From NCBI GenBank assembly GCA_001462345.1, contig LIUM01000002.1, positions 1 through 64,000 of the forward strand: a DNA stretch of 64,000 nt, given 5' to 3'. Source of the stretch: Fibrobacteria bacterium AD312 (lineage in GTDB: Bacteria; Fibrobacterota; Fibrobacteria; Fibrobacterales; Fibrobacteraceae). The translations under genes and the position numbers were made by a program. Positions 1 through 64,000 of the stretch are shown here, piece after piece (position 1 is the stretch's first letter; the number at the start of each line of letters is the position of its first letter). The notes beneath the pieces were generated by a model, which saw nothing but the letters and a program-made list of their open reading frames with translations, did not search any database and was not told where the DNA came from.

Positions 1-247
1 GAATTCTATTTATCCTTTGCAAGGCCTTTTTTTAACTTTTTTTCTTTTTTTTCTCTTTTTTTTTACCAATACACCTAATTCAACTACTTTTCAACTATAA
101 ATAACATCTTAAAAACAAGATATTAACAAATATGCCCCCTTTTAATCGTTTTTAAGCCTTTTCCTTATACATATATATTTTTATGAAAAAAACCGATGTT
201 ATAATAATGTTATAAATAAGACAAAAAAAGCGCCGTTATTATCTGAC
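1..247. other. AT-rich gene-free left edge
   Basis: No coding region or RNA gene is seen here. The stretch has long T-runs at about 26-64 and a short direct repeat of GTTATAA around 198-217. It lies downstream of the miaA stop codon on the minus strand. No clear hairpin with a U-tract is visible, so a terminator for miaA cannot be supported. Confidence 0.5.
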
Positions 248-1156
248 TTACTGATTGTTTTTTTGAGAGCCTAAAATAATGTCTTCCGCATTAGATTCGC
301 CCATGGAAAGGTCTATTTTCTCTGCTTCGATTTGATGATTAAACCAAGTTAACTGACGCTTTGCAAAATGACGCGTTTCTTTTTGAATTAGATCAATGAT
401 TTCAGACAACGTTTTCTTATGATTTAAAACTTCTAACAACTCCTTATATCCTAGGCTTTGCCAAGCTGGGGCTGTTAAAGAGAACTTTGTCTGTAATAAA
501 GACACTTCTTCCAGCCAACCGTCTTGAATCATCTGTTCTACGCGATGATTAATCCTTGCATACAAAGCGTCTCGCGGACGATCTAAGAAAAAAGTTTTTA
601 TAAAACCGAAGCCCCCTAAACGCTCTGTTCGGATAGAAGAAAGGCGTTCTCCCGTTTGCATATACACTTCTAGAACGCGCCTAATACGCTGTGCATCGTT
701 TTCTGAAATACGCTCCATAGCAACAGGATCCACTTCTTGCGCTTTTGCATATAAAGATTGAAGACCATCTTGCTGTAATGATTCTTTTATCTGAGACTTG
801 ATCTTTTCTTCAATGGTTGGAATTAGAGGCAAACCTAAAATCAACGATTGCAAATATAAACCAGTGCCCCCAACGAGAATATAATTCTTCTCTGGATTAG
901 CTTCTACAATTTGACGAACGTCTTTACAAAATTGACCCGCAGAATAGGAATTCTCAGGATTTAAGAAATGCACTAGATGATGAGGAACTCTTTTCAAATC
1001 CTCTTTTGTTGGTTGTGCTGTACCTATACAAAAATCTTTATAAAGCTGACGAGAGTCTACACATATAATTTCTGCCTTGCATTTTTCTGCAAGAGACAAC
1101 GAAAGGTCTGTTTTACCAACGCCAGTGGCACCAACTAGAGCAAATTGAATAGGCAT
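248..1156 (-). CDS. miaA: tRNA dimethylallyltransferase MiaA
   Basis: MiaA transfers a dimethylallyl group to N6 of A37 in tRNAs that read UNN codons, a cytoplasmic modification that steadies codon-anticodon pairing. The 302-residue product has the family's usual length. It starts with a P-loop, GATGVGKT, at residues 9-16, followed by the substrate-contacting motif DSRQLYK near residue 34 and GGTGLY near residue 96. The distal part carries the basic FAKRQLTWF-type segment that contacts tRNA. The gene runs away from the divergent deacetylase gene at 1187 with only about 30 bases between their starts, so promoters must overlap the coding ends. Identification is firm. Confidence 0.96.
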   Translation of the reverse strand: MPIQFALVGATGVGKTDLSLSLAEKCKAEIICVDSRQLYKDFCIGTAQPTKEDLKRVPHHLVHFLNPENSYSAGQFCKDVRQIVEANPEKNYILVGGTGLYLQSLILGLPLIPTIEEKIKSQIKESLQQDGLQSLYAKAQEVDPVAMERISENDAQRIRRVLEVYMQTGERLSSIRTERLGGFGFIKTFFLDRPRDALYARINHRVEQMIQDGWLEEVSLLQTKFSLTAPAWQSLGYKELLEVLNHKKTLSEIIDLIQKETRHFAKRQLTWFNHQIEAEKIDLSMGESNAEDIILGSQKNNQ

Positions 1157-1186
1157 ATTTGTATAATCTAGCTATATTTGAAATCC

Positions 1187-2290
1187 ATGAATAAAATGAA
1201 ACACATTATTGTTCTCTTTTGCATTACATTTTTATTGACTGCAATTGTTTATTTTTTTCCTCAAAAAGAAAAAGTTATATCTACGATTCCCTTTTTAAAT
1301 AAAACGTCAACAGAAGTCGATAGCACCATTATTCCCCTAGATACTATTCCTTATATTCAAAAGCTTAAAGAAAGCCTTCCTTTAATCAAAGCCATCTATT
1401 CAGAAAAACGCCAAAAGCATATATGGACTCTAGGTAAAGGGAAAACGATCCCTGTTTATTTATTGCAAATTCAAAAACATATTCAGGCCCATCATGGTAA
1501 AATTATATCGATGGAAGAATTATTTCTTTCTAACACCTTTCAAGCCGCTTCGCTCGTCTTTACAAATTCTTTAGGAGACACCACATTCATGGAGCTCCAA
1601 ATATCAGAAAATGTTTTTTCCAATAATATTTCTAAAATTGCCATTGCCTTTGAAATCAATGAACTATCAAATGAATTAATAACAAAGCTAAATGAATTAG
1701 ATTTTTCTTACTCTATTCTAGTCACCCCCTTTAATCTATCTAATCCATTTTTTGATCAAATTAATCAACTGAAGAAAGCAGAAACTGTTTTATGGCTATA
1801 CATGGAATCAGAAAAACTAAGAAGTTCTCATCATTCTAAAAATCCTATTCGAATTCACCATACTGAAGAAAAGATTGAAGAAATTATTGATTTAGCAAGC
1901 GAGAAATTCCCCAAAGCGAAGGGAATAGCCACTCGTTATGGCGAAAAAGCAGTAGAACACAGGAATCTATTAAACGCTATTTTTAAATCCCTTCAGGAAA
2001 AAAACTTTTGGTTCTTAGACCTTACTGAAAACAGAGCCTCTTTGGTCAATGAAATTTGTAAAAATCACCCCCTAAAATGCAAGCAGATCAGTCCTTATTC
2101 AGATAAGACAAGTACAATTGAAGATTATATATCCAAAAATCTTCGCTTGGCTTTAAGAACAGGAACCTCTTACATTATTTTACCTTTAACATTAAAAAAC
2201 ATAACTGAAATCGAACAATTATTAGAAAAAGCAGCCGCTCAAGGGACAGAAATAACTACGTTATCTAATGTCATTGCTGTTACAAAATAG
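1187..2290 (+). CDS. divergent polysaccharide deacetylase family protein
   Basis: The product of about 367 residues has one N-terminal membrane segment (about residues 5-22), so the rest is probably periplasmic. The C-terminal two thirds resemble the divergent polysaccharide deacetylase family (Polysacc_deac_2, YibQ-like). There is a beta-strand followed by a long helix (KIAIAFEINELS), then a strand with LVTPFN, a central segment where family members have GVNNHMGS (here GIATRYGE), and a final ITTLSNVI-like strand. The usual metal-binding residues are not clearly conserved, so activity is uncertain. An in-frame TTG lies at 1178, but the ATG at 1187 is the more ordinary start; neither has a strong ribosome-binding site. 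pdxJ follows 8 bases after the stop, suggesting co-transcription. Confidence 0.7.
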   Translation: MNKMKHIIVLFCITFLLTAIVYFFPQKEKVISTIPFLNKTSTEVDSTIIPLDTIPYIQKLKESLPLIKAIYSEKRQKHIWTLGKGKTIPVYLLQIQKHIQAHHGKIISMEELFLSNTFQAASLVFTNSLGDTTFMELQISENVFSNNISKIAIAFEINELSNELITKLNELDFSYSILVTPFNLSNPFFDQINQLKKAETVLWLYMESEKLRSSHHSKNPIRIHHTEEKIEEIIDLASEKFPKAKGIATRYGEKAVEHRNLLNAIFKSLQEKNFWFLDLTENRASLVNEICKNHPLKCKQISPYSDKTSTIEDYISKNLRLALRTGTSYIILPLTLKNITEIEQLLEKAAAQGTEITTLSNVIAVTK

Positions 2291-2298
2291 GAGTACCT

Positions 2299-3036
2299 AT
2301 GACTGTTAAATTAGGTGTCAACATAGATCATATCGCAACCATTCGTGAAGCTCGTAAAATAAGAGAACCAGATCCAGTAACTGCCGCTGTTCTCGCTGAG
2401 CTTGCAGGCTGTCATGGTATTACAGCTCATTTACGTGAAGACAAACGTCACATTCAAGATCGTGATATTCGTTTATTACGAGGAATTGTGACTACTCACC
2501 TAAATATGGAAATGGCTCCTTCTCAAGAAATGGTTCAATTTGCAATTGATGTACAGCCTGATATGGTGACATTAGTTCCTGAAAACAGACAAGAAATCAC
2601 GACAGAAGGTGGCCTAAATGTGGCTGCAAAAACAGACGAACTCGCCCGTTTAATAATGACACTTAAGAACAATGATATCGCGGTCAGTGTTTTCATAGAT
2701 CCAGAAACAGATCAAGTGAAAGCCTCTAGAAAGGTCGGAGCTGATTTTGTTGAATTTCACACAGGAAAATTTAGTGCCGCTTACGAAATAGGCAATGCAC
2801 AAGATCTAAATCGAGAAATCTCAGCCATACAAGATATGACTGTTCTCGCAAGTAAATATGGTTTAAGAGCGAATGCTGGTCATGGTTTAAATTATCGAAA
2901 CGTAGGCTATATTGCTTCTATTGAAGGAATCGAAGAATTAAACATAGGTCATAGCATTATTGGACGAGCAGCCCTAGTTGGGATGGAAAAAGCTGTTAAA
3001 GAAATGCTTGAAGCCATTCGTCGAGCAGAGCACTAA
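2299..3036 (+). CDS. pdxJ: pyridoxine 5'-phosphate synthase PdxJ
   Basis: PdxJ condenses 1-deoxy-D-xylulose 5-phosphate with 3-amino-2-oxopropyl phosphate to give pyridoxine 5'-phosphate, the last ring-forming step of the DXP-dependent vitamin B6 pathway. The 245-residue TIM barrel has the family start VKLGVNIDHIATIREAR, the HLREDKRHI segment, EFHTGKF, and the C-terminal GHSIIGRA phosphate-binding loop. An AGGAG sequence lies 5-6 bases before the ATG. It probably shares a transcript with the deacetylase-like gene upstream and ends at a perfect hairpin at 3055-3084. A pdxA partner is not in the window. Confidence 0.97.
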   Translation: MTVKLGVNIDHIATIREARKIREPDPVTAAVLAELAGCHGITAHLREDKRHIQDRDIRLLRGIVTTHLNMEMAPSQEMVQFAIDVQPDMVTLVPENRQEITTEGGLNVAAKTDELARLIMTLKNNDIAVSVFIDPETDQVKASRKVGADFVEFHTGKFSAAYEIGNAQDLNREISAIQDMTVLASKYGLRANAGHGLNYRNVGYIASIEGIEELNIGHSIIGRAALVGMEKAVKEMLEAIRRAEH

Positions 3037-3054
3037 AACTTTAGTATGAATCAA

Positions 3055-3090
3055 GAAGCCCCCGCTGAGAACAGCGGGGGCTTCTTCGTT
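3055..3090. terminator. bidirectional hairpin terminator between pdxJ and a convergent gene
   Basis: A perfect 13-bp stem (3055-3067 with 3072-3084) closes an AGAA loop and is GC-rich in its centre. It is followed by TTCGTT on the plus strand and by a T-poor tail on the minus strand. It sits between convergent genes, so it can serve both. The short U-tract makes it less canonical than the others in this window. Confidence 0.75.
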
Positions 3091-3108
3091 AAAAACAAGA
3101 CTTTTTAA

Positions 3109-3747
3109 TTAACCTTCTTCTAAAGCTTCTTTATATTCATCCACAGTGGCTATATACTCTTCAGTCATATCAGGGGCAGAATTTAAGTGAGCTAAAATAA
3201 GATCTAAATGTTCTTTCTCAAAAACAGTCTTTAATTGACGAGAAGCGCGGCCTTTATACTTCCATTCTTTAAGAAGTTCATCAGTTAAGATAAAACTGTT
3301 TTCTAATGCCACAAAACGCATATCACCATATACTGCCATATCCAGAGCTAATTGCATGCATTCAGGTTCATTCTCCGTTGGATTACTCATGTATTTTTGA
3401 ATATGTCGAGTACGAACATCTTTTGTTTTGTCTATTCTCATATACCCCATAATCAAATACTTATTCTTAAAATCTGGATAAGTAACCCCTTCATAACGAG
3501 TACCAAATAAAATGTAACGACTTTTGTTTTTTAAAATCGAATTCAAATTCTTTACATTAGAACAACTAACAAAACCATATGTATTTGTTTCATAATTAGG
3601 TTCATAAAAGAACCCTTTCCCATTTTCATTAAGCTGATCACGAACGGGTACTGCAGACTGGTGGCTTGTTTCAACATAAAGCAAGGCACCGGTATTATTA
3701 CCGCGATAATCCTGCCAACCATCAAGATTTATTTGTGTTTTAGGCAT
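3109..3747 (-). CDS. hypothetical protein, 212 aa
   Basis: I do not recognise this family. The product is soluble, with no signal peptide or membrane segment, and reads as a mixed alpha/beta protein: a central strand pair around YILFGTRYEG and YLIMGYMRID, then helical stretches and an acidic C-terminus. The composition matches neighbouring genes. It stands alone between two hairpins (3055-3084 and 3789-3813), so it is probably a single-gene transcript. A GGA lies about 11 bases before the ATG. No function is proposed. Confidence 0.75.
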   Translation of the reverse strand: MPKTQINLDGWQDYRGNNTGALLYVETSHQSAVPVRDQLNENGKGFFYEPNYETNTYGFVSCSNVKNLNSILKNKSRYILFGTRYEGVTYPDFKNKYLIMGYMRIDKTKDVRTRHIQKYMSNPTENEPECMQLALDMAVYGDMRFVALENSFILTDELLKEWKYKGRASRQLKTVFEKEHLDLILAHLNSAPDMTEEYIATVDEYKEALEEG

Positions 3748-3775
3748 ATCTTTTTCCAGTCAAATAGTTTATAGA

Positions 3776-3813
3776 TAAAAAAATAAAGAGCGAACCTACG
3801 TATTAAGTTCGTT
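3776..3813 (-). terminator. probable terminator of the helicase-PlsC/murI operon
   Basis: Read on the minus strand, a 7-bp imperfect stem (3807-3813 with 3789-3795, one mismatch) is followed by CTTTATTTTTTT. It lies just after the murI stop codon. Confidence 0.5.
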
Positions 3814-3839
3814 CCTAATATGCTCAAGATACATTATAC

Positions 3840-4652
3840 CTACAAAAAAGTCAATGACTTAACAGAAATAGCCGTTTCTCCAAATAAAAAAGCCCCTTTT
3901 TTAAAAAATTCGACAGTATCGGTCGTTAAGAAGTTAGTCTTTCCCGACTTTTCAAGTTTAGAATCGACCTCTGGATGACGTTTTAAATAGTCTAGTGTTT
4001 TTTCAGCCACAATAGGGCCTTGAGAAATCAATTGTACCTTTTTTGGTAAAAATTCACGAATTTGATCTGCAATTAAAGGATAATGGGTACATCCCAATAA
4101 AACCGTATCTATATCAGGGTCTTTTTCTAATAGAGAATCCACATCTCTTTTAATAAAATAGCGAGCCCCTTCCGAATTCAATTCTCCATTTTCCACAAGA
4201 TAAGCCCAAAGAGGACATGACTGTTGAGTAACCTTTAATTTTGGAAAAAAATGTTGAATTTCAATCAAATAACTTTCTGAATAAACAGTACCAGGAGTCG
4301 CAAAAATACCAATATGCCCCGTTTTCGAATAAAAGCCAATTTCTTCTGCAGTAGGGCGAATAATTCCTAGAACTCGGCCTGAATAAGATGATTTTATTAA
4401 GTCTTGCTGCTGTATCGTTCTTAATGCACGAGCCGAAGCTGTATTACATGCAATAATCACAAGAGGACACCCTTGTTCTAATAAATAGGATACTGATTGC
4501 CAAGTATAACGATGAATCGTTTCAAAACTTCTGGATCCATAAGGAGAGCGTGCATTGTCACCTAAATACAAGAAATCATTCTCTGGAAGTACCCGACGTA
4601 ATTCGCGTAAAATGGTTAAGCCACCAAAACCAGAGTCAAAAACGCCAATCAT
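3840..4652 (-). CDS. murI: glutamate racemase MurI
   Basis: MurI interconverts L- and D-glutamate and supplies D-Glu for the second residue of the peptidoglycan stem peptide. The 270-residue product shows the FDSGFGG motif with Asp6, the first catalytic cysteine in ACNTASA (Cys69) and the second in GCTHYPL (Cys188), plus the LGDNARSPYG substrate loop. The ATG overlaps the stop codon of the upstream helicase-PlsC gene by 4 bases (ATGA), so the two are translationally coupled. This joins a cell-wall precursor enzyme with a phospholipid acyltransferase module in one transcript. A weak hairpin terminator follows. Confidence 0.96.
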   Translation of the reverse strand: MIGVFDSGFGGLTILRELRRVLPENDFLYLGDNARSPYGSRSFETIHRYTWQSVSYLLEQGCPLVIIACNTASARALRTIQQQDLIKSSYSGRVLGIIRPTAEEIGFYSKTGHIGIFATPGTVYSESYLIEIQHFFPKLKVTQQSCPLWAYLVENGELNSEGARYFIKRDVDSLLEKDPDIDTVLLGCTHYPLIADQIREFLPKKVQLISQGPIVAEKTLDYLKRHPEVDSKLEKSGKTNFLTTDTVEFFKKGAFLFGETAISVKSLTFL

Positions 4653-6796
4653 AAAGCGTCTTCCATTTGTTTCCGTATTTTAGGCATTAAATACTCTCTT
4701 ATTTTTATTTCACCTTGTTCTTTCTTTAATTCTAAAAGATCTAAAGGCTCAAGTATTCTTGCTGATACTTTACAAACTTTAGAATCTCGACGAGATTCCC
4801 ATACAGCTCTTGTTCCATGAAGAACTACAGGCAAAAGTGTAGCATCTAAATCGTCTGCCATCCTAAAACCACCACTCTTAAATGGAAGTAATTTTCCGCT
4901 TTTGCCACGAGTCCCTTCAGGAAAAATAAAAACACAAGGAATCTCTTTTGATTCAAGAATTTCTTTTTTTATTTCAAGGCCAGCCCCTTTCTTATTTCTA
5001 TTAATAAAAATGCAACCTATTTTTTTCATCCAAAAACCTAGAAAAGGAATGTACTTTAATTCTCGTTTTGCCAAAAAACCAACCGTACGAGATAATGCTA
5101 AAAAAACCACAGGAATATCTGCATACGATTGATGATTGCCTATCACAACCACTGGCCTAGACCAGTCTACTTTTCCTAACAAGGCTTGATCTTCTATAGT
5201 TAAATCGACTCGAAGAGATTTAATGCAATAGGCACCAAACGCTTGTATATGCAAATCAACCCATTGTTTAATTTTTTGGGGTTGTACTAGGCGTAGCACA
5301 GAAATTCTTAATACACCTACACCCATATAACACAAAATTTTTGTTAGAACAAATATACGAAATAAAAGTAATGGCATGATACTCTCCGGCAAAGGCTTTT
5401 CAAGGCATTTCAAAAATCTAGATTTTTTAAATGTCTCTAAACGGCCTTTCCAATGACGTTTAGTACAATATAATAAAACTAACATTGCCTCGGCTCTAGT
5501 CACCCCTACATAAAAAAGCCTACGCTCCTCTTTTATTTGTTTTTTTTGTTCTTTTCTTGAGCCCCGACAAGAGCCTGGAGTTAAATTTTCTGCTAACCCT
5601 GCATAAAAAACAACTGGATATTGTAATCCCTTGGAAGAATGCACTGTCTCTACATGAATACCCTTCACGTTCCCTTCTTCTTCATTTAATTGAAATAAAG
5701 GCAATTCATATTCTTTCAAAGCCTCTTCATAATAGATTCTTTGATGATTGTAACGTACAAGAATGGCAAATGAATCATAATCCAAATTATAATCGAGTCT
5801 CATCTCTTTAACGCACTGTACTATTTTATTCATTTCAAGTACAGGATTTTCACTTTCCCAAAATTCAGGTTTTCTGTTTTCCATAAAAAGAGCATCTTGT
5901 TTACAGTTTCCTGCTCTTAACACTTTTCGTAACATCACTGGCTTATCTGTAAAAATGCGATTTGCTAGATGTAAAATAGAAGGAGTCGATCGATAATTCC
6001 ACTCTAAACGGATTAACGTACTTTCCTTAAAATCTTTTTGAAACCGAATAATGTTACCGATATCTGCTCCACGAAAGCCATAAATAGCTTGATCATCATC
6101 TCCAACGACAAATAGATTTTTACGATTCCCAAGCAAGGCAATAACTAATCTATACTGCGCAGGATTAATATCTTGATATTCATCTACTAAAAATTCAGTC
6201 CAACGACGACGCATTTCAGTTCTAAATTCGTTGTCATTTTCTAAAAGTCGAATCGCTAGATAAATCAAATCATCAAAAACCACATGACCGCTTGAAAAAA
6301 TGGATTCTCTTACAGGAATTAATTCTTTTTCCAAACGATTCGATAAATCTAAAGAAAAAAGCTCTTCTCTAGAAACCGCCTTGGCTCCTAAACCAAAACG
6401 AACTAAATCACAGGCAAAATCACCCACATCGGATTCCACAGGAACAGGTATTTTTTTAAAACCTAAACGTTCATATCCAAAGGAATCTCCTACTTTTTCT
6501 TTTAATAAAAATAAAGCTAACGAATGAAATGTACACAATCGGACAAGAGCATCTGGAAATAAACGGCATACTCTTTCCTTCATTTCTAAAGCAGCCTTTG
6601 CTGTAAACGTTAATGACAAAATAGATTCTGGAGGAACCCCTAAAGCAATTCGATATTGAATCCTCTTTGTTAAAACAGATGTTTTCCCAGAACCAGCCCC
6701 CGCAAGAATCAATAGCTGAGCATTTTTCTCATGATCATGTAAAACGGCTTTTCTTTGGTCTGAATTTAAACCTTTTAAGATTTCTTCTATGTCCAT
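4649..6796 (-). CDS. UvrD-like helicase fused to a PlsC-type acyltransferase
   Basis: One uninterrupted 715-codon frame holds two unrelated modules. Residues 1 to about 470 are a compact superfamily 1 helicase: Q motif LNSDQRKAV, Walker A AGAGSGKT (32-39), TFTAKAALEM, DEYQD, GDDDQAIYGFRGAD, WNYRST, VHSSKGLQYP and a motif VI with VGVTRA. It is shorter than UvrD/PcrA (about 720 residues) and lacks most of the 2B region. Residues 474-715 are a complete 1-acyl-sn-glycerol-3-phosphate acyltransferase: hydrophobic N-terminus, catalytic NHQSYAD (His555, Asp560) and FPEGTRG (about 624-630). A GGAGAG lies 4 bases before the in-frame ATG at 5377, so a free PlsC of 242 residues, the normal size, may also be made. 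The fusion could be real or could reflect loss of an ancestral stop codon between adjacent genes. murI is coupled downstream. Confidence 0.85.
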   Translation of the reverse strand: MDIEEILKGLNSDQRKAVLHDHEKNAQLLILAGAGSGKTSVLTKRIQYRIALGVPPESILSLTFTAKAALEMKERVCRLFPDALVRLCTFHSLALFLLKEKVGDSFGYERLGFKKIPVPVESDVGDFACDLVRFGLGAKAVSREELFSLDLSNRLEKELIPVRESIFSSGHVVFDDLIYLAIRLLENDNEFRTEMRRRWTEFLVDEYQDINPAQYRLVIALLGNRKNLFVVGDDDQAIYGFRGADIGNIIRFQKDFKESTLIRLEWNYRSTPSILHLANRIFTDKPVMLRKVLRAGNCKQDALFMENRKPEFWESENPVLEMNKIVQCVKEMRLDYNLDYDSFAILVRYNHQRIYYEEALKEYELPLFQLNEEEGNVKGIHVETVHSSKGLQYPVVFYAGLAENLTPGSCRGSRKEQKKQIKEERRLFYVGVTRAEAMLVLLYCTKRHWKGRLETFKKSRFLKCLEKPLPESIMPLLLFRIFVLTKILCYMGVGVLRISVLRLVQPQKIKQWVDLHIQAFGAYCIKSLRVDLTIEDQALLGKVDWSRPVVVIGNHQSYADIPVVFLALSRTVGFLAKRELKYIPFLGFWMKKIGCIFINRNKKGAGLEIKKEILESKEIPCVFIFPEGTRGKSGKLLPFKSGGFRMADDLDATLLPVVLHGTRAVWESRRDSKVCKVSARILEPLDLLELKKEQGEIKIREYLMPKIRKQMEDAL
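5375..5387 (-). promoter_or_regulatory. plsC: internal ribosome-binding site and ATG for the PlsC module
   Basis: On the minus strand GGAGAG occupies 5387-5382, followed by TATC and an in-frame ATG at 5377-5375. The spacing is close to ideal and the protein that would result starts MPLLLFRIFV, a typical PlsC hydrophobic start. This suggests the acyltransferase is, or was, translated on its own. Confidence 0.6.
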
Positions 6797-6850
6797 AAAA
6801 CGTTCCTTTTTTAAGGCTTATAAAAAACAAGCCTTCTTTTTAAACGTTTT
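6797..6850 (-). promoter_or_regulatory. nested hairpin in the leader of the helicase-PlsC gene
   Basis: Outer arms AAAACGTT (6797-6804) and AACGTTTT (6843-6850) enclose inner arms AAGGCTT (6813-6819) and AAGCCTT (6829-6835). The outer arm overlaps the GGAACG (6801-6806) that would be the ribosome-binding site of the gene starting at 6796. It could act as a terminator for the operon upstream or mask translation initiation; neither is proven. Confidence 0.35.
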
Positions 6851-6864
6851 TAGAGAGGAAAAGT

Positions 6865-7845
6865 TTAGTTGACTTTTTTTCGATCACACCAAAAGAAAAA
6901 GGCACCAAATAGACTGAGGAATAAACTCGCTATGTAAGCTAAAAGTTGGACTAGAACGGATTCTAAACCAGAAACTCCAGCTTTTGCAAAAAGAGATTGA
7001 GCCAGTAACTCTCGTGGCCCAAAACCACCAATAGAGATAGGAAGAGCGCTAATCACTGCAATCATAGGAATATAAAAGAAATACCAAGAGACAGCGATAT
7101 CTAAACCAATCGCTAAACCGCAAAAGAAATGAACCAATACCCGAAGTATTTGAGTCAACGCAGATAATATGGTTATGTTTGTCCAAAGACGAATTTTTCT
7201 AAAATATTGAAATCGGGATTGCATGCGCAAAAAGCGATCTTGAACAGCATTAGGGAAAACATAGGAAGTCAATCGACTTAATAGTTTACTTAGTCTTTTA
7301 CTAAATAGTGTCGCGAAAAATGCACAAAAGCCTAAAAAGACCCAAAGAGAAGGTAATAAAAAGACTCGTTGTTGTTCATCATAAACAAAAAACAACGCTC
7401 CCACACCAAGAGCGAGCGCATTTAAGAAAAACAAGCCAAATATTCGATCAAAAAAAGTCGCCGTTAAACCAGCCCCTACAGAATCCTGTCCTCCCTGTAC
7501 CCGAATATCATAAACTTTTTTAAAATCACCACCGACATTTCCTGGCATGAAATTGTTAAAGAATAGGCCAACAAAATAAAGTTTTAGCAAACGACCATAA
7601 GAAAGATTCACATTTTGTTTTTCTAAAAGGATTTTCCATTGCATACACCCTGTTAGATTAGATAAGCCTAGACAAATAAGAGCGACAGCCAAAGGCCAAA
7701 GAGTCATTTGTGAAAATAGTTGAAAAAGATCTCCAGAATCCCAACCTGGCGTATGCGTAATATTGGAATAGACAAAATAAGCAGGAACAATAGTAACTAC
7801 TAATTTAAGTGCAAAAATTAATGTGGATTTTAACCTTTGATTCAT
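6865..7845 (-). CDS. lysylphosphatidylglycerol synthase TM-domain family membrane protein
   Basis: The 326-residue polytopic inner-membrane protein belongs to the LPG synthase transmembrane domain family (UPF0104, AglD/YbhN-like). It shows the signatures NNFMPGNVGGDFKK in the middle and PISIGGFGPRE near the C-terminus, with about eight hydrophobic segments. It lacks the cytosolic lysyltransferase domain of MprF, so it is probably a lipid or glycolipid handling protein and not an aminoacyl transferase. I chose the ATG at 7845 because it overlaps the upstream stop by 4 bases (ATGA); an earlier in-frame start at 7905 would lie deep inside the glycosyltransferase gene. It is the last gene of a methyltransferase-glycosyltransferase-membrane protein operon, which suggests a role in a glycan or glycolipid pathway. 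Confidence 0.82.
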   Translation of the reverse strand: MNQRLKSTLIFALKLVVTIVPAYFVYSNITHTPGWDSGDLFQLFSQMTLWPLAVALICLGLSNLTGCMQWKILLEKQNVNLSYGRLLKLYFVGLFFNNFMPGNVGGDFKKVYDIRVQGGQDSVGAGLTATFFDRIFGLFFLNALALGVGALFFVYDEQQRVFLLPSLWVFLGFCAFFATLFSKRLSKLLSRLTSYVFPNAVQDRFLRMQSRFQYFRKIRLWTNITILSALTQILRVLVHFFCGLAIGLDIAVSWYFFYIPMIAVISALPISIGGFGPRELLAQSLFAKAGVSGLESVLVQLLAYIASLFLSLFGAFFFWCDRKKVN

Positions 7846-8951
7846 TTTGAAGATGCCACCCGCCACTCTAGCATTTTTAATGTTTCCTCTGCTGCTTTTT
7901 CCCAAGTAAATTCAGCCGCATGCTTTTGCGCCTCTAATTCTAATGACTCGCGACGCACAGAATCAGTATAAAATAATTCCATCGCTTTTGCACATAAAGA
8001 AGCGTTTTTTACAGGAAACAAAATCCCTGTTTTTTGATCTATCACGCTATCAACCAAACCAGGTACAGCAGAAGCAATGGTGGCTGTTTTACATTCACCA
8101 GCTTCAATCACTGTAAGCCCCCAGCCTTCTTTATAGCTAGTCTGTAAAAGGCCTATCGCTTCCACAAGAAGGGTACGTTTCTTTTCTCCCGAAACAAATC
8201 CTTCCAAAATCACTTTACCACTAAGACCATATCGTTTGATAATATCTGGCATTTTCTTGAAGAGTGGACCACCACCTGCAATTCGAAGTTTTACTTCAGG
8301 ATACTTTTTGGAAAAAATTTGAAATGCTTCTAATGCAGTATAAATTCCTTTATAGCGGTGCAAACGAGAAAGCCACAAAAAATAGTCGCCTTTTTTTGAA
8401 GGCAAAGAAACATTAGAAGGAAGGCCATCAGCCCCGTTATACACGAGATTGATTTGTGAAGAAGGAATTCCTAATTCTTCTAATTCTTTTTGAGTACTTG
8501 GACTCACCACAAGAAAATGACTTTTTTTATAAAACAAAGGAATCATTTTTTCAAAAAGCCACACCCCAAAAGCCACAGGGAAAAACGCCTCTGAAAAAAT
8601 GGAGCTTTTCCATAAATGATGGATTTGAATGATGTGCGGTTTTTTAGAAAGTTGTGGCGTAAATAAAGGCAATTTATTTAGGTCTTCATAAATCACATCA
8701 AAATGATATTTTTGATCTAATGAGTTAAAAGCTTTTGCATAATTCAACTGAAATAAAAGATCGGATCCTGAACGAACCACTTCTATTCCATCTACAATCT
8801 CATAAGATGGAGCTCCAGGGAACGATGTAGTAAAAAGAACCACCTGATGCCCTTTTTCTACAATACGAGAAAAAATGCAATGCAAATGCTTCTCCGCCCC
8901 ACCCGAAGCGGGGTGTTTTCGATCCCGATAATTCACCACTAATATTTTCAT
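7842..8951 (-). CDS. GT4-type glycosyltransferase
   Basis: The 369-residue protein has the two-Rossmann GT-B layout. The N-terminal half opens with MKILVVNYRDRKHPASGGAE, where the GGAE loop binds the acceptor. The C-terminal half has the strand WLSRLHRYKG, the GGGPL loop and the donor-nucleotide motif EGWGLTVIEAGECKTATIAS, with the EX7E-like pair of glutamates. Retaining sugar transfer from a nucleotide sugar is therefore likely; donor and acceptor cannot be read from sequence. It lies between a SAM methyltransferase and an LPG-synthase-like membrane protein in one operon (9-base gap upstream, 4-base overlap downstream), pointing to envelope glycan or glycolipid assembly. Confidence 0.88.
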   Translation of the reverse strand: MKILVVNYRDRKHPASGGAEKHLHCIFSRIVEKGHQVVLFTTSFPGAPSYEIVDGIEVVRSGSDLLFQLNYAKAFNSLDQKYHFDVIYEDLNKLPLFTPQLSKKPHIIQIHHLWKSSIFSEAFFPVAFGVWLFEKMIPLFYKKSHFLVVSPSTQKELEELGIPSSQINLVYNGADGLPSNVSLPSKKGDYFLWLSRLHRYKGIYTALEAFQIFSKKYPEVKLRIAGGGPLFKKMPDIIKRYGLSGKVILEGFVSGEKKRTLLVEAIGLLQTSYKEGWGLTVIEAGECKTATIASAVPGLVDSVIDQKTGILFPVKNASLCAKAMELFYTDSVRRESLELEAQKHAAEFTWEKAAEETLKMLEWRVASSK

Positions 8952-8960
8952 CTGTAAATT

Positions 8961-9737
8961 TTATTTTTTCCCTAAAACACCAATACTCAATTGAGTATAA
9001 TGCATGAATGGCACAGTATCTAAAGCATCTAGAATTTGATCTTTCATTTTTTGATAAGCCGTTCCAGCAAAAGGATATTTAGGCAATTCCACATTGAATC
9101 GGAAACATAATTCTCTACACAAACGATAAAAAAGATTAGGACGCATCCAATCTCCATACGCATAAGTAATACTAAACCCGGCTTGGTTCATTAAGCCTTT
9201 TAACTGTGGCATCGTATACTGCGTTTCCCAACCAGCAAACCACTTATCAAAAGCAATCAAAATATGTTTCATTACTGTATATGGATGTATCGTCTGAGGC
9301 ACATCACAAAGGCAATGTCCCCCTTTCTTTAATATGCGATAATTTTCTCGCAGCAACGCTACAGGATCCTTAAAATGCTCCGCTAATCCTTGATGGAAAA
9401 CCAAATCAAATGTATTATCTGGAAAAGGGGAAGCAAATGCATCTCCACGAATCAAATGAATTTGATCATAGAGACCTTCTTTAATACGCAAAGAATTAAT
9501 GATTTTCAAACTATTTTCAGCAAAATCCAAAACATAAACTTCAGCGCCTCGGCGAGCAAGTTCCACACTATCTCTTCCTGTTCCCGCTCCCACTTCAAGA
9601 ATTTTCATGCCTTCTAAATTAAAATGCTTTTCTATCGATTTAAAAACCGAAGGAGAAGACGGGTAAACTTTATCCATATCGTTTTTTTGCTGCCAAAAAC
9701 GATTCCAAACCGATTGTGTAGGCTCTTTAATTGTCAT
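8961..9737 (-). CDS. class I SAM-dependent methyltransferase
   Basis: The 258-residue product has a Rossmann-like methyltransferase core: motif I ILEVGAGTGRDS near residue 46, the acidic loop VLDFAEN, motif FDLVFHQGLAEHF and the post-core RILKKGGHCLCDVP. The C-terminal third (YTMPQLKGLMNQAGF onwards) fits small-molecule or lipid methyltransferases of the Methyltransf_11/25 type. The substrate is unknown. It is first in the operon with a GT4 glycosyltransferase and an LPG-synthase-like membrane protein. The 224 bases upstream are shared with the divergent sigma factor gene. Confidence 0.85.
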   Translation of the reverse strand: MTIKEPTQSVWNRFWQQKNDMDKVYPSSPSVFKSIEKHFNLEGMKILEVGAGTGRDSVELARRGAEVYVLDFAENSLKIINSLRIKEGLYDQIHLIRGDAFASPFPDNTFDLVFHQGLAEHFKDPVALLRENYRILKKGGHCLCDVPQTIHPYTVMKHILIAFDKWFAGWETQYTMPQLKGLMNQAGFSITYAYGDWMRPNLFYRLCRELCFRFNVELPKYPFAGTAYQKMKDQILDALDTVPFMHYTQLSIGVLGKK

Positions 9738-9808
9738 AAACGCAAATATACGAATTCAATAAAAAAGAGATATTAAGCCATTCTATTTTCTTACATTTTT
9801 AATACCAT

Positions 9809-9845
9809 AGTCATTTTTATATGACTAAGTCATGCATTAATGACT
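9809..9845 (+). promoter_or_regulatory. two tandem AGTCAT-N6-ATGACT palindromes, candidate enhancer sites
   Basis: AGTCAT-N6-ATGACT occurs at 9809-9826 and again at 9828-9845, with identical arms, identical 6-base spacers and centres 19 bp apart. They lie about 56-92 bases upstream of the -24 element at 9902, the normal range for binding of a sigma-54 activator. Which activator binds is not known. Confidence 0.65.
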
Positions 9846-9900
9846 ACATTATGATATTTAAAACGTGTTTTTTTTGATGACAATTATTATTTTACACATT

Positions 9901-9916
9901 TGGCACACTCCTTGCT
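9901..9916 (+). promoter_or_regulatory. sigma-54 (RpoN) promoter of the sigma factor gene
   Basis: TGGCACACTCCTTGCT matches the -24/-12 consensus TGGCACG-N4-TTGCW at all invariant positions, with GG at 9902-9903 and GC at 9914-9915 separated by exactly 10 bases. A transcript would start near 9926, about 35 bases before the ATG at 9962, which has an AAGGAT 9 bases before it. Confidence 0.8.
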
Positions 9917-9961
9917 GATTAAAAAAGCGATATTAAAGACTGGATAAAAGGATTTTAAAGC

Positions 9962-10774
9962 ATGCATATAGATTCTACTGATACTACCCTCAAACGTTAT
10001 CTTGAAGACATTAGAAAAACAGCACCTCTTTCTAGAGAAGAAGAACAAATTCTATTTCAAAAAGCGAAAGAAGGTGATAAAATTGCACGAAAAAAATTGA
10101 TTTCAGCGAACATGCGCTTTGTTCTAAAAGTAGCCATTCAATACCGCGGTTGCCCTATTCCTCTTCCAGATCTTGTTAGTGAAGGCGCCATGGGCCTTGT
10201 TCGTGCCATTGAATCTTTTGAACACACTCGTGGCTTAAAATTCATTAGTTATGGTGTTTGGTGGATCAAAGCCTATATTACTAGAGCCATTAATGAGCAA
10301 GGTAATTTAATTCGTCTTCCTGCAAACCAACACTTACGCGTACGTAAAGCCTTGCATGAACAATCTCGCGGAAAAGAAATCAATGAAGAAATTCGTGAAT
10401 TGATTCAAATTGGGCAAAGAGGTGTTTCTTTCGATAGCCCTCTAAAAGCAGATTCTAAAGCAACATATGCCGAAGTTCTTGCTGATAATACAGCCACAAA
10501 TCCAGAAGCCGATTCAGAAATTCAAAGCGTTGAAGCTCTTGCAAGAGACCTCATGGAGCAACTCCCAGAAAGAGAAGCAAAAGTGATTACTGGTATTTTT
10601 GGTATTAATCAAGAAGCCCCTCAAACACTTAGAGAAGTGGGCGAATCAATGAATATTTCTCATGAACGTGTACGCCAACTTCGAGATCAAGCCCTTAGAA
10701 GAATTCGTAAATACAATAGCCGCGAATTCCTTCAAGAAAAGAAAGATGCTTTCTTAGCGGCAATCAATAAATAA
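9962..10774 (+). CDS. RpoD-family RNA polymerase sigma factor
   Basis: The 270-residue protein directs core RNA polymerase to promoters. It has region 1.2 (about residues 6-45), region 2 with the core-binding NMRFVLKVA and the -10 reading FISYGVWWIKAYITRAI, a region 3 start GNLIRLPANQ, and a region 4.2 helix-turn-helix ETLREV-like to ISHERVRQLRDQALRRIR. Region 1.1 is missing and region 3 is short, as in the short primary sigma factors of Bacteroidetes and in group 2 factors, so either role is possible. The sigma-54 promoter and paired palindromes upstream suggest a regulated, group 2 role. It ends at a strong hairpin terminator. Confidence 0.88.
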   Translation: MHIDSTDTTLKRYLEDIRKTAPLSREEEQILFQKAKEGDKIARKKLISANMRFVLKVAIQYRGCPIPLPDLVSEGAMGLVRAIESFEHTRGLKFISYGVWWIKAYITRAINEQGNLIRLPANQHLRVRKALHEQSRGKEINEEIRELIQIGQRGVSFDSPLKADSKATYAEVLADNTATNPEADSEIQSVEALARDLMEQLPEREAKVITGIFGINQEAPQTLREVGESMNISHERVRQLRDQALRRIRKYNSREFLQEKKDAFLAAINK

Positions 10775-10787
10775 AACTTTATGAATA

Positions 10788-10820
10788 AAAAAAGAACCCC
10801 GATTGGGGTTCTTTTTTTTT
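10788..10820. terminator. bidirectional intrinsic terminator after the sigma factor gene
   Basis: The stem AAGAACCCC / GGGGTTCTT closes a GATT loop (10801-10804) and is flanked by A-runs on the left and T-runs on the right. It therefore works for the sigma factor gene on the plus strand and for the large secreted protein gene ending at 10826 on the minus strand. Confidence 0.92.
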
Positions 10821-10825
10821 AGATG

Positions 10826-13800
10826 TTATTCATTGAGAGGCACCGTCCCTTTTTTACTGCGACGAACACCCCACTTATCAATGACTTCTTCTTCCACTGT
10901 TTTGTTTTCATATCGAGCCACGAGCTTAAATTGAACTAGATAAACTCCAGCTCCAACAAAGCGGCCAGCTCTATCTTTGAAATTCCAGTTGACAAAGAGT
11001 TTTTGATCCGTATTCAAACAGTTGCCACCGAATTTAGGACTATTACATGCAACACTTATTGTTGTGTCATTCACATATTGACCAACATGATCAAAGTACC
11101 TAACACTGAACGAAAGCATCACTTTCGCTGGATCTAATGAATCTAAAACGGAAGAGTCATATTCTCCATTGGCATCCACTTGAGCGGCGTCTACTAATTG
11201 AGGCACAAAGCGTTGACCTAATTCGACTAAATGCCCAAGAACACCTTTTTTCTCCAGATCTTCTTTTCGAGTCGTATTTGGTAAATAGCTCAATGACACA
11301 GAACTTAATTCACGAAGAGTTTCATCTTCCGAATTTAAGGAACCCATGTTCACAGAGTGAACTAATTGATTTAAGAATCCAGAAATTACTACTGGAGAAG
11401 GTAATTCACCAGCAATATTGCCTGCATTATCTTGGATTGATCCTTTATTTCCAGGAACCATCATGAGAGAATCTCCAGGAAGAATAGAATTAAACCCTGA
11501 ATTCAAAACTAACTTAGCAGTGAGCCCATCATTTGACCATTCTATTCTGGATGGAATTAAGTCAATCGTATCATTTCCATGTATGTAAGAGAAGTAATCT
11601 TTGCCATCAATCTTAGATTTGTTCACTACCTCTGAGAATTGAACAATTAACGTATCTACACCACTTCCATACCGTAGGTTAGCCCCTTTAATGACTGGAG
11701 ACATTTTATCTCTAATAATGGTATTATTTTCACCAACAAAGGTATAACCCATCACATCATAGTAGGTATAAATAGTGGCTTGCGGCATTTCATCACTAAT
11801 ACTGGTGAGACCTGTTGTTAACTTAATATCCGATTGCACATTCCAGATCACTCGAGTAGGATCTTTTGGATCTATTTCTAAGCTTGCTGGTTGAGCTTGC
11901 AATTGAATTAACATGCCTCTAAAACTATACCAAGGGAATGACATATAAAGCTTCTGCATATCCTTTTGAGATATGGTATCGGCAAATACAGTTACAATTT
12001 GATCAAGAATACCATCGCCATCAGTATCATAATATTCCACATATTGAGCACTAGGCAAACGATCGGTTACTTTTACAACAATTTGGCGACTATATTCATC
12101 GGATGTCATATATGGTAAATTAGTGAACGAGATATTTGGATATAAAGATACGCTATCTCGATCCGCTCCTCTTAAGCCAAGAGAATCTCCTGTAATCACG
12201 ATGAGGTTTTTAGTAGGCATTGAAATAGAGCTCACCTGATCTAAATCAAATCCATTTTTATTTAACATGACTATAAAGTCAGCCTGTGAAACATCTGCTG
12301 GCAATAAGTCTATGTTGAACTCAATAAACAAGGAGTCTTGACCAGAATCATTTCGAATAGCATAAGCTTGCTTAATTACATGACCGCCTACTTCTACAAG
12401 AGAGGCTTCTCGTTTATAAGAAGTACCTGTTTCTGAATCCGTATAGGTGAGAATGGCATAAGCATCTTTCGGGAAATTCTCAGGGAAAACTAAACTAGTC
12501 ACATCTGCAGTAATGCGATCCTTATTCAAATTAGGAACAGAAGTGACTTCTAAAGTATCTCCATTGATCACAATTGACATTGCAGTGACAGTCATTTTTG
12601 AAGGTAATGGTTCTGTGAGAACCACCTCGACCATATCTAGTTTTCCATCTCCTTCAGAATCTTTAATAAAGCCAACTAAAGCATCTGGGATAGGGTCTAT
12701 AAAATTAAAGCCATCAAAAATAACCGTTTCCCCTAATTCGTTTTGAATATATATCTGACCGCCATTTACAACAGAGTCACTAGTGACATATATTTTTACA
12801 TCTCCACCTGAAGAAACGACAGTGGTTTTGGTGGATGGATCGCTTGCTTTATTAGGATCCACCAATTGAACACCACCAACACCTGTAATAAAGATGGAAT
12901 CTCCTGCACCTACACCCAAATATTCAAGCAACTTCTCTGCAGAGATAGTCACCTCTATTACTTGCCCCACATTAACGGGTTCTTTATCAGAGCCATTGTT
13001 CACACCAAAGCCATCTAAAGAAATACCTGGTGTAGTCAAATCATAGACATTACCACCAATGGTAATCGTTCCAGGTGTACCAGGTTCTGCGTCCACTGGA
13101 TTTAATACAGTACCGCCAACAACAATCGAGTCTCCTTTTTCTCTCTTATCATCACTAGGATAAGGGAGAGGATCGTCGTCATCATCAAGATCAAAATCAT
13201 CAAATCCAGTATATTGCTTACTAGAAGAACTAGAGAGGTCTGTATCATCTCCAGAACCAGAACCATTTCCAGAACTTGAAGAACTACTTAAATCATCTCC
13301 AGAACCAGAACCATTTCCAGAACTTGAAGAACTACTTAAATCATCACCAGTTCCAGAACCACCTGATGAGCTACTTGTGCCTGTGCCACCTGAAGAACTA
13401 CTTGTTCCTGGGACACCTGAAGAACTACTTGTTCCTGGGATACCTGAAGAACTACTTGTTCCTGGGATACCTGAAGAACTGCTTGTTCCTGGGACACCTG
13501 AAGAACTACTTGTTCCTGGGATACCTGAAGAGCTGCTTGTGCCTGTGCCACCTGATGAGCTACTTGTGCCTGTGCCGCCTGATGAGCTACTTGTGCCTGT
13601 GCCACCTGATGAGCTACTACTTGTCACACTACTAGAAGATGATAATACAGCATGACTACTTGAACTATAGTTACGGCTACTACTGGAGTAATCTTCATCT
13701 GTGCCCGTAGAGGCGTTATGCCTTGAAGAACCCACTCCAGAAAGAGGAGCCACATCATCCAAATAATTATCAAGCCATTGCATATGGATATGGACATTGT

Positions 13801-14923
13801 CATTAATGTACTTGTTTGGATTAGAGGTATAATCGATAAAAATCAAATGGCCTGTATTACTTGCCACAAATAAGTGTCCTAAACCATCTACAGTACCCTG
13901 ATCCAAGCGCCAACCCACATAACCATTATCATTGGTTCTAGGCTCTGTTAAATTTTCAAGGGATTCAATAAAAAAGTACTGACGTAAATCAATCGTAGCC
14001 ACCACTTTTCTAGTTCTTGGGTCAATTTGAACGATTTTTGATCCACCAAAAACAAAGATTGTCTTTGAATAAGTATCATACGTACCACCATGAGCACCTT
14101 CTAATGAATCAATTAAGATACTTGTTTGAATGGTATCAATGGCACTACCCTTTGCCCCTTGAGGAATCGTATCGGAGAACATGCCAAAATGTGCTTTTGC
14201 CCTAGCTGCTTTTTGTTGTGCATCACTACACAAAGTTCCTGAGCTACTTGCCTCACAACCACCGCCAAAATAATCAGAATAAGTGTAAAAAGCCGTACCA
14301 TCTTCATCCCAGATAATCGTAGATAATCTGTCTGCTTTAAAACGAGTGTTTGGTACTTTTTGTTTTAATCCAACCTGTTTAGCATCACGTAAACTAGAAT
14401 TTGCTGGATCCGTCACAGTCCTATAAGAAGCAAGAGTTCCTGGAATACCAGCACCCCATAACACTTCATTGGTTGGATCCATCATCAAATGATAGTTTCC
14501 TGTCCTATCTCCCGTATTATTTCCTGTAACTGTTTTCACAAGACATTTATTACCTGGGCCTACCGTTTTGTTGACTTTATGAATTTTAGATCCTTGCGCA
14601 GCAATTAATAAATCGTTATCTGGATGATGCACAATACCATCGGCACCAACAAGACCATCTGTCGTTTTACACAAAGTGACCTTATTTGATAGCTGCAAAT
14701 AGCCATTGCCATCATAATAATAATCCACACTTTTTACACGATTTTCTTTACTATAAAGCGTATAATAAAGAGTTGCAGACGTTGGATTAGATGGGTACAA
14801 CGTACCAACCTGCTGAATCCAAATACCAGTTCCTGCTGAATAAGGAGGATCTATTGTTTGAGCTTGAGCTCCAAAGGAAATGAGCAGAAGGCTCATCAAT
14901 ATAAATTTTAATTGCTTTTTCAT
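10826..14923 (-). CDS. giant secreted protein with poly-serine repeat linker and C-terminal FlgD-like Ig domain
   Basis: The 1365-residue product has a signal peptide (residues 1-21, ending AQA). Residues about 25-395 read like repeated beta-propeller blades (GADGIVHHPDNDLLIAAQG). A serine-rich linker of about 180 residues follows, built from GTSSSSGGT/GTSSSSGIP nonapeptides and GDDLSSSSSSGNGSGS units, then an Asp-rich segment. The C-terminal half holds DGDG-type calcium-binding loops (DTDGDGILDQ), SbsA-like Ig domains and a final FlgD-type Ig strand set (DRAGRFVGAGVYLVQF). It is paralogous, in its C-terminal half, to the protein encoded just upstream (21-base gap), and a GGAGGAT ribosome site precedes the ATG. 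Surface attachment or carbohydrate contact is likely; the exact role is unknown. Confidence 0.8.
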   Translation of the reverse strand: MKKQLKFILMSLLLISFGAQAQTIDPPYSAGTGIWIQQVGTLYPSNPTSATLYYTLYSKENRVKSVDYYYDGNGYLQLSNKVTLCKTTDGLVGADGIVHHPDNDLLIAAQGSKIHKVNKTVGPGNKCLVKTVTGNNTGDRTGNYHLMMDPTNEVLWGAGIPGTLASYRTVTDPANSSLRDAKQVGLKQKVPNTRFKADRLSTIIWDEDGTAFYTYSDYFGGGCEASSSGTLCSDAQQKAARAKAHFGMFSDTIPQGAKGSAIDTIQTSILIDSLEGAHGGTYDTYSKTIFVFGGSKIVQIDPRTRKVVATIDLRQYFFIESLENLTEPRTNDNGYVGWRLDQGTVDGLGHLFVASNTGHLIFIDYTSNPNKYINDNVHIHMQWLDNYLDDVAPLSGVGSSRHNASTGTDEDYSSSSRNYSSSSHAVLSSSSSVTSSSSSGGTGTSSSSGGTGTSSSSGGTGTSSSSGIPGTSSSSGVPGTSSSSGIPGTSSSSGIPGTSSSSGVPGTSSSSGGTGTSSSSGGSGTGDDLSSSSSSGNGSGSGDDLSSSSSSGNGSGSGDDTDLSSSSSKQYTGFDDFDLDDDDDPLPYPSDDKREKGDSIVVGGTVLNPVDAEPGTPGTITIGGNVYDLTTPGISLDGFGVNNGSDKEPVNVGQVIEVTISAEKLLEYLGVGAGDSIFITGVGGVQLVDPNKASDPSTKTTVVSSGGDVKIYVTSDSVVNGGQIYIQNELGETVIFDGFNFIDPIPDALVGFIKDSEGDGKLDMVEVVLTEPLPSKMTVTAMSIVINGDTLEVTSVPNLNKDRITADVTSLVFPENFPKDAYAILTYTDSETGTSYKREASLVEVGGHVIKQAYAIRNDSGQDSLFIEFNIDLLPADVSQADFIVMLNKNGFDLDQVSSISMPTKNLIVITGDSLGLRGADRDSVSLYPNISFTNLPYMTSDEYSRQIVVKVTDRLPSAQYVEYYDTDGDGILDQIVTVFADTISQKDMQKLYMSFPWYSFRGMLIQLQAQPASLEIDPKDPTRVIWNVQSDIKLTTGLTSISDEMPQATIYTYYDVMGYTFVGENNTIIRDKMSPVIKGANLRYGSGVDTLIVQFSEVVNKSKIDGKDYFSYIHGNDTIDLIPSRIEWSNDGLTAKLVLNSGFNSILPGDSLMMVPGNKGSIQDNAGNIAGELPSPVVISGFLNQLVHSVNMGSLNSEDETLRELSSVSLSYLPNTTRKEDLEKKGVLGHLVELGQRFVPQLVDAAQVDANGEYDSSVLDSLDPAKVMLSFSVRYFDHVGQYVNDTTISVACNSPKFGGNCLNTDQKLFVNWNFKDRAGRFVGAGVYLVQFKLVARYENKTVEEEVIDKWGVRRSKKGTVPLNE
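13245..13340. repeat. two direct 48-bp repeats in the serine linker
   Basis: Two nearly identical 48-bp units start at 13245 and 13293 and code for the SGDDLSSSSSSGNGSG type linker. A third partial start lies at 13341. Confidence 0.85.
13362..13620. repeat. 27-bp tandem repeat array, about 9.6 copies, in the serine linker
   Basis: Units beginning CCTGA recur every 27 bases at 13362, 13389, 13416, 13443, 13470, 13497, 13524, 13551, 13578 and 13605. Each codes for nine residues of the type GTSSSSG(IP/VP/GT). Units are close to identical, so copy number could change by slippage without breaking the reading frame. Confidence 0.92.
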
Positions 14924-14943
14924 TTTTTTTATCCTCCAACACC

Positions 14944-17676
14944 TTATTCTAAACTTAAACCATCTTTTCCAGATTTAATACCCCAATTAAAGATACGATA
15001 CGTTTCATAGGATTCTTTAGCACCATATACTTTAATCTGAAACTTTGCAACATAGATACCAACACCAACTTTACGCCCTTCTTCAGAACGCATATTCCAA
15101 CGTAAATAAAGTCGATTTTGGTTTTCAAAACAGTTTCCACCAAAAGAGTCATCATCACATTTAATTTCACCTTTAGCACTTGCAACATAAGCACCAAGAT
15201 TAGTGTACACATATAATTCCCAATATAAACCAGCACTATGAAGATCTAATTCCTCTTTCGCCGAATCGCCTAAAATAGTAGAGAAGGCAACATCTAACAT
15301 AACACCTAGAGACTTGCCCATTTCTTCTTTCACAGAAGTTCCTGGAGGGAAAAAGCGTTCTGTAAAAGGAGCTTTATCTGCAAGTAATACGGCACGCTCT
15401 AAACTGACTAAAGATGCCGATTCCATTACAACACGTGGATCACCTTTAATCATAACAACAGGAGATGTTTCAGAGACCGTATTTCCAGCAAGATCCAAAA
15501 TACCATCTTTTACTTTTGCAAGACGTAGTGAATCTCCTGGGTTTGCACGATCAAATAGAGTTGTTCCCTGAGAAATAAATAAAGTTAATGTTTTATGATC
15601 TTCGCTCCAATGTGCATTTGCAAGATCGGTATTATCCCATTCGCCATCTATACCAAAAGAAATAAAACCATCTACTGATTTGATTTTTTCATAATCAATC
15701 GCTTCTGAAAATTCAATCACCAATTGATCTGGAAATACAGATCTCTTTGATTCTGGGTTTAAGAATGTCGATTTAATAATTGGAGCCATTCGGTCATTCA
15801 TATCAAAGTAATCAATTTCTGTATGGTCTTTTCCATCCACAGTAATCTTTGAAATCCTAGCCGCATAACCATATTCTTCTCCCTTCACAGAATAGGAAGA
15901 ATCAATAGAAGTTAAGTTTTTCATGATCCCATAATCCTTAGGATCAATCGTATAGCCTACCACTAGACCATCTGAAGAAAGAGAAAGATCCTTTGGATCT
16001 GGCTTTATTTCTATTACTTTGCCTGTAGAATCTAGCCAATAAAAACGGAAGTCCATTGAATCCAATTGTTCTCTTGTAATAGGACTTTCAAAACCAACGG
16101 ACATGCTATCCATTTGCCCGTCATCATTTCGATCATAGAAACCATTGTTTTCATTACTGATATAAGTACGCCCAGCATCTGTAACAATCACTTTACGATT
16201 AAATCCTGTTTTATTTCCATCAAGAGCGATAATTCCTCCAGGAATCGAAATCGAAATCGAATCTCCTTTTGCAATCGATCCTTTTTCTACAGCAAAACGC
16301 CATAATTCACCCTCTTTTTCTATTGCTTTTACAAAAACTAAATCGCCATTAATGTAGAAGGCATCTCCTTCTTCAAATTCTGGGTCAATGTCTTTGTTAA
16401 AACGAACCACCAATGTGTCATCTACCTCTTCTGAACCTTTAATTAAAGAAGCGGTTCTAATAGCAGCTCCAATTCGATCTTGAATATCAGCTTCAAGAGT
16501 AGCCTTTGCTTCACCTGCTTTTGCTTCTACTCCCACTCTTAAAATTCCTTGACCAGAATCTTTTGGGTAAGTTGTTTCTACATCAACCAATTGCAATATT
16601 CCATTCGCTTCATTATAAAGATAATCGCCACCGAAAGAAACAAAAGACTCCCCATCAGGCCAGCTATATTCTGTTTTACCTGAAGCCATTGAAACGGCTT
16701 CTGTATTACCAGAGAACCAAGCAGCAATACTATCACCAATACCATCCCCATCAGAATCAAAAATAGCAGCACTATCTAAAGTAGGCATTCTAGGATTTAT
16801 AAAAGATAAAGTACCAGGAAAAACCTCTGAAACAAGAAATGAATTATAGCCATCGGTAGTGTCTCTAGGATAACCCTGTACAGTAAAATCAGCACCATCT
16901 ACAGACTTATTTGCTTTTACAATAAAAGAGCCTATTCCTTTCTCTGTTTTTAGAAGAACTGTAGAATCATTAATATTCAAAGACTCGCCTTTATCATTAT
17001 AAAAGCTCAAAACCGAAGAAGAGGGAACATGAATAAAAAAATCTTTTGAAATGGTAGTATCTGTTTTACCAGAATCAGGACCAATAGGAACGACGGCACG
17101 TATTCCTATTTCTATTTCACTACCAACATCACCACTTAAAACAGTTTCTTTTGTGATTGGCTCGCCATCTTCATCAATATACTCTAGTTCAGGAGCATAA
17201 AAGTTATACACTCGAACAATATTAGCATCGCTACCATTAGCTAATAAAGCAGTCCCTACAGGTGAATTATAGGTAGGGTAAGCCGCAACCACACACAAGG
17301 TAACAAGGCTATCTGGCCCCGAATTCACCGCATGGTTATTTTTCGTTAATAGAGAATCAGGATTATTACATTTGCTTAATGAAACCTGAAGAGAATCTTT
17401 AGGATACAATGCGTTTGATGATTCTACGGTAGGATGAAAAACATAAAAATCTTTATTTGGCAAAGCATTTTTTCGGATAAGATCTTTTCCCTCTTCAACG
17501 ACAAAAAGATTAATTCCTCTATTATCATCTACCGCCACATAAATGCAGCGAGGGTCATATGTTACGCCATCAGGATCAATGCAATTGATTTTTTCAGCAG
17601 CAAAAAGACTAGAAACGCATAAAAACGCAAATATGCTTATTACAATATGAAATGATATTTTTGTTGAAAAACTCAT
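14944..17676 (-). CDS. large secreted protein with Ig-like repeats and C-terminal FlgD-like domain
   Basis: The product is about 910 residues. I chose the ATG at 17676 because an AAGG precedes it and it begins directly with a signal peptide (SFSTKISFHIVISIFAFLC, then SLFAA); an in-frame upstream start at 17715 has no ribosome site. The body holds repeated Ig-like modules with calcium-type loops (DSDGDGIGDS, NDDGQMDS), an SbsA-like domain (LVIEFSEAIDYEKI to LDLAGNTVSE) and a FlgD-type end (LYLRWNMRSEEGRKVGVGIYVAKF). It shares its C-terminal architecture, including a final WG(V/I) tail, with the following gene, so the pair probably arose by duplication and acts at the cell surface. It is first in a two-gene operon. 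Confidence 0.8.
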   Translation of the reverse strand: MSFSTKISFHIVISIFAFLCVSSLFAAEKINCIDPDGVTYDPRCIYVAVDDNRGINLFVVEEGKDLIRKNALPNKDFYVFHPTVESSNALYPKDSLQVSLSKCNNPDSLLTKNNHAVNSGPDSLVTLCVVAAYPTYNSPVGTALLANGSDANIVRVYNFYAPELEYIDEDGEPITKETVLSGDVGSEIEIGIRAVVPIGPDSGKTDTTISKDFFIHVPSSSVLSFYNDKGESLNINDSTVLLKTEKGIGSFIVKANKSVDGADFTVQGYPRDTTDGYNSFLVSEVFPGTLSFINPRMPTLDSAAIFDSDGDGIGDSIAAWFSGNTEAVSMASGKTEYSWPDGESFVSFGGDYLYNEANGILQLVDVETTYPKDSGQGILRVGVEAKAGEAKATLEADIQDRIGAAIRTASLIKGSEEVDDTLVVRFNKDIDPEFEEGDAFYINGDLVFVKAIEKEGELWRFAVEKGSIAKGDSISISIPGGIIALDGNKTGFNRKVIVTDAGRTYISNENNGFYDRNDDGQMDSMSVGFESPITREQLDSMDFRFYWLDSTGKVIEIKPDPKDLSLSSDGLVVGYTIDPKDYGIMKNLTSIDSSYSVKGEEYGYAARISKITVDGKDHTEIDYFDMNDRMAPIIKSTFLNPESKRSVFPDQLVIEFSEAIDYEKIKSVDGFISFGIDGEWDNTDLANAHWSEDHKTLTLFISQGTTLFDRANPGDSLRLAKVKDGILDLAGNTVSETSPVVMIKGDPRVVMESASLVSLERAVLLADKAPFTERFFPPGTSVKEEMGKSLGVMLDVAFSTILGDSAKEELDLHSAGLYWELYVYTNLGAYVASAKGEIKCDDDSFGGNCFENQNRLYLRWNMRSEEGRKVGVGIYVAKFQIKVYGAKESYETYRIFNWGIKSGKDGLSLE

Positions 17677-17886
17677 TTTTGCAACCTTGACAAAATTCTT
17701 ACAAAAAGCATCCATTTTACTGATAATCTTAAAATAACTTTAATAACCACTAAACCGACATGATGATATTCACATCGTTTTGTTTCCCTTGAAAAATAAC
17801 CTATTTTTGAAGACAAATTTCTTTTTTTTGCTTTTTAGAACAAAAAATAAGACTATTTGTGTTCTCTTCTTCTAACTTGGAATATT

Positions 17887-19020
17887 TTATCTTAAAAAAT
17901 CTTGTATAATAGAATCCATATAGACCCAACCACGTCCATGCAAATGCACGTGATCACCAACACGAACAAGCATTTTTTGATTTTCCCAATGCTGAATAGC
18001 CTCTTGTGGAATCGGTATGGATTCCAATTCCAACGTTTTCAAATTTAGTCCCTGAGACGTTCTCAAGGAGAGCCAAATTTTTTCTATCAAACGCTCTTCT
18101 TTGCCAATTGGGTCTAGGCTTAAACTGGATTCAGGGCAACCTTCTAAAACCCATTGCCGCCATGGAGCGAATTTTTCTGGCGCATGGAAACGAACAGAAC
18201 CCACAAAACTATGTGCCCCTGGACCAAATCCCAAATAGGAGCCGCCATTCCAATAATTTTTATTGTGTAGACTTTGTTTTTCTGGCTTTGCAAAATTAGA
18301 AACTTCATAACGATCAAATCCAGCTTTAGAAAGTAATTCAACGCCACCTAAATACATGGGTTCGTAAACCGATTCATCTACAAAATCGCTTCCTCGTTCA
18401 ATTCTTTTCCCTAAAACAGTCATTGGAGCAATATTTAACCCATAAAAACTTATATGATCCACGTTTTGCTCGCTTATAAAACGGACATCCGAAAGAAACG
18501 TTTCTATCGTTTGACCAGGCAAATTAAACATTAAATCACCACTAATACTTATGCCATAGGAATTGTATTTCAATAACGTTTGTAATGCCTTTATTGCTGT
18601 TTCTACATCATGAGACCGACCTATTCTTTTTAATAAATCATCATGAAATGTTTGAATTCCTAAACTAAACCGATTCACTCCATGCTGAATTGCATTTTCT
18701 ATTCGATCTTCAAAACACGATTCTGGATTTACTTCCATAGAAAATTCAAGCAATGAAGAAAAGTAAATTCCTTGTTTTTTTAAGATATCAAAAACTTTAT
18801 TTTGCTGTTGAGTATTAAGAATGGAAGGAGTGCCTCCACCCCAGTAAATCGTCTCCGTATGGTGAGCAAACTCAGGATAACGCTTCAGCATTATCTCCAT
18901 TTCTATTTTCAATAAACTTAAATATTCTTCATAAAGTCTTTCTGGTGCAGAAAGAACTGAAAAGTCACAGTAATGGCAAACTTTTGCGCAAAATGGTGTA
19001 TGGATATAAATACTTTGCAT
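17887..19020 (-). CDS. hemW: HemW-like radical SAM protein
   Basis: The 377-residue protein belongs to the oxygen-independent coproporphyrinogen oxidase superfamily. The radical SAM motif CAKVCHYC gives Cys11, Cys15 and Cys18, preceded by YIHTPF and followed by DF as in HemW. YWGGGTPS (SAM-binding) and the C-terminal HemN winged-helix-like region are present. HemW is thought to act as a heme chaperone, while HemN oxidises coproporphyrinogen III; the length and the absence of the HemN N-terminal extension favour HemW. It stands alone, with an AT-rich gap on both sides. Confidence 0.88.
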   Translation of the reverse strand: MQSIYIHTPFCAKVCHYCDFSVLSAPERLYEEYLSLLKIEMEIMLKRYPEFAHHTETIYWGGGTPSILNTQQQNKVFDILKKQGIYFSSLLEFSMEVNPESCFEDRIENAIQHGVNRFSLGIQTFHDDLLKRIGRSHDVETAIKALQTLLKYNSYGISISGDLMFNLPGQTIETFLSDVRFISEQNVDHISFYGLNIAPMTVLGKRIERGSDFVDESVYEPMYLGGVELLSKAGFDRYEVSNFAKPEKQSLHNKNYWNGGSYLGFGPGAHSFVGSVRFHAPEKFAPWRQWVLEGCPESSLSLDPIGKEERLIEKIWLSLRTSQGLNLKTLELESIPIPQEAIQHWENQKMLVRVGDHVHLHGRGWVYMDSIIQDFLR

Positions 19021-19092
19021 TTTTTTAATTAAAAATAACTCTATATTTAACTAATAAGACCACTTTTTAAATTGTAGATATATATTGATTTT

Positions 19093-19272
19093 GTGAAAAA
19101 ACTTAACATTGTTAAAATCAAAATGCTTTTAACCGGACGTCTTTCACTCGTTCTGTTTTTGTTTTTGTCATTTTTAGCCCTTTTTTTTGGATCCACGTTG
19201 CTTTTGGGAGAGTCTTATAAAGATATTTTTATCGTTATTATGATTTGGTCTCTTCCATTATTTTTACATTAA
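19093..19272 (+). CDS. small two-segment membrane protein ahead of the cyclase gene
   Basis: A GTG-started 59-codon frame ends 7 bases before the cyclase ATG. Its product has a basic start (VKKLNIVKIK) and two hydrophobic stretches (about residues 17-38 and 45-58), as in a small inner-membrane protein. An in-frame ATG at 19123 would give 49 residues. No ribosome site is evident, so it may only be a leader that couples translation to the cyclase. I recognise no family. Confidence 0.4.
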   Translation: MKKLNIVKIKMLLTGRLSLVLFLFLSFLALFFGSTLLLGESYKDIFIVIMIWSLPLFLH

Positions 19273-19279
19273 CCTTATT

Positions 19280-20365
19280 ATGATGACTCGTTTAACGGCA
19301 AGAAAATTTAAAGCCATATGTTTTTACTTATTCAGTTGGATTTTTTTCTGCCTGTTATTTGCCTTCTTTATTTCTTACCTCCATGTAGATAGAAACGGCA
19401 CTTTTTCATTTTTATTTATTTTCCAATTTGCTCTTCTCATGGGACTATCCCATGGCATCTATGATGTCGTTGTTCTTGAAGATGATCGTGATCATCGCCC
19501 CATTTGGGGGGCTCTTCTCATTCGAACGTCTTATTTCTTCTTAGCCATCTTATGTAATATTTCTATTTGCGTTTTTATCTGGAGTGTTTACAGTACAGGA
19601 GAAATGATTAGTGAAGAAAGTTTCTTTCTCTTACGCAAATTATTTAAGGATTCTTCCCTCCATCTATTTATGATTTATTGTTTTTTAATGGGGTATTTAA
19701 TCACTTTTGTTCGTTCTGTTCATAAAAAATTTGGGACTCGTGTTTTTATCAATACCATTCTTGGAAAATATCAAGAACCCTCTGAAGAAGAACGTATTTT
19801 TATGCTTATTGATTTGCGCAATTCAACCACTTTAGCGGAAGACCTTGGACATTATAAATACAGTAATTTTTTAAGAGATTATTATCGATTTGTTTCTAAC
19901 TGCTGTGAAGAGAATCGAGGGGAAATTTATCAAATTGCTGGTGATGGCGCTTATTTGACTTGGCCATTAAAATCATGCTTAAAAAGCCCTAGACCCATGC
20001 TTTGTTTTTATGATCTTCAAATATGTCTAGAAAAAACACAAAAAACCTTCTTAAAAAAATATGGTGTTGCTCCCGCCTTTAAGGCCGCTGTACATTGTGG
20101 AAAAGTGATTGTTTCAGAAGTCGGTAATTTTGGAAGTGAAATAGCCTACCATGGAGACGTTCTTAATACCACCTCTAGATTAGAAACTCTTTGTGCTAAA
20201 ATTGGGCAAGAATTTGTGGCCTCTGAGGATTTCATCAATAAAATGCCCCTAATCAAAATGTTCTACCCCCAAAAGCAAGGTTTTTTTGAATTAAAGGGCA
20301 AAAAAAAGACAATTTCTGTATATAGTTTGCATTTTTCCCTTGACAAAGAAAATCCATTAAACTAA
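19280..20365 (+). CDS. membrane-bound class III adenylate/guanylate cyclase
   Basis: The 361-residue protein has about four membrane segments in residues 12-146 and a cytosolic class III cyclase domain from about 170. The two metal-binding aspartates are visible in MLIDLRNST (Asp178) and in QIAGDGAYLTW (Asp222), and the dimer-interface motif GDVLNTTSRLE supplies the expected Asn and Arg. Conversion of ATP (or GTP) to the cyclic nucleotide is likely; the substrate-selecting positions do not settle which. The layout matches membrane cyclases common in Bacteroidetes and related phyla. No ribosome site is clear before the ATG; a small membrane ORF precedes it. Confidence 0.85.
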   Translation: MMTRLTARKFKAICFYLFSWIFFCLLFAFFISYLHVDRNGTFSFLFIFQFALLMGLSHGIYDVVVLEDDRDHRPIWGALLIRTSYFFLAILCNISICVFIWSVYSTGEMISEESFFLLRKLFKDSSLHLFMIYCFLMGYLITFVRSVHKKFGTRVFINTILGKYQEPSEEERIFMLIDLRNSTTLAEDLGHYKYSNFLRDYYRFVSNCCEENRGEIYQIAGDGAYLTWPLKSCLKSPRPMLCFYDLQICLEKTQKTFLKKYGVAPAFKAAVHCGKVIVSEVGNFGSEIAYHGDVLNTTSRLETLCAKIGQEFVASEDFINKMPLIKMFYPQKQGFFELKGKKKTISVYSLHFSLDKENPLN

Positions 20366-20385
20366 CTTTGTTCACACTTAATTAC

Positions 20386-20458
20386 GCGGGAATAGCTCAG
20401 CTGGTAGAGCATAACCTTGCCAAGGTTAGGGTCGAGGGTTCGAATCTCTTTTCCCGCT
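20386..20458 (+). tRNA. tRNA-Gly (GCC)
   Basis: A full cloverleaf is readable: acceptor GCGGGAA pairs with TTCCCGC, D-arm GCTC/GAGC, anticodon stem TAACC/GGTTA around loop TTGCCAA with anticodon GCC, and T-loop TTCGAAT. No CCA is encoded; the discriminator base is T at 20458. A terminator follows 9 bases later, so it is a single tRNA transcript. Confidence 0.96.
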
Positions 20459-20467
20459 CTAATTATA

Positions 20468-20505
20468 AGAAAGGTCATCTTAATGATGACCTTTCTCTTT
20501 TTTTA
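20468..20505 (+). terminator. intrinsic terminator of tRNA-Gly
   Basis: A perfect 12-bp stem AGAAAGGTCATC / GATGACCTTTCT closes a 5-base loop and is followed by CTTTTTTT. Confidence 0.92.
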
Positions 20506-20595
20506 TATGCTTTAAAACGACTGCAAAACTTCTTTAAATACTGTTTAAATTACCTCTAAAAAAGCTTTGCACAGATGTAAACACTGTCATTCGAC

Positions 20596-20730
20596 AATGG
20601 AAACACGAACACTTAGTAGTTTTACGTGAGACTTAGCATTTCTTACGTGAAACTTAGCGGTTCACCGCTGTAGTTGAACCATGCATAGCTAGTTTAGCGA
20701 GAAACACGTACACTTGCGCTTCAGCGCTTA
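20596..20730. repeat. 21-bp tandem repeats with two TC-loop hairpins
   Basis: Three consecutive 21-bp units (20596-20616, 20617-20637, 20638-20658) share the core ACGTGA-RACTTAG; the first is the most diverged (ACACGAACACTTAG). The array runs into a perfect hairpin AGCGGT-TC-ACCGCT (20656-20669). A further copy of AAACACGWACACTT at 20702-20715 again runs into a hairpin, GCGCT-TC-AGCGC (20716-20727). The shared design suggests one small mobile or structural element; I do not recognise it. Confidence 0.7.
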
Positions 20731-21074
20731 GTAAGAGTGATACCCTTGTGGTAGTGGTACCTTTACGGTAAAAATGAACTCTTGCCTCTGCATGAAAAAT
20801 AACCTTTGAAAGAGGGAACAGCCATTTTCAAACAATGCATCGCCCACGAAAACACACTGTTTTCCATTATTACAAACCAATCCCTTGCCGTCATTGCAAG
20901 CGAAGCAAACCATTTTTTGAAAATAATTAACGTGCTAAATAAATATCATAAAAAAGCTTGCATTTTATAACCGAATGGCACCTTCAAAATGAATTGTAAT
21001 CATTCTTAAAGGTGATATTTACTCAAAAGGCTTACGACAACATTTATTTTACAAAATCAAATCCTTTTTCAACA
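20731..21074. other. gene-free intergenic stretch
   Basis: The only open frame (20728-20913, minus, 61 codons) has no ribosome site and no recognisable domain. Imperfect inverted arms CACCTT (20981) and AAGGTG (21009) flank AT-rich DNA. No function can be assigned. Confidence 0.4.
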
Positions 21075-22460
21075 CTACATTTCCTCAAGACGCTTCCCTT
21101 TTGTTTCTTTTACAAAAGAAAGGACAAAGAAAATCGATAATATGGCAAAAAAGGTGTAGAGTCCGTAAGCCGCAAATAAACCAAATCCAGCAAGAAGCAT
21201 AGGGAAAGTCATAGTCACAATAAAATTTGCCACCCATTGAGCGGATGCCGCCGTAGAAATGGCCGCCCCACGTATTTTATTATTAAACATCTCACCTAAT
21301 AAAACCCATACGGTTGGGCCCCAAGAAACCCCAAAACAGAATATATAAAGATGAGCTGCCACTAAAGCAAGCGTCGCTTGAAATGGACTCATACTGATTT
21401 CTCCCCCACTTGACTGAGTGAGAGTGAAGAGTATCGTTAACACGCCAAGAGTCAACGTCATTCCGATTGAACCACCTAAAAGTAAAGGTTTCCGACCCAC
21501 TTTATCTATAAGAGCTATAGCCACAAGAGTTGAAACAATATTGATTGTTCCTGAAAGTACATTGATTAGTAGTGCATTTGACTCTGTAAATCCTGCGGTT
21601 TGCCATAGAACAGAACCATAATAAAAGACAACGTTAATCCCTACAAATTGTTGAAATAAACTTAAAGAGATCCCTATCCAAACGATAGGTAAGATTTTTC
21701 CATTTAAGAAAATGTCTGTGATTCTTGGTTTATGTTCTCGCTGTAGACTTTCACTGATTTCTTTTAAGGTGCTATCTATTTCTTTCAAAGAAAGAAGACG
21801 TGTTAAAATCTCTCGAGCTTGAGGTTCCTTTTTGATAGCTACTAAATAACGAGGAGACTCAGGGATAAAAAAGACTAATACTACAAAAATAACAGATGGA
21901 ACTATTTCACTCCAAAACATCCAAGACCATGCTGGTATTTCAAAAAGAAAAATAGCCGAAGCCCCTCCTGCAGAACTTGCTATGGCATAATTGACAAGAA
22001 AAGCTGAAAAAATACCAACGACAATAGCAAGTTGTTGTAAAGAAGCCAACCTCCCACGAATAGAAGCTGGCGCAATTTCTGAGATGTACGTCGGAGCTAA
22101 TACACTAGCTGCTCCAACGGCAAAACCTCCTATTAAACGATAAACGATAAATTCAAAGGATCCTGAAGAAATGCCGGAGCCAAAAGCACTAATTAAAAAT
22201 AAAATACCCGTCGCAAACATAACAGGCTTTCGACCTAAGCGATCGGCTAGATTCCCTGCAAAGAATGCTCCCACGGCACACCCAAGAAGCATGGAGGCAA
22301 CAGAAAATCCCGACGTGACGGAAGAGGAACCAAAAGCATCTTGAATAGCACTCACGGTACCATTGATTACAGCACTATCGTAACCAAAAAGAAATCCGCC
22401 AATAGCTGCGACGGCACTTAAAAAAAGTGAGTATAAAAGAGGCTGTTGTTGTTGTTTCAT
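21075..22460 (-). CDS. sugar porter family MFS transporter
   Basis: The 461-residue product has twelve hydrophobic segments and the sugar porter signatures: GGFLFGYD in helix 1, ADRLGRKP after helix 2, PESPRYL at the central loop, QQFVGINVVFYYG in helix 7, DKVGRKP after helix 8, GPTVWVLLGE in helix 10 and KETKG at the C-terminus. Proton-coupled uptake of a pentose or hexose across the inner membrane is the likely role (XylE/GLUT-like); the sugar cannot be told. AAGGAG lies before the ATG. It is a single gene. Confidence 0.92.
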   Translation of the reverse strand: MKQQQQPLLYSLFLSAVAAIGGFLFGYDSAVINGTVSAIQDAFGSSSVTSGFSVASMLLGCAVGAFFAGNLADRLGRKPVMFATGILFLISAFGSGISSGSFEFIVYRLIGGFAVGAASVLAPTYISEIAPASIRGRLASLQQLAIVVGIFSAFLVNYAIASSAGGASAIFLFEIPAWSWMFWSEIVPSVIFVVLVFFIPESPRYLVAIKKEPQAREILTRLLSLKEIDSTLKEISESLQREHKPRITDIFLNGKILPIVWIGISLSLFQQFVGINVVFYYGSVLWQTAGFTESNALLINVLSGTINIVSTLVAIALIDKVGRKPLLLGGSIGMTLTLGVLTILFTLTQSSGGEISMSPFQATLALVAAHLYIFCFGVSWGPTVWVLLGEMFNNKIRGAAISTAASAQWVANFIVTMTFPMLLAGFGLFAAYGLYTFFAILSIFFVLSFVKETKGKRLEEM

Positions 22461-22592
22461 AATACTCCTTAAAATGTGTATTCATTTTAATTGTTTAGTT
22501 AAAGGAAAAATTCTTATAATGGACTGCTAAGCCATTTTATTAAATTCCTCTAAAAAAGATATGATTTAAAAAAAGGAGCTGCCAGTTTTAAT

Positions 22593-23504
22593 CTAAAAAA
22601 AGACAGTAACACTTAAGACGTGATTCCCCTCTAAAGCAGGCCTTGATTGATAAGCATAATCAATCGAGAAAAGATCAAAACAAATTCCAATACCACCACT
22701 TACGCCGCTTTCTGTATCTGGGCGTAGAGAGTAACCTCCACGTAATACAAGTACTTTTTTATAGTTAAGCTCTCCGCCAAAAAGCCATTGCATTTCGGTA
22801 TCAGCACGGCGATAGAGATCGGCATAAGCAAAAAAATCAAATAAAGAAGCAATAGGTAATTTGGCAGAGACCCCTGCTTGGAGAGCTGTTGGAGGAGATT
22901 CTTCTTCAGTTTGATATGGAGAAACATAACCAACATTTGTTAGAACAGCACCAAACGAAAAATATTTATTTAAGAGAAAGGAGCCTCCGATATCACCCAA
23001 AATAGCAAGGGCTGTTTCATCTTCTATCGTTTGTGAAGCCACTCTCAAAGTAGTAGCCCAGTTGAAAATAGAGAATCGATTCGAGACACCTACTTGAGCT
23101 GCCCATGAAAAAGCACCATAGCTTGATGTTTTAAAGCCCTCATCATCTCGCCCCTCTATTTCTCCATAGCCTAAAAATTCAAGTGCAGCAGAAACGTTGA
23201 TACTTTCAAGAGGAAGACCATAATAGATCGATGTTAAATTAGCTCCAACAGCTTCAGAATAAATAACTTCATTGATGCCTATGGCACTTTGAGTTACAGT
23301 AGTTGTAGCGAGGGGATTTCGTGAGACTTCCGAAATCCCTGCAGGCATCACTATGCCTGCCCCCGCGATCGCTGCCGATCGCGGCGACACCGAAGTGGAT
23401 AAGAATTTCATGGTGGTTCCACCAGGGTCTACATCCCAGTATTGCCCAGCCAAGGAATAAGTAGCTAAAAAAGAAAAGGCTAGCAAAGCATTACTTATAC
23501 GCAT
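22593..23504 (-). CDS. PorV/PorQ-type outer-membrane beta-barrel protein
   Basis: The 303-residue product has a signal peptide (residues 1-19, ending SLAG) and then the family start: TMKFLSTSVSPRSAAIAGAG, with the ISEVSRNPLA segment as in PorV/PorQ (UPF0164) proteins. The rest is a run of amphipathic strands ending in an aromatic residue (VTVFF), typical of an outer-membrane barrel. In Bacteroidetes PorV helps deliver type IX secretion cargo; whether a comparable pathway operates here is not shown by the window. The DNA for residues about 40-55 contains two perfect GC-rich hairpins unlike the rest of the gene. Confidence 0.82.
   Translation of the reverse strand: MRISNALLAFSFLATYSLAGQYWDVDPGGTTMKFLSTSVSPRSAAIAGAGIVMPAGISEVSRNPLATTTVTQSAIGINEVIYSEAVGANLTSIYYGLPLESINVSAALEFLGYGEIEGRDDEGFKTSSYGAFSWAAQVGVSNRFSIFNWATTLRVASQTIEDETALAILGDIGGSFLLNKYFSFGAVLTNVGYVSPYQTEEESPPTALQAGVSAKLPIASLFDFFAYADLYRRADTEMQWLFGGELNYKKVLVLRGGYSLRPDTESGVSGGIGICFDLFSIDYAYQSRPALEGNHVLSVTVFF
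23341..23384. other. two adjacent GC-rich palindromes inside the PorV-like gene
   Basis: GCAGGCAT-CACT-ATGCCTGC (23341-23360) is followed 2 bases later by CCGCGATCG-CTGC-CGATCGCGG (23363-23384). Both stems are perfect (8 and 9 bp). The second holds GCGATCGC, a rare 8-mer in AT-rich DNA. The reading frame stays open across both. Confidence 0.75.
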
Positions 23505-23631
23505 TAGAGTTCCTCAAAAAAAACTTTATTCGAAATAAAAAAGCGAGCGTCATCGATTGTATAAACAAGACGAGACGAAAATAATTCGAAATTCATTTTT
23601 TTTATTACTGACTTTTTAGAAAAGGTCATTA

Positions 23632-25110
23632 TTAAAAACCTAGTTTTCCATTAGCATTTACCCATTCAGACATTAGCGCTAAGCATTTTGCTAATAATTC
23701 TTTGGATCGTTCTGCAGAAGCCGTCTCCACATAGCATCTAAACTCTGGAGCATTACCACTTGGACGCAAATGAATCACCTCTTCTGAATCAAAAACCATA
23801 CGATAACCATCGGTTTCATCTATAGAAATTAACTTGCCTGAGAATTTTCCAAACAAAGATTCCCCAAGATTTTTGCCTTTTATCTTTTCAAGAATCTGCC
23901 GACTTCTTTCGGTTGGGAATTCTTTTAAACGATCGCTTGAAGTATAACGCTTTGGTAAATGCCTTAAAAGATCAGATACATTTTGACGATGCGCGCGAGC
24001 CTCTGCTAAAACGGCAATGACAGGAAGTAAGGCATCTCTTGTAGGAAGTGCATTTAGAACACGGCCTTCTTTTTCGATTGAAGTAGCAAGTAAAAAGCCT
24101 CCATTCGCCTCGTAGCCAGCAACAGTTTTACCCTTTTCACATAGGCTTTCCATTCCAGCAATAACATAAGGGCTTCCAATTCTCGTCCGACTTATTTTTT
24201 CAAAGGCTTCACATTTTTCTAATGCCGTATTACAACTAACAGGAGTCGCTACACGATTGATTCCTAAAGCCTTTGCTGCTAATATTCCAAGAACATCTCC
24301 TCGAAACCATTCTCCAGAATCATCTGCTAGTAAAGGGCGATCTGAATCGCCATCAGTACTGACAATCGCATCAAAGCCCTCAATTGCCCATTTCTTAGCT
24401 AATACTTCATCTTCAGGACGAATCGCCTCTGTATCGACAGGAATAAATTGTTCTGAACGAGCTAATGGTTTTACATAAGCTCCTAAAGATTCTAGAACTT
24501 CGACCATCGTATCTCGACCCACTGCTGAATGCTGATAAACTCCAAGAGTTAATCCCATCAAAGCATCTGTGCCAAAAAAGGCAGAGTAACGCGCAGTATA
24601 TTCTTTTATTGCTTTATTTTCTACAGGAGGTAGTGAAGGAGGATTTTTTAACATTCCTGAAGCATCAAATAAAGATTCGTCGATATCCACACTTTGCGAT
24701 AGAATACCTTCTTCATCTTTTTTGGTAATTTCTCCCATGGGATGATTAAACTTAATGCCATTTCGATCGTCTGGAATATGGCTGCCTGTGACCATAATGG
24801 TAGGAATTTTGTTATCGATTCCATAAAGAGCAATCGCTGGACTAGGAATTCGGCCACAGTACACAAATTCGGTATTTAATTCTTTGGCGGCTTGAGCAAG
24901 AGCGGAGAGAATACGTTCTGTACTTGGGCGCAAGTCCCCTGCAACAGCAATGGTTTTTGATGCGTTATAATGAGCGGAACAGTATTGTATAAAAGCTTTA
25001 GTATAAACATAACAAACCTTATCTGTCATGTCTGAAACTAAACCTCTAGCACCACTCGTTCCAAAATTTACACCACTTTTAAGAATCATATCACGCATCA
25101 ATACAGCCAT
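23632..25110 (-). CDS. phosphoglucomutase/phosphomannomutase family protein
   Basis: The enzyme moves phosphate between C1 and C6 of a hexose phosphate. The 492-residue product has the four-domain layout: N-terminal FGTSGARG, the phosphoserine loop TGSHIPDDRNG (Ser110), the metal-binding loop DGDSDR in the middle, the sugar-selecting GYEANGGF and the phosphate-binding RPSGNAPEFR near the C-terminus. The residues do not settle glucose versus mannose preference. A GGAG precedes the ATG. It is an isolated gene and would feed cell-wall or polysaccharide precursors. Confidence 0.93.
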   Translation of the reverse strand: MAVLMRDMILKSGVNFGTSGARGLVSDMTDKVCYVYTKAFIQYCSAHYNASKTIAVAGDLRPSTERILSALAQAAKELNTEFVYCGRIPSPAIALYGIDNKIPTIMVTGSHIPDDRNGIKFNHPMGEITKKDEEGILSQSVDIDESLFDASGMLKNPPSLPPVENKAIKEYTARYSAFFGTDALMGLTLGVYQHSAVGRDTMVEVLESLGAYVKPLARSEQFIPVDTEAIRPEDEVLAKKWAIEGFDAIVSTDGDSDRPLLADDSGEWFRGDVLGILAAKALGINRVATPVSCNTALEKCEAFEKISRTRIGSPYVIAGMESLCEKGKTVAGYEANGGFLLATSIEKEGRVLNALPTRDALLPVIAVLAEARAHRQNVSDLLRHLPKRYTSSDRLKEFPTERSRQILEKIKGKNLGESLFGKFSGKLISIDETDGYRMVFDSEEVIHLRPSGNAPEFRCYVETASAERSKELLAKCLALMSEWVNANGKLGF

Positions 25111-25180
25111 TTAAAAAACTCCAAAATAATACACTTCAAAGACAAAATAGGAAAAAATAACGCTTGAGAAAATGGATCCT

Positions 25181-25969
25181 CTAGCGGTCACCAAATATGT
25201 CCCCTAATTTCCCAAGAACAGACCCTTCTCCTTTAGAAGAGCCTCCCATAGAAGGAGCATGAGCAATAATACGGTCTGCTAAACGAGAGAAAGGCAAGCT
25301 TTGTAAATAAACAGTACCAACCCCTCTAAGAGTCGCTAAAAAGAGCCCTTCTCCGCCAAAAACCATGGATTTGAGAGAGCCTGATCTTTGAATATCATAT
25401 TGTATGCCCTCTGAAAAGCCTACAATACAACCTGTATCCACTCGAAGCGTTTCTCCACGAAGTTCTTTTTTAATAATCGTTCCCCCTGCTTGGACAAAAG
25501 CAAGACCATCGCCTTCTAATTTCTGTAAAATGAAACCTTCTCCACCAAAGAAACCTGCTCCTATTCTTTTGTTTAAGGTGATGCTCAATTTTGTTCCATA
25601 AACGGCACATAAAAAAGCATCTTTTTGACAAATAAAACGCCCACCAATTTGATTAAGGTCAATCGGTATAATTTTCCCTGGATAAGGGGCGGCAAAAGCC
25701 ACTTTTCTTTTTTGAGAACCTTTATTTGTAAAATGGGTAATAAAAAGAGATTCCCCTGTTAATACGCGCTTGCCAACATTTAGAAGGGAATCCATGATAC
25801 CAGCACCTGGATTTGAACCATCTCCCATTTTCGCTTCAAAAGAGATGTCTTCTTCCATGTAATTCATACTGCCAGCTTCGGCTATGATTGTTTCCGTTGG
25901 GTCTAATTCTATTTCTACAATTTGAAGATCATCTCCAATGATTTCATAATCTACTTTATCTGAACGCAT
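25181..25969 (-). CDS. AIM24/TIGR00266 family protein
   Basis: The 262-residue product matches the AIM24 family, which folds as tryptophan RNA-binding attenuator-like beta strands. Visible signatures are the start with EAGSMNYME, the glycine-rich GSGFFGGEG-like segment (here [15 protein letters not shown]), the [11 protein letters not shown] strand and [12 protein letters not shown]. It has no signal peptide and is probably cytoplasmic. The family's role is unknown. A strong GGAG ribosome site precedes the ATG. It is separated by about 60 bases from the helicase gene upstream, which may promote it. Confidence 0.88.
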
Positions 25970-26032
25970 ACCTTCTCCTTTTTTTAATTTCTGTATAATA
26001 TACTGGTTTTTATAATGAAAAACAAAATGAGT

Positions 26033-28609
26033 TTATGAAGTCACTTCACCAATGCGGCATAAACGCAATAAAACGCTACCAGCTTCTCGACTCGCCGAAA
26101 GCGGAATTTCAAAATCGATACTCCAATCATTTAATTCGTTAGGATCTTGAAGCATTTGCTGTATCTGCATTGTATCGCCTGAATACTCCACAAGAGTGTG
26201 TTTCAAAGAACGGCCTTCTACATCAAGAAGGAATCGGTCATGCTCTGCCACATAAAGCGCCATGGTTTCTAATAGTCGCTTTTCAGTCCAAGGTACACCA
26301 CTTGCATCAGCAAGAAGTTCTCCCTCATTAATATCTTCACTTAATAAATCAAGAACTTCTGCATATTTTTGTTTTTGTAATAAAGTCATCAACGCAAAAA
26401 TACGTTGACGAGCCATTCCCAAAAAACGCTTCTTATCATAAGTAATATCTTCAAGAGCTTTCTCTGCGCCAAACGCACCTAACTCTTTTACTTCTTCCGC
26501 CTTAAATTCTGGATGACGCATGCGTTCCCATTCTTCTAGTAAACTCGAATCCACTCGCTGGATCATGTCACGAAGATAATCCTGCATTTCAATGAGTTCT
26601 TCGTTCTTAAAAGAAGGAGGGACTGTTTGCGAAAGGACTTTATAAACTCCATTTAAGTGACGTAATAAAAGGGCTTCTGATCGTTCAAGACTATAATCTT
26701 TGATGTAAGAGGAAAACGTACTAAAATTTTCAAACATTTCTCGAGCTATACTTTTGGGCTGGACATTCTCTTTTTCTACCCAAGGGTGTTGCTCTGAAAA
26801 AGCATTAAAAGTATCATATAAAAAATCACGTAAGGGTTTAGGGTATTCCACCTTTTCTAATTCTTCCATACGTTGATCATATTCCATCCCTTGCGCTTTA
26901 AGCTCTGCAAGACGAGCCGTCTTTGCTTTTTCTAGCTGTTTTCGTAAAATCAAATCTGGGTTTTCAAGAATCGATTCACAAAGCGAAATGACATCTAAAG
27001 CATATTCAGGACTTTCTGAATTTAATAAAGGAAGAGAGTCCACCATAAAAAGCGATAGCGGTTGATTCATGGAAAAGTCATCTTGCAAATCCATATTAAT
27101 CGCTATTTTCGATTGCCCAGGAAGGATAGGATGAATGATACTTATAATTTCTTTTTCTACTAACGCTCGAAATAATTGGAACGCTCTTTTTTTAAGTTTC
27201 TTTTTGGATATGGGGGTTTCATGCGAATCTTCTATTAAGCGCCTCATCGCTAAACACCCATCTGTTTTTCGAGAAAGAATATTGAGAAGCATGCTGTGAG
27301 AAACTTGAAAACTTGATACTAATGGCTCTGGAGGCGAATCAATTAATTTACGAAAAGTCGATTCATCCCAAGGAACATAACCAAATTCTGGTGGTTGTTT
27401 TTTCGCAAATTTACGCCCACTCTGAGAAGCTTTTGCCGCTAACTTTGTATTCTCAATGACGTGCTCTGGAGCTTGCGCCACGACATAGCCTATATCATCA
27501 AAACCTTTTCGCCCTGCACGCCCTGCCACTTGATGAAAATCTCTTACAGAAAGAATCGCCGTTTTGTCGCCACTGTATTTACATAGCTGCGTAAAAAGAA
27601 CTGTACGAATAGGAACATTAACACCAACGCCTAAAGTGTCTGTTCCACAAATCACTTTTAACAAGCTCTTTTGAGCGAGCTTTTCTACAAGAATTCTGTA
27701 TTTGGGTAGTAGGCCAGCATGATGTAAGCCAATCCCTTGACGAAGCCATCTTTTGATGTCAGGGCCATAGGGGCTTGAAAAACGTGTTTCTGCAATGGCT
27801 TTTTGGATCTGTAGTTTTTCCTCTTTATCACACAAATCTAGACTCATAAAATTTTGTGCATTTTTTGAGGCATCGGCTTGAGTAAAGTGAACTACATAAA
27901 CAGGTCCTTTCCCTGAATTTATAAGCTTTTGAACAGTATTAGAAAGTTCTTGGTCAGAATAAGAAAACTCAAGAGGCACGGGTCGATTCATAGAACGAAC
28001 CGTAACACACTCAAGCCCTGTATGTTTCAATAGTTCTGATTCAAAAAAGGAAGTATTTCCAAGAGTCGCTGACATTAATAGGAATCGAGACTGAGGTAAC
28101 GTAATTAAAGGGATTTGCCAAGCCACCCCGCGTTCACGATCAGAGTAGTAATGAAATTCATCCATCACCACATCTACAATAGAAAGAGACTCCCCTTCAC
28201 TTAATGCCATATTGGAAAGAATTTCTGCGGTGCAACATAATATAGGAGCGTCTCGATTGACTGTTGCATCTCCAGTAGATAGGCCTACATTTTCAGGACC
28301 AAATTCTTTACAGAGCGCCATCCATTTTTCATTCACTAATGCTTTAATAGGGCACGTGTAAACAGATCGACGCCCTTTGGATAAGCTATAAAAGTGAAGA
28401 GCTAAGGCGACTAAAGACTTTCCAGAACCTGTGGGAGTATTTAAGATGACATTTTTGCCATCAAATAGTTCAAGAATGGCTTCTTCTTGTGCTTGATATA
28501 AATCAATATGATGATCTTCAACCCAAGTTAAAAAAGATTCAAGCAAGTTATCTGCTAAAACAGGTTCCCCTTTAGGAGAAAGTAGGTCACGAAGCGTTAA
28601 ATTAGGCAT
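26033..28609 (-). CDS. large DEAD/DEAH-box helicase (SKI2/MTR4-like)
   Basis: The 858-residue protein is a superfamily 2 helicase. Walker A TPTGSGKS sits near residue 60, followed by [11 protein letters not shown], the DEFHYY box, LLMSATLG, a [12 protein letters not shown] motif IV/V region and [10 protein letters not shown] (motif VI). The layout and the roughly 450-residue tail resemble the DUF3516 class of DEAD/DEAH helicases, which is related to SKI2/MTR4 RNA helicases. RNA or DNA unwinding is likely; the partner is unknown. It is a single gene with an AT-rich start region. The tail assignment is from general resemblance. Confidence 0.82.
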
Positions 28610-28713
28610 AAAACAAAGATAATTTATCTCTCTTTACGAAAAAGGAAACGTTCGTTTTTTATACAAGATCTTTACATATTAAGCACTTTTGTATTTATTC
28701 ATTTCATATTTTG

Positions 28714-29279
28714 TGAATTCAAGCCACTAACCCAATTTTACTTCTTTCTAATTTAAATAATATTTTTGGTAATTTGTAATCTAAAGTTTTTCGTGGTCGA
28801 TTGTTTAATCGGCTCATTATCATGTCCTGCAAATTCTTTCCCATTATCTGCAGTAATTGTTTTGACGCATTCTTTAATTGGTTTGAACATTGAAATCAGC
28901 TCCTTTTTGACACTATCCGCATCTTTTTTTTGACTGAAGCCGACTAAACCAAAAATTTGTTCTGGGCTCCAATCCAATTGTAATTTTTCATTTATCTTAA
29001 ATAACAATGCTGCTGAGACTTTTTTGCTTTTAGGCTTATTAGCTTCTCTAGCAATCGCCATTTCATGCGCCTGTTTAGGTCTATAGCCTCTTTCACCTGT
29101 ATTTCGCTTAATTTCACGGCAAATGGTGGAAGGACTTCTCATTAGTTCATCGGCAATCGCTTTTTGTGAAAAACCTGCCCTTTTCATGGCGTAAATTTGG
29201 TATCTTTCTTCTTGGTCTAGTCGTTTCATGCAATCTTTCCTTTTTAATCTAATTCGATTGCGTTAGTGACTTGAATTCA
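28714..29279. mobile_element. internally deleted IS30-family element
   Basis: Inverted repeats bound the element: 28714-28737 (TGAATTCAAGCCACTAACCC...) and 29256-29279 (reverse complement TGAATTCAAGTCACTAACGC...), matching at 21 of 24 positions. The 566-bp length is about half that of a normal IS30 element. The transposase between the repeats has lost two internal blocks. No clear target duplication is seen. Confidence 0.8.
28719..29229 (-). pseudogene. IS30-family transposase remnant
   Basis: The frame from 29229 starts with an intact N-terminal helix-turn-helix (RLDQEERYQIYAMKRAGFSQ, IADELMRSPSTICREI) and WSPEQIFG. The block containing the first catalytic Asp is missing. After a jump it resumes with TITADNGKEFAGH, the second catalytic Asp region. 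A second deletion then drops the Glu region, and the frame changes. In another frame the typical C-terminus NNRPRKTLDYKLPKILF is readable down to the stop at 28719. The element can no longer make an active DDE transposase. Confidence 0.85.
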
Positions 29280-29326
29280 GGATTGAATAGTTTAGCCATC
29301 GTTAATAAAACGATAAAGGATGACTC

Positions 29327-29647
29327 ATGCCTCAAAACATCATCAACTTAGAAAACCACTTGTCTTATCAAGCCGAATCCGTAGTGAGTCGAGAAATCAT
29401 TCGCAAAAAAGAAGGAACGGTCACTTTATTTGCTTTTGATAAAGGGCAAGGTTTAAGTGAACATAAAGCACCGTTTGATGCTCTTGTTCAAGTAGTCGAT
29501 GGAGAAGCCGATATTTTTATTGGAGGAGAAGCTCATCGCTTACACGCTGGAGAGCTCATCATTATGCCAGCGAACATTCCACATGCATTACAAGCGGTCA
29601 CTGCTTTTAAAATGATTTTAACGATGATTCGACAGACTCAGGAATAA
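29327..29647 (+). CDS. single-domain cupin protein
   Basis: The 106-residue product is a small cupin barrel. Cupin motif 1 is partly visible as GLSEHKAPFDALVQVVDGE and motif 2 as ELIIMPANIPHAL, where His and Glu could bind a metal ion. AAGGAT precedes the ATG by 7 bases. It lies directly beside the inverted repeat of the IS30 remnant and is convergent with the GntR gene (3-base gap), so there is little room for a terminator. The role is unknown. Confidence 0.85.
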   Translation: MPQNIINLENHLSYQAESVVSREIIRKKEGTVTLFAFDKGQGLSEHKAPFDALVQVVDGEADIFIGGEAHRLHAGELIIMPANIPHALQAVTAFKMILTMIRQTQE

Positions 29648-29650
29648 AAA

Positions 29651-30994
29651 TCATTTTTCCACTAAGGAGCCTGGTATTTCTACAAGGTGACTTGCTAAAA
29701 GCGAATCGGAATTCAGATGATAAAACATTTGTAGCACTAATGCTTCTGTGTTAAAATCATAAGAATCAAATTGCAATAGATAGCTTTCAGAAGAATTATC
29801 AAAGCCTATAATATAAGGCTTTTTATTTATTTTCTTTTGTTCAAAAAGTTCCATTATTATAGCAGCCACTTCATCATTCACGCAGACCCATGCTTCTGTG
29901 GTAGGAGCTTTAGAAATCATTTTTTTCAGCCTTTGGCGTAATAAATCTCTGGCTCTTAATTCTACTGTATTTTTAGGACCATTTTGACGCGCCCGTTCTC
30001 TGTAATCCCAAGGGCTTGCATTAGTAGAATCTGTGAATGGCAAAACAACTAAACCACTTTCTTGAAGTCCTGTGAGGCGATCTTGAGACCAAGAACTGGC
30101 ATGGTATGGAGAGATATAAACGACTTTCTGAATACCCTTCTCTAATAAAAATCGTCCCATCATGCGGCCTGGTACAGAACCAAAAGTCGAATTAAAAAAC
30201 GTCCATAAAGGCTGCTTTTTAAATAGCGAATGGAATCCTTCTTGAGGGTGTTCCCACCAAATAGATACAGGAACCGAAAGATGACTTAAAGCGGAGAGAA
30301 ATGGTTTTGGTTTTTGAATTAAAAGCGTTGAAACGATGGCGCCAATCGTATTTTTTCTTTCTTCAAGATGACAGACCACTCCATTTCGATCAATCCATTG
30401 ATTTGTTTCTTCATTATAGCCTAATAGGCGTAGTTTTAGCCGCCGAGAAGCGGCTCCTCGATACACTAAACGAATGAAATCTACTTCTCGTTCACTTTCT
30501 GGAGCAAAAGCGCCCCATTGAGTACAACGTGTGATTAATAAAACTTCTGTTTTTGTTTCTTGTTGAAAAGTGGAATTGATAAAAAATCGACTTTTTCCAA
30601 TTCGGCCAAGAAAGCCAGATTGTAGTTCTTGCGATAAATACTTTAAGAGCAAAGAGGAAGAGACATGATAGCGAGCTTTTAATTCTTTTAAGGAAGGTAA
30701 TGTTCGATCATGAGAAAAAGCTCCCGATCTCCAATCGAGCATAAATCGATTGTGCAATAATTCTATAGGAGATTGAATTACTGGAGGATGATTAGAAAAA
30801 GCAGTGCGATTACCCCAAAAATATCCCTTTGATGGAATCGAAAAAATGATTCCCTGACTGCAAAGTTCTTTTAATGCCCGCTGAACAGTCCCCGATGAAG
30901 CTTTGAATGAAGCCATTAATTGACGAACAGAAGGCAATTGTTCTCCTGTTCGATGCTTTTGATTCAATAATGTTTCAACAATGGTTTGCTTCAT
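29651..30994 (-). CDS. GntR-type regulator with LacI-like sensor domain
   Basis: The 447-residue protein has an N-terminal winged helix of the GntR kind (LPSVRQLMASFKASSGTVQRALKEL, then GKGYFW-like KGYFWGN). A second, weaker repeat of helix-turn-helix type is possible near residue 100 (LPSLKELKARYHVSSSLLLKYL). From about 145 the C-terminal region resembles periplasmic-binding-protein-like sensors of LacI/AraR regulators (EVLLITR, VPVSIWW, KVVYISPYHASSW, AWVCVNDEVAA, IIGFDNSSES). It probably binds a sugar or oligosaccharide and controls nearby genes such as the GH16 glucanase 18 bases upstream. A perfect palindrome overlaps its start codon. Confidence 0.82.
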   Translation of the reverse strand: MKQTIVETLLNQKHRTGEQLPSVRQLMASFKASSGTVQRALKELCSQGIIFSIPSKGYFWGNRTAFSNHPPVIQSPIELLHNRFMLDWRSGAFSHDRTLPSLKELKARYHVSSSLLLKYLSQELQSGFLGRIGKSRFFINSTFQQETKTEVLLITRCTQWGAFAPESEREVDFIRLVYRGAASRRLKLRLLGYNEETNQWIDRNGVVCHLEERKNTIGAIVSTLLIQKPKPFLSALSHLSVPVSIWWEHPQEGFHSLFKKQPLWTFFNSTFGSVPGRMMGRFLLEKGIQKVVYISPYHASSWSQDRLTGLQESGLVVLPFTDSTNASPWDYRERARQNGPKNTVELRARDLLRQRLKKMISKAPTTEAWVCVNDEVAAIIMELFEQKKINKKPYIIGFDNSSESYLLQFDSYDFNTEALVLQMFYHLNSDSLLASHLVEIPGSLVEK

Positions 30995-31011
30995 TATGTA
31001 AAATTACATAA
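30994..31011. promoter_or_regulatory. perfect 8+2+8 palindrome, candidate operator
   Basis: TTATGTAAAATTACATAA has two perfect 8-base arms around AA and sits between the GH16 stop (31013) and the GntR-type start codon (30994), overlapping the start. It is the expected location for autorepression, but no second copy was found upstream of the GH16 gene. Confidence 0.6.
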
Positions 31012-31012
31012 A

Positions 31013-31936
31013 TCAGCGCTCTATTTTTTGTAATCCCTGATAACGACCTTTTAGATCAAAGGTTTTTACTTCATAAATGTCAGAAGGACGCTTTTCAAGA
31101 TTTCTTTTTGGGGTTTCAATGCTTGTGTTCTCCCCTGGATCAACAGGAACTGTTCCTGTAAAACCTTCTTGGCCCACTTTTGTAATACTTAAAATCAAGG
31201 TATTATCTTTAACGTTGATATTATTCTTATTCATTGTAACTCGATTCTTATCAAAAGTCCAATCCCCTTTACCCCAACGAGACTCATCTAAAGTGTCAAA
31301 ATTATCCACCCAAGACAAGGTAAAATCACTTCCATTAGGCCCTTGCCCTGGAGTATAGCTATATACTTTAACCCAGTTAATAAACTGATGCACAGGTAAT
31401 ATGTTTTCGTCCCAAACACCTACCCAACCTGGATCAGTAGAGGACCAAAGGTTAAAACGAAGACTTTGTTCTTTACTCAAATTAGGCACTTGATTTTTTT
31501 CATCAGTCGATCCTACTGCAGCTCTTCTGACTTCTACATCATCCACAAACCAAGCTACATAATTGGGCGTCCATTCCATCGCGAAAGTATGATAGGTGGT
31601 GTTGGCTGGCTGGGAGAGATTGTGGTGTTTTTCACTGGTGATCTGTGACTCTGCCGTTCCAGAGATGATGTTTGATTGAAACGTGTTAGGTGATTTTCCT
31701 AAGACTTCTATATCTATTTCTACCCAAGGTTCTCCTTTACCTATCCATGAGTCATTGTAATACAAAAACATAGAACTAACTAAACCATTACCCGCGGCCA
31801 TATACATTCTTGCTTCATACCTACCGTACATAAAGGTGTTATTGCTATATAATTCGGCTCCCGAGTATGGCTTATCTTGTGCAAATACAGATGAAATTAG
31901 ACTCATAACGATTAATACCATTTTTTTTAGTTTCAT
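31013..31936 (-). CDS. GH16 beta-glucanase (lichenase), circularly permuted type
   Basis: The enzyme hydrolyses mixed-linkage 1,3-1,4-beta-glucans outside the cell. The 307-residue product has a signal peptide (about residues 1-19, ending VFA) and closely matches the natural circular permutation of Fibrobacter succinogenes beta-glucanase: it opens with SGAELYSNNTFMYGRYEARM, the catalytic WVEIDIEVLG (Glu73 and Glu77, Asp75 between) comes early, and the segment DFTLSWVDNFDTLDESRWGKG, N-terminal in other lichenases, comes late. The long Ser-rich tail of the F. succinogenes enzyme is absent; a short tail with FDLKGRYQG ends the protein. The ATG at 31936 has AAGGAT upstream; the earlier in-frame GTG at 31963 lacks support. 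It precedes the GntR-type gene by 18 bases. Confidence 0.93.
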   Translation of the reverse strand: MKLKKMVLIVMSLISSVFAQDKPYSGAELYSNNTFMYGRYEARMYMAAGNGLVSSMFLYYNDSWIGKGEPWVEIDIEVLGKSPNTFQSNIISGTAESQITSEKHHNLSQPANTTYHTFAMEWTPNYVAWFVDDVEVRRAAVGSTDEKNQVPNLSKEQSLRFNLWSSTDPGWVGVWDENILPVHQFINWVKVYSYTPGQGPNGSDFTLSWVDNFDTLDESRWGKGDWTFDKNRVTMNKNNINVKDNTLILSITKVGQEGFTGTVPVDPGENTSIETPKRNLEKRPSDIYEVKTFDLKGRYQGLQKIER

Positions 31937-32227
31937 AAAAAGATCCTTGTTTTGAAAACTCACTCTAAAAGATTAGAGCATAGACAGCATCCTTAACCAC
32001 GTAAAAAAAATAAGTTATTAGATAAAAAGCTTAATCCTGAATAACAGCTTCAAAACAAATAACTGTATCAACCGTATCTCTTTTGAATCATTTTTTTGAT
32101 GGTTTATCAAAAGATCATTTTCAAACAAACAACTCAGAAAATGGATTAAAAAAGAGAAAAATATGGTATTTAAGATAAAACAGGTCCATATTAAATAAAA
32201 AAAGACCAGCCCTTACTTTTCCTCATT

Positions 32228-32752
32228 TTAAGAAAAAAGAACTACTCGCCCTTCTGATAAACTTTTTTGAACATCAATGGCTCTCTGATTTTCAGACCCT
32301 TTAAAAGGGGCGTCTAATGTTCTTTCTGCGTAAATAAAAGGACCATCAACAAGTATATCAGCAAATGAGAGTAATTCTAAGTAAGCAGGAATTTTAGAAG
32401 AAGAGGCCAATAAATCTTCATATAAATACCCTGTATAGATGACTAAATTATAGCCTCGTTCTTTTATTTCACGAGCTAATGGGACTAACTCTTCTGCTTG
32501 TGAAAAAGGTTCTCCCCCACTAAAAGTTATGCCATCTAAAATGTCATTTTCTTCAATCATTTCTAAAATTTCTTGGATAGGCAAAAAATGCCCTCCATTA
32601 AAATCATGAGTTTGAGGATTATGGCAATGAGGACAACGGTGTGGACAACCTTGAACAAAAATAGTCATTCGAATGCCAGGCCCATCCACAATAGACTCTG
32701 GCTCAATTCCAGAAATACGAAGTCTTAACACTCGTTCTTCTGGTTCTGACAT
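32228..32752 (-). CDS. nrdG: anaerobic ribonucleotide reductase activase NrdG
   Basis: NrdG is the radical SAM enzyme that generates the glycyl radical on NrdD. The motif CPHRCPHCHN holds the iron-sulfur cysteines (CxxxCxxC) and TFSGGEPF the SAM-binding GGE. The ATG at 32752 overlaps the nrdD stop region; an in-frame ATG at 32764 and others upstream are possible, so the exact start is not certain. Neither has a strong ribosome site, which suits translational coupling to nrdD. Confidence 0.92.
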   Translation of the reverse strand: MSEPEERVLRLRISGIEPESIVDGPGIRMTIFVQGCPHRCPHCHNPQTHDFNGGHFLPIQEILEMIEENDILDGITFSGGEPFSQAEELVPLAREIKERGYNLVIYTGYLYEDLLASSSKIPAYLELLSFADILVDGPFIYAERTLDAPFKGSENQRAIDVQKSLSEGRVVLFS

Positions 32753-32753
32753 G

Positions 32754-35132
32754 TTAAAGCCCATGTTTGACTCGATCTTTAACCTCTGATTTTTTGGCAT
32801 CATTAAAGCGCTCTAATGTGCCTACTAAATAACCTGTAATTCGACGAATGCGTTCAAATTTCGCTCCTTCAGATTCTTTGGCATGACACTTAGGACATTC
32901 ATCTCCTATTATGCCTGTATAAGAGCATTCTGGATGACGATCTAAAGGATGGTTTATAGAGCTATATCCCATTCCAGATTTTGCCATGACCCGAATAATC
33001 TTTTCAAAGGCGTCTAGATTATGGCTTGGATTGCCATCTAGTTCGATATAGCTGATATGGCCCGCATTGGTGAGCGCATGATAAGGAGCCTCTATTTCAA
33101 TTTTATGAAGAGCATTTGTCTTGTAATAAACAGGAACATGGAACGAATTGGTATAATAGTCTTTATCCGTAACACCTACTATTTCTCCAAATCGTTTGCG
33201 ATCCATTCGAACAAAACGTCCAGAAAGACCTTCTGCTGGTGTTGCAAGTAAAGAGAAATTGAGTTTCAATCGTTCACTTTCGGCATCACAAAAATCACGC
33301 ATGTGCTTGATAATTTTCAAGCCTAGCTTTTGTGATTCATCGGATTCTCCATGGTGTTTACCTGTCAAAGCAATGAGCGTTTCAGCAAGACCAATAAAAC
33401 CAATAGAAAGAGTGCCATGCTTAATGACTTCACGAACTTCATCGTTCCAGTCTAATTGATCTGAATCAATCCAAACGCCTTGTCCCATTAAGAATGGAAA
33501 GTTCTTTACTTTTTTACGGCACTGGACTTCAAAACGTTCTAACAACTGATCTCGGACGAGCTCTAAAATACGATCTAATTCTTTAAAAAAGAGTTCTTGA
33601 CTTCCATTGAGTTTAATTGCAATTCGAGGTAAGTTAATGGAAGTAAAACTAAGGTTTCCACGACCAAACGTGATTTCTCTTGTTGGATCTACAATATTAC
33701 CAATCACACGAGTCCTACAACCCATATAGGCAATTTCAGTTTCTGGATGCCCTGGTTTATAATACTGGAGATTAAATGGAGCATCTTGATAGCTAAAATT
33801 AGGGAACAAACGTTTAGCACTTACGCGACAAGCAAGCTTAAATAAATCATAATTAGGATCTCCTGGATTTAAGTTGATCCCTTCTTTTACTCTAAAGATT
33901 TGTATTGGAAAAATAGCCGTTTCCCCAGCACCTAAACCCTCTTCTGTAGTTAGCAATAAATTGCGCATCAACATACGTGCTTCTGGTTCAACACATAATC
34001 CATAGTTTATACTTGAAAACGGCGTCTGTGCTCCAGCTCGGCTATGCATACTATTTAAATTATGAACAAAAGCTTCCATGGCTTGGAAAGTTGTTTTATC
34101 TGTTTCTTGATAAGCTTGTTTTTGAGCGAAGGCCTGAGCCTTAGAAACAATATCACTGGAGAAGTTTTTGACTAATTCTTTGGCTTCATATTCATGAAAT
34201 GTAGGATTCGGTTCTAAGGTAGGGTAAATTCCTAATTCTCCAAGTTCCAAGTGAAGTTTCTTGACTATTTCAGTAATCACAGATTCGTCAGATTCTGTCA
34301 TTATTTTCAAAGCTTTGATTAGGTTTGAAGTGTAAAACTTGCGGTAAGAAATACGAACACCATTGGCTAAGGCATAATCAAAGTTAGGAACGGATTGACC
34401 ACCATGTTGATCATTCTGATTGCTTTGAATAGCAATTGCAGCTAGGGCAGCATAGCTTCGAATATCTCTTGGAGCACGTAAATGACCGTGACCTGTATTA
34501 AAGCCTCCTTCGAACAAATGATTTAAATCAATTTGGCAACAAGTCATTGTCAATGAATAAAAATCTAGGTCATGAATATGAATATCTCCATCTTGATGCG
34601 CCATAGAATGCTCTGGCTTTAACATGACCATAGTATAAAAATGCTTTGCCCCTTCGGAACCATATTTTAACATGGTTCCCATAGCGGTATCGCCATCAAT
34701 ATTTGCATTTTCTCTTTTTAAGTCTGACTTTTCTGCATCACTAAAAGTGATATCATGTAACGTTCGCATTAATCGTGTATTGAGTTCTCGAATGCGGGAA
34801 CGTTCAGCCCTATATAGAATATATCGTTTAGCAGTTTCTAAAAAGCCTTGCTCGACTAAAACATGTTCAACAGCATCTTGAATATCCTCGATACCAGGTT
34901 GTTGTTGCCCTTGAGATTCTATATGATTGACTACAGCAATGGCTAGGTTCAAAGACGTTGATTCTAAAGCATCTTCTGGGTTTGTTTTAATCAAACTGAG
35001 CTGTTGTTCATCATCTTTTAAACGTTCATCTAATTCACCAGAAGCCCGAATTGCTTTAGCAATAGCTCCAGCAATCTTCTCTATATTAAAGGGCTTTTCG
35101 CGACCATCGCGCTTTTTTACTTTTAAAATCAT
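32754..35132 (-). CDS. nrdD: anaerobic ribonucleoside-triphosphate reductase NrdD
   Basis: NrdD reduces NTPs to dNTPs without oxygen using a glycyl radical. The 792-residue product starts with an ATP-cone (KKRDGREKPFNIEKIAGAIAKA) that senses ATP/dATP. The catalytic core contains GQSVPNFD and the loop FGRGNLSFTSINLPR. The C-terminal end carries the zinc cysteines (CSYTGIIGDECPKC) and the radical site RITGYLVG with Gly767. It is the first gene of nrdDG. A candidate NrdR-like site lies upstream. The pair argues for anaerobic growth. Confidence 0.95.
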   Translation of the reverse strand: MILKVKKRDGREKPFNIEKIAGAIAKAIRASGELDERLKDDEQQLSLIKTNPEDALESTSLNLAIAVVNHIESQGQQQPGIEDIQDAVEHVLVEQGFLETAKRYILYRAERSRIRELNTRLMRTLHDITFSDAEKSDLKRENANIDGDTAMGTMLKYGSEGAKHFYTMVMLKPEHSMAHQDGDIHIHDLDFYSLTMTCCQIDLNHLFEGGFNTGHGHLRAPRDIRSYAALAAIAIQSNQNDQHGGQSVPNFDYALANGVRISYRKFYTSNLIKALKIMTESDESVITEIVKKLHLELGELGIYPTLEPNPTFHEYEAKELVKNFSSDIVSKAQAFAQKQAYQETDKTTFQAMEAFVHNLNSMHSRAGAQTPFSSINYGLCVEPEARMLMRNLLLTTEEGLGAGETAIFPIQIFRVKEGINLNPGDPNYDLFKLACRVSAKRLFPNFSYQDAPFNLQYYKPGHPETEIAYMGCRTRVIGNIVDPTREITFGRGNLSFTSINLPRIAIKLNGSQELFFKELDRILELVRDQLLERFEVQCRKKVKNFPFLMGQGVWIDSDQLDWNDEVREVIKHGTLSIGFIGLAETLIALTGKHHGESDESQKLGLKIIKHMRDFCDAESERLKLNFSLLATPAEGLSGRFVRMDRKRFGEIVGVTDKDYYTNSFHVPVYYKTNALHKIEIEAPYHALTNAGHISYIELDGNPSHNLDAFEKIIRVMAKSGMGYSSINHPLDRHPECSYTGIIGDECPKCHAKESEGAKFERIRRITGYLVGTLERFNDAKKSEVKDRVKHGL

Positions 35133-35204
35133 GGTTCCATCCGTTTATTTTTTTTGACCTATTCATCAACATATTGCATATTTTTTAGGTCTTTTCTTTT
35201 TTTA

Positions 35205-35220
35205 ACACTATATATGGAAT
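35205..35220 (-). promoter_or_regulatory. possible NrdR box upstream of nrdD
   Basis: ACACTATATATGGAAT matches 12 of 16 positions of the NrdR consensus ACACWATATATWGTGT, with one half-site nearly perfect. NrdR boxes usually occur in pairs and no convincing second box was seen, so this is only a candidate. Confidence 0.3.
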
Positions 35221-35285
35221 TACAAGATAATAAAAGAACAATAAAAAGAAATACTTATCATTTCTTTTTTTTTACATTATGAAGT

Positions 35286-35813
35286 ATGAATAAAAATACA
35301 CTACTTTTAGTTTCTCACCCCGACTTTTCTAAGTCTAAGATTAATAAAGCGTTAGCTGAAATTGCTAGTCAAAAGCCAAATATTATCGTAAGGCATCTTG
35401 ACGAAATACAAAAAGAAAATCGTTATTTTCTAGAAGAAGAATTTGCTTTATTAAAAAGCGTTTCATCCATTATTTGGCAATTTCCTATCTATTGGTATAA
35501 TGCCCCAGCGTCGCTTCGAAATTGGCAAGATCAAATTCTTAGTCCTATTGTTTATGGGCCAGAAAACTTTTTGATGGGGAAAAAACTTCGCGTAGTCTGT
35601 AGTGCAGGAGCAGCAGAAAATACCTTTTCATCGACTGGCTTAAATCGCTTTACTGCAGAACAAATGCTCTGTCCAATGCAAATGACCACCAACGCTTGTC
35701 GTATGGAATGGCAAAAGCCTTTTATTACTTACGGAGCTAGCACCATTACTGAGGAACAAATCCAAGAAGTGGCTAAGAAGTATTCCACTCTTCTAGATCA
35801 AAACTCTCTTTAA
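35286..35813 (+). CDS. NAD(P)H-dependent flavodoxin-fold oxidoreductase
   Basis: The 175-residue product has the flavodoxin-like fold of the KefF/general stress protein 14/NQO family. It starts with LLLVSHPDFSKSKINKAL (FMN/FAD phosphate loop), has IIWQFPIYWYNAPASLRNWQD (the WQFPIYWYNAPA hallmark) and LRVVCSAGAAE. NAD(P)H-driven reduction of quinones or related electrophiles is likely. It lies divergent to nrdD and convergent to the dcw operon. Confidence 0.85.
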   Translation: MNKNTLLLVSHPDFSKSKINKALAEIASQKPNIIVRHLDEIQKENRYFLEEEFALLKSVSSIIWQFPIYWYNAPASLRNWQDQILSPIVYGPENFLMGKKLRVVCSAGAAENTFSSTGLNRFTAEQMLCPMQMTTNACRMEWQKPFITYGASTITEEQIQEVAKKYSTLLDQNSL

Positions 35814-35817
35814 AAAC

Positions 35818-35862
35818 AAAAAAAGACTACCATGGAGGGAGAACCACGATAGTCTTTTTTGT
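35818..35862 (-). terminator. terminator of the dcw operon (after ftsZ)
   Basis: On the minus strand an AAAAAGACTATCGTGG / CCATGGTAGTCTTTTT stem of about 16 bp, with G-U wobbles, is followed by a T-run. On the plus strand the same hairpin has two mismatches, but its T-run could also serve the oxidoreductase gene. Confidence 0.82.
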
Positions 35863-35867
35863 TGTGG

Positions 35868-35890
35868 TGAAAACATCAAGGGGTTTGATG
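35868..35890. terminator. second AT-rich hairpin between oxidoreductase and ftsZ
   Basis: AAAACATCAA / TTGATGTTTT arms close around GGGGT. It lies 14 bases after the ftsZ stop (35904) on the minus strand; it may be an auxiliary terminator. Confidence 0.45.
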
Positions 35891-35903
35891 TTTTCGGGTA
35901 GTT

Positions 35904-37352
35904 TTAAAAAATTTCAGAATGTTTGTTTACTTCACGGAATATGGTAGGTTGACTATAATCTACCGATTTCTTTTTCAAAGAAAACTCATCTGAATCAAGG
36001 CTGTTCATTTTTTCAGTATTAAGAGAATCCACAGACTCCGTAATTCCAAAATGCGATTCCGTTTGTTCTTCTTCTTCTAAACTGAACGTTCTTAAATCGA
36101 GATTAGATTCATTAAAAGAACTAAACGAGAATAAGTCATCCATTGTTTGGGTCTCTGCCACAGGTTGCTTTTTCACAACTTCTTCTACCATTGGCGCTCT
36201 TGCCATTGCAGAAAAATTAGCAGTTGGACGTGGAGTTGCTTTTTCTACGACGCGTCCACTTGGAGCACTCACTTTAGGCATCGCGATGGTGGCATCCGTT
36301 GGACACGTTGCTGCAGGGGAAGAAGCGACTGGGTTTTTCTCTAAAGGTTTGTAACCAAAACCCGTAGCGATTACAGTAATACTTACCTTATCTCCCAATT
36401 CTGGAATGGTAATATCACCAAAAATCACGGATGGATCATTGGCTTCACCAACGGCACTATAGATGTATTCCATTGCTGTTGAACATTCCTGCATGGTAAA
36501 GTTTTCTCCATGAGAAATATTCACTAAAACACCCGAAGCGCCTTCAATATTAACATCGTCTAAAAGAGGACAATTAATGGCATTCTCTGCCGCACGTAAA
36601 GCACGGTCTTCTCCTTCTGCAATACCTGTACCCATCAAGGCATCTCCGCCATTTTCCATGACTGAGCGAACATCATTAAAGTCTACATGAATGTTTCCAT
36701 GATGAAGCATGATATCACAAACGCCACGTACAGCATTTCCAAGAACCTGATCTACAATAGCAAAAGCTTGTTCTGTAGTCGTTGTCTTATCAATGACTTC
36801 CATAATTTTTTGATTATTAATCACAATGATGGTATCGACACTTTCACGTAAAGAAGAAATACCATTCGCTGCATTACGAGAACGAACAGGTCCTTCAAAT
36901 TTAAATGGAAGAGATACCACAGCAACAGTTAAAATGCCAAGTGATTTTGCGATATCAGCGACAACAGAAGCTGCTCCTGTACCAGTTCCGCCACCCATAC
37001 CAGCAGCTATGAAAACTAAATCTGAACCTTTTAGAGCTTCAGCCACTGTATCTTTGTCTTCCATGATCGCTTTGCGACCCACATCAGGGCGAGCTCCAGC
37101 TCCTAAAGATTTAGTAATCTTCTGGCCTATCGCTATTTTTTGACTAGCTAAGCTGTGTTCAAGCGCTAAGGCATCGGTGTTGATTGCAAGAAAATCAACT
37201 CCAGTGATGTTCATCTTAATCATGCGATTCACGGCGTTTCCACCAGCTCCGCCGACTCCGACGATTTTGATTTTAGCGTTTCCGCTAAGATTTTCTCCAG
37301 CAAGTATGTGAGACTTGCTTTCGATGTTGAGGTAGTTGTTGTTTTCACTCAT
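35904..37352 (-). CDS. ftsZ: cell division protein FtsZ
   Basis: FtsZ is the tubulin-like GTPase that forms the division ring. The start at 37352 (MSENNNYLN) has GGGAG 7 bases ahead; an earlier in-frame start at 37415 lies inside ftsA. The 482-residue product has the tubulin signature GGGTGTGAA near residue 120, the VGVGGAGGNAVNRM start, and the T7 loop NVDFNDVR-type VDFNDVRSV. The C-terminal linker is long (about 130 residues, acidic) and ends in YSQPTIFREVNKHSEIF, the position of the conserved tail that binds FtsA. The protein is about 90 residues longer than a typical FtsZ because of the linker. It is the last gene of the dcw operon. Confidence 0.95.
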   Translation of the reverse strand: MSENNNYLNIESKSHILAGENLSGNAKIKIVGVGGAGGNAVNRMIKMNITGVDFLAINTDALALEHSLASQKIAIGQKITKSLGAGARPDVGRKAIMEDKDTVAEALKGSDLVFIAAGMGGGTGTGAASVVADIAKSLGILTVAVVSLPFKFEGPVRSRNAANGISSLRESVDTIIVINNQKIMEVIDKTTTTEQAFAIVDQVLGNAVRGVCDIMLHHGNIHVDFNDVRSVMENGGDALMGTGIAEGEDRALRAAENAINCPLLDDVNIEGASGVLVNISHGENFTMQECSTAMEYIYSAVGEANDPSVIFGDITIPELGDKVSITVIATGFGYKPLEKNPVASSPAATCPTDATIAMPKVSAPSGRVVEKATPRPTANFSAMARAPMVEEVVKKQPVAETQTMDDLFSFSSFNESNLDLRTFSLEEEEQTESHFGITESVDSLNTEKMNSLDSDEFSLKKKSVDYSQPTIFREVNKHSEIF

Positions 37353-37371
37353 ATTGATCTCCCTATTGAGT

Positions 37372-38631
37372 TTAGATGTAATTTTTAATGACTTGTATAA
37401 TTCGACGAATTGCAATTTTTAATGATCCGACAATGACTTGTGAACCCGTCTCACCTTTAGTTTTTTCTCTCGTTTTAGCTGCATAGTGAAGTAACCCCAC
37501 TCCTACAGAAAATGATGGCTTTGCCAAAGAATCACCAAGACCCACAACTTGTTTAGGTTGACCTAAACGAACTGGCTTCTTGAAAATACTCTCTGCTAGT
37601 TGGACAATGCCTTCTGTGGCACTTGTACCACCTGTCAACACAATGCCTGCTCCAATGATTTTATCTAATTGACGTTTCTGCAAATTTTCTGCAATGAGTC
37701 CAAGTATTTCACTTAAACGAGCATGCATTACTTTTGCTAAACGCTCTTGTGAACAAGGAACAATCCCTCGGTCACCAATGCCAGGAACAGGAATTACTTC
37801 TGAGTTTAATACATTAGAAAGAGTTACCGTTCCATATTTTTTCTTGATTTCTTCTGCACGAGCAATTGAAATAGGCAAATCAAAGCTCTTAGCGATATCA
37901 CTCGTAATAATATTACCAGCTAAATCAAGAGATACAGAATAACATACGGCATCTTCATAAAAGACAGCTAAATCTGCAGAAGTAGCACCAATGTCTATAA
38001 TAGCAACACCAAGTTCTCGTTCTTCATCATGTAAAATGGCATATGCCGCTGCTAAAGGCTCTAAAACTACCGACTTTATTTCAAAGCCAGCCTTTTCAAC
38101 ACTCTTTTTGTGATTCTGCAAGTTTAATGATTTGGCGGCGACTATTTGCACTTCTGCGTCTAAACGAACACCACTCATCCCTATTGGATTTTTGATTCCT
38201 TGTAAATCATCTAAAGAATAACTTCTTGGGAAAATATGAAGTATTTCACCTGCTGTAGAAGGTAAAGTACTCGCATGTTTAATCACGGCAGCCACATGGG
38301 ATTCTTTTACTTCATTTTTTGAAGGATCCAGAGTGACTCCGCCTTTCGATTTTAAGCAAGTAATATAATCGCCTGCCACACCGACATAAACTTCTTTTAC
38401 ATCAAAACCCGTCATGGTTTCTGCTTCTTTGACAGCACTACCAATGGATGAGATTAGAAAATCCAAATCAGAAATTGGATTCTTTTTTAATTCCTTCACA
38501 CCAAAACCAAGAACACGTACTTGATTTTGATTTTCTAGCATACCTATAAAAACAGCTATTTTAGAGCCACCAATATCTAGGCCTACAATGATATTATCTT
38601 TATTCATTGTCATTTTATTTTTGTCATCCAT
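37372..38631 (-). CDS. ftsA: cell division protein FtsA
   Basis: FtsA is the actin-like protein that tethers FtsZ to the membrane. The 419-residue product shows IIVGLDIGGSKIAVFIG (phosphate 1), the second phosphate loop IIDIGATSADLAVF and GIVLTGGTSATEG. The C-terminal tail has SLKIAIRRIIQVIKNYI, an amphipathic helix expected to be the membrane anchor. The ATG at 38631 has AGAGG 7 bases upstream and overlaps the ftsQ stop by 8 bases; an in-frame ATG at 38649 lacks a ribosome site. Confidence 0.94.
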   Translation of the reverse strand: MDDKNKMTMNKDNIIVGLDIGGSKIAVFIGMLENQNQVRVLGFGVKELKKNPISDLDFLISSIGSAVKEAETMTGFDVKEVYVGVAGDYITCLKSKGGVTLDPSKNEVKESHVAAVIKHASTLPSTAGEILHIFPRSYSLDDLQGIKNPIGMSGVRLDAEVQIVAAKSLNLQNHKKSVEKAGFEIKSVVLEPLAAAYAILHDEERELGVAIIDIGATSADLAVFYEDAVCYSVSLDLAGNIITSDIAKSFDLPISIARAEEIKKKYGTVTLSNVLNSEVIPVPGIGDRGIVPCSQERLAKVMHARLSEILGLIAENLQKRQLDKIIGAGIVLTGGTSATEGIVQLAESIFKKPVRLGQPKQVVGLGDSLAKPSFSVGVGLLHYAAKTREKTKGETGSQVIVGSLKIAIRRIIQVIKNYI

Positions 38632-39466
38632 CACTATACCTCTTTTCATAAGGTTTTATATAGGCAAACCCATTAAAACGCATATCTACAATACTTGCTG
38701 TTTTTAAGTCAGAAGAAAAGCCTTGTATTAATTGCTTATACTGATCAAATTGTTTTTCTTCCCAATTCCTTAAAGGGAACAGCGTTTTAAATTCAACATC
38801 TTTAAAAAACACTTCTATCGCATATTCTTCTTTATTAACACCTATCTGCGATACTTTTCGATACAGAAACTCATCTTTTGCCTTCATTGCACTTAGAAAG
38901 GTTCCTATTTGTTTCATCTCTTCTTCATCCATTAAATCCACTACAGGCAATTGATATGCCGATGATATGGCTGTAGGTAAAACTTTTGCTCGTTCTGAAA
39001 AAACCTTCCAATTATTTTTATCAAAAGAAATCATTAATGGTGTGGCTTCTTCTAATACGATTTCAAGCGTAGAAGGAAAAGAAGTCGTAACCACTGCAGA
39101 ATGAACTAAAGGTAACGTTAATAGATGTTTTTTTATGGAGTCCACGTGAACTTCAGACATGGGCATTCCCACTTCTATTCGAGACGCTAAGATTAGTTCT
39201 TCCCAAGTTAGCATACGATTGCCATTAATTTGAATTGTTTTTAAGGATCTCCATTCTTTTGGGTTTAAATCTTTTAAGTAATAACGCCCTTGCCATAAAG
39301 CACCACCAAGAACCAATAAAACTAAAACAAAAATCCAACCTTTTCGACTCAACCATTTAAAACTACCGCCAACGCTTTTTTTAAGCTTTTCTTGGCGACG
39401 TTCTTTTCGCATCACTTCGTTATAACCTAAACGACGTTTGCTAAAGATGGTTTTATCTCGACTCAA
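38624..39466 (-). CDS. ftsQ: cell division protein FtsQ (POTRA domain)
   Basis: The 280-residue bitopic protein has a basic cytoplasmic N-terminus, one membrane segment at about residues 45-61 (WIFVLVLLVLGGALW) and a periplasmic POTRA/FtsQ region beginning with LKTIQINGNRMLTWEEL. It links early and late divisome parts through FtsB/FtsL. It seems to start with TTG at 39466: GGAGG lies 7 bases upstream and the TTGA overlaps the murC stop. No comparable ATG exists nearby. Confidence 0.88.
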   Translation of the reverse strand: MSRDKTIFSKRRLGYNEVMRKERRQEKLKKSVGGSFKWLSRKGWIFVLVLLVLGGALWQGRYYLKDLNPKEWRSLKTIQINGNRMLTWEELILASRIEVGMPMSEVHVDSIKKHLLTLPLVHSAVVTTSFPSTLEIVLEEATPLMISFDKNNWKVFSERAKVLPTAISSAYQLPVVDLMDEEEMKQIGTFLSAMKAKDEFLYRKVSQIGVNKEEYAIEVFFKDVEFKTLFPLRNWEEKQFDQYKQLIQGFSSDLKTASIVDMRFNGFAYIKPYEKRYSDG

Positions 39467-40845
39467 ATTTCATCCTCCAATAATTCTTTTCCAAGCAACC
39501 AAACATTACCTGCACCCATAAAAACAACGATGTCTTTTTCTGTCAATTCTTTTTTCAACGCACTCAAAGCATTTTCTTTTGCCCCAATAAAGCGAGCATC
39601 TCGATGCCCTCTATTAAGAGCACTTTGTACCACTAATCCTCCAGTGACACCTTCAATTGGCTTTTCTCTAGCTGGATAAATATCACAACCAAATAAGATA
39701 TCACAATTACCAAAAGCCGTTCCAAAAGATTCATGATGATCTCTTGTTCTAGAAAATAGATGCGGTTGAAAAACAACAATCAGACGACGGTCTGGGAAAG
39801 CCTCTCTAAACCCTTGAAGTGTCGCCGCCACTTCTGTTGGATGATGAGCATAATCATTATAAACAAGAGCCCCTTTATAATCTCCCATATATTCAAAACG
39901 ACGATGAACGCCTTCAAATGAGGAAATAGCTTCACTAATGAAGTTTAAAGGGACTTGTTCTTCTACAGCCAAAGCAATGGATGCTGTAGCGTTCAATATA
40001 TTATGTCTTCCTGGAATCTTTATTTTAAATGAGCTCAAAAATTCATTGTTTTTATAAACGTCAAAAGCGAAATACCCTTGATCAGGCCTCAAATTTTCAA
40101 TACGATACATGGCTTGACGACTAAAACCATAAGTGATTATAGGCTTTGTTAAACGAGACAAAATAGACTGTACATTTGGATCATCTAAACATACAATGGC
40201 CTGTCCATAAAATGGAACTTTATTTGCAAATTCAACAAAAGCATTTTTTATTTCTTCTAAATTTTTATAAGTATCCAAATGATCTTCATCAATATTGGTA
40301 ATGATTGCAGAGCTAGGCATCATCGAAAGGAAGCTTCGATCAAACTCATCACTTTCGGCTATTAAATAAGAACCTCGGCCCACTTTTGCTCCACTACCCT
40401 TTCCCTTAACAATACCACCTACAATGACTGTAGGGTCTAATCCCGCTTTTTCCCATATTGCGCCAACCATAGAAGTCGTTGTCGTTTTGCCATGAGTACC
40501 AGCAATCGCTAAGGTGTATTTTAAGCGCATTAATTCGCCAAGCATTTCTGCTCGACGTATAATTGGGATTCGGCGTGTCTTTGCTTCTACTAATTCAGGA
40601 TTATCTTGATGTACTGCGGATGAGTAAACAACTAAGTCGGCATTTTCAACATTTTTTGCTTCATGAATAGAGTCAATATGAACACCTAATTTTTTAAGGT
40701 ATTGAATAGGTTCTCCATCTCCAGTATCAGAGCCCGTTACAATAAAACCATTTTCATGCAATACTTCTGCAATCCCAGACATACCGGCACCGCCAATACC
40801 TACAAAATGAAGACGCTGTATGCGTTTACGATTCATAAATTTCAT
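39463..40845 (-). CDS. murC: UDP-N-acetylmuramate-L-alanine ligase MurC
   Basis: MurC adds L-Ala to UDP-MurNAc with ATP. The 460-residue product shows HFVGIGGAGMSGIAEVL (N-terminal UDP-binding), the ATP loop GTHGKTTTTSM, and YNDYAHHPTEV near the C-terminal domain. The ATG overlaps the murG stop by 4 bases. Confidence 0.97.
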   Translation of the reverse strand: MKFMNRKRIQRLHFVGIGGAGMSGIAEVLHENGFIVTGSDTGDGEPIQYLKKLGVHIDSIHEAKNVENADLVVYSSAVHQDNPELVEAKTRRIPIIRRAEMLGELMRLKYTLAIAGTHGKTTTTSMVGAIWEKAGLDPTVIVGGIVKGKGSGAKVGRGSYLIAESDEFDRSFLSMMPSSAIITNIDEDHLDTYKNLEEIKNAFVEFANKVPFYGQAIVCLDDPNVQSILSRLTKPIITYGFSRQAMYRIENLRPDQGYFAFDVYKNNEFLSSFKIKIPGRHNILNATASIALAVEEQVPLNFISEAISSFEGVHRRFEYMGDYKGALVYNDYAHHPTEVAATLQGFREAFPDRRLIVVFQPHLFSRTRDHHESFGTAFGNCDILFGCDIYPAREKPIEGVTGGLVVQSALNRGHRDARFIGAKENALSALKKELTEKDIVVFMGAGNVWLLGKELLEDEI

Positions 40846-41921
40846 AAATCACACTCCTTCTTCAATATGATTTCGGCAATTTTATCGGCAGCATCTGGAG
40901 CGCCTAATTTTTGAGCGGCTTTTGACATTTGCTCTAATTTTGATGGACTAGCGAGCAATTCTTCTACTTTATCCCATAGTTCATTTGAATCGCTATCCAG
41001 TTCCACCAAACAAGCACCACTATGTTCAACAGCACGGGCATTGTGCTCTTGATGATTTGCTGTAGCATGTGGGTACGGAAGTAAAATCGACGGTTTTCCA
41101 AAAGCCAGAATTTCAGCTAACGTGGATGCTCCTGCTCGACTAATAATCAAATCGGCATGAGCCATATAGGCATAAATATTATCTAAAAAGGAACATATGG
41201 TTACGTTTGGTAAAATGCCTAAGCGATCATGCAAAGCGTCGACATTTTTTGCACCCGCTTGCCAAACGACAGAGATATCATCTCGTGATGTAATTCGTCC
41301 AATGGATTCTTCTATTTTATTATTAATACCAACGGCACCTTGAGAGCCGCCCACAATAAAGACCGCTTTTTTACCTTTAGAATACTCCGCAGGACGAGCT
41401 AATGTTTCTACTGCTGGTAATTCACGAACAGGATTTCCAAGCACTTTTACATTAGGGTGTTGAAATGCTTTAACAGCATCTTCAGAGGTCACAAAAATCA
41501 TAGAAGCATAACGGGAACCATATTTATTCGCAACCCCAGCAACGGCATTTTGCTCTTGAATATAAATTGGTTTTCCTAAACGCCCAGCAGCAAGTACTAT
41601 AGGGAAAGAAACATATCCACCAGTAGCTACAATTACATCTGGATTAATTTGTTGTATCAGATGTTTTGCATGAACATAAGACTTACTCAATTTAAAAGGC
41701 AAGGCCAGATTACGAACAAAACTTCCACGCCGTAAAGGTTCTGCTGTCATTTCATAAAACGGCCAATGAGGAGAAACTAGTCGTTGCTCCATGGAATTGG
41801 CACGGCCTGCAAAAGAAATTTCTTGAATGCCTTTCTTTTTTAAGCTTTCTGCAATCGCGAGGGCTGGAAAGACATGTCCACCAGTACCACCACAAACAAA
41901 TAAAAACCGTTTCTGTTTCAT
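40842..41921 (-). CDS. murG: UDP-N-acetylglucosamine transferase MurG
   Basis: MurG adds GlcNAc to lipid I on the cytoplasmic face of the membrane, giving lipid II. The 359-residue GT-B enzyme has the N-terminal GGTGGHVFPALAIAE loop and FVCGGTGGH, the HEQNAVAGVANK-type QEQNAVAGVANKYGS and the C-terminal SRAGASTLAEILAFGKPSI donor motif. It overlaps ftsW and murC by 4 bases each. Confidence 0.97.
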   Translation of the reverse strand: MKQKRFLFVCGGTGGHVFPALAIAESLKKKGIQEISFAGRANSMEQRLVSPHWPFYEMTAEPLRRGSFVRNLALPFKLSKSYVHAKHLIQQINPDVIVATGGYVSFPIVLAAGRLGKPIYIQEQNAVAGVANKYGSRYASMIFVTSEDAVKAFQHPNVKVLGNPVRELPAVETLARPAEYSKGKKAVFIVGGSQGAVGINNKIEESIGRITSRDDISVVWQAGAKNVDALHDRLGILPNVTICSFLDNIYAYMAHADLIISRAGASTLAEILAFGKPSILLPYPHATANHQEHNARAVEHSGACLVELDSDSNELWDKVEELLASPSKLEQMSKAAQKLGAPDAADKIAEIILKKECDL

Positions 41922-43066
41922 AAATACCTCGTAGAATAAATGGTGGAATTAATTGGAATTTCTTGTATTCTCTGACCCGTATCTGATTTAGAGATATTCA
42001 AAAGAATGCCAACCGAAATGAGAGTCGTAACTAAACTCGTTCCACCAAAACTGATAAAGGGTAATGGTTGTCCCGTTGTTGGAAACAAACCCGTACAAAC
42101 ACAAACATGAAAAATCATATTCAAACAAATAGAAGATGTTAAAGCCACCGCTAAGTATTTTCCAAAACGCGTACTTGAAGAGCGTGCAATTGCAAAGCCT
42201 CTATAAGCAAGAAACGCAAACAAACTCAACATTAAGAAGGCACCAATAAAACCAAGTTCTTCTCCAAGAATCGAAAACGCTGCATCTTTATACGATTCTG
42301 GTACATACCCTAGTTTTTGAGTTCCTTGCCCAATACCCGTTCCTGTAATACCACCATTTCCAAGAGCAATTAAAGAATGGCGTAATTGATGAGCCACTTC
42401 AGGATATTTATCTGGATCAAGCCAAGCCTTGATGCGCATAGACCGATAAGACTGTGTGTATGCAACAACGACAAGCAAAGGACAAAGAGCAAGCAGTTTC
42501 ATCAAATGCTTCATAGGAACTCCTGCCACATAAATGACAACGAGTGAAGTCGCTAAAATCATCAAAACCATAGAAAAATTAGGTTGAAGAATTAATGTTA
42601 AACACACGATTCCCACTAAAATTAAAGGCCTTAAAAAACCAACCTTAAAATCATTAATTTGTTCTCCAGCTTCTACTAGCTTTAACGAAAGCAAACAAAA
42701 AACACCTAACTTCATGAATTCTGATGGCTGTATTTTAATCCCTGCAATACTCAACCACCGAGAAGCCCCTTTTACAGCTGCATCTTGAAATAAAACTAAA
42801 ATCATCGCTAAAAGTAAAATTGCAAATATCGGACGAGCAAACTTATACCAAAATGAATAATCTACTATTACAGCAAGAGTCATACAAAACAAGCCAAGCA
42901 ATACTTTCTTAATATGAGAAATAGTAAAAAACTCGGCGGGCAATCCTTTTTGCATTGCAATAGGAGAAGTACCGGTATAAATAATGACTATACCTAAAAC
43001 AAGAAGCAGAATTACTGCTAACAGTAACCCTTTATCAAACTTCATGTTTATAAAACGATTCATCAT
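41918..43066 (-). CDS. ftsW: septal peptidoglycan polymerase FtsW
   Basis: FtsW is the SEDS-family glycosyltransferase that polymerises lipid II at the septum with FtsI. The 382-residue protein has about ten membrane segments. Family motifs include WLSIAGIKIQPSEFMKL and the GITGTGIGQGTQKLGYVPESYKDAAFSILGEELG loop, and FISFGGTSLV near the end. GGAG precedes the ATG; the gene overlaps murF by 1 base. Confidence 0.95.
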   Translation of the reverse strand: MMNRFINMKFDKGLLLAVILLLVLGIVIIYTGTSPIAMQKGLPAEFFTISHIKKVLLGLFCMTLAVIVDYSFWYKFARPIFAILLLAMILVLFQDAAVKGASRWLSIAGIKIQPSEFMKLGVFCLLSLKLVEAGEQINDFKVGFLRPLILVGIVCLTLILQPNFSMVLMILATSLVVIYVAGVPMKHLMKLLALCPLLVVVAYTQSYRSMRIKAWLDPDKYPEVAHQLRHSLIALGNGGITGTGIGQGTQKLGYVPESYKDAAFSILGEELGFIGAFLMLSLFAFLAYRGFAIARSSSTRFGKYLAVALTSSICLNMIFHVCVCTGLFPTTGQPLPFISFGGTSLVTTLISVGILLNISKSDTGQRIQEIPINSTIYSTRYL

Positions 43067-44466
43067 TACACTCCGTAAACGGGCTCCAGGCGAAGTAACA
43101 TTTCTACGATTTTTTCCATTTTCATTCCACGAGACCCTTTAATCAAAAGAACATCATTCTGATGTACTTCTTCAGAAAGGAATTCCATTGCTTCTGCTGT
43201 GGTTTCAAAGTAAAGAGCCTTTTCTGGAGAAAGTCCTCCTTCAATAGCCCCATTTTGATATTCCTTAGCATGTTTTCCAACTGCGATTATATAATCAAAG
43301 TTCATCTCAGGGACCAATCGTCCAATCTGATGATGCAATTTTAAGCTTTCAGAACCTAACTCCAACATATCCCCAAGAACCGCAATTCTACGGCCTTCAT
43401 GCATTGAAATATTACCTATTGTTTCTAAAGCCATCCGTGTGGAAGAAGGATTAGCATTATAACAATCAGCAACGACTCTAAATCCATTCGCTTTATGTAT
43501 TTCCATACGCATGCTTGAAGCATTAAAAGAAGATAAGGCTTTTGCAATCTGTGTTTTAGGAATACGCAAAGAAATACCAACAGCAATGGCGGCAAGAGCG
43601 TTATAAAGATTATGGATTCCAGCAACATTTAATTCAAAATGAGTGCGTCCAATATCAAAAGAAGCACAGGCATTTTCATTCCATTTCAAGTGTGTTGGCT
43701 TAATGATTCCACGACGCAAACCAAAAGTGACGACTTTATAACTTTTTGTAGAACGAACTTTTGATAAAAACGCATCGTCAGCATTAACAACTAACAAACC
43801 ATTTTTCTTTAATCCAGAAACAATACTTAGTTTTTCTTTAAACACATTTTCTAGAGAACCTAATCCTTCTAAATGGCTTGCACCAATATTGGTAATCACT
43901 GCAATATTTGGTTCTGCAGCAAGAGAAAGAGGCTTAATTTCGTTAGGCCCACTGGTACCCATTTCTATAATAGCGGCTTCATGACTATGTTTCAACTGAA
44001 ATAAAGTCATTGGAACACCGATATGATTATTGAAATTTCCTTGAGTCGCATGAGTGTTAAATTGAGTAGAAAGTACAGCACGCAACATTTCTTTTGTTGT
44101 TGTTTTTCCATTACTTCCCGTAACGGCAATTTTTTTCAATTGAAAACGACGCTGATAACCCTTCGCTAGCTTAAGCAACGCTTCCAATGTATCACTCACT
44201 GGAGCATAAGCTTTTAATGATTTTAAACCAGCATAATCTTCATTGATAACGCTCATAAGCGCTCCTTTCCCTTCTACTTGGGTAATAAAATCATGTGCAT
44301 CAAAACGAATCCCTCGAATAGGCCAAAAAAGGCAACCCTTAACAGCTTCACGAGAATCCAAACAAAGTTGTACTTTTTTTCGAAGTTCACGAGCATTTAA
44401 CCCGACAGGAGTCGTTTCTAAAATGTCACACATTTCAGCAATGGTTAAATCCATTTTTAATATCAT
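43066..44466 (-). CDS. murF: UDP-MurNAc-tripeptide D-alanyl-D-alanine ligase MurF
   Basis: MurF adds D-Ala-D-Ala to UDP-MurNAc-tripeptide. The 466-residue product has the ATP loop ITGSNGKTTTKEM, the central NFNNHIGVPMTLF and the C-terminal DCYNANPSSTRMAL. The ATG overlaps the murE stop by 4 bases (ATGA). In the usual dcw order mraY and murD would follow; here ftsW comes directly after. Confidence 0.96.
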   Translation of the reverse strand: MILKMDLTIAEMCDILETTPVGLNARELRKKVQLCLDSREAVKGCLFWPIRGIRFDAHDFITQVEGKGALMSVINEDYAGLKSLKAYAPVSDTLEALLKLAKGYQRRFQLKKIAVTGSNGKTTTKEMLRAVLSTQFNTHATQGNFNNHIGVPMTLFQLKHSHEAAIIEMGTSGPNEIKPLSLAAEPNIAVITNIGASHLEGLGSLENVFKEKLSIVSGLKKNGLLVVNADDAFLSKVRSTKSYKVVTFGLRRGIIKPTHLKWNENACASFDIGRTHFELNVAGIHNLYNALAAIAVGISLRIPKTQIAKALSSFNASSMRMEIHKANGFRVVADCYNANPSSTRMALETIGNISMHEGRRIAVLGDMLELGSESLKLHHQIGRLVPEMNFDYIIAVGKHAKEYQNGAIEGGLSPEKALYFETTAEAMEFLSEEVHQNDVLLIKGSRGMKMEKIVEMLLRLEPVYGV

Positions 44467-45875
44467 AACATCGCCTTTTGTACTTCTTCTGAATCATCAA
44501 AATGATGTTTCGTTTGACCAATTATTTGATAATTTTCATGCCCTTTGCCTGCAATCACTAACCAATCATTATCATTCATAGATAAGCATGCTTTTTGAAT
44601 GGCTTCAGCTCTATTTTCAACAACGTTGAGATTTTCTTTTTTTGAAATCCCTTTCAAAATGTCTTGAATAATGTCTGAAGGATTTTCTGATCTTGGATTA
44701 TCAGAAGTCACCCATAAGACATCCGCATTGTTCATGGCAATTGTTCCCATTAATGGTCTTTTCGTTTTATCTCTATCTCCACCACATCCAAAAACAACCG
44801 CTAACGTGCCTTGGCAAAGACGACGTGCCGTTTGTAAAACACGTTCTAAAGCATCAGGTGTATGAGCATAATCTACAACCACGTGCTTTTTGTTTTTATT
44901 ATAAACCAATTCAAATCGACCATGGACACGAACGTTTTCTAATGCAATTCGCATAGCATGTTCTGGAATGTTCAAGGCTTTCGCAAAGCCTAATACCAAA
45001 AGCACGTTATCCACATTAAAATCACCACAAAGATGTGTTTCAAAAGGCTGATTTGATATTGCAGGCACATGAAGACTCATTCCCCTTTCACTTTGAAAAA
45101 CTTGTCCTTCTGGAGAAATCATTGCTTCTTCTGCTTTAAGCCTTGAAACAGCTATTTTATTACCATCTAAAGAATCAAAAAGCCTTTTACCATATACATC
45201 ATCTACATTAATGACAGCACGGCCTTCTTTAGACAAATACTTTGTAAAGAGCGTTTTCTTCGCCTCAAAATAATTATCCATTGTCAAATGGTAATCCAAA
45301 TGATCTTGAGTTAAGTTGCTAAATAATGCGGTTTTAAAAGAAATACCAGCTACACGCCCTTGATCTAATGCATGGGAAGAGGCTTCCATCACTAAATCCG
45401 TACAGCCTTTTTCAAGAGCATGACTTGCAAAAGCAAAAAGGTCAAGTAAACCTGGAGTCGTTAAAGAGGAAGGAACGACTTCATTACCAATCTTATTACA
45501 AATCGTGCCAATCAAAGCCGTTTTTTTGCCTGCAGCATTGAGCATGGCTTCCATTAAAAAGGTACTTGTTGTTTTACCATTAGTACCAGTAATTGCATGA
45601 ACATTTAATTTCTCAAAAGGATTATCGTAAAAGTAAATGGCGGCTTGTAAACGAGCTTCTTTTATATTTTTTACTTGAATCCATCTAGACTTCATTTCAA
45701 TAGGAGCTTCTGTTTCAGCAACAATAGCCAAAGCTCCTTGCTCTAAAGCTTTTTTCACAAAAGTAAGGCTATTTTCTACTGGAAAACTAAAGAATAAGTC
45801 TCCTGGTTTCACTCGACGTGAATCATCGGCTAAACCTTTTATATTAAGACTTTGGAGTAATGCATTCGATAACAT
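44463..45875 (-). CDS. murE: UDP-MurNAc-tripeptide synthetase MurE (meso-DAP type)
   Basis: MurE adds the third stem residue to UDP-MurNAc-dipeptide. The 470-residue product has ITGTNGKTTSTFL for ATP and the amino-acid-selecting DNPR motif (VTSDNPRSENP), which points to meso-diaminopimelate and not lysine. The ribosome site is AAGGTG. It lies 1 base after the ftsI stop. Confidence 0.96.
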   Translation of the reverse strand: MLSNALLQSLNIKGLADDSRRVKPGDLFFSFPVENSLTFVKKALEQGALAIVAETEAPIEMKSRWIQVKNIKEARLQAAIYFYDNPFEKLNVHAITGTNGKTTSTFLMEAMLNAAGKKTALIGTICNKIGNEVVPSSLTTPGLLDLFAFASHALEKGCTDLVMEASSHALDQGRVAGISFKTALFSNLTQDHLDYHLTMDNYFEAKKTLFTKYLSKEGRAVINVDDVYGKRLFDSLDGNKIAVSRLKAEEAMISPEGQVFQSERGMSLHVPAISNQPFETHLCGDFNVDNVLLVLGFAKALNIPEHAMRIALENVRVHGRFELVYNKNKKHVVVDYAHTPDALERVLQTARRLCQGTLAVVFGCGGDRDKTKRPLMGTIAMNNADVLWVTSDNPRSENPSDIIQDILKGISKKENLNVVENRAEAIQKACLSMNDNDWLVIAGKGHENYQIIGQTKHHFDDSEEVQKAML

Positions 45876-45876
45876 A

Positions 45877-47751
45877 TTACACCTTTTCCTTTAGCACCAA
45901 TTTGCATGTTTGCCCTTTAGAAATCATTGTAGATGGTTCAGGGAATTGTTCTAACACTCTTCCTTTCCCTGATATTTCTACAGGCATACGAATAGAGCTC
46001 ATTGCTTCTAAGGCATCTTTTAAGGAAAGGCCTCTTAAATCTGGCATCTTAGAATATGAGACATCTCCGCGTTTTAATGCCAATGAAGCCTCTTTTTCGG
46101 AGTTCATTTTTTGAGAAAGAACAATAGAACCTGTTCCTTCAAAAGTCACAGGACACCCTTTATTTGAAGCAATCTTTTTTGCATTTTCAACAGACATTCC
46201 AACAAAATCAATTTCACATTTTTTATCGTCTGAAACATGAACTAGATTATAAGGCATAGGAGAAAGCTTTGGATGGAAATAAATACTTTCCATAATGTTC
46301 TTAAAAACAGGGCCTGCAGTTAAGCCACCCACCGTTTTCGTTTTTGGATCATCCATAAGAACTAAACAAACATAGCGTACTTCTCTTGCTGGAGAAAATC
46401 CAATGAAAGAAGCAATTTGAGAATTACGATCATAGCGTTTTAATTCTTGGCTATACTTTTCTGCTGTTCCTGTTTTTCCACCAAAGTCCACATTTGGAAT
46501 TTTAGAAGACATCACACTTTTTGCAGTGCCGTTTACAACAACTTGATAAAGCATTTCACGTATATGAGCGGCTGTTTTTTCAGAAACCACACGTCTAATT
46601 TCAACAGGTTCCTTTTTTTCTATCGTCTTCCCATTCTCATCAGTCCATTCTTTAATAATCATCGGTTGCATTAACTTGCCCCCGTTTGCGATTGCAGAAA
46701 AAGCCATCACCATTTGAATAGGTGTCACACTAAGTTCGTGACCAAATCCCATTGTTTTTAAGGTTCGCCCACTCCAATTATGAGGTTCTTTTAAAAATCC
46801 TGATTCTTCACCAATTAAATCATCTGATGTTTTTGTTCCAAAGCCAAAATCTCGAACAAAGCGATAAAATGTTTCTGGGCCAATCATATCGGCTATTTTA
46901 GCATACACAATATTTGAAGAATATGTCATGGCTTCTGTTATATCCATATCACCATGATCTTTTGTATCTCGAATCACTTCTCCATTAGGTAAAACCCAAT
47001 GTCCTTTTTCTCCACTCATTTTTTGTTTAGGATTGACCGCATTCTCTTCAAGAGCTGCTGCTGCAGTAATGACCTTAAATGTTGACCCTGGTTCAAAAGA
47101 AAGAGAAACTAAATCATTTCTAAAGGCACGAGAAGCAGAAGTTTGCAATTTCTGATTAGGATCAAAAGTAGGATAACTTGCTAACGCTAATATTTCTCCT
47201 GTAAAAGGATCCACCACAATCGCGCTTGCACTCGTTGCCTTATATGTTTCAACACCATTCTTTAACGCATTCTCCACAATTTCTTGCATATCGCGATCAA
47301 TGGTCAAAACCATGTTCTTACCAGGAATCGCTTCTTCATAATTTTTTTCTAATCCGTGAATTATTTTTTGGCCCGCCGTTTGAACACTAACGAGAAAACC
47401 GCTATTGCCTCTTAACTTCTCATCAAACTGACGTTCTAAGCCCATTGCTCCGCGACCATTATAGCCCACTTTTCCAATCAATTGCGAAGCCATTTTCCCT
47501 TGTAAAAAGATTCGACTATATTCTAAATGCTTGTTGTCTTTATCTTTAATATTATCAGCAAAAATAACGCCTTGCCGATCCATTATTTTGCCTCTTTCGG
47601 CATATAAATTCATTTGACGAAGTGCGTATTCTTGCGCATGTTCTTTATAAGTCTCTTGATTTAGAACTTGTATCTGAAATGTGCGTGAAACTAAAACAAG
47701 CCAGAGAGAAGCAAACACCAAAACTAACCAAGCTAAACGATCTAAATACAT
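45877..47751 (-). CDS. ftsI: FtsI-type penicillin-binding protein with C-terminal PASTA domains
   Basis: FtsI is the septal transpeptidase. The 624-residue product has one N-terminal membrane segment (about 7-26), a dimerisation domain and a transpeptidase domain with SxxK (Ser223, STFK), SSN (YSSNIVYAK) and KTGT. From about residue 510 there are two PASTA-like segments (IDFVGMSVENAKKIA and MPDLRGLSLKDALEAM) instead of the short end of proteobacterial FtsI. PASTA domains bind muropeptide or peptidoglycan strands and are more familiar in Gram-positive PBP2x/SpoVD. It overlaps ftsL by 1 base. Confidence 0.92.
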   Translation of the reverse strand: MYLDRLAWLVLVFASLWLVLVSRTFQIQVLNQETYKEHAQEYALRQMNLYAERGKIMDRQGVIFADNIKDKDNKHLEYSRIFLQGKMASQLIGKVGYNGRGAMGLERQFDEKLRGNSGFLVSVQTAGQKIIHGLEKNYEEAIPGKNMVLTIDRDMQEIVENALKNGVETYKATSASAIVVDPFTGEILALASYPTFDPNQKLQTSASRAFRNDLVSLSFEPGSTFKVITAAAALEENAVNPKQKMSGEKGHWVLPNGEVIRDTKDHGDMDITEAMTYSSNIVYAKIADMIGPETFYRFVRDFGFGTKTSDDLIGEESGFLKEPHNWSGRTLKTMGFGHELSVTPIQMVMAFSAIANGGKLMQPMIIKEWTDENGKTIEKKEPVEIRRVVSEKTAAHIREMLYQVVVNGTAKSVMSSKIPNVDFGGKTGTAEKYSQELKRYDRNSQIASFIGFSPAREVRYVCLVLMDDPKTKTVGGLTAGPVFKNIMESIYFHPKLSPMPYNLVHVSDDKKCEIDFVGMSVENAKKIASNKGCPVTFEGTGSIVLSQKMNSEKEASLALKRGDVSYSKMPDLRGLSLKDALEAMSSIRMPVEISGKGRVLEQFPEPSTMISKGQTCKLVLKEKV

Positions 47752-48062
47752 TAGTTCCCCCCAACTGACATCAGTTTAACGGGAACAGTATAATAATCAA
47801 GACCACGAACTTGAGCAAAGTCAGAGAGGGCTTCAATACAAGAAAGTTTGTTGTTGGTAAGCTCTAAGCGAATGATTTCTGTTTTTAATTCAATCACCTG
47901 ATTAGAAAGAGTTATTTCTTTTTCTGAAAATTCTACAAAACGATTTTGAAGCCATATAGGTAATACAAATAAGACTAAAACCATCAACAAGAACAAAGAC
48001 ACAAGTAAAATCATTTTACTTGTAGTCATTTCTCCTATTTGTGATTTTAGAATACTAGTCAT
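47751..48062 (-). CDS. ftsL: FtsL-like cell division protein
   Basis: The 103-residue bitopic protein has a short cytoplasmic start, one membrane segment (about residues 16-36, MILLVSLFLLMVLVLFVLPI) and a coiled-coil-like periplasmic part (EFSEKEITLSNQVIELKTEI). Sequence conservation in FtsL is low; the call rests on size, topology and position between rsmH and ftsI, with a 4-base overlap upstream and 1 base downstream. Confidence 0.78.
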   Translation of the reverse strand: MTSILKSQIGEMTTSKMILLVSLFLLMVLVLFVLPIWLQNRFVEFSEKEITLSNQVIELKTEIIRLELTNNKLSCIEALSDFAQVRGLDYYTVPVKLMSVGGN

Positions 48063-48997
48063 ACTTTTGTGTACACCCTTAGTTTTGCAGATCTTGCCCT
48101 TGGGTTTTGATCTATTTCAGTTGAAGTCGGTAACAAAGGTTTACGATTTTCTTTTTTTAACAAACGATGATTGCCTCCACACCTACATACGGGAAGCTTT
48201 TCAGGACAAATGCATTCTTTTTCAAAAGGGCTTAACGTGTTTTTTACACAACGATCTTCAACTGAGTGATAAGAAATAACAACAAGGCGACCGCCTACTT
48301 TCAAACAAGACACAGCACCACGCAAACTCTTTTCTATTTGCTGTAATTCTTGATTTATTTCCATTCGAATGGCTTGGTACACTCGTGCTAAAATGCTATT
48401 CAAATCACGTCGTTTATCATAGAAAACAGATTCTACAACACCACGAACATCTTGAGGTAAAATATCTCCCGAAATCGTTTGCACTTTTTCAATCAAACGA
48501 ACAGCTAATTTGTAAGAGCGATCTAAATCCGCATTATTTGAAAATACCTTAGCTAAATCTTCTGCAGAAATTTGACGAAGCCATTGCTGAGCGCTTTCAT
48601 CTTTCTCTTGATTCATCCGTAAATCAAGCGGTTGATCACCAACAAAAGTAAATCCTCTTGAAGAATCATCTACTTGATGGCTACTAATTCCTAAATCATA
48701 TAAAACGCCATCTAAAGTATCAGCATCTATTTCATTTTTAATTTCAGAAAAAGGAACTGGATGAAAAGTGATTTGATTTTTAAATGCGCTTAGTCTATTA
48801 GAAGCAAACGCTATTGCCTCAGGATCTCGATCAAAACAATGTAGGTGACCTTTTTCGTTAAGACGCTCCACTATAGCATTAGAGTGACCGCCACCGCCTA
48901 AAGTACAGTCAGCATAAACACCCTCAGGATAGATGGCCAAATATTCTAGCGTTTCATTTAGAAAAACGGGATCGTGATAGTTTCTATTGCTTTTCAC
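48059..48997 (-). CDS. rsmH: 16S rRNA (cytosine1402-N4)-methyltransferase RsmH (MraW)
   Basis: RsmH methylates N4 of C1402 in 16S rRNA. The body begins YHDPVFLNETLEYL, then DCTLGGGGHSNAIVERL (SAM-binding), the DGVLYDLGISSHQVDDSSRGF loop and the C-terminal SYHSVEDRCVK. The best start is a GTG at 48997 that has GGGGGA 5 bases upstream and overlaps the end of mraZ by 14 bases; ATG codons at 49018 and 49084 are in frame but lack ribosome sites and lie deeper in mraZ. Confidence 0.9.
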   Translation of the reverse strand: MKSNRNYHDPVFLNETLEYLAIYPEGVYADCTLGGGGHSNAIVERLNEKGHLHCFDRDPEAIAFASNRLSAFKNQITFHPVPFSEIKNEIDADTLDGVLYDLGISSHQVDDSSRGFTFVGDQPLDLRMNQEKDESAQQWLRQISAEDLAKVFSNNADLDRSYKLAVRLIEKVQTISGDILPQDVRGVVESVFYDKRRDLNSILARVYQAIRMEINQELQQIEKSLRGAVSCLKVGGRLVVISYHSVEDRCVKNTLSPFEKECICPEKLPVCRCGGNHRLLKKENRKPLLPTSTEIDQNPRARSAKLRVYTKV

Positions 48998-49466
48998 TCG
49001 AGTCCCCCATCCAAACATCGCTAAAGAACCCAGCATCAAATTGTTCATAATCCTCTGGACTACTAAAGCCGTATGAGGATTCATAAATATCAGGGTTCCA
49101 TAATTTCAGAGATTTTCCAACATGAGGAACAAACAATACTTCACCTTCTATTTTAGCATAGTCTAAAAATTTTTTTGAAAGTAAAATACGGTTTTGCCCA
49201 TCCAACGAGACAAAGCTAGTGTGGCCTTGGATAGTACTCCGAAGTGCTTCTGTTTGGCGGGTCCGAGGACGCGCATTCAATTCGGTCATGAATTTTTTGA
49301 ACTCATTCAGCTCATAGAGAATCAGTGTTCGTTCGGGTCCGATAGAGAGCACCAAACTTTCACTTTCCTCCTGGCTCAGCTGTCGACGAAATTCCCTAGG
49401 AAAGGAAGTCCTTCCCTTTTCGTCTATGGCTGTTTTAGCCTGGCCAATGAAAAAATCAAGATTCAT
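48984..49466 (-). CDS. mraZ: transcriptional regulator MraZ
   Basis: MraZ is the AbrB-like regulator at the head of most dcw operons and often represses its own operon. The 160-residue product has two copies of the SpoVT/AbrB-like fold: AKTAIDEKGRTSFPREFR at the start and GHTSFVSLDGQNRILLSKKF in the middle. Its ATG at 49466 follows a 10-bp-periodic operator and a good -10/-35 pair. The operator box nearest the ATG lies 8 bases ahead of it, where the ribosome site would be. Confidence 0.93.
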   Translation of the reverse strand: MNLDFFIGQAKTAIDEKGRTSFPREFRRQLSQEESESLVLSIGPERTLILYELNEFKKFMTELNARPRTRQTEALRSTIQGHTSFVSLDGQNRILLSKKFLDYAKIEGEVLFVPHVGKSLKLWNPDIYESSYGFSSPEDYEQFDAGFFSDVWMGDSSEKQ

Positions 49467-49474
49467 GAATCATA

Positions 49475-49520
49475 ACCCACTTGTTACCACAACATAACAA
49501 AATATACCACTTTTCCCCAC
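49475..49520 (-). promoter_or_regulatory. MraZ operator: four GTGG-type boxes at 10-bp period
   Basis: On the minus strand GTGGGG (49520-49515), GTGGTA (49510-49505), a degenerate slot (49500-49491), GTGGTA (49490-49485) and GTGGGT (49480-49475) are spaced exactly 10 bases apart. MraZ is known to bind TGGGN/GTGG-type direct repeats with 10-bp spacing. The array overlaps both the -10 and the region just before the start codon. Confidence 0.8.
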
Positions 49521-49529
49521 TATCAGCAA
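49501..49529 (-). promoter_or_regulatory. sigma-70-type promoter of the dcw operon
   Basis: TTGCTG (49529-49524), a 17-bp spacer and TATATT (49506-49501) fit -35 and -10 elements. The spacer and -10 carry two of the MraZ boxes, which gives a simple way for MraZ to repress transcription. Confidence 0.65.
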
Positions 49530-50233
49530 TAGAGATCCCTAAAAAAGACTTGAGTAAAGCGGTTTTCCGCCTTTTGCCTCGTCCTATTTTACTTAATTAA
49601 AAGAAACCTATCTTGTTGATTTTCAACGAGTTACGTTTAAAAAACGCACTTCGATATCCAATTGTAAACTTTTGGTTACATTATAATATGTAGGTGGAGA
49701 GATTTGAGTTGAAAATATCGATCCATTAACAATCATAAGCAAATATTTAATTGAAAATGGATTTTTTATTGGGTTTTTGAAAGGTTACAGTGATAGTCGT
49801 TAAAGAAACGGCAAAAATTACTGTATCCGCTTTTCAAAATTCAATGGATCAAGTAGCTAATAGAAGAGATGAATTATTAACTTAACGTGAAAAGCAAATA
49901 AAATCCTCTGCCAGATGCAGTGATACAGTCAGAAAACAGTGTTTTATGTATTGTGTCTCAATGGTAGCGTAATGAAGAGTCGATGCGCTGCATATGGTCA
50001 AGGCATTCATTGGCGTCTGCAGCAGTATTATTCGTTAATACTATGATAATCGGGCTCGTAATCATGACTACCGGTTCATTTCTACGAAAAATAAAGTTAC
50101 GGACTAGTCATCTGTTCTGATACAGAAATGTTAACAGAGGCTAAAAAAAATCTAAATATTACATTGGTTTTATGAAGGCGATATAAAATCATTCTACCAG
50201 TACTTAGCCTTACTTTATATATATATTTGTGTT
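49530..50233. other. gene-free, possibly decayed region
   Basis: No intact gene is seen. A hairpin AAAGCGG / CCGCCTTT at about 49557-49577 is terminator-like. A short open tail of 32 codons (from about 49790, ending at 49885) reads VIVVKETAKITVSAFQNSMD and may be the end of a lost gene. The middle part (49910-50110) has higher G+C than its surroundings and no match I can name. The last 60 bases act as leader of the lipoprotein gene. Confidence 0.4.
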
Positions 50234-50800
50234 ATGACATCGAAGATATCCAAAATTTCTTTTTGCCGAGGGATTACACTATGTGTGCTTTTAGTACTTG
50301 TATTTTATGCTACTTGGTCTTGCAGTAGCAATACAGTTCCAGCGCCCTCTGATGATGAGTCTTGTTGCAACGATTTAAATTTTATTATTGTTGACGAATC
50401 CAAGGCTAAGTGTCAATTTGATATAAACGATTCCATTTGGGAATATATGTATATTTCGAGCACTGGAGAACTGAGCATAATTCAATATCATTTTAGCGAA
50501 GACCAGCTTAACATCAAAAATTTTCACTCTGTCAATTTAGATAAGATCTCTTGTGATTCCTTAAAAAATAATAATCTAACTTACATAGACGAGAACGATT
50601 ATACTTTTGAAACTCTTGTTTGTCTTGATACGATGTCTTTTGTTCAAGATTTTATTGGCTATTCAAAAAAAAATACCGATGGAACATACGGCAAATGGCA
50701 TCGTTCAAAAGAGCAAGAATTCTCTAGTTTCACCGAATCCTGTATTCGGTCTAAAGGCGAAAGCCGTAAAGTGAACGAATTGTTTGGAAATACACCATAG
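50234..50800 (+). CDS. putative lipoprotein, 188 aa
   Basis: The product has a signal sequence with a hydrophobic core (ITLCVLLVLVFYATW) ended by SCSS, which gives a plausible lipobox with Cys30. The mature part is acidic, has several Cys residues (CCNDL, KCQF, SCDS, VCLD, SCIR), and shows no known domain. Many Fibrobacter-lineage lipoproteins look like this. No good ribosome site precedes the ATG. It sits in a gene-poor accessory patch. The function is unknown. Confidence 0.6.
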   Translation: MTSKISKISFCRGITLCVLLVLVFYATWSCSSNTVPAPSDDESCCNDLNFIIVDESKAKCQFDINDSIWEYMYISSTGELSIIQYHFSEDQLNIKNFHSVNLDKISCDSLKNNNLTYIDENDYTFETLVCLDTMSFVQDFIGYSKKNTDGTYGKWHRSKEQEFSSFTESCIRSKGESRKVNELFGNTP

Positions 50801-50810
50801 CATGTAATAC

Positions 50811-50838
50811 AAAAAAGTGCCGCGAGATTTCGCGACAC
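50811..50838 (-). terminator. terminator of the epimerase-PfpI operon
   Basis: On the minus strand GTGTCGCGA-AATC-TCGCGGCAC forms a 9-bp stem with one G-U pair and is followed by TTTTTT. Confidence 0.8.
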
Positions 50839-50865
50839 CCTTTGATTTGATTGTATTAAAGTGAT

Positions 50866-52323
50866 TTAATGTAGGTTATTAAAAGTCACTTTATAAACGT
50901 TATTATTGTCTGGTAAATCAAGCAGTATATCACTTTTTTGTTTTTCAATCTTTACCACATTAGCAAAGAACATATACGGTGCCACATTTTCTTGATTTGC
51001 GGTTTCCCATTCTGGCAAAGCATAATACAAATGAAAGTGTTCATCAGCATAATTCGCTGCGGTCATATAGCTGAACAAAACATGTTCAAAGCTATGCAAC
51101 GAAGTCTTCCAATTATGAATTTTTGGATATCTATCAACGGGTTTGTTTTCCACACCATCAACCATATGCCAAATTTCACCGTGTTCCTTATCTGTCATAA
51201 TCTCTAACCAGTACTTCTGAGTTTCATTGAGGTACTCATAGAAGAACGGGTCATGAATGCTTAATATTTCTGCCGCTTGATCCAACTCCGCAAGAATCCA
51301 CCATTCCTTATCAATATCTAAGCTATTGTCGGCATTGAATCGACGAGCCCAAGACCCAGGAATTTTACTTCCCTTAACTTTTGGTATAAAGGCATCTTTA
51401 AGAATTTTTTCAATATTAGGACGAGCAAAATGAACATAGAACGAATCTCCAAGAAGCTGCCCTACCTTCAAAATCACCCAAAAAGTCTTCACGGAATGAC
51501 CAAAATCAGTATGATCTGTTCCTAGCTGCATGCTATCCATATTATTTTGGGTTCCCCAGAACATCTTGTATTTTTCACTATAAAAATGTGTGATCAGAAT
51601 ATCTGTAATTTTCTTCATGTCTTTTTTCCAGATACTCTTATATGGTTCGGGAAGACATGGCGTGAGCATCAACATGTAAGCATAAAGTTGATCAAGCTGA
51701 GCGACAATCTGGACTTCTCCTTCACTCTTAGGATTGTTTTTAGGCAACCACATAAGATACCCTCGTCTGTCACTTAAATAGGCGTTGAAGATGTAGTCTT
51801 TGATTTGAATAATTCGATGTAAAATGGTTTTATCATGAGTCAAGAAATAATACATCCCAAGGCCTGTAAGTCCATAAGCCAAATCCTGACTCGTTCGATC
51901 ACTACGAGCATTATCCCACTTGCCAGAAATAGTTTGTATCACACACATACCATAATTACCATCAATGGCTTTAAGCAAAACATCAACCCCTTTCTTACAG
52001 AGATTGAGATACTTCACATTACCAGTCATATGGAATGCTATTCCGTAGGCATAGGTTTGACGAGAGTGCGCACGGATAAAATTCTTATCAAGTTCTATCA
52101 GTCCCTTAGTATCTTCGCTTTTCAAAGCGGCCTTAATTTCACGAGGTAATTCACCAGATTTTCTGTTGAAAGCTTCACCTGAATTAGAACGATAAGTTGG
52201 AAACAAGTCGCTATCACCTGTAGCATAAGCCTCTTCTTTATCCCAGAAGAGAAGTAACGTATTCAAGTGTTTTAGCCAACCACTTGCAGACACCACTAGT
52301 TTAGTATTCGTTGTATTTTTCAT
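50866..52323 (-). CDS. AGE (N-acylglucosamine 2-epimerase)-like alpha/alpha-barrel protein
   Basis: The 485-residue product resembles the N-acylglucosamine 2-epimerase / mannose isomerase superfamily, which epimerises or isomerises sugars in an (alpha/alpha)6 barrel. It has repeated helical pairs (SRQTYAYGIAFHMTG, RTSQDLAYGLTGLGMYYF, TDHTDFGHSVKTFW) and near the end NWKTSLHSFEHVLF, where family enzymes have the catalytic His. Extra length and some insertions make it a divergent member. GGGGA precedes the ATG. It sits 10 bases after the PfpI-like gene and they share a transcript, which ends at the terminator at 50811. Substrate unknown. Confidence 0.72.
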   Translation of the reverse strand: MKNTTNTKLVVSASGWLKHLNTLLLFWDKEEAYATGDSDLFPTYRSNSGEAFNRKSGELPREIKAALKSEDTKGLIELDKNFIRAHSRQTYAYGIAFHMTGNVKYLNLCKKGVDVLLKAIDGNYGMCVIQTISGKWDNARSDRTSQDLAYGLTGLGMYYFLTHDKTILHRIIQIKDYIFNAYLSDRRGYLMWLPKNNPKSEGEVQIVAQLDQLYAYMLMLTPCLPEPYKSIWKKDMKKITDILITHFYSEKYKMFWGTQNNMDSMQLGTDHTDFGHSVKTFWVILKVGQLLGDSFYVHFARPNIEKILKDAFIPKVKGSKIPGSWARRFNADNSLDIDKEWWILAELDQAAEILSIHDPFFYEYLNETQKYWLEIMTDKEHGEIWHMVDGVENKPVDRYPKIHNWKTSLHSFEHVLFSYMTAANYADEHFHLYYALPEWETANQENVAPYMFFANVVKIEKQKSDILLDLPDNNNVYKVTFNNLH

Positions 52324-52333
52324 TTAATCCCCT

Positions 52334-52975
52334 TTATTGAATGTTATGGATAAGTTTATAAGATTGAATAAGAGCCTCACAAAAAGAGTCAATATCTGCT
52401 GCCGAACGCCCTGTAACAAGATCATGGTCTATCACAACATGTTTTTCATCAGCCACAAATTGAGCTCCTGCATTGACAATATCAGCGAGTACCACCGTAT
52501 GACAAATCACTTTACGATTTTTTAATAATTCTGGATTTGGAGTAAGAATCCAAAGTGCATGACAAAGTGCTCCCTTCACAATAAATGGATTGGCCATCGC
52601 ACTAGCCATAAATCGAACTGCTGCGGGAGAGCGAACTGTTTCAGGAGATCCCAAACTTCCCATAGGAGGAATCTCACGAAGACGTACCGCCACATAATTC
52701 GCAGCCGTTAGTACAAAGGCATAATCATTGGGATTTGCGTCCGCTATTTCCTTATCTACAACTAGAGTTTGAATTTCTTTCCCCACCGAATCCACATCAC
52801 TGACAAGAGTTCTCTCCTTTTCTCCCCATAAGTAAGTCATGAAATCAACTTGAACCCCGAGATCTTCAAAGAACTTCTTATAGTGAGCAACTTCACTAGG
52901 AATAAATTCAGTCTCTACAAGAACAGCTACTTTTTTTTCACGCATTATTTTTGCATTATCACTCTCAATTAGCAT
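52334..52975 (-). CDS. DJ-1/PfpI family protein
   Basis: The 213-residue protein has the DJ-1/PfpI alpha/beta fold: KKVAVLVETEFIPSEV at the start (acidic residue in the active site), a central DYAFVLTAANYVAVRLR, and GALCHALWIL with the nucleophile Cys138 followed by His. The family includes deglycase/glyoxalase-like enzymes, chaperones and proteases. The ATG at 52975 has AGGAGG 5 bases upstream; the in-frame GTG at 52981 is too close to this site. Together with the AGE-like gene it suggests a role near reactive sugars or their damage, but this is inference. Confidence 0.8.
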   Translation of the reverse strand: MLIESDNAKIMREKKVAVLVETEFIPSEVAHYKKFFEDLGVQVDFMTYLWGEKERTLVSDVDSVGKEIQTLVVDKEIADANPNDYAFVLTAANYVAVRLREIPPMGSLGSPETVRSPAAVRFMASAMANPFIVKGALCHALWILTPNPELLKNRKVICHTVVLADIVNAGAQFVADEKHVVIDHDLVTGRSAADIDSFCEALIQSYKLIHNIQ

Positions 52976-52981
52976 CTCCAC

Positions 52982-53296
52982 CTCCTATTTATTTTTTCGT
53001 AAAAAATATAATGTGAATTATATAGATAGTCTTTATTTACCAAAAACACAAAATTTATTTTTTATTTCATTCAAACTCACTAAACCCTCTTGTATTAGGA
53101 GCACTCGTTATATCAAGCATAATCATTTTTAATTAGCCCATTATTAGTAAATAACCCTCGTCATTAAATGTTCTAGTTGAAAGCCTATACTTTAAAGATG
53201 ATTTTTAATTCATTGAAAATCATTTGGCCATTGGCCTTTCTGGTGAAGAAAGCTTAAACCAATAAAAATAACGAGCAGTCGTTTATTCAATAGTGA
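52982..53296. other. gene-free upstream region of PfpI and FISUMP remnant
   Basis: AT-rich DNA with no coding frame I can support. It must hold the promoter of the PfpI-AGE operon on the minus strand. It has no visible link to the lost 5' end of the FISUMP pseudogene to its right. Confidence 0.4.
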
Positions 53297-53758
53297 TTAG
53301 CCTTGTTTTATGATTATTTTCAAGATTCAAGAGACGGGTACATATATAAGTTAGTCACGATTAACAACCAAACATGGTTTGCAGAAAATCTTCGATACAA
53401 AATAGAAAAAAGTTTCACTCCAAATGAAGAGCTCTATAAATTCGTAGGTAGATATTATTCATGGCAAGATGCATAAACCGCTTGTTCAAAAAAATTTCGT
53501 ATACCATCTTCAAAAGATTTGAAAAAATTATGACTGTTCGTTACACAAAATAACGACTGCGAAAATGTAGGAACTAGTTTAAACGCATTACCAACAGGGT
53601 CTTATTTCGACAGTCTCTACTTGGTTGGATCATTAGCCCGTTTTTGGACAAGCGACAAACATACATCATGGGTCATAAATTTCTGGAAAGACAACTTCTT
53701 CGATGACGAAGGAGCAGATGTAAATTGGAAAATTTCTGTCCGCTGTATAAAGCATTAA
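53297..53758 (+). pseudogene. FISUMP (Fibrobacter major paralogous) domain protein remnant
   Basis: One frame reads DSRDGYIYKLVTINNQTW, FAENLRY, GRYYSWQDA, then stop TAA (53474), ACSKKFRIPSSKDLKKL, stop TGA (53531), then the end ARFWTSDKHTSWVINFW and SVRCIKH before the TAA at 53756. These are the hallmarks of the FISUMP domain (DSRDG, QTW(M/F)AENL, GR(L/Y)Y, SVRC). Two in-frame stops, a missing 5' part with no signal sequence and a shortened middle mark it as a pseudogene. No frameshift is needed to follow it. Confidence 0.85.
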
Positions 53759-53862
53759 AAAACCTGCTGTTCAGATAGTATTTTTAAGATGTTTTTAAAT
53801 AATTAAACATTTTTTCAAAGAGGCTTTTTCTAAATTTGTCTTTATAAAAAAAGAAGGAACTT

Positions 53863-54975
53863 ATGAAAGCAGAAGAATTAGCTCAACCTCATTTATTAAA
53901 ACAACCTGTTTATGTCACAGGAAAACCAATTGCCTATACCGCTCGTGAATTTGGCCTTGACCCTAAAAAAATTGATAAACTCGCTTCTAATGAAAACCCT
54001 TATGGACCAAGCCCTAAAGGATTAGAAGCGGCTCAAAAAGCTTTATTAGAAGCCAATCTCTACCCCGATGGCGGTTGCTACGATTTAACATCAAAAATTT
54101 GTGAATTTCGTAATGTTAAAAGAGAACAAATCATTATTGGAAACGGCTCTAACGAACTTTTAGATATGATTGCACAAGTTTTTCTTGGTGAAAATACCGA
54201 AGCCATTATGGGAAATCATAGCTTTGCCGTTTATAAATTAGCGACTCTTGCTATGAACGCCAAGCCAGTTGAAATTGATATGCCTGCTCCTGATTATAAG
54301 CATAATCTCAGAGCCATGAAAGAAGCTATTAACGAAAGAACAAGGCTTGTATTCCTCGCCAATCCAAACAATCCTACTGGTTCTGAAATAGACGCTCAAG
54401 AAATCCTCGACTTTGCAAAGAGCCTCCCAGAACACGTAATCTTAGTAATGGATGAAGCTTATACTGAATTTATTGAATCAGAAGCCCCTAACTTGCTTCC
54501 TCTTATTGAAAAAGGCCTTCCTATCATCTGCTGCCGTACATTCTCTAAAATTTATGGCCTAGCAGGGCTTCGAGTAGGTTATGCCATTTCACGTCCAGAT
54601 ATCATTAGCTTGATTCAACGCGTTCGTGAACCTTTTAATGTGAATAGTATTGCACAGGCTGCCGCTATTGCAGCAATAGATGATACCTCTTTTGTAGAAG
54701 AAGTTCGTGAGAAGAATACTCAAGGTCTCTTACAACTAGAAACAGGCCTAAATGCCATGGGCTTATCTTACGTCCCTACCCGAGCTAATTTTATTGCTGT
54801 TGTTGGTGTTGTAGAACCACTAAAAGCCTTTGACTACTTACAAAAGAAGGGGACGATTGTTCGCCCTCAACCACAAATTGGAAATGTCATTCGAGTGACC
54901 GTTGGCACGAAAGAACAAAACGAACGTTTCTTAAATAACTTAAAATCCTATTTAATTGAAAAAAGTGATTCTTAA
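53863..54975 (+). CDS. hisC: histidinol-phosphate aminotransferase HisC
   Basis: HisC is a PLP enzyme that converts imidazole-acetol phosphate to histidinol phosphate in histidine synthesis. The 370-residue product has LASNENPYGPSPKG near the start, NPNNPTGS, MDEAYTEF and the PLP lysine in TFSKIYGLAGLRVGY (Lys229). AAGGAAC precedes the ATG. It is single here, with no other his gene nearby. Its stop overlaps the convergent nickel-transport gene stop by 4 bases. Confidence 0.93.
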   Translation: MKAEELAQPHLLKQPVYVTGKPIAYTAREFGLDPKKIDKLASNENPYGPSPKGLEAAQKALLEANLYPDGGCYDLTSKICEFRNVKREQIIIGNGSNELLDMIAQVFLGENTEAIMGNHSFAVYKLATLAMNAKPVEIDMPAPDYKHNLRAMKEAINERTRLVFLANPNNPTGSEIDAQEILDFAKSLPEHVILVMDEAYTEFIESEAPNLLPLIEKGLPIICCRTFSKIYGLAGLRVGYAISRPDIISLIQRVREPFNVNSIAQAAAIAAIDDTSFVEEVREKNTQGLLQLETGLNAMGLSYVPTRANFIAVVGVVEPLKAFDYLQKKGTIVRPQPQIGNVIRVTVGTKEQNERFLNNLKSYLIEKSDS

Positions 54976-55919
54976 GGCGCCGAAACGCTAAAGAAAAGTA
55001 ATAAGCCAGTTATACTGACTAAAACACCTCCGCAAAGAGACACAATCATATTCATGTTTTGTGTTAAGAATCCTATTTTATGGGCACCGTGATCAATCCC
55101 TTGCCTTAAAAAGATTGTTCCTACACCAAATAGAATATTGGTAAACGCCATTCCAAATCCTATTGCTAGTGCACCCAAAAGAGCCATTCCGTATAAGCCT
55201 TGTAATAAGCAGAAAAAGACCACCAAAGCCACGGCTGGGCAAGGGACAATACCTGTTATAAAGGATACGGCAAGCAATTCTTTCCAAGAAGCTTGAGTTT
55301 CTATTATTGAATTAGATGATTCTTCTTGTTTTATTTTAATCCGATTAAAAATAGAAGCCCCTATCAATATAAGACCTGTTAAAACCACTAACAAATAGCT
55401 TCCCTTTTCTATCGCCAATCGACTTAACTCAAAAGTAGAGAAAACCATAGCACGAGCTAATAAGAATAGAACAAACAATAAAATAACTGCACTCATTGTA
55501 TGAATCATTGTAATCGAAAAGCCTAAACTGACTCCATGCCACCATTTCCCTCGACGTGCTAAAAAATACCCCGCCACGACAGATTTTCCATGACCTGGAC
55601 CCAACGCATGAACTAAACCATAGATAAAGCAAATCAGAAAAAACCAACCGATCACTTTGTCATCACCTTCTTTCATTGCTTTTAAATAGGCTGTTAACTT
55701 GTCACGTAATTTTTTTTGTAGTGAAACCAACTCTTGCCAAGCACCACTCTTTAAGAAAAAAGATTTTTGTACCTGTGTTGGTACCTGCACAGAAGTCGTA
55801 TCTTCTGCTATCGTTTGAACACTTGTTGCAGGAGTTCGCTCCATATTAAAACGTTTTTGAGAAACATTACCAAAAGAAACGGTAATCAATAAAAGCAAAG
55901 CAAATAATATGGTTTTCAT
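54972..55919 (-). CDS. NicO-family nickel/cobalt transporter
   Basis: The 315-residue product has a signal-like start, a periplasmic stretch (about 20-85) and about six membrane segments. The hallmark HALGPGHGKSVVAGYF lies in the first membrane half and GIVPCPAVALV in the second, as in NicO/RcnA-type permeases. Divalent metal export or import is likely; direction is not fixed by sequence. It lies 2 bases after the DUF1007 gene, a common pairing. Confidence 0.87.
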   Translation of the reverse strand: MKTILFALLLLITVSFGNVSQKRFNMERTPATSVQTIAEDTTSVQVPTQVQKSFFLKSGAWQELVSLQKKLRDKLTAYLKAMKEGDDKVIGWFFLICFIYGLVHALGPGHGKSVVAGYFLARRGKWWHGVSLGFSITMIHTMSAVILLFVLFLLARAMVFSTFELSRLAIEKGSYLLVVLTGLILIGASIFNRIKIKQEESSNSIIETQASWKELLAVSFITGIVPCPAVALVVFFCLLQGLYGMALLGALAIGFGMAFTNILFGVGTIFLRQGIDHGAHKIGFLTQNMNMIVSLCGGVLVSITGLLLFFSVSAP

Positions 55920-55921
55920 TG

Positions 55922-56506
55922 TTATTTTTCCCTAAAACGTAAATAAAGAGCTTCTGTACTTGGCGGAAAAGCCTTAAATAAAGTCAACCCTTCTAAAACA
56001 TCCGTAAAATATTCCACCTCAATATTTGAAGGGGCTTGTACTTTCACTTTATTCATATCCAAATCAAATTGAATGTAATTAGACAAATCTTTTAATGCGA
56101 ATGTTAAAATGGTGTATTCTTTCTGAGCCTTCATTTTAAAATTAAGATCAAAATAAATAACTAAGGAAGCCCCTTCTTTTTTTACCTCACAATTTTTATA
56201 GCCATTAGAAGCCAAAAACTGTGTTCCCATCAATAAATAATTGTAATAATTAAAACGTTGAGCCGATTGAACTACAGAACGTTCTATTTCATACCACTCT
56301 TCTGCACTTAATTTTCCATCTTGATTTATATCCACGGCATCTATTTTTGCAGCACTATATAATTCATCAAATACCCAGCGGTTTTTAATAATCATTTCCC
56401 CTGACGATTCAAATTCTATCGATAAAAAAACCGTTGCAAATATATGGGGATGTGCATATAAGGAAGCAGAAAAAAAGAGGCAAATCCATATTATTGGTTT
56501 CATCAT
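55922..56506 (-). CDS. DUF1007 family periplasmic protein
   Basis: The 194-residue product has a signal peptide (about residues 1-18, ending LYA) followed at once by HPHIFATVFLSIEF, the metal-binding-like start of DUF1007. An EF-hand-like loop, DINQDGKLSAEEW, follows. DUF1007 proteins are often encoded next to NicO-type nickel/cobalt permeases, as here, so a role as periplasmic metal partner is likely. Confidence 0.85.
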   Translation of the reverse strand: MMKPIIWICLFFSASLYAHPHIFATVFLSIEFESSGEMIIKNRWVFDELYSAAKIDAVDINQDGKLSAEEWYEIERSVVQSAQRFNYYNYLLMGTQFLASNGYKNCEVKKEGASLVIYFDLNFKMKAQKEYTILTFALKDLSNYIQFDLDMNKVKVQAPSNIEVEYFTDVLEGLTLFKAFPPSTEALYLRFREK

Positions 56507-56619
56507 AAAAACAAATTATAATTTTATTTTTTTAAACCAGATAATATTATTGATCAAATTCAAAAACTTGAAATTTTCAGCTTATTAGTATAAAAAAGAA
56601 TAATGTTATTTGTTTCTAA

Positions 56620-57756
56620 TCACATGATGACTAAATCATTCTTATGAATGACTTCGTCAGGGACTTTATTACCTAATAAAGCATGAACATCTGCTGTTTT
56701 TTTGCGTAAAACTAATTTCAATGTTTCGCTATCGTATTTACTGATTCCGCGTGCAATTGGAGTTCCTGATTCATCTAACACGTTAACCAAATCCCCTTGA
56801 TCAAAATGTTTCTGAACAGAGATGACACCCACAGGCAAAAGACTGGAGTGCTTTTCTCTCAATGCCTTACAACCACCCGCATCAATCACTACAGCCCCTC
56901 TTGGTGTACTTACAAAAGACAACCAGCGTTGGCGACTGCTAAGCTTTTTAGAAGACCCTGTAAAAAGAGTTCCAGGTGCATTTTCATAAAACACCTGGTG
57001 AGGAAAAACTCGTTTTCCATTGGCTAAAAAGGCATTGCATCCACTCTTCACTACAGCCCGAATAGACTTTAGTTTAGAATACATGCCCCCTGTACTAACT
57101 GCAGAGCCAGCCGCATCGGGTTTACCCGCAAGAGCCATGATTTCAGAATTAATTTCTGGTACAAATCGTAAAAGACGGGCATTTGGATTTGTTTTAGGAT
57201 TAGCATCAAACAACCCGTCTTCATCGGTAAATATCAACAACAAATCAGCATCTAAAAATAAAGCCACGTCACTTGAAAGCTTATCATTATCGCCCACTTT
57301 TATTTCGGCAGTCGCTAAAGAATCATTTTCATTAATGATAGGAACTATTTTTTTTGCAAGCATAACCTTAATCATGTTTTGCAAATTTTTATAACGATCA
57401 CGAGAACGGAAATCCTCTGCAGAAAGAAGAATTTGACCAACAGACATATTGCATTTTGCAAACTCTTCACTGTAAGTATGCATCAACTCAATCTGGCCAA
57501 CAGCAGCACAAGCTTGTTTTTCTGGAATGACGGCAGGTTTTTTTTCATAGCCAAGTTTAGCCATTCCTGTACCAACGGCGCCGCTAGTCACAATCACTAT
57601 TTCTTTATCAATGGACAATTTCGCCACTGAATCTGCAAGAGCTGCAATGTAGCGAATATTAACTCCACCTTGTTTAGGATCCACAAGAATACTAGATCCA
57701 ATCTTGATTACAATACGACGAGCTTCATCTAATATTTTTTTTCTTAATTCACTCAT
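56620..57756 (-). CDS. proB: glutamate 5-kinase ProB
   Basis: ProB phosphorylates glutamate in the first step of proline synthesis. The 378-residue product has RIVIKIGSSILV, an AAK kinase fold with VTSGAVGTGMAKL, INENDSLATAEIKVGDND, GTGGMYSKL-like STGGMYSKLKSI, and a C-terminal PUA domain (about 275-375, AVVIDAGGCKAL). The ATG at 57756 has AGG 8 bases upstream; an in-frame ATG at 57777 overlaps rapA more deeply. It lies just after rapA on the same strand. proA is not in the window. Confidence 0.93.
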   Translation of the reverse strand: MSELRKKILDEARRIVIKIGSSILVDPKQGGVNIRYIAALADSVAKLSIDKEIVIVTSGAVGTGMAKLGYEKKPAVIPEKQACAAVGQIELMHTYSEEFAKCNMSVGQILLSAEDFRSRDRYKNLQNMIKVMLAKKIVPIINENDSLATAEIKVGDNDKLSSDVALFLDADLLLIFTDEDGLFDANPKTNPNARLLRFVPEINSEIMALAGKPDAAGSAVSTGGMYSKLKSIRAVVKSGCNAFLANGKRVFPHQVFYENAPGTLFTGSSKKLSSRQRWLSFVSTPRGAVVIDAGGCKALREKHSSLLPVGVISVQKHFDQGDLVNVLDESGTPIARGISKYDSETLKLVLRKKTADVHALLGNKVPDEVIHKNDLVIM

Positions 57757-57767
57757 GTTAAAACCTA

Positions 57768-60683
57768 TTAACGACAAACAATCAATCGCACGGCATCTAA
57801 GCGCAACTGAGGAGAAGCAGCGGCTTTTTTTCGTTCCTGAATATTTTTTCTCAAAATAGGTAACGAAGTATCACTTTCCGCTTTTCCACGTAAAGAAAGC
57901 AAATGCTGTTTTCTTTGGTATTCTTGTTCCGAACGATTTTCTACCGCTGTTGCAGCTTTGTCTGCCAATTCTGAAACTTGAATGGATACCACACGCTTTG
58001 CCACTGCAAGCCCTTCGCTTGAGAAATATTGAATTTTGGCAGCAACGGCCGCATTTCCCTGAGGGATTGGAGCTGTTTTTGAAGACCCTTGATCTAGGGC
58101 TGAAAGTAATTCTGAATGATTCTCGCCAGTACCATCAATTAATACTCGAAGCACCGCAGGGCCAGCAATGTCTGAAAAACCCCATTCGGCAAGTACAGAA
58201 GGTTCCAGAACAAAATTGTACTGCATCATCAATCCACGAAGACCTGAGTTTTCCCAAATAGAACAAGTAACAGAACCTTTACCCAATGCAGTCGCTAAAT
58301 CAATAGCACCTTGAGTTAAAGGATGTTCCCAACTTAGAAAATCAATATCTTCACGAATCTTTGCTTGTGTTCTTGAATTAGTTAGAGTTAAGGTAGAAGA
58401 AGCGACTTCTCTCTCTTCCCCTTCTTGTTGAGCATACATGGATGATGTAGGCATCCCAGGAATGGTTCCTGACTCTACTTGAGGACCTGTTGTGAAAACA
58501 AAACTATTTGGAATAGAACTTTTTTCTATGTCTACACCATGGGAAGTAAGCACATCATAAACAAAAGAAAATAAAGAAGTGTCTTTATCTAATCTCTGAA
58601 TTTCATCAATGATCTTTCGAGCCGTTTCTGGATCTCTTGAATTAAACTCTAATAAACGATCTCGCCCTTTTTCAATATTTTTACGAAGTTCAAGACTATC
58701 TTGATGTACTAGCGGTATAATATTTTCCACGAAAGAAGCCAAATTCTCATTGGGGCTATCTAACGCTTCAATTAATGCATCTGTATACTTTAAGAAGAGT
58801 TCTCCACCGCTCATTAATGGAGATGTAAATGCACCTAAGCCATCGTGATACCAACGGAACATCACTTCTTGAGCCGAGCCTTTAACATAAGGTACATGAA
58901 TAATAATATCTTGATTTTGACCAATACGATCCAAACGACCAATACGTTGTTCCACTAAAGCCGCGTCTAAAGGCAAATCAAATAAAATCAAATGATGAGC
59001 AAATTGGAAATTACGCCCTTCTGAACCAATCTCGGAAGCAATTAGAAGGTTCGCACCATCGGGTTCAGAGAACCAAGCCGCCGCTTGGTCACGAGCAAGA
59101 ATAGAAAGGTTCTCATGAAAAACAGCATAAGCATCTTTACCTATTGTTTCTTCAAGCAAAGAATCTAAAGCCGAAACCACAGCAATATCTTCACAAATCA
59201 AAAGAATTTTTTCTCTTTGATGTTTTTTTAGAAAAGACATCAACCAAAGAAAGCGTTCGTCTTGATTCCAGCCTTCTTTATAATTTGTAATCAAAAGACC
59301 ATTTTCTTGGATATCCGTGGAATGATCTTGGTCTTTGTTCGCGACTAAAGCAACCCATTCTCTATACTTTGGATTAGGCGCGAGTTCAATCGCATCCAAA
59401 TGACGTTTCGGAAAACCACCAACGCCTTTTCGAGTATTTCTAAAAACGACTGATCCCGTTCCAAGAGCGTCTACAATCCGACGCATCCATTCTCCAGCAG
59501 ACATTGCTTTAGAATTTTCTTTTTCAAGCCAAGAGCGAATTAAAGAATTTTTTGGAACTAATTCATAAAGATCATCCCAACTCAAATGGCTATCAGGATC
59601 CGTGGGTAATTTAGAAAGATCATTCGCTAGTTTTTGATACTTTTCTTGATCTTTTATAAACTCATTGAAATCCGAAAACCGAACTGGATCGAGCATTCGT
59701 AAACGATTAAAATGAGATTCTGGATGAAGCTGTAATGGAGTTCCTGTTAATAATAGGATACCTTTTGAGCGAGCCACTATCGCACTGACAAGCATATACT
59801 CTTTACTAGTAAAACCGTCTTCGCAAACAAGGTGATGAGCTTCATCCACAATGGTTAAATCCCATTTTACCTTTAATAGATCTTCAATTAAAGCTGGATG
59901 ATCCATTAGCAATTCTACAGTACAAATGACTTCATTTGCCTGTAAAAAAGGATTTGGTTTATCATTACCGCTAAATAGAGCTCTTAAAAAGCCTTCATCC
60001 ACTAGTGTGAAAATATGATTGAAACGTCGTTTCATCTCCACCATCCACTGGTGTTTCAAAGATTCAGGGACTAAAATAAGAGATCGAACAACACGTCCTC
60101 GCGCCCGTAAAGCATGCCAAATCATACCTGCTTCAATCGTTTTTCCTAAACCCACTTCATCGGAGAGCATTAGTCTCGGTAGTTCAGAAGAAGAGCAAGC
60201 TCGATGACAGAGATAATACTGATGTTCGATCATATCCACTCGAGGGCCAATCATACCTCGAACAGTGGATGATTGCCACTCCGAAGAAAGCATTAACGCT
60301 TTTTCTCTCAGCTTAAATTCTTTTAAATCTGAAATTTTGCCTTTTAGTAAAGCAGAAAATAAATCCGCAGGGCGAGCAGCCGCCTTAGACAACAAATCAG
60401 ATTCATTCATTTCGCGGCCACCACGGCCACGATAAACGAATAAATCAGCCACATTTTCAACAGACTCAATTAAAAAAGAAACGCCTTTTTCATTTTTTGC
60501 CGTTTCTCCAACAGCTAATACATAACGTTCTACGGGAGCAACATGATTTCTATAAATTCGACTTTGTCCAACAGCAGGAAACTCAAAAACGATGTTTTTA
60601 TTTTGTACGGCAAGAACACGACCAATGCCTAATTCTGGTTCGTGTATACTAATATAACGCTGACCTGGCTTAAAGATACTCAT
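57768..60683 (-). CDS. rapA: RNA polymerase-associated ATPase RapA
   Basis: RapA (HepA) is a SWI2/SNF2-type ATPase that binds RNA polymerase and helps recycle it. The 971-residue length is close to that of E. coli RapA (968). It has an N-terminal Tudor-like pair (FKPGQRYISIHEPELGIGRV), Walker A DEVGLGKTIEAG, DEAHH, LLTGTPLQL, and the motif VI region VEQRIGRLDRIGQ, followed by the RapA C-terminal domain. proB follows in the same orientation. Confidence 0.94.
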   Translation of the reverse strand: MSIFKPGQRYISIHEPELGIGRVLAVQNKNIVFEFPAVGQSRIYRNHVAPVERYVLAVGETAKNEKGVSFLIESVENVADLFVYRGRGGREMNESDLLSKAAARPADLFSALLKGKISDLKEFKLREKALMLSSEWQSSTVRGMIGPRVDMIEHQYYLCHRACSSSELPRLMLSDEVGLGKTIEAGMIWHALRARGRVVRSLILVPESLKHQWMVEMKRRFNHIFTLVDEGFLRALFSGNDKPNPFLQANEVICTVELLMDHPALIEDLLKVKWDLTIVDEAHHLVCEDGFTSKEYMLVSAIVARSKGILLLTGTPLQLHPESHFNRLRMLDPVRFSDFNEFIKDQEKYQKLANDLSKLPTDPDSHLSWDDLYELVPKNSLIRSWLEKENSKAMSAGEWMRRIVDALGTGSVVFRNTRKGVGGFPKRHLDAIELAPNPKYREWVALVANKDQDHSTDIQENGLLITNYKEGWNQDERFLWLMSFLKKHQREKILLICEDIAVVSALDSLLEETIGKDAYAVFHENLSILARDQAAAWFSEPDGANLLIASEIGSEGRNFQFAHHLILFDLPLDAALVEQRIGRLDRIGQNQDIIIHVPYVKGSAQEVMFRWYHDGLGAFTSPLMSGGELFLKYTDALIEALDSPNENLASFVENIIPLVHQDSLELRKNIEKGRDRLLEFNSRDPETARKIIDEIQRLDKDTSLFSFVYDVLTSHGVDIEKSSIPNSFVFTTGPQVESGTIPGMPTSSMYAQQEGEEREVASSTLTLTNSRTQAKIREDIDFLSWEHPLTQGAIDLATALGKGSVTCSIWENSGLRGLMMQYNFVLEPSVLAEWGFSDIAGPAVLRVLIDGTGENHSELLSALDQGSSKTAPIPQGNAAVAAKIQYFSSEGLAVAKRVVSIQVSELADKAATAVENRSEQEYQRKQHLLSLRGKAESDTSLPILRKNIQERKKAAASPQLRLDAVRLIVCR

Positions 60684-60746
60684 GAGGGCATAAATTAGCT
60701 TTTTTCTTTTTAAATAGAAGAAGATGTTTCTAAATTAGTCGTTGTT

Positions 60747-61496
60747 ATGAATTGGTTTTATATAGATAAAAGTATTAAATCAGGCGATCGCCGTCAGGGA
60801 CCATATTCCATTGATGAAATGCGTGAACTTGCAGCCCAAGGGTCTATCGAAAAGTCCACACTCGTCTGGCACACTGGCCTTGAAAATTGGATTCCATGGG
60901 AAAAATCCGATGGATTTATCAGTGAAGAAAAAGTGAATGAAATGATTCAGCAAACGATTGCTGAAATTCTAATCGAAAAGAAAATCAAACAAAGAAATGC
61001 CGCAGGTTTTGGTATTCGGGCGATGGCTTTTCTAATTGACTTTATCATTCTAAGCTTATTTGGTAGTCTAATTGTTTATGTACTAAGTGCTTTTCAATGG
61101 ATTGACTTAGAAGCAATTAATGTTTTAATGGATAAATACTGGTCCAACCCGCTTTCTCCTGACTTTGCACAAGAATTTCTAGAAGCCAAAGGGGTCTCCA
61201 TTTTTATTTCCATATGGTTTATTATTCAAGCCCTTTATTCCATTTACTTTCACACCAAGTACGCTGGCACCATAGGGAAATTGTTACTTCATCTTAAAGT
61301 TCAAAATGCCGATGGGACAAAGCTCAATTTACTTAAAGCGTCTTTACGCTATGCTTATAGTATTTTAACTCAATTCACTCTTGCGTTTTATGGGATAGGC
61401 TATCTTCTCGCTCTCATTGACCCTAAGAAAAGAGCCCTTCATGATTTCTTAGCTAATACACGCGTGGTTTACAGCGATTTTGACAAGGAAAAATAA
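60747..61496 (+). CDS. GYF-RDD family membrane protein
   Basis: The 249-residue product starts with a GYF_2 domain (NWFYIDKSIKSGDRRQGPYS, MRELAAQGSI, TLVWHTGLENWIPW), a soluble peptide-binding-like module. From about residue 85 it has an RDD domain with three membrane segments (FGIRAMAFLIDFIIL, IWFIIQALYSIYF, the KRALHDFLANTRVV end). RDD proteins are membrane proteins of mostly unknown role. It lies divergent to rapA and 6 bases before murA, so it may share the murA transcript. Confidence 0.88.
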   Translation: MNWFYIDKSIKSGDRRQGPYSIDEMRELAAQGSIEKSTLVWHTGLENWIPWEKSDGFISEEKVNEMIQQTIAEILIEKKIKQRNAAGFGIRAMAFLIDFIILSLFGSLIVYVLSAFQWIDLEAINVLMDKYWSNPLSPDFAQEFLEAKGVSIFISIWFIIQALYSIYFHTKYAGTIGKLLLHLKVQNADGTKLNLLKASLRYAYSILTQFTLAFYGIGYLLALIDPKKRALHDFLANTRVVYSDFDKEK

Positions 61497-61502
61497 AACA
61501 AT

Positions 61503-62771
61503 ATGGATCGTTATATAGTCTCTGCATTAAAAGAACCTCTTCATGGTGAAGTTGAAATTTCTGGTGCTAAAAATGCAGTACTTGCAGTAATGGCTGCGAC
61601 TCTTCTCGCTGACGGCGTTTCTGAAATTACAAATGCTCCTCACCTAAAAGACATGAAAACCATGTCTGATGTATTGCGCGTGATTGGTTGCCGAATTGAT
61701 GGTGGTTCTCATACATTACGTATTGATACTCGTGGGGTGAGTCATCTTGAAGCACCTTATGAGTTAGTTAAAACCATGCGTGCTAGCTTTTACGTACTAG
61801 GTCCTCTGGTAAGCCGTTTCGGCCGTTGTCGAGTTTCACTTCCTGGCGGTTGTGCTTGGGGTCCTCGTCCAGTGGATCTTCATTTAAAAGGCCTTGAAGC
61901 CCTTGGCGCCACAATCAATGTCACGCATGGTTATGTCGAAGCTATTTGTGAAGGACGCCTCAAAGGCGGAACATTCCATTTTCCTATTAGTAGTGTCGGT
62001 GCCACAGTAAACGTTTTAATGGCCGCGACTCTAGCCTCAGGTAAAAGCACGCTGCATAATGTGGCTCTTGAACCTGAGATTGATGCCCTTGTTGATTACC
62101 TCATTCAAATGGGGGCTAAAATTGAAGGCCGAGGCACAAGAACTTTAGTCATTGAAGGTGTTGAAAAATTAAACCCAGGATCTGGAGCAACAATACCAGA
62201 TCGCATTGAAGCAGGATCTTTTTTAATTGGCGCTGCGATGACTCGCGGACGAATAAAAACAACTCACATGAATCCTTCTCACATAGAAGCACTTACAGGT
62301 TGTTTGCGAGAGATGGGTTGTGACGTTTCTATTGGAGATACTTGGGTAGAAGTCGATGCTTATCAAAAAAAGCTAAAACCTATTTCTGTTACTACACTAC
62401 CTCACCCTGGATTTCCTACGGACTTACAGGCTCCTATGATGGCTTTATTAACAACGATTGAAGGCGCGAGTGTAATTCAAGATACTGTTTATAATGATCG
62501 ATTTACCCATATTGCAGAACTTCAACGTTTAGGGGCAGACATTCAATTAACAGGGAACACCGCTTATATCCGCGGTGGAAAGCCCTTATCTAGCGCTCCT
62601 ATTATGGCTTCCGATTTAAGAGCTGGCGCTGCTCTTGTTTTAGCAGCCCTTATTGCCGAAGGAGAAACTTCAATTAGTCGTATTTATCACATTGACCGTG
62701 GTTATGAAAACTTTGAAGAAAAAATGCGTTCTCTCGGGGCTCAAATTGAAAGAGCTCAAGATGAAGGGTAA
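61503..62771 (+). CDS. murA: UDP-N-acetylglucosamine 1-carboxyvinyltransferase MurA
   Basis: MurA transfers enolpyruvate from PEP to UDP-GlcNAc, the first committed step of peptidoglycan synthesis and the target of fosfomycin. The 422-residue product shows EISGAKNAVLAVMAA, the catalytic loop LPGGCAWGPRPVDLHL with Cys117, which marks a fosfomycin-sensitive type, and TDLQAPMMALL. The loop has Trp and Pro where most have Ile/Thr and Ala. It follows the RDD gene by 6 bases and its stop abuts that of the convergent gene. Confidence 0.96.
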   Translation: MDRYIVSALKEPLHGEVEISGAKNAVLAVMAATLLADGVSEITNAPHLKDMKTMSDVLRVIGCRIDGGSHTLRIDTRGVSHLEAPYELVKTMRASFYVLGPLVSRFGRCRVSLPGGCAWGPRPVDLHLKGLEALGATINVTHGYVEAICEGRLKGGTFHFPISSVGATVNVLMAATLASGKSTLHNVALEPEIDALVDYLIQMGAKIEGRGTRTLVIEGVEKLNPGSGATIPDRIEAGSFLIGAAMTRGRIKTTHMNPSHIEALTGCLREMGCDVSIGDTWVEVDAYQKKLKPISVTTLPHPGFPTDLQAPMMALLTTIEGASVIQDTVYNDRFTHIAELQRLGADIQLTGNTAYIRGGKPLSSAPIMASDLRAGAALVLAALIAEGETSISRIYHIDRGYENFEEKMRSLGAQIERAQDEG

Positions 62772-63896
62772 TTAGAAATTAATTTTCGTTCCCATTTTAA
62801 ATTCAGTAAAGAGCATGGTTTCAGGAATTATTCCTTTCCACAGTTCAGGACGTTCTGTATAATAGCGAATAAAATGTTCTATTCCAGCATGAATTTGAAC
62901 TTGATCCCACTTGGCAAATAAATAGCCTCCCAATCCACCTTCTAAAAAAGAAACGGACAAAGAATCTTTTTCATTGATAAGAAAAGTAGAAGCCAGGGAG
63001 CCCTTCATTTCAATACCTATTGGATTATCAAATTGATAAGAAGATTTCAATTGAATTGCTGGCCCCCATTTTACACCCTGATAATAACTGACATCCAAAT
63101 ACGATGAATCAATCCCATCTAAATAATTATCATCCGTAATTAAAAGAATGGAAGCTGTAGAATCCACATTAAAAAGAAGACCTAATGAGGCCGACATCGA
63201 AAGGCCTTTTTTCTGAATTTGGTGCCAAGACAAATTAAGCCCAGAACGCATTTCTAATATTTTATTGATAAAAGCAAAACCTTCTAAAACAAACAAACGA
63301 GTATCTTTTTTAAAAGCATACTTTTCAAAGAGAAAGAAAAAGGCAGGATTAATCTTATCACCTTCACTTAATGTAAAGTTCGCTCCAGTAGCTAAAGCAA
63401 AAGACTTTGACATCAAGGAATATTCAATGGCAGGCGAAATAACCCAATCATTTGTATCCAGCGAAGAGGAATCCGATTTCAAAAAGACTTCAGATAAAAA
63501 GGAGAATTCTATGGAATGCTTTCTTTGATTTCGATAAATATCATAAGCAATCGAAAAAACGGAAAAACCTTCTCCTAGCCACTCTTTAGAAGATTCCTCA
63601 CTTTCTTTTTCTTCATAACGAATTCCAATAGCATCAAAATCAAAGCCAAAACGCCACAAGTTTTGCTTTTGAATATCTAGAAAATCAATACCTAGAACAG
63701 CATAGTATTCTTTTAATATCTGAAGGATTTCTTCCGTATAAGGGCCTTCAGTAAAAAGCGCATCTTCAAATAAGGTGATTGCATCAACGATATCACCTGA
63801 GGATTCTGCTTCTAATGCACGCTGATAAAGAGAAGTTTGCTCGTCAGCAAAAACGTTTAAAACAAAAAGGAATAACAGTAGAACTGCCGTGCGCAT
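62772..63896 (-). CDS. putative outer-membrane or periplasmic protein with TPR-like start
   Basis: The 374-residue product has a signal peptide (residues 1-17, ending VFA), then a helical TPR-like stretch (YQRALEAESSGDIVDAITLFEDALF). The rest alternates amphipathic beta strands with aromatic ends (HSIEFSFLSEVF, ATGANFTLS, YFRYYTE-like) and ends in GTKINF, consistent with an outer-membrane barrel. No family name can be given. Its start overlaps the preceding gene's stop by 1 base, so the two are coupled. Confidence 0.7.
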   Translation of the reverse strand: MRTAVLLLFLFVLNVFADEQTSLYQRALEAESSGDIVDAITLFEDALFTEGPYTEEILQILKEYYAVLGIDFLDIQKQNLWRFGFDFDAIGIRYEEKESEESSKEWLGEGFSVFSIAYDIYRNQRKHSIEFSFLSEVFLKSDSSSLDTNDWVISPAIEYSLMSKSFALATGANFTLSEGDKINPAFFFLFEKYAFKKDTRLFVLEGFAFINKILEMRSGLNLSWHQIQKKGLSMSASLGLLFNVDSTASILLITDDNYLDGIDSSYLDVSYYQGVKWGPAIQLKSSYQFDNPIGIEMKGSLASTFLINEKDSLSVSFLEGGLGGYLFAKWDQVQIHAGIEHFIRYYTERPELWKGIIPETMLFTEFKMGTKINF

Positions 63897-64000
63897 TAAT
63901 GCTCATTACAATCTCCCCAAGGACAAGGAGGAAGAGGAGGCCAAGGGGGATATCTGTTATCTCGCTCTGGTCTCACTTCATGAGATTCTGGACGTTCAAT
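63896..64000 (-). CDS. C-terminal end of a gene cut by the window edge
   Basis: The last 34 codons of a minus-strand frame are present and end with TAA at 63896. The fragment is rich in Pro and Trp (YPPWPPLPPCPWGDC) and ends CNEH, which resembles a surface or linker tail. The rest lies outside the window, so no family can be assigned. The stop shares one base with the ATG of the next gene. Confidence 0.65.
   Translation of the reverse strand: MERPESHEVRPERDNRYPPWPPLPPCPWGDCNEH

Follow-up and report, generated by a model that had tools for sequence, protein, structure and literature searches.

A predicted enhancer-dependent sigma-54 promoter upstream of a conserved sigma-70-family sigma factor gene in the Fibrobacterota

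In the Rrp2-RpoN-RpoS system of Borrelia burgdorferi, the gene of a sigma-70-family sigma factor is under the control of a sigma-54 promoter and an activator of the NtrC type (PMC11109971; PMC1976401). Rrp2 is the only bEBP of this organism, and the title of a study cited in the first of these sources describes the activation of the rpoS promoter as enhancer-independent (PMC11109971). A survey of 1,628 genomes reports that sigma-70/32-type sigma genes of COG0568 and COG1191 are consistently associated with sigma-54 promoters, and Fibrobacter is not mentioned in its main text (PMC12316311). The Fibrobacterota are major gut cellulose degraders whose gene regulation is little known, and a search of the full-text literature for Fibrobacter combined with either sigma-54 or RpoN turned up no work on a Fibrobacter sigma-54 regulon.

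We have analyzed a window of 64 kb, the whole stretch of DNA under study, from the Fibrobacter genome assembled as Fibrobacteria bacterium AD312. Genome-wide searches covered its 2.83-Mb assembly of 50 contigs. An open reading frame at 9962-10774 (+) encodes a sigma-70-family sigma factor of 270 aa with regions 1.2, 2, 3 and 4 (Pfam PF00140, PF04542, PF04539 and PF04545). Read from the sequence, a probable ribosome-binding site (AAGGA, 9948-9952, +) precedes the gene, and a probable intrinsic terminator, AAAGAACCCCGATTGGGGTTCTTT with a T run (10791-10819, +), lies 3′ of it. The divergent open reading frame at 8961-9737 (-) is a methyltransferase-like gene, a conserved neighbor present in 67 of 80 loci. 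Elsewhere in the window a 715-aa ORF (4649-6796, -) resembles in sequence a UvrD/Rep-type helicase fused to a PlsC-like acyltransferase, and a 1365-aa ORF (10826-14923) contains a repeated Ser-rich GTSSSSG stretch at 13336-13655 and a C-terminal part that is conserved in many loci.

The sigma gene is preceded by a near-perfect -24/-12 element, TTGGCACACTCCTTGCT. Its core TGGCACACTCCTTGCT occupies 9901-9916 (+), with the -24 GG at 9902-9903 and the -12 GC at 9914-9915, and thus has exactly the GG-N10-GC spacing that an earlier note on this DNA had described. The start of the transcript is predicted near 9927, and a conserved GCGATATT lies at this putative +1 (9927-9934, +). The stretch 9700-10000 gave no promoter of the sigma-70 type, and the alternative that the gene is transcribed from such a promoter was dropped on this ground. 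Across the genome the pattern TGGCAY-N5-TTGCW has 20 matches, compared with 3 for the reversed control, and several of the 20 lie inside ORFs. The earlier note had named the lack of rpoN as a possible refutation; the gene is present as a single copy in the window genome (G000:C50:33385, E 5e-53), as it is in 25 of 25 other genomes checked. Five strong bEBPs are encoded in the window genome.

Some of the other sigma-54 boxes in this genome lie close to recognizable genes. Boxes are found just upstream of groES-groEL (G000:C49:26363, L118) and of an Hsp20-like gene (G000:C46:158232, L116); for Bacteroidota, sigma-54-dependent groES and grpE are reported in PMC12316311. The boxes at G000:C23:26438, 37766, 38015 and 40387 (L109-L112) and at G000:C29:18720 (L113) precede glnK-amtB and genes for glutamate synthase, a type III-like glutamine synthetase, CTP synthase and a SpoVG-like protein, and a NifA-like bEBP adjoins amtB. 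About 850 bases past the end of the window, a sigma-54 activator gene lies beside a Ser/Thr-kinase-like gene (G000:C2:64848-65339).

The best orthologues of the sigma gene are found in Fibrobacter MAGs. We compared 81 orthologous upstream regions, comprising that of the window and those of 80 further loci. The sigma-54 box is kept in 74 of the 81, where in most cases the start codon follows it after 51-65 bp, and its A, TT and GC columns are invariant in all 60 of the distinct sequences that were aligned. The box search demanded the GG and GC columns and left A and TT free, so the weight of this result rests on the other invariant columns. All nine distant Fibrobacteria (L085-L093) keep GG-N10-GC, with different flanking bases. 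The sequence GATATT follows the -12 C by 12-14 nt in 65 Fibrobacteraceae regions and is not kept in the distant genomes. Seven of the 81 regions have no box. We had predicted that genomes without the promoter would be without rpoN, and this was wrong: rpoN is retained in every box-less genome, so that loss of the box is not explained by loss of rpoN. In three of the box-less loci (L083, L096 and L098) the divergent gene has come within about 100 bp.

Upstream of the core are two exact copies of AGTCAT-N6-ATGACT with their centers 19 bp apart, AGTCATTTTTATATGACT at 9809-9826 and AGTCATGCATTAATGACT at 9828-9845 (motif scores 17.3 and 15.2). The arms are identical and the six central bases differ. 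These candidate activator sites are centered about 90 and about 110 bp upstream of the predicted start, i.e., at enhancer distance as had been claimed. The exact sequence did not occur in 60 shuffles of the window. The earlier note had proposed a genome search for further pairs next to sigma-54 promoters; the two copies at 9809-9845 are the only exact ones in the 2.83-Mb genome. With the core, rpoN, bEBPs and sites at enhancer distance all present, comparison of sequences supports the assignment of this region as a sigma-54-dependent promoter.

Is the palindrome itself conserved upstream of the orthologues, or does it fail there, which the earlier note had named as another possible refutation? 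A de novo search by palindromic expectation-maximisation over 43 dereplicated orthologous regions, with the gap left free from 0 to 12, recovered it, selecting a gap of 6 and the half-site TGTCAT with a score of 267, compared with 58-82 for shuffles. Gaps of 8, 10 and 12 scored 255, 240 and 207 as register-shifted forms of the same gap-6 dyad, and gaps outside its own register scored 131-169. No better dyad was found in these regions by the free-gap search. The recovered palindrome has the 20-bp form TTGTCAT-N6-ATGACAA, and additional sites are over-represented 19-20 bp from the best site in the orthologues, about two helical turns. A genus-wide search for TGTCAT...ATGACA that covered three genomes gave no match. 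The distant genomes L087, L088, L089 and L092 have a dyad GTCAY-N5-RTGAC, in three copies each with identical steps of 105 and 30 bp, and L093 has three such sites with steps of 104 and 22. L085 and L086 have the sigma-54 box and lack the palindrome.

We surveyed 34 genomes for copies of the 20-bp motif that depart from it at no more than one position, and inspected 19 loci. Near-perfect copies are few: 13 of the 19 were at the sigma gene, five were within ORFs, and one was intergenic elsewhere. No recurrent target other than the sigma gene emerged across the 34 genomes, and in the window genome a strong palindrome accompanies none of the 19 further sigma-54 boxes. Because near-perfect copies occur almost only at the sigma gene, the predicted binding protein looks dedicated to it.

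The product of this gene had been called RpoD-like. Its membership of the sigma-70 family is borne out, and the RpoD assignment is not. The best NCBIfam match is to the RpoS model TIGR02394, with 195.8 bits against a cut-off of 378.7, and the RpoD model TIGR02393 gives 159.6 bits against a cut-off of 354; both are below cut-off. The window genome encodes three further sigma-70-type proteins, and the most RpoD-like is the one on contig 42, with 189.8 bits on TIGR02393, likewise below the cut-off of 354. The safest label is that of an alternative, group-2-like sigma factor that is neither RpoS nor clearly RpoD. The protein is strikingly conserved, with an identity of 90-100% for most of the Fibrobacter loci, about 70-74% for distant Fibrobacteria, and about 71-74% for the nine distant genomes that keep the box.

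We infer from its distribution and sequence that the best candidate for the activator is an NtrX-like AAA+ protein encoded behind proC on contig 19, outside the window (the L008 type). It was present in all 20 Fibrobacteraceae surveyed, is full-length in this family, and turned up in every genome with the palindrome that was checked. Among the distant genomes it is the clear best match, the helix-turn-helix (HTH) included, in the five that have N5 sites and in no others. Other bEBPs apart from the L009 type considered below come and go. Only generic AAA+ matches were obtained in the promoter-less L074, L082, L083 and L096 and in the palindrome-less L085 and L086, where the L008 type was undetected; many of the genomes are incomplete metagenome assemblies, so that this is not proof of absence. 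No palindrome was found at the operon of the activator itself in the loci scanned, and autoregulation was dropped as a possibility for this reason.

The candidate activator of the window genome has Walker A, GAFTGA and FLDE motifs (PF00158, 6.3e-66). Its GAFTGA is intact, and distant orthologues have GAFSGA. It scores 253.2 bits on the NCBIfam NtrX equivalog, below the cut-off of 600. A distant orthologue (L222) gives a Pfam receiver match of 2.9e-15, and three Fibrobacteraceae L008-type proteins tested give none. The receiver acidic pair is lost in all Fibrobacteraceae aligned, and Asn replaces Asp at the phosphorylation position in the window genome; both features are intact in the distant orthologues shown. 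A receiver-like fold is still predicted by AlphaFold (mean pLDDT 86), and the top structural matches include NtrC1 and full-length NtrX of Brucella abortus (5m7p, 459 columns). Given this degeneracy, the Fibrobacteraceae protein likely carries a pseudoreceiver with an input other than phosphorylation.

The recognition helix provides a further comparison. The form RTA[LF][YH]N is found in 31 of 34 palindrome-positive genomes and in one of nine negative genomes (Fisher p about 1e-5). Corrected for the tree, there are three well-supported independent contrasts, 1.6 in the same direction and none opposite (sign test p 0.5), so that the covariation is not significant, the contrasts being too few. 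A prediction of the helix fixed before the final survey held in eight of nine named palindrome-positive genomes, L064 being the exception, and for the named palindrome-negative genomes that have an L008 orthologue. Two genomes, L070 and L073, were first listed as negative and are weakly positive under the later dyad rule. L064 and L073 have the palindrome yet the helix RPAL; L070 is likewise an exception, with a weaker palindrome, and L068 has the helix RTAL with a weak site. The L064 bEBP shares 83% identity with its counterpart in L070, of an F. intestinalis-like clade, and the L064 sigma DNA is nearest to another Fibrobacter lineage; this assembly (G051) may therefore be mixed or chimeric. 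In L029, L031 and L041 the helix reads RTTL in place of RTAL, and looser N5 forms, TTGTTAC-N5-GTAACAA for example, have taken the place of the N6 dyad, which is possibly a natural change of specificity.

Could another bEBP occupy the palindromes within the same sigma-54 cascade? The most plausible is the single-domain PspF-like L009 type (G000:C3), comprising AAA+ and HTH only, which is present in nearly all Fibrobacter genomes examined. In the window genome its start codon is closely preceded by a site with a score of 12.9. Such a site is, however, missing upstream of the L009 orthologues that could be scanned, and the idea that L009 is a self-regulating activator was dropped on that account. 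Moreover, genomes that share the palindrome differ in the L009 helix (SRGSL, SRSNL, SRGCV), and SRGSL is retained where the palindrome is missing; the distant genomes with N5 sites have no clear L009 orthologue. We consider this reading rather unlikely.

It is also improbable that the sigma-54 promoter is real and the palindromes are operators through which an unrelated dimeric regulator represses or modulates it. Inverted repeats are indeed typical of many dimeric regulators, but the sites here are tandem repeats set about two or three helical turns apart at the distance of an enhancer, and they are found together with a bEBP whose occurrence follows theirs. Furthermore, activation of a sigma-54 promoter normally calls for an activator site, for which the free-gap search offered no better dyad.

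With no more than about 70 bp between the first palindrome and the start of the conserved methyltransferase gene, the sites might serve that gene and not the sigma gene. We regard this as very unlikely. The neighbor is absent from all the distant genomes L085-L093, which do have the sigma-54 box, and in L087-L089, L092 and L093 the N5 sites are present without it, leaving the sigma gene as the common factor; conversely, L082, L083, L096 and L098 keep the neighbor and have neither the sites nor the promoter. Finally, a fortuitous GG-N10-GC beside a fortuitous repeat is hardly credible, for although a -24/-12 match alone is not rare, its phylum-wide conservation with invariant columns refutes this, and identical pairs of perfect 6-N6-6 palindromes within 60 bp, of which the window has one, are expected only 0.017 times per shuffled window.

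The reading that we favor, and think likely, is an enhancer-dependent sigma-54 promoter at which the dedicated NtrX-like L008 protein, acting on the tandem palindromes, switches on the gene of a sigma-70-family sigma factor. The activator would bind the two palindromes as dimers and form an AAA+ ring, which would reach the sigma-54 RNA polymerase at -24/-12 by looping of the DNA and open the promoter. In Fibrobacteraceae the signal would probably be other than phosphorylation. The sigma product would then redirect RNA polymerase, in a cascade from sigma-54 to the sigma-70 family such as the earlier note had proposed. Sequence comparison supports the promoter, the sites, rpoN, their conservation and the near-exclusive targeting; the identity of the activator, the looping step, the signal and what is controlled by the sigma factor are inferences. 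The conserved promoter and paired sites predict two-step control across much of the phylum.

A deeply conserved cascade of one activator and one sigma gene is a concrete, testable way into a global regulator in the Fibrobacterota. The members of the activator family form a natural series in which to study both the loss of phosphorylation control in a two-component activator and the joint change of operator spacing, N5 in distant genomes and N6 in Fibrobacteraceae, and recognition helix. More tentatively, we suggest that much of the phylum may have a sigma factor, among the most conserved that it possesses, wired to sigma-54 by a near-single-target activator, whose receiver has in one family become a phosphorylation-independent sensor and whose helix and operator have changed together. 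Should this sigma factor turn out to be a major one, general transcription would have sigma-54 at its head.

How does this locus compare with known systems? TyrR-type boxes have the form TGTAAA-N6-TTTACA. The palindrome shares their 6-N6-6 geometry and TGT...ACA ends, and differs in the core of the half-site (TGTCAT); no TyrR-like activator was identified in the window genome. The candidate activator is predicted to share with NtrX (5m7p) a receiver-like fold, an AAA+ domain and a C-terminal helix-turn-helix, but it falls below the NCBIfam cut-off (253 vs 600), its receiver is degenerate in Fibrobacteraceae, and it is proC-linked. The comparison with Borrelia made in the earlier note holds in principle, in that a sigma-54 promoter and an NtrC-type activator, here a candidate, act on a sigma-70-family sigma gene. 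It is nevertheless a loose parallel, because rpoS activation there is enhancer-independent, whereas the strongly conserved paired sites argue against such activation here; this genome also encodes five bEBPs, and its sigma factor is below the RpoS cut-off. The 1,628-genome survey, in the text available, gives no activator, paired sites or lineage-wide conservation for the Fibrobacter sigma gene (PMC12316311). Sigma genes driven by sigma-54 are thus known in kind, while a lineage-wide, enhancer-dependent version appears undescribed. As judged from the sequences, the novelty lies in a promoter that is conserved lineage-wide, in a tandem enhancer that is conserved as well, and in a candidate activator that looks dedicated.
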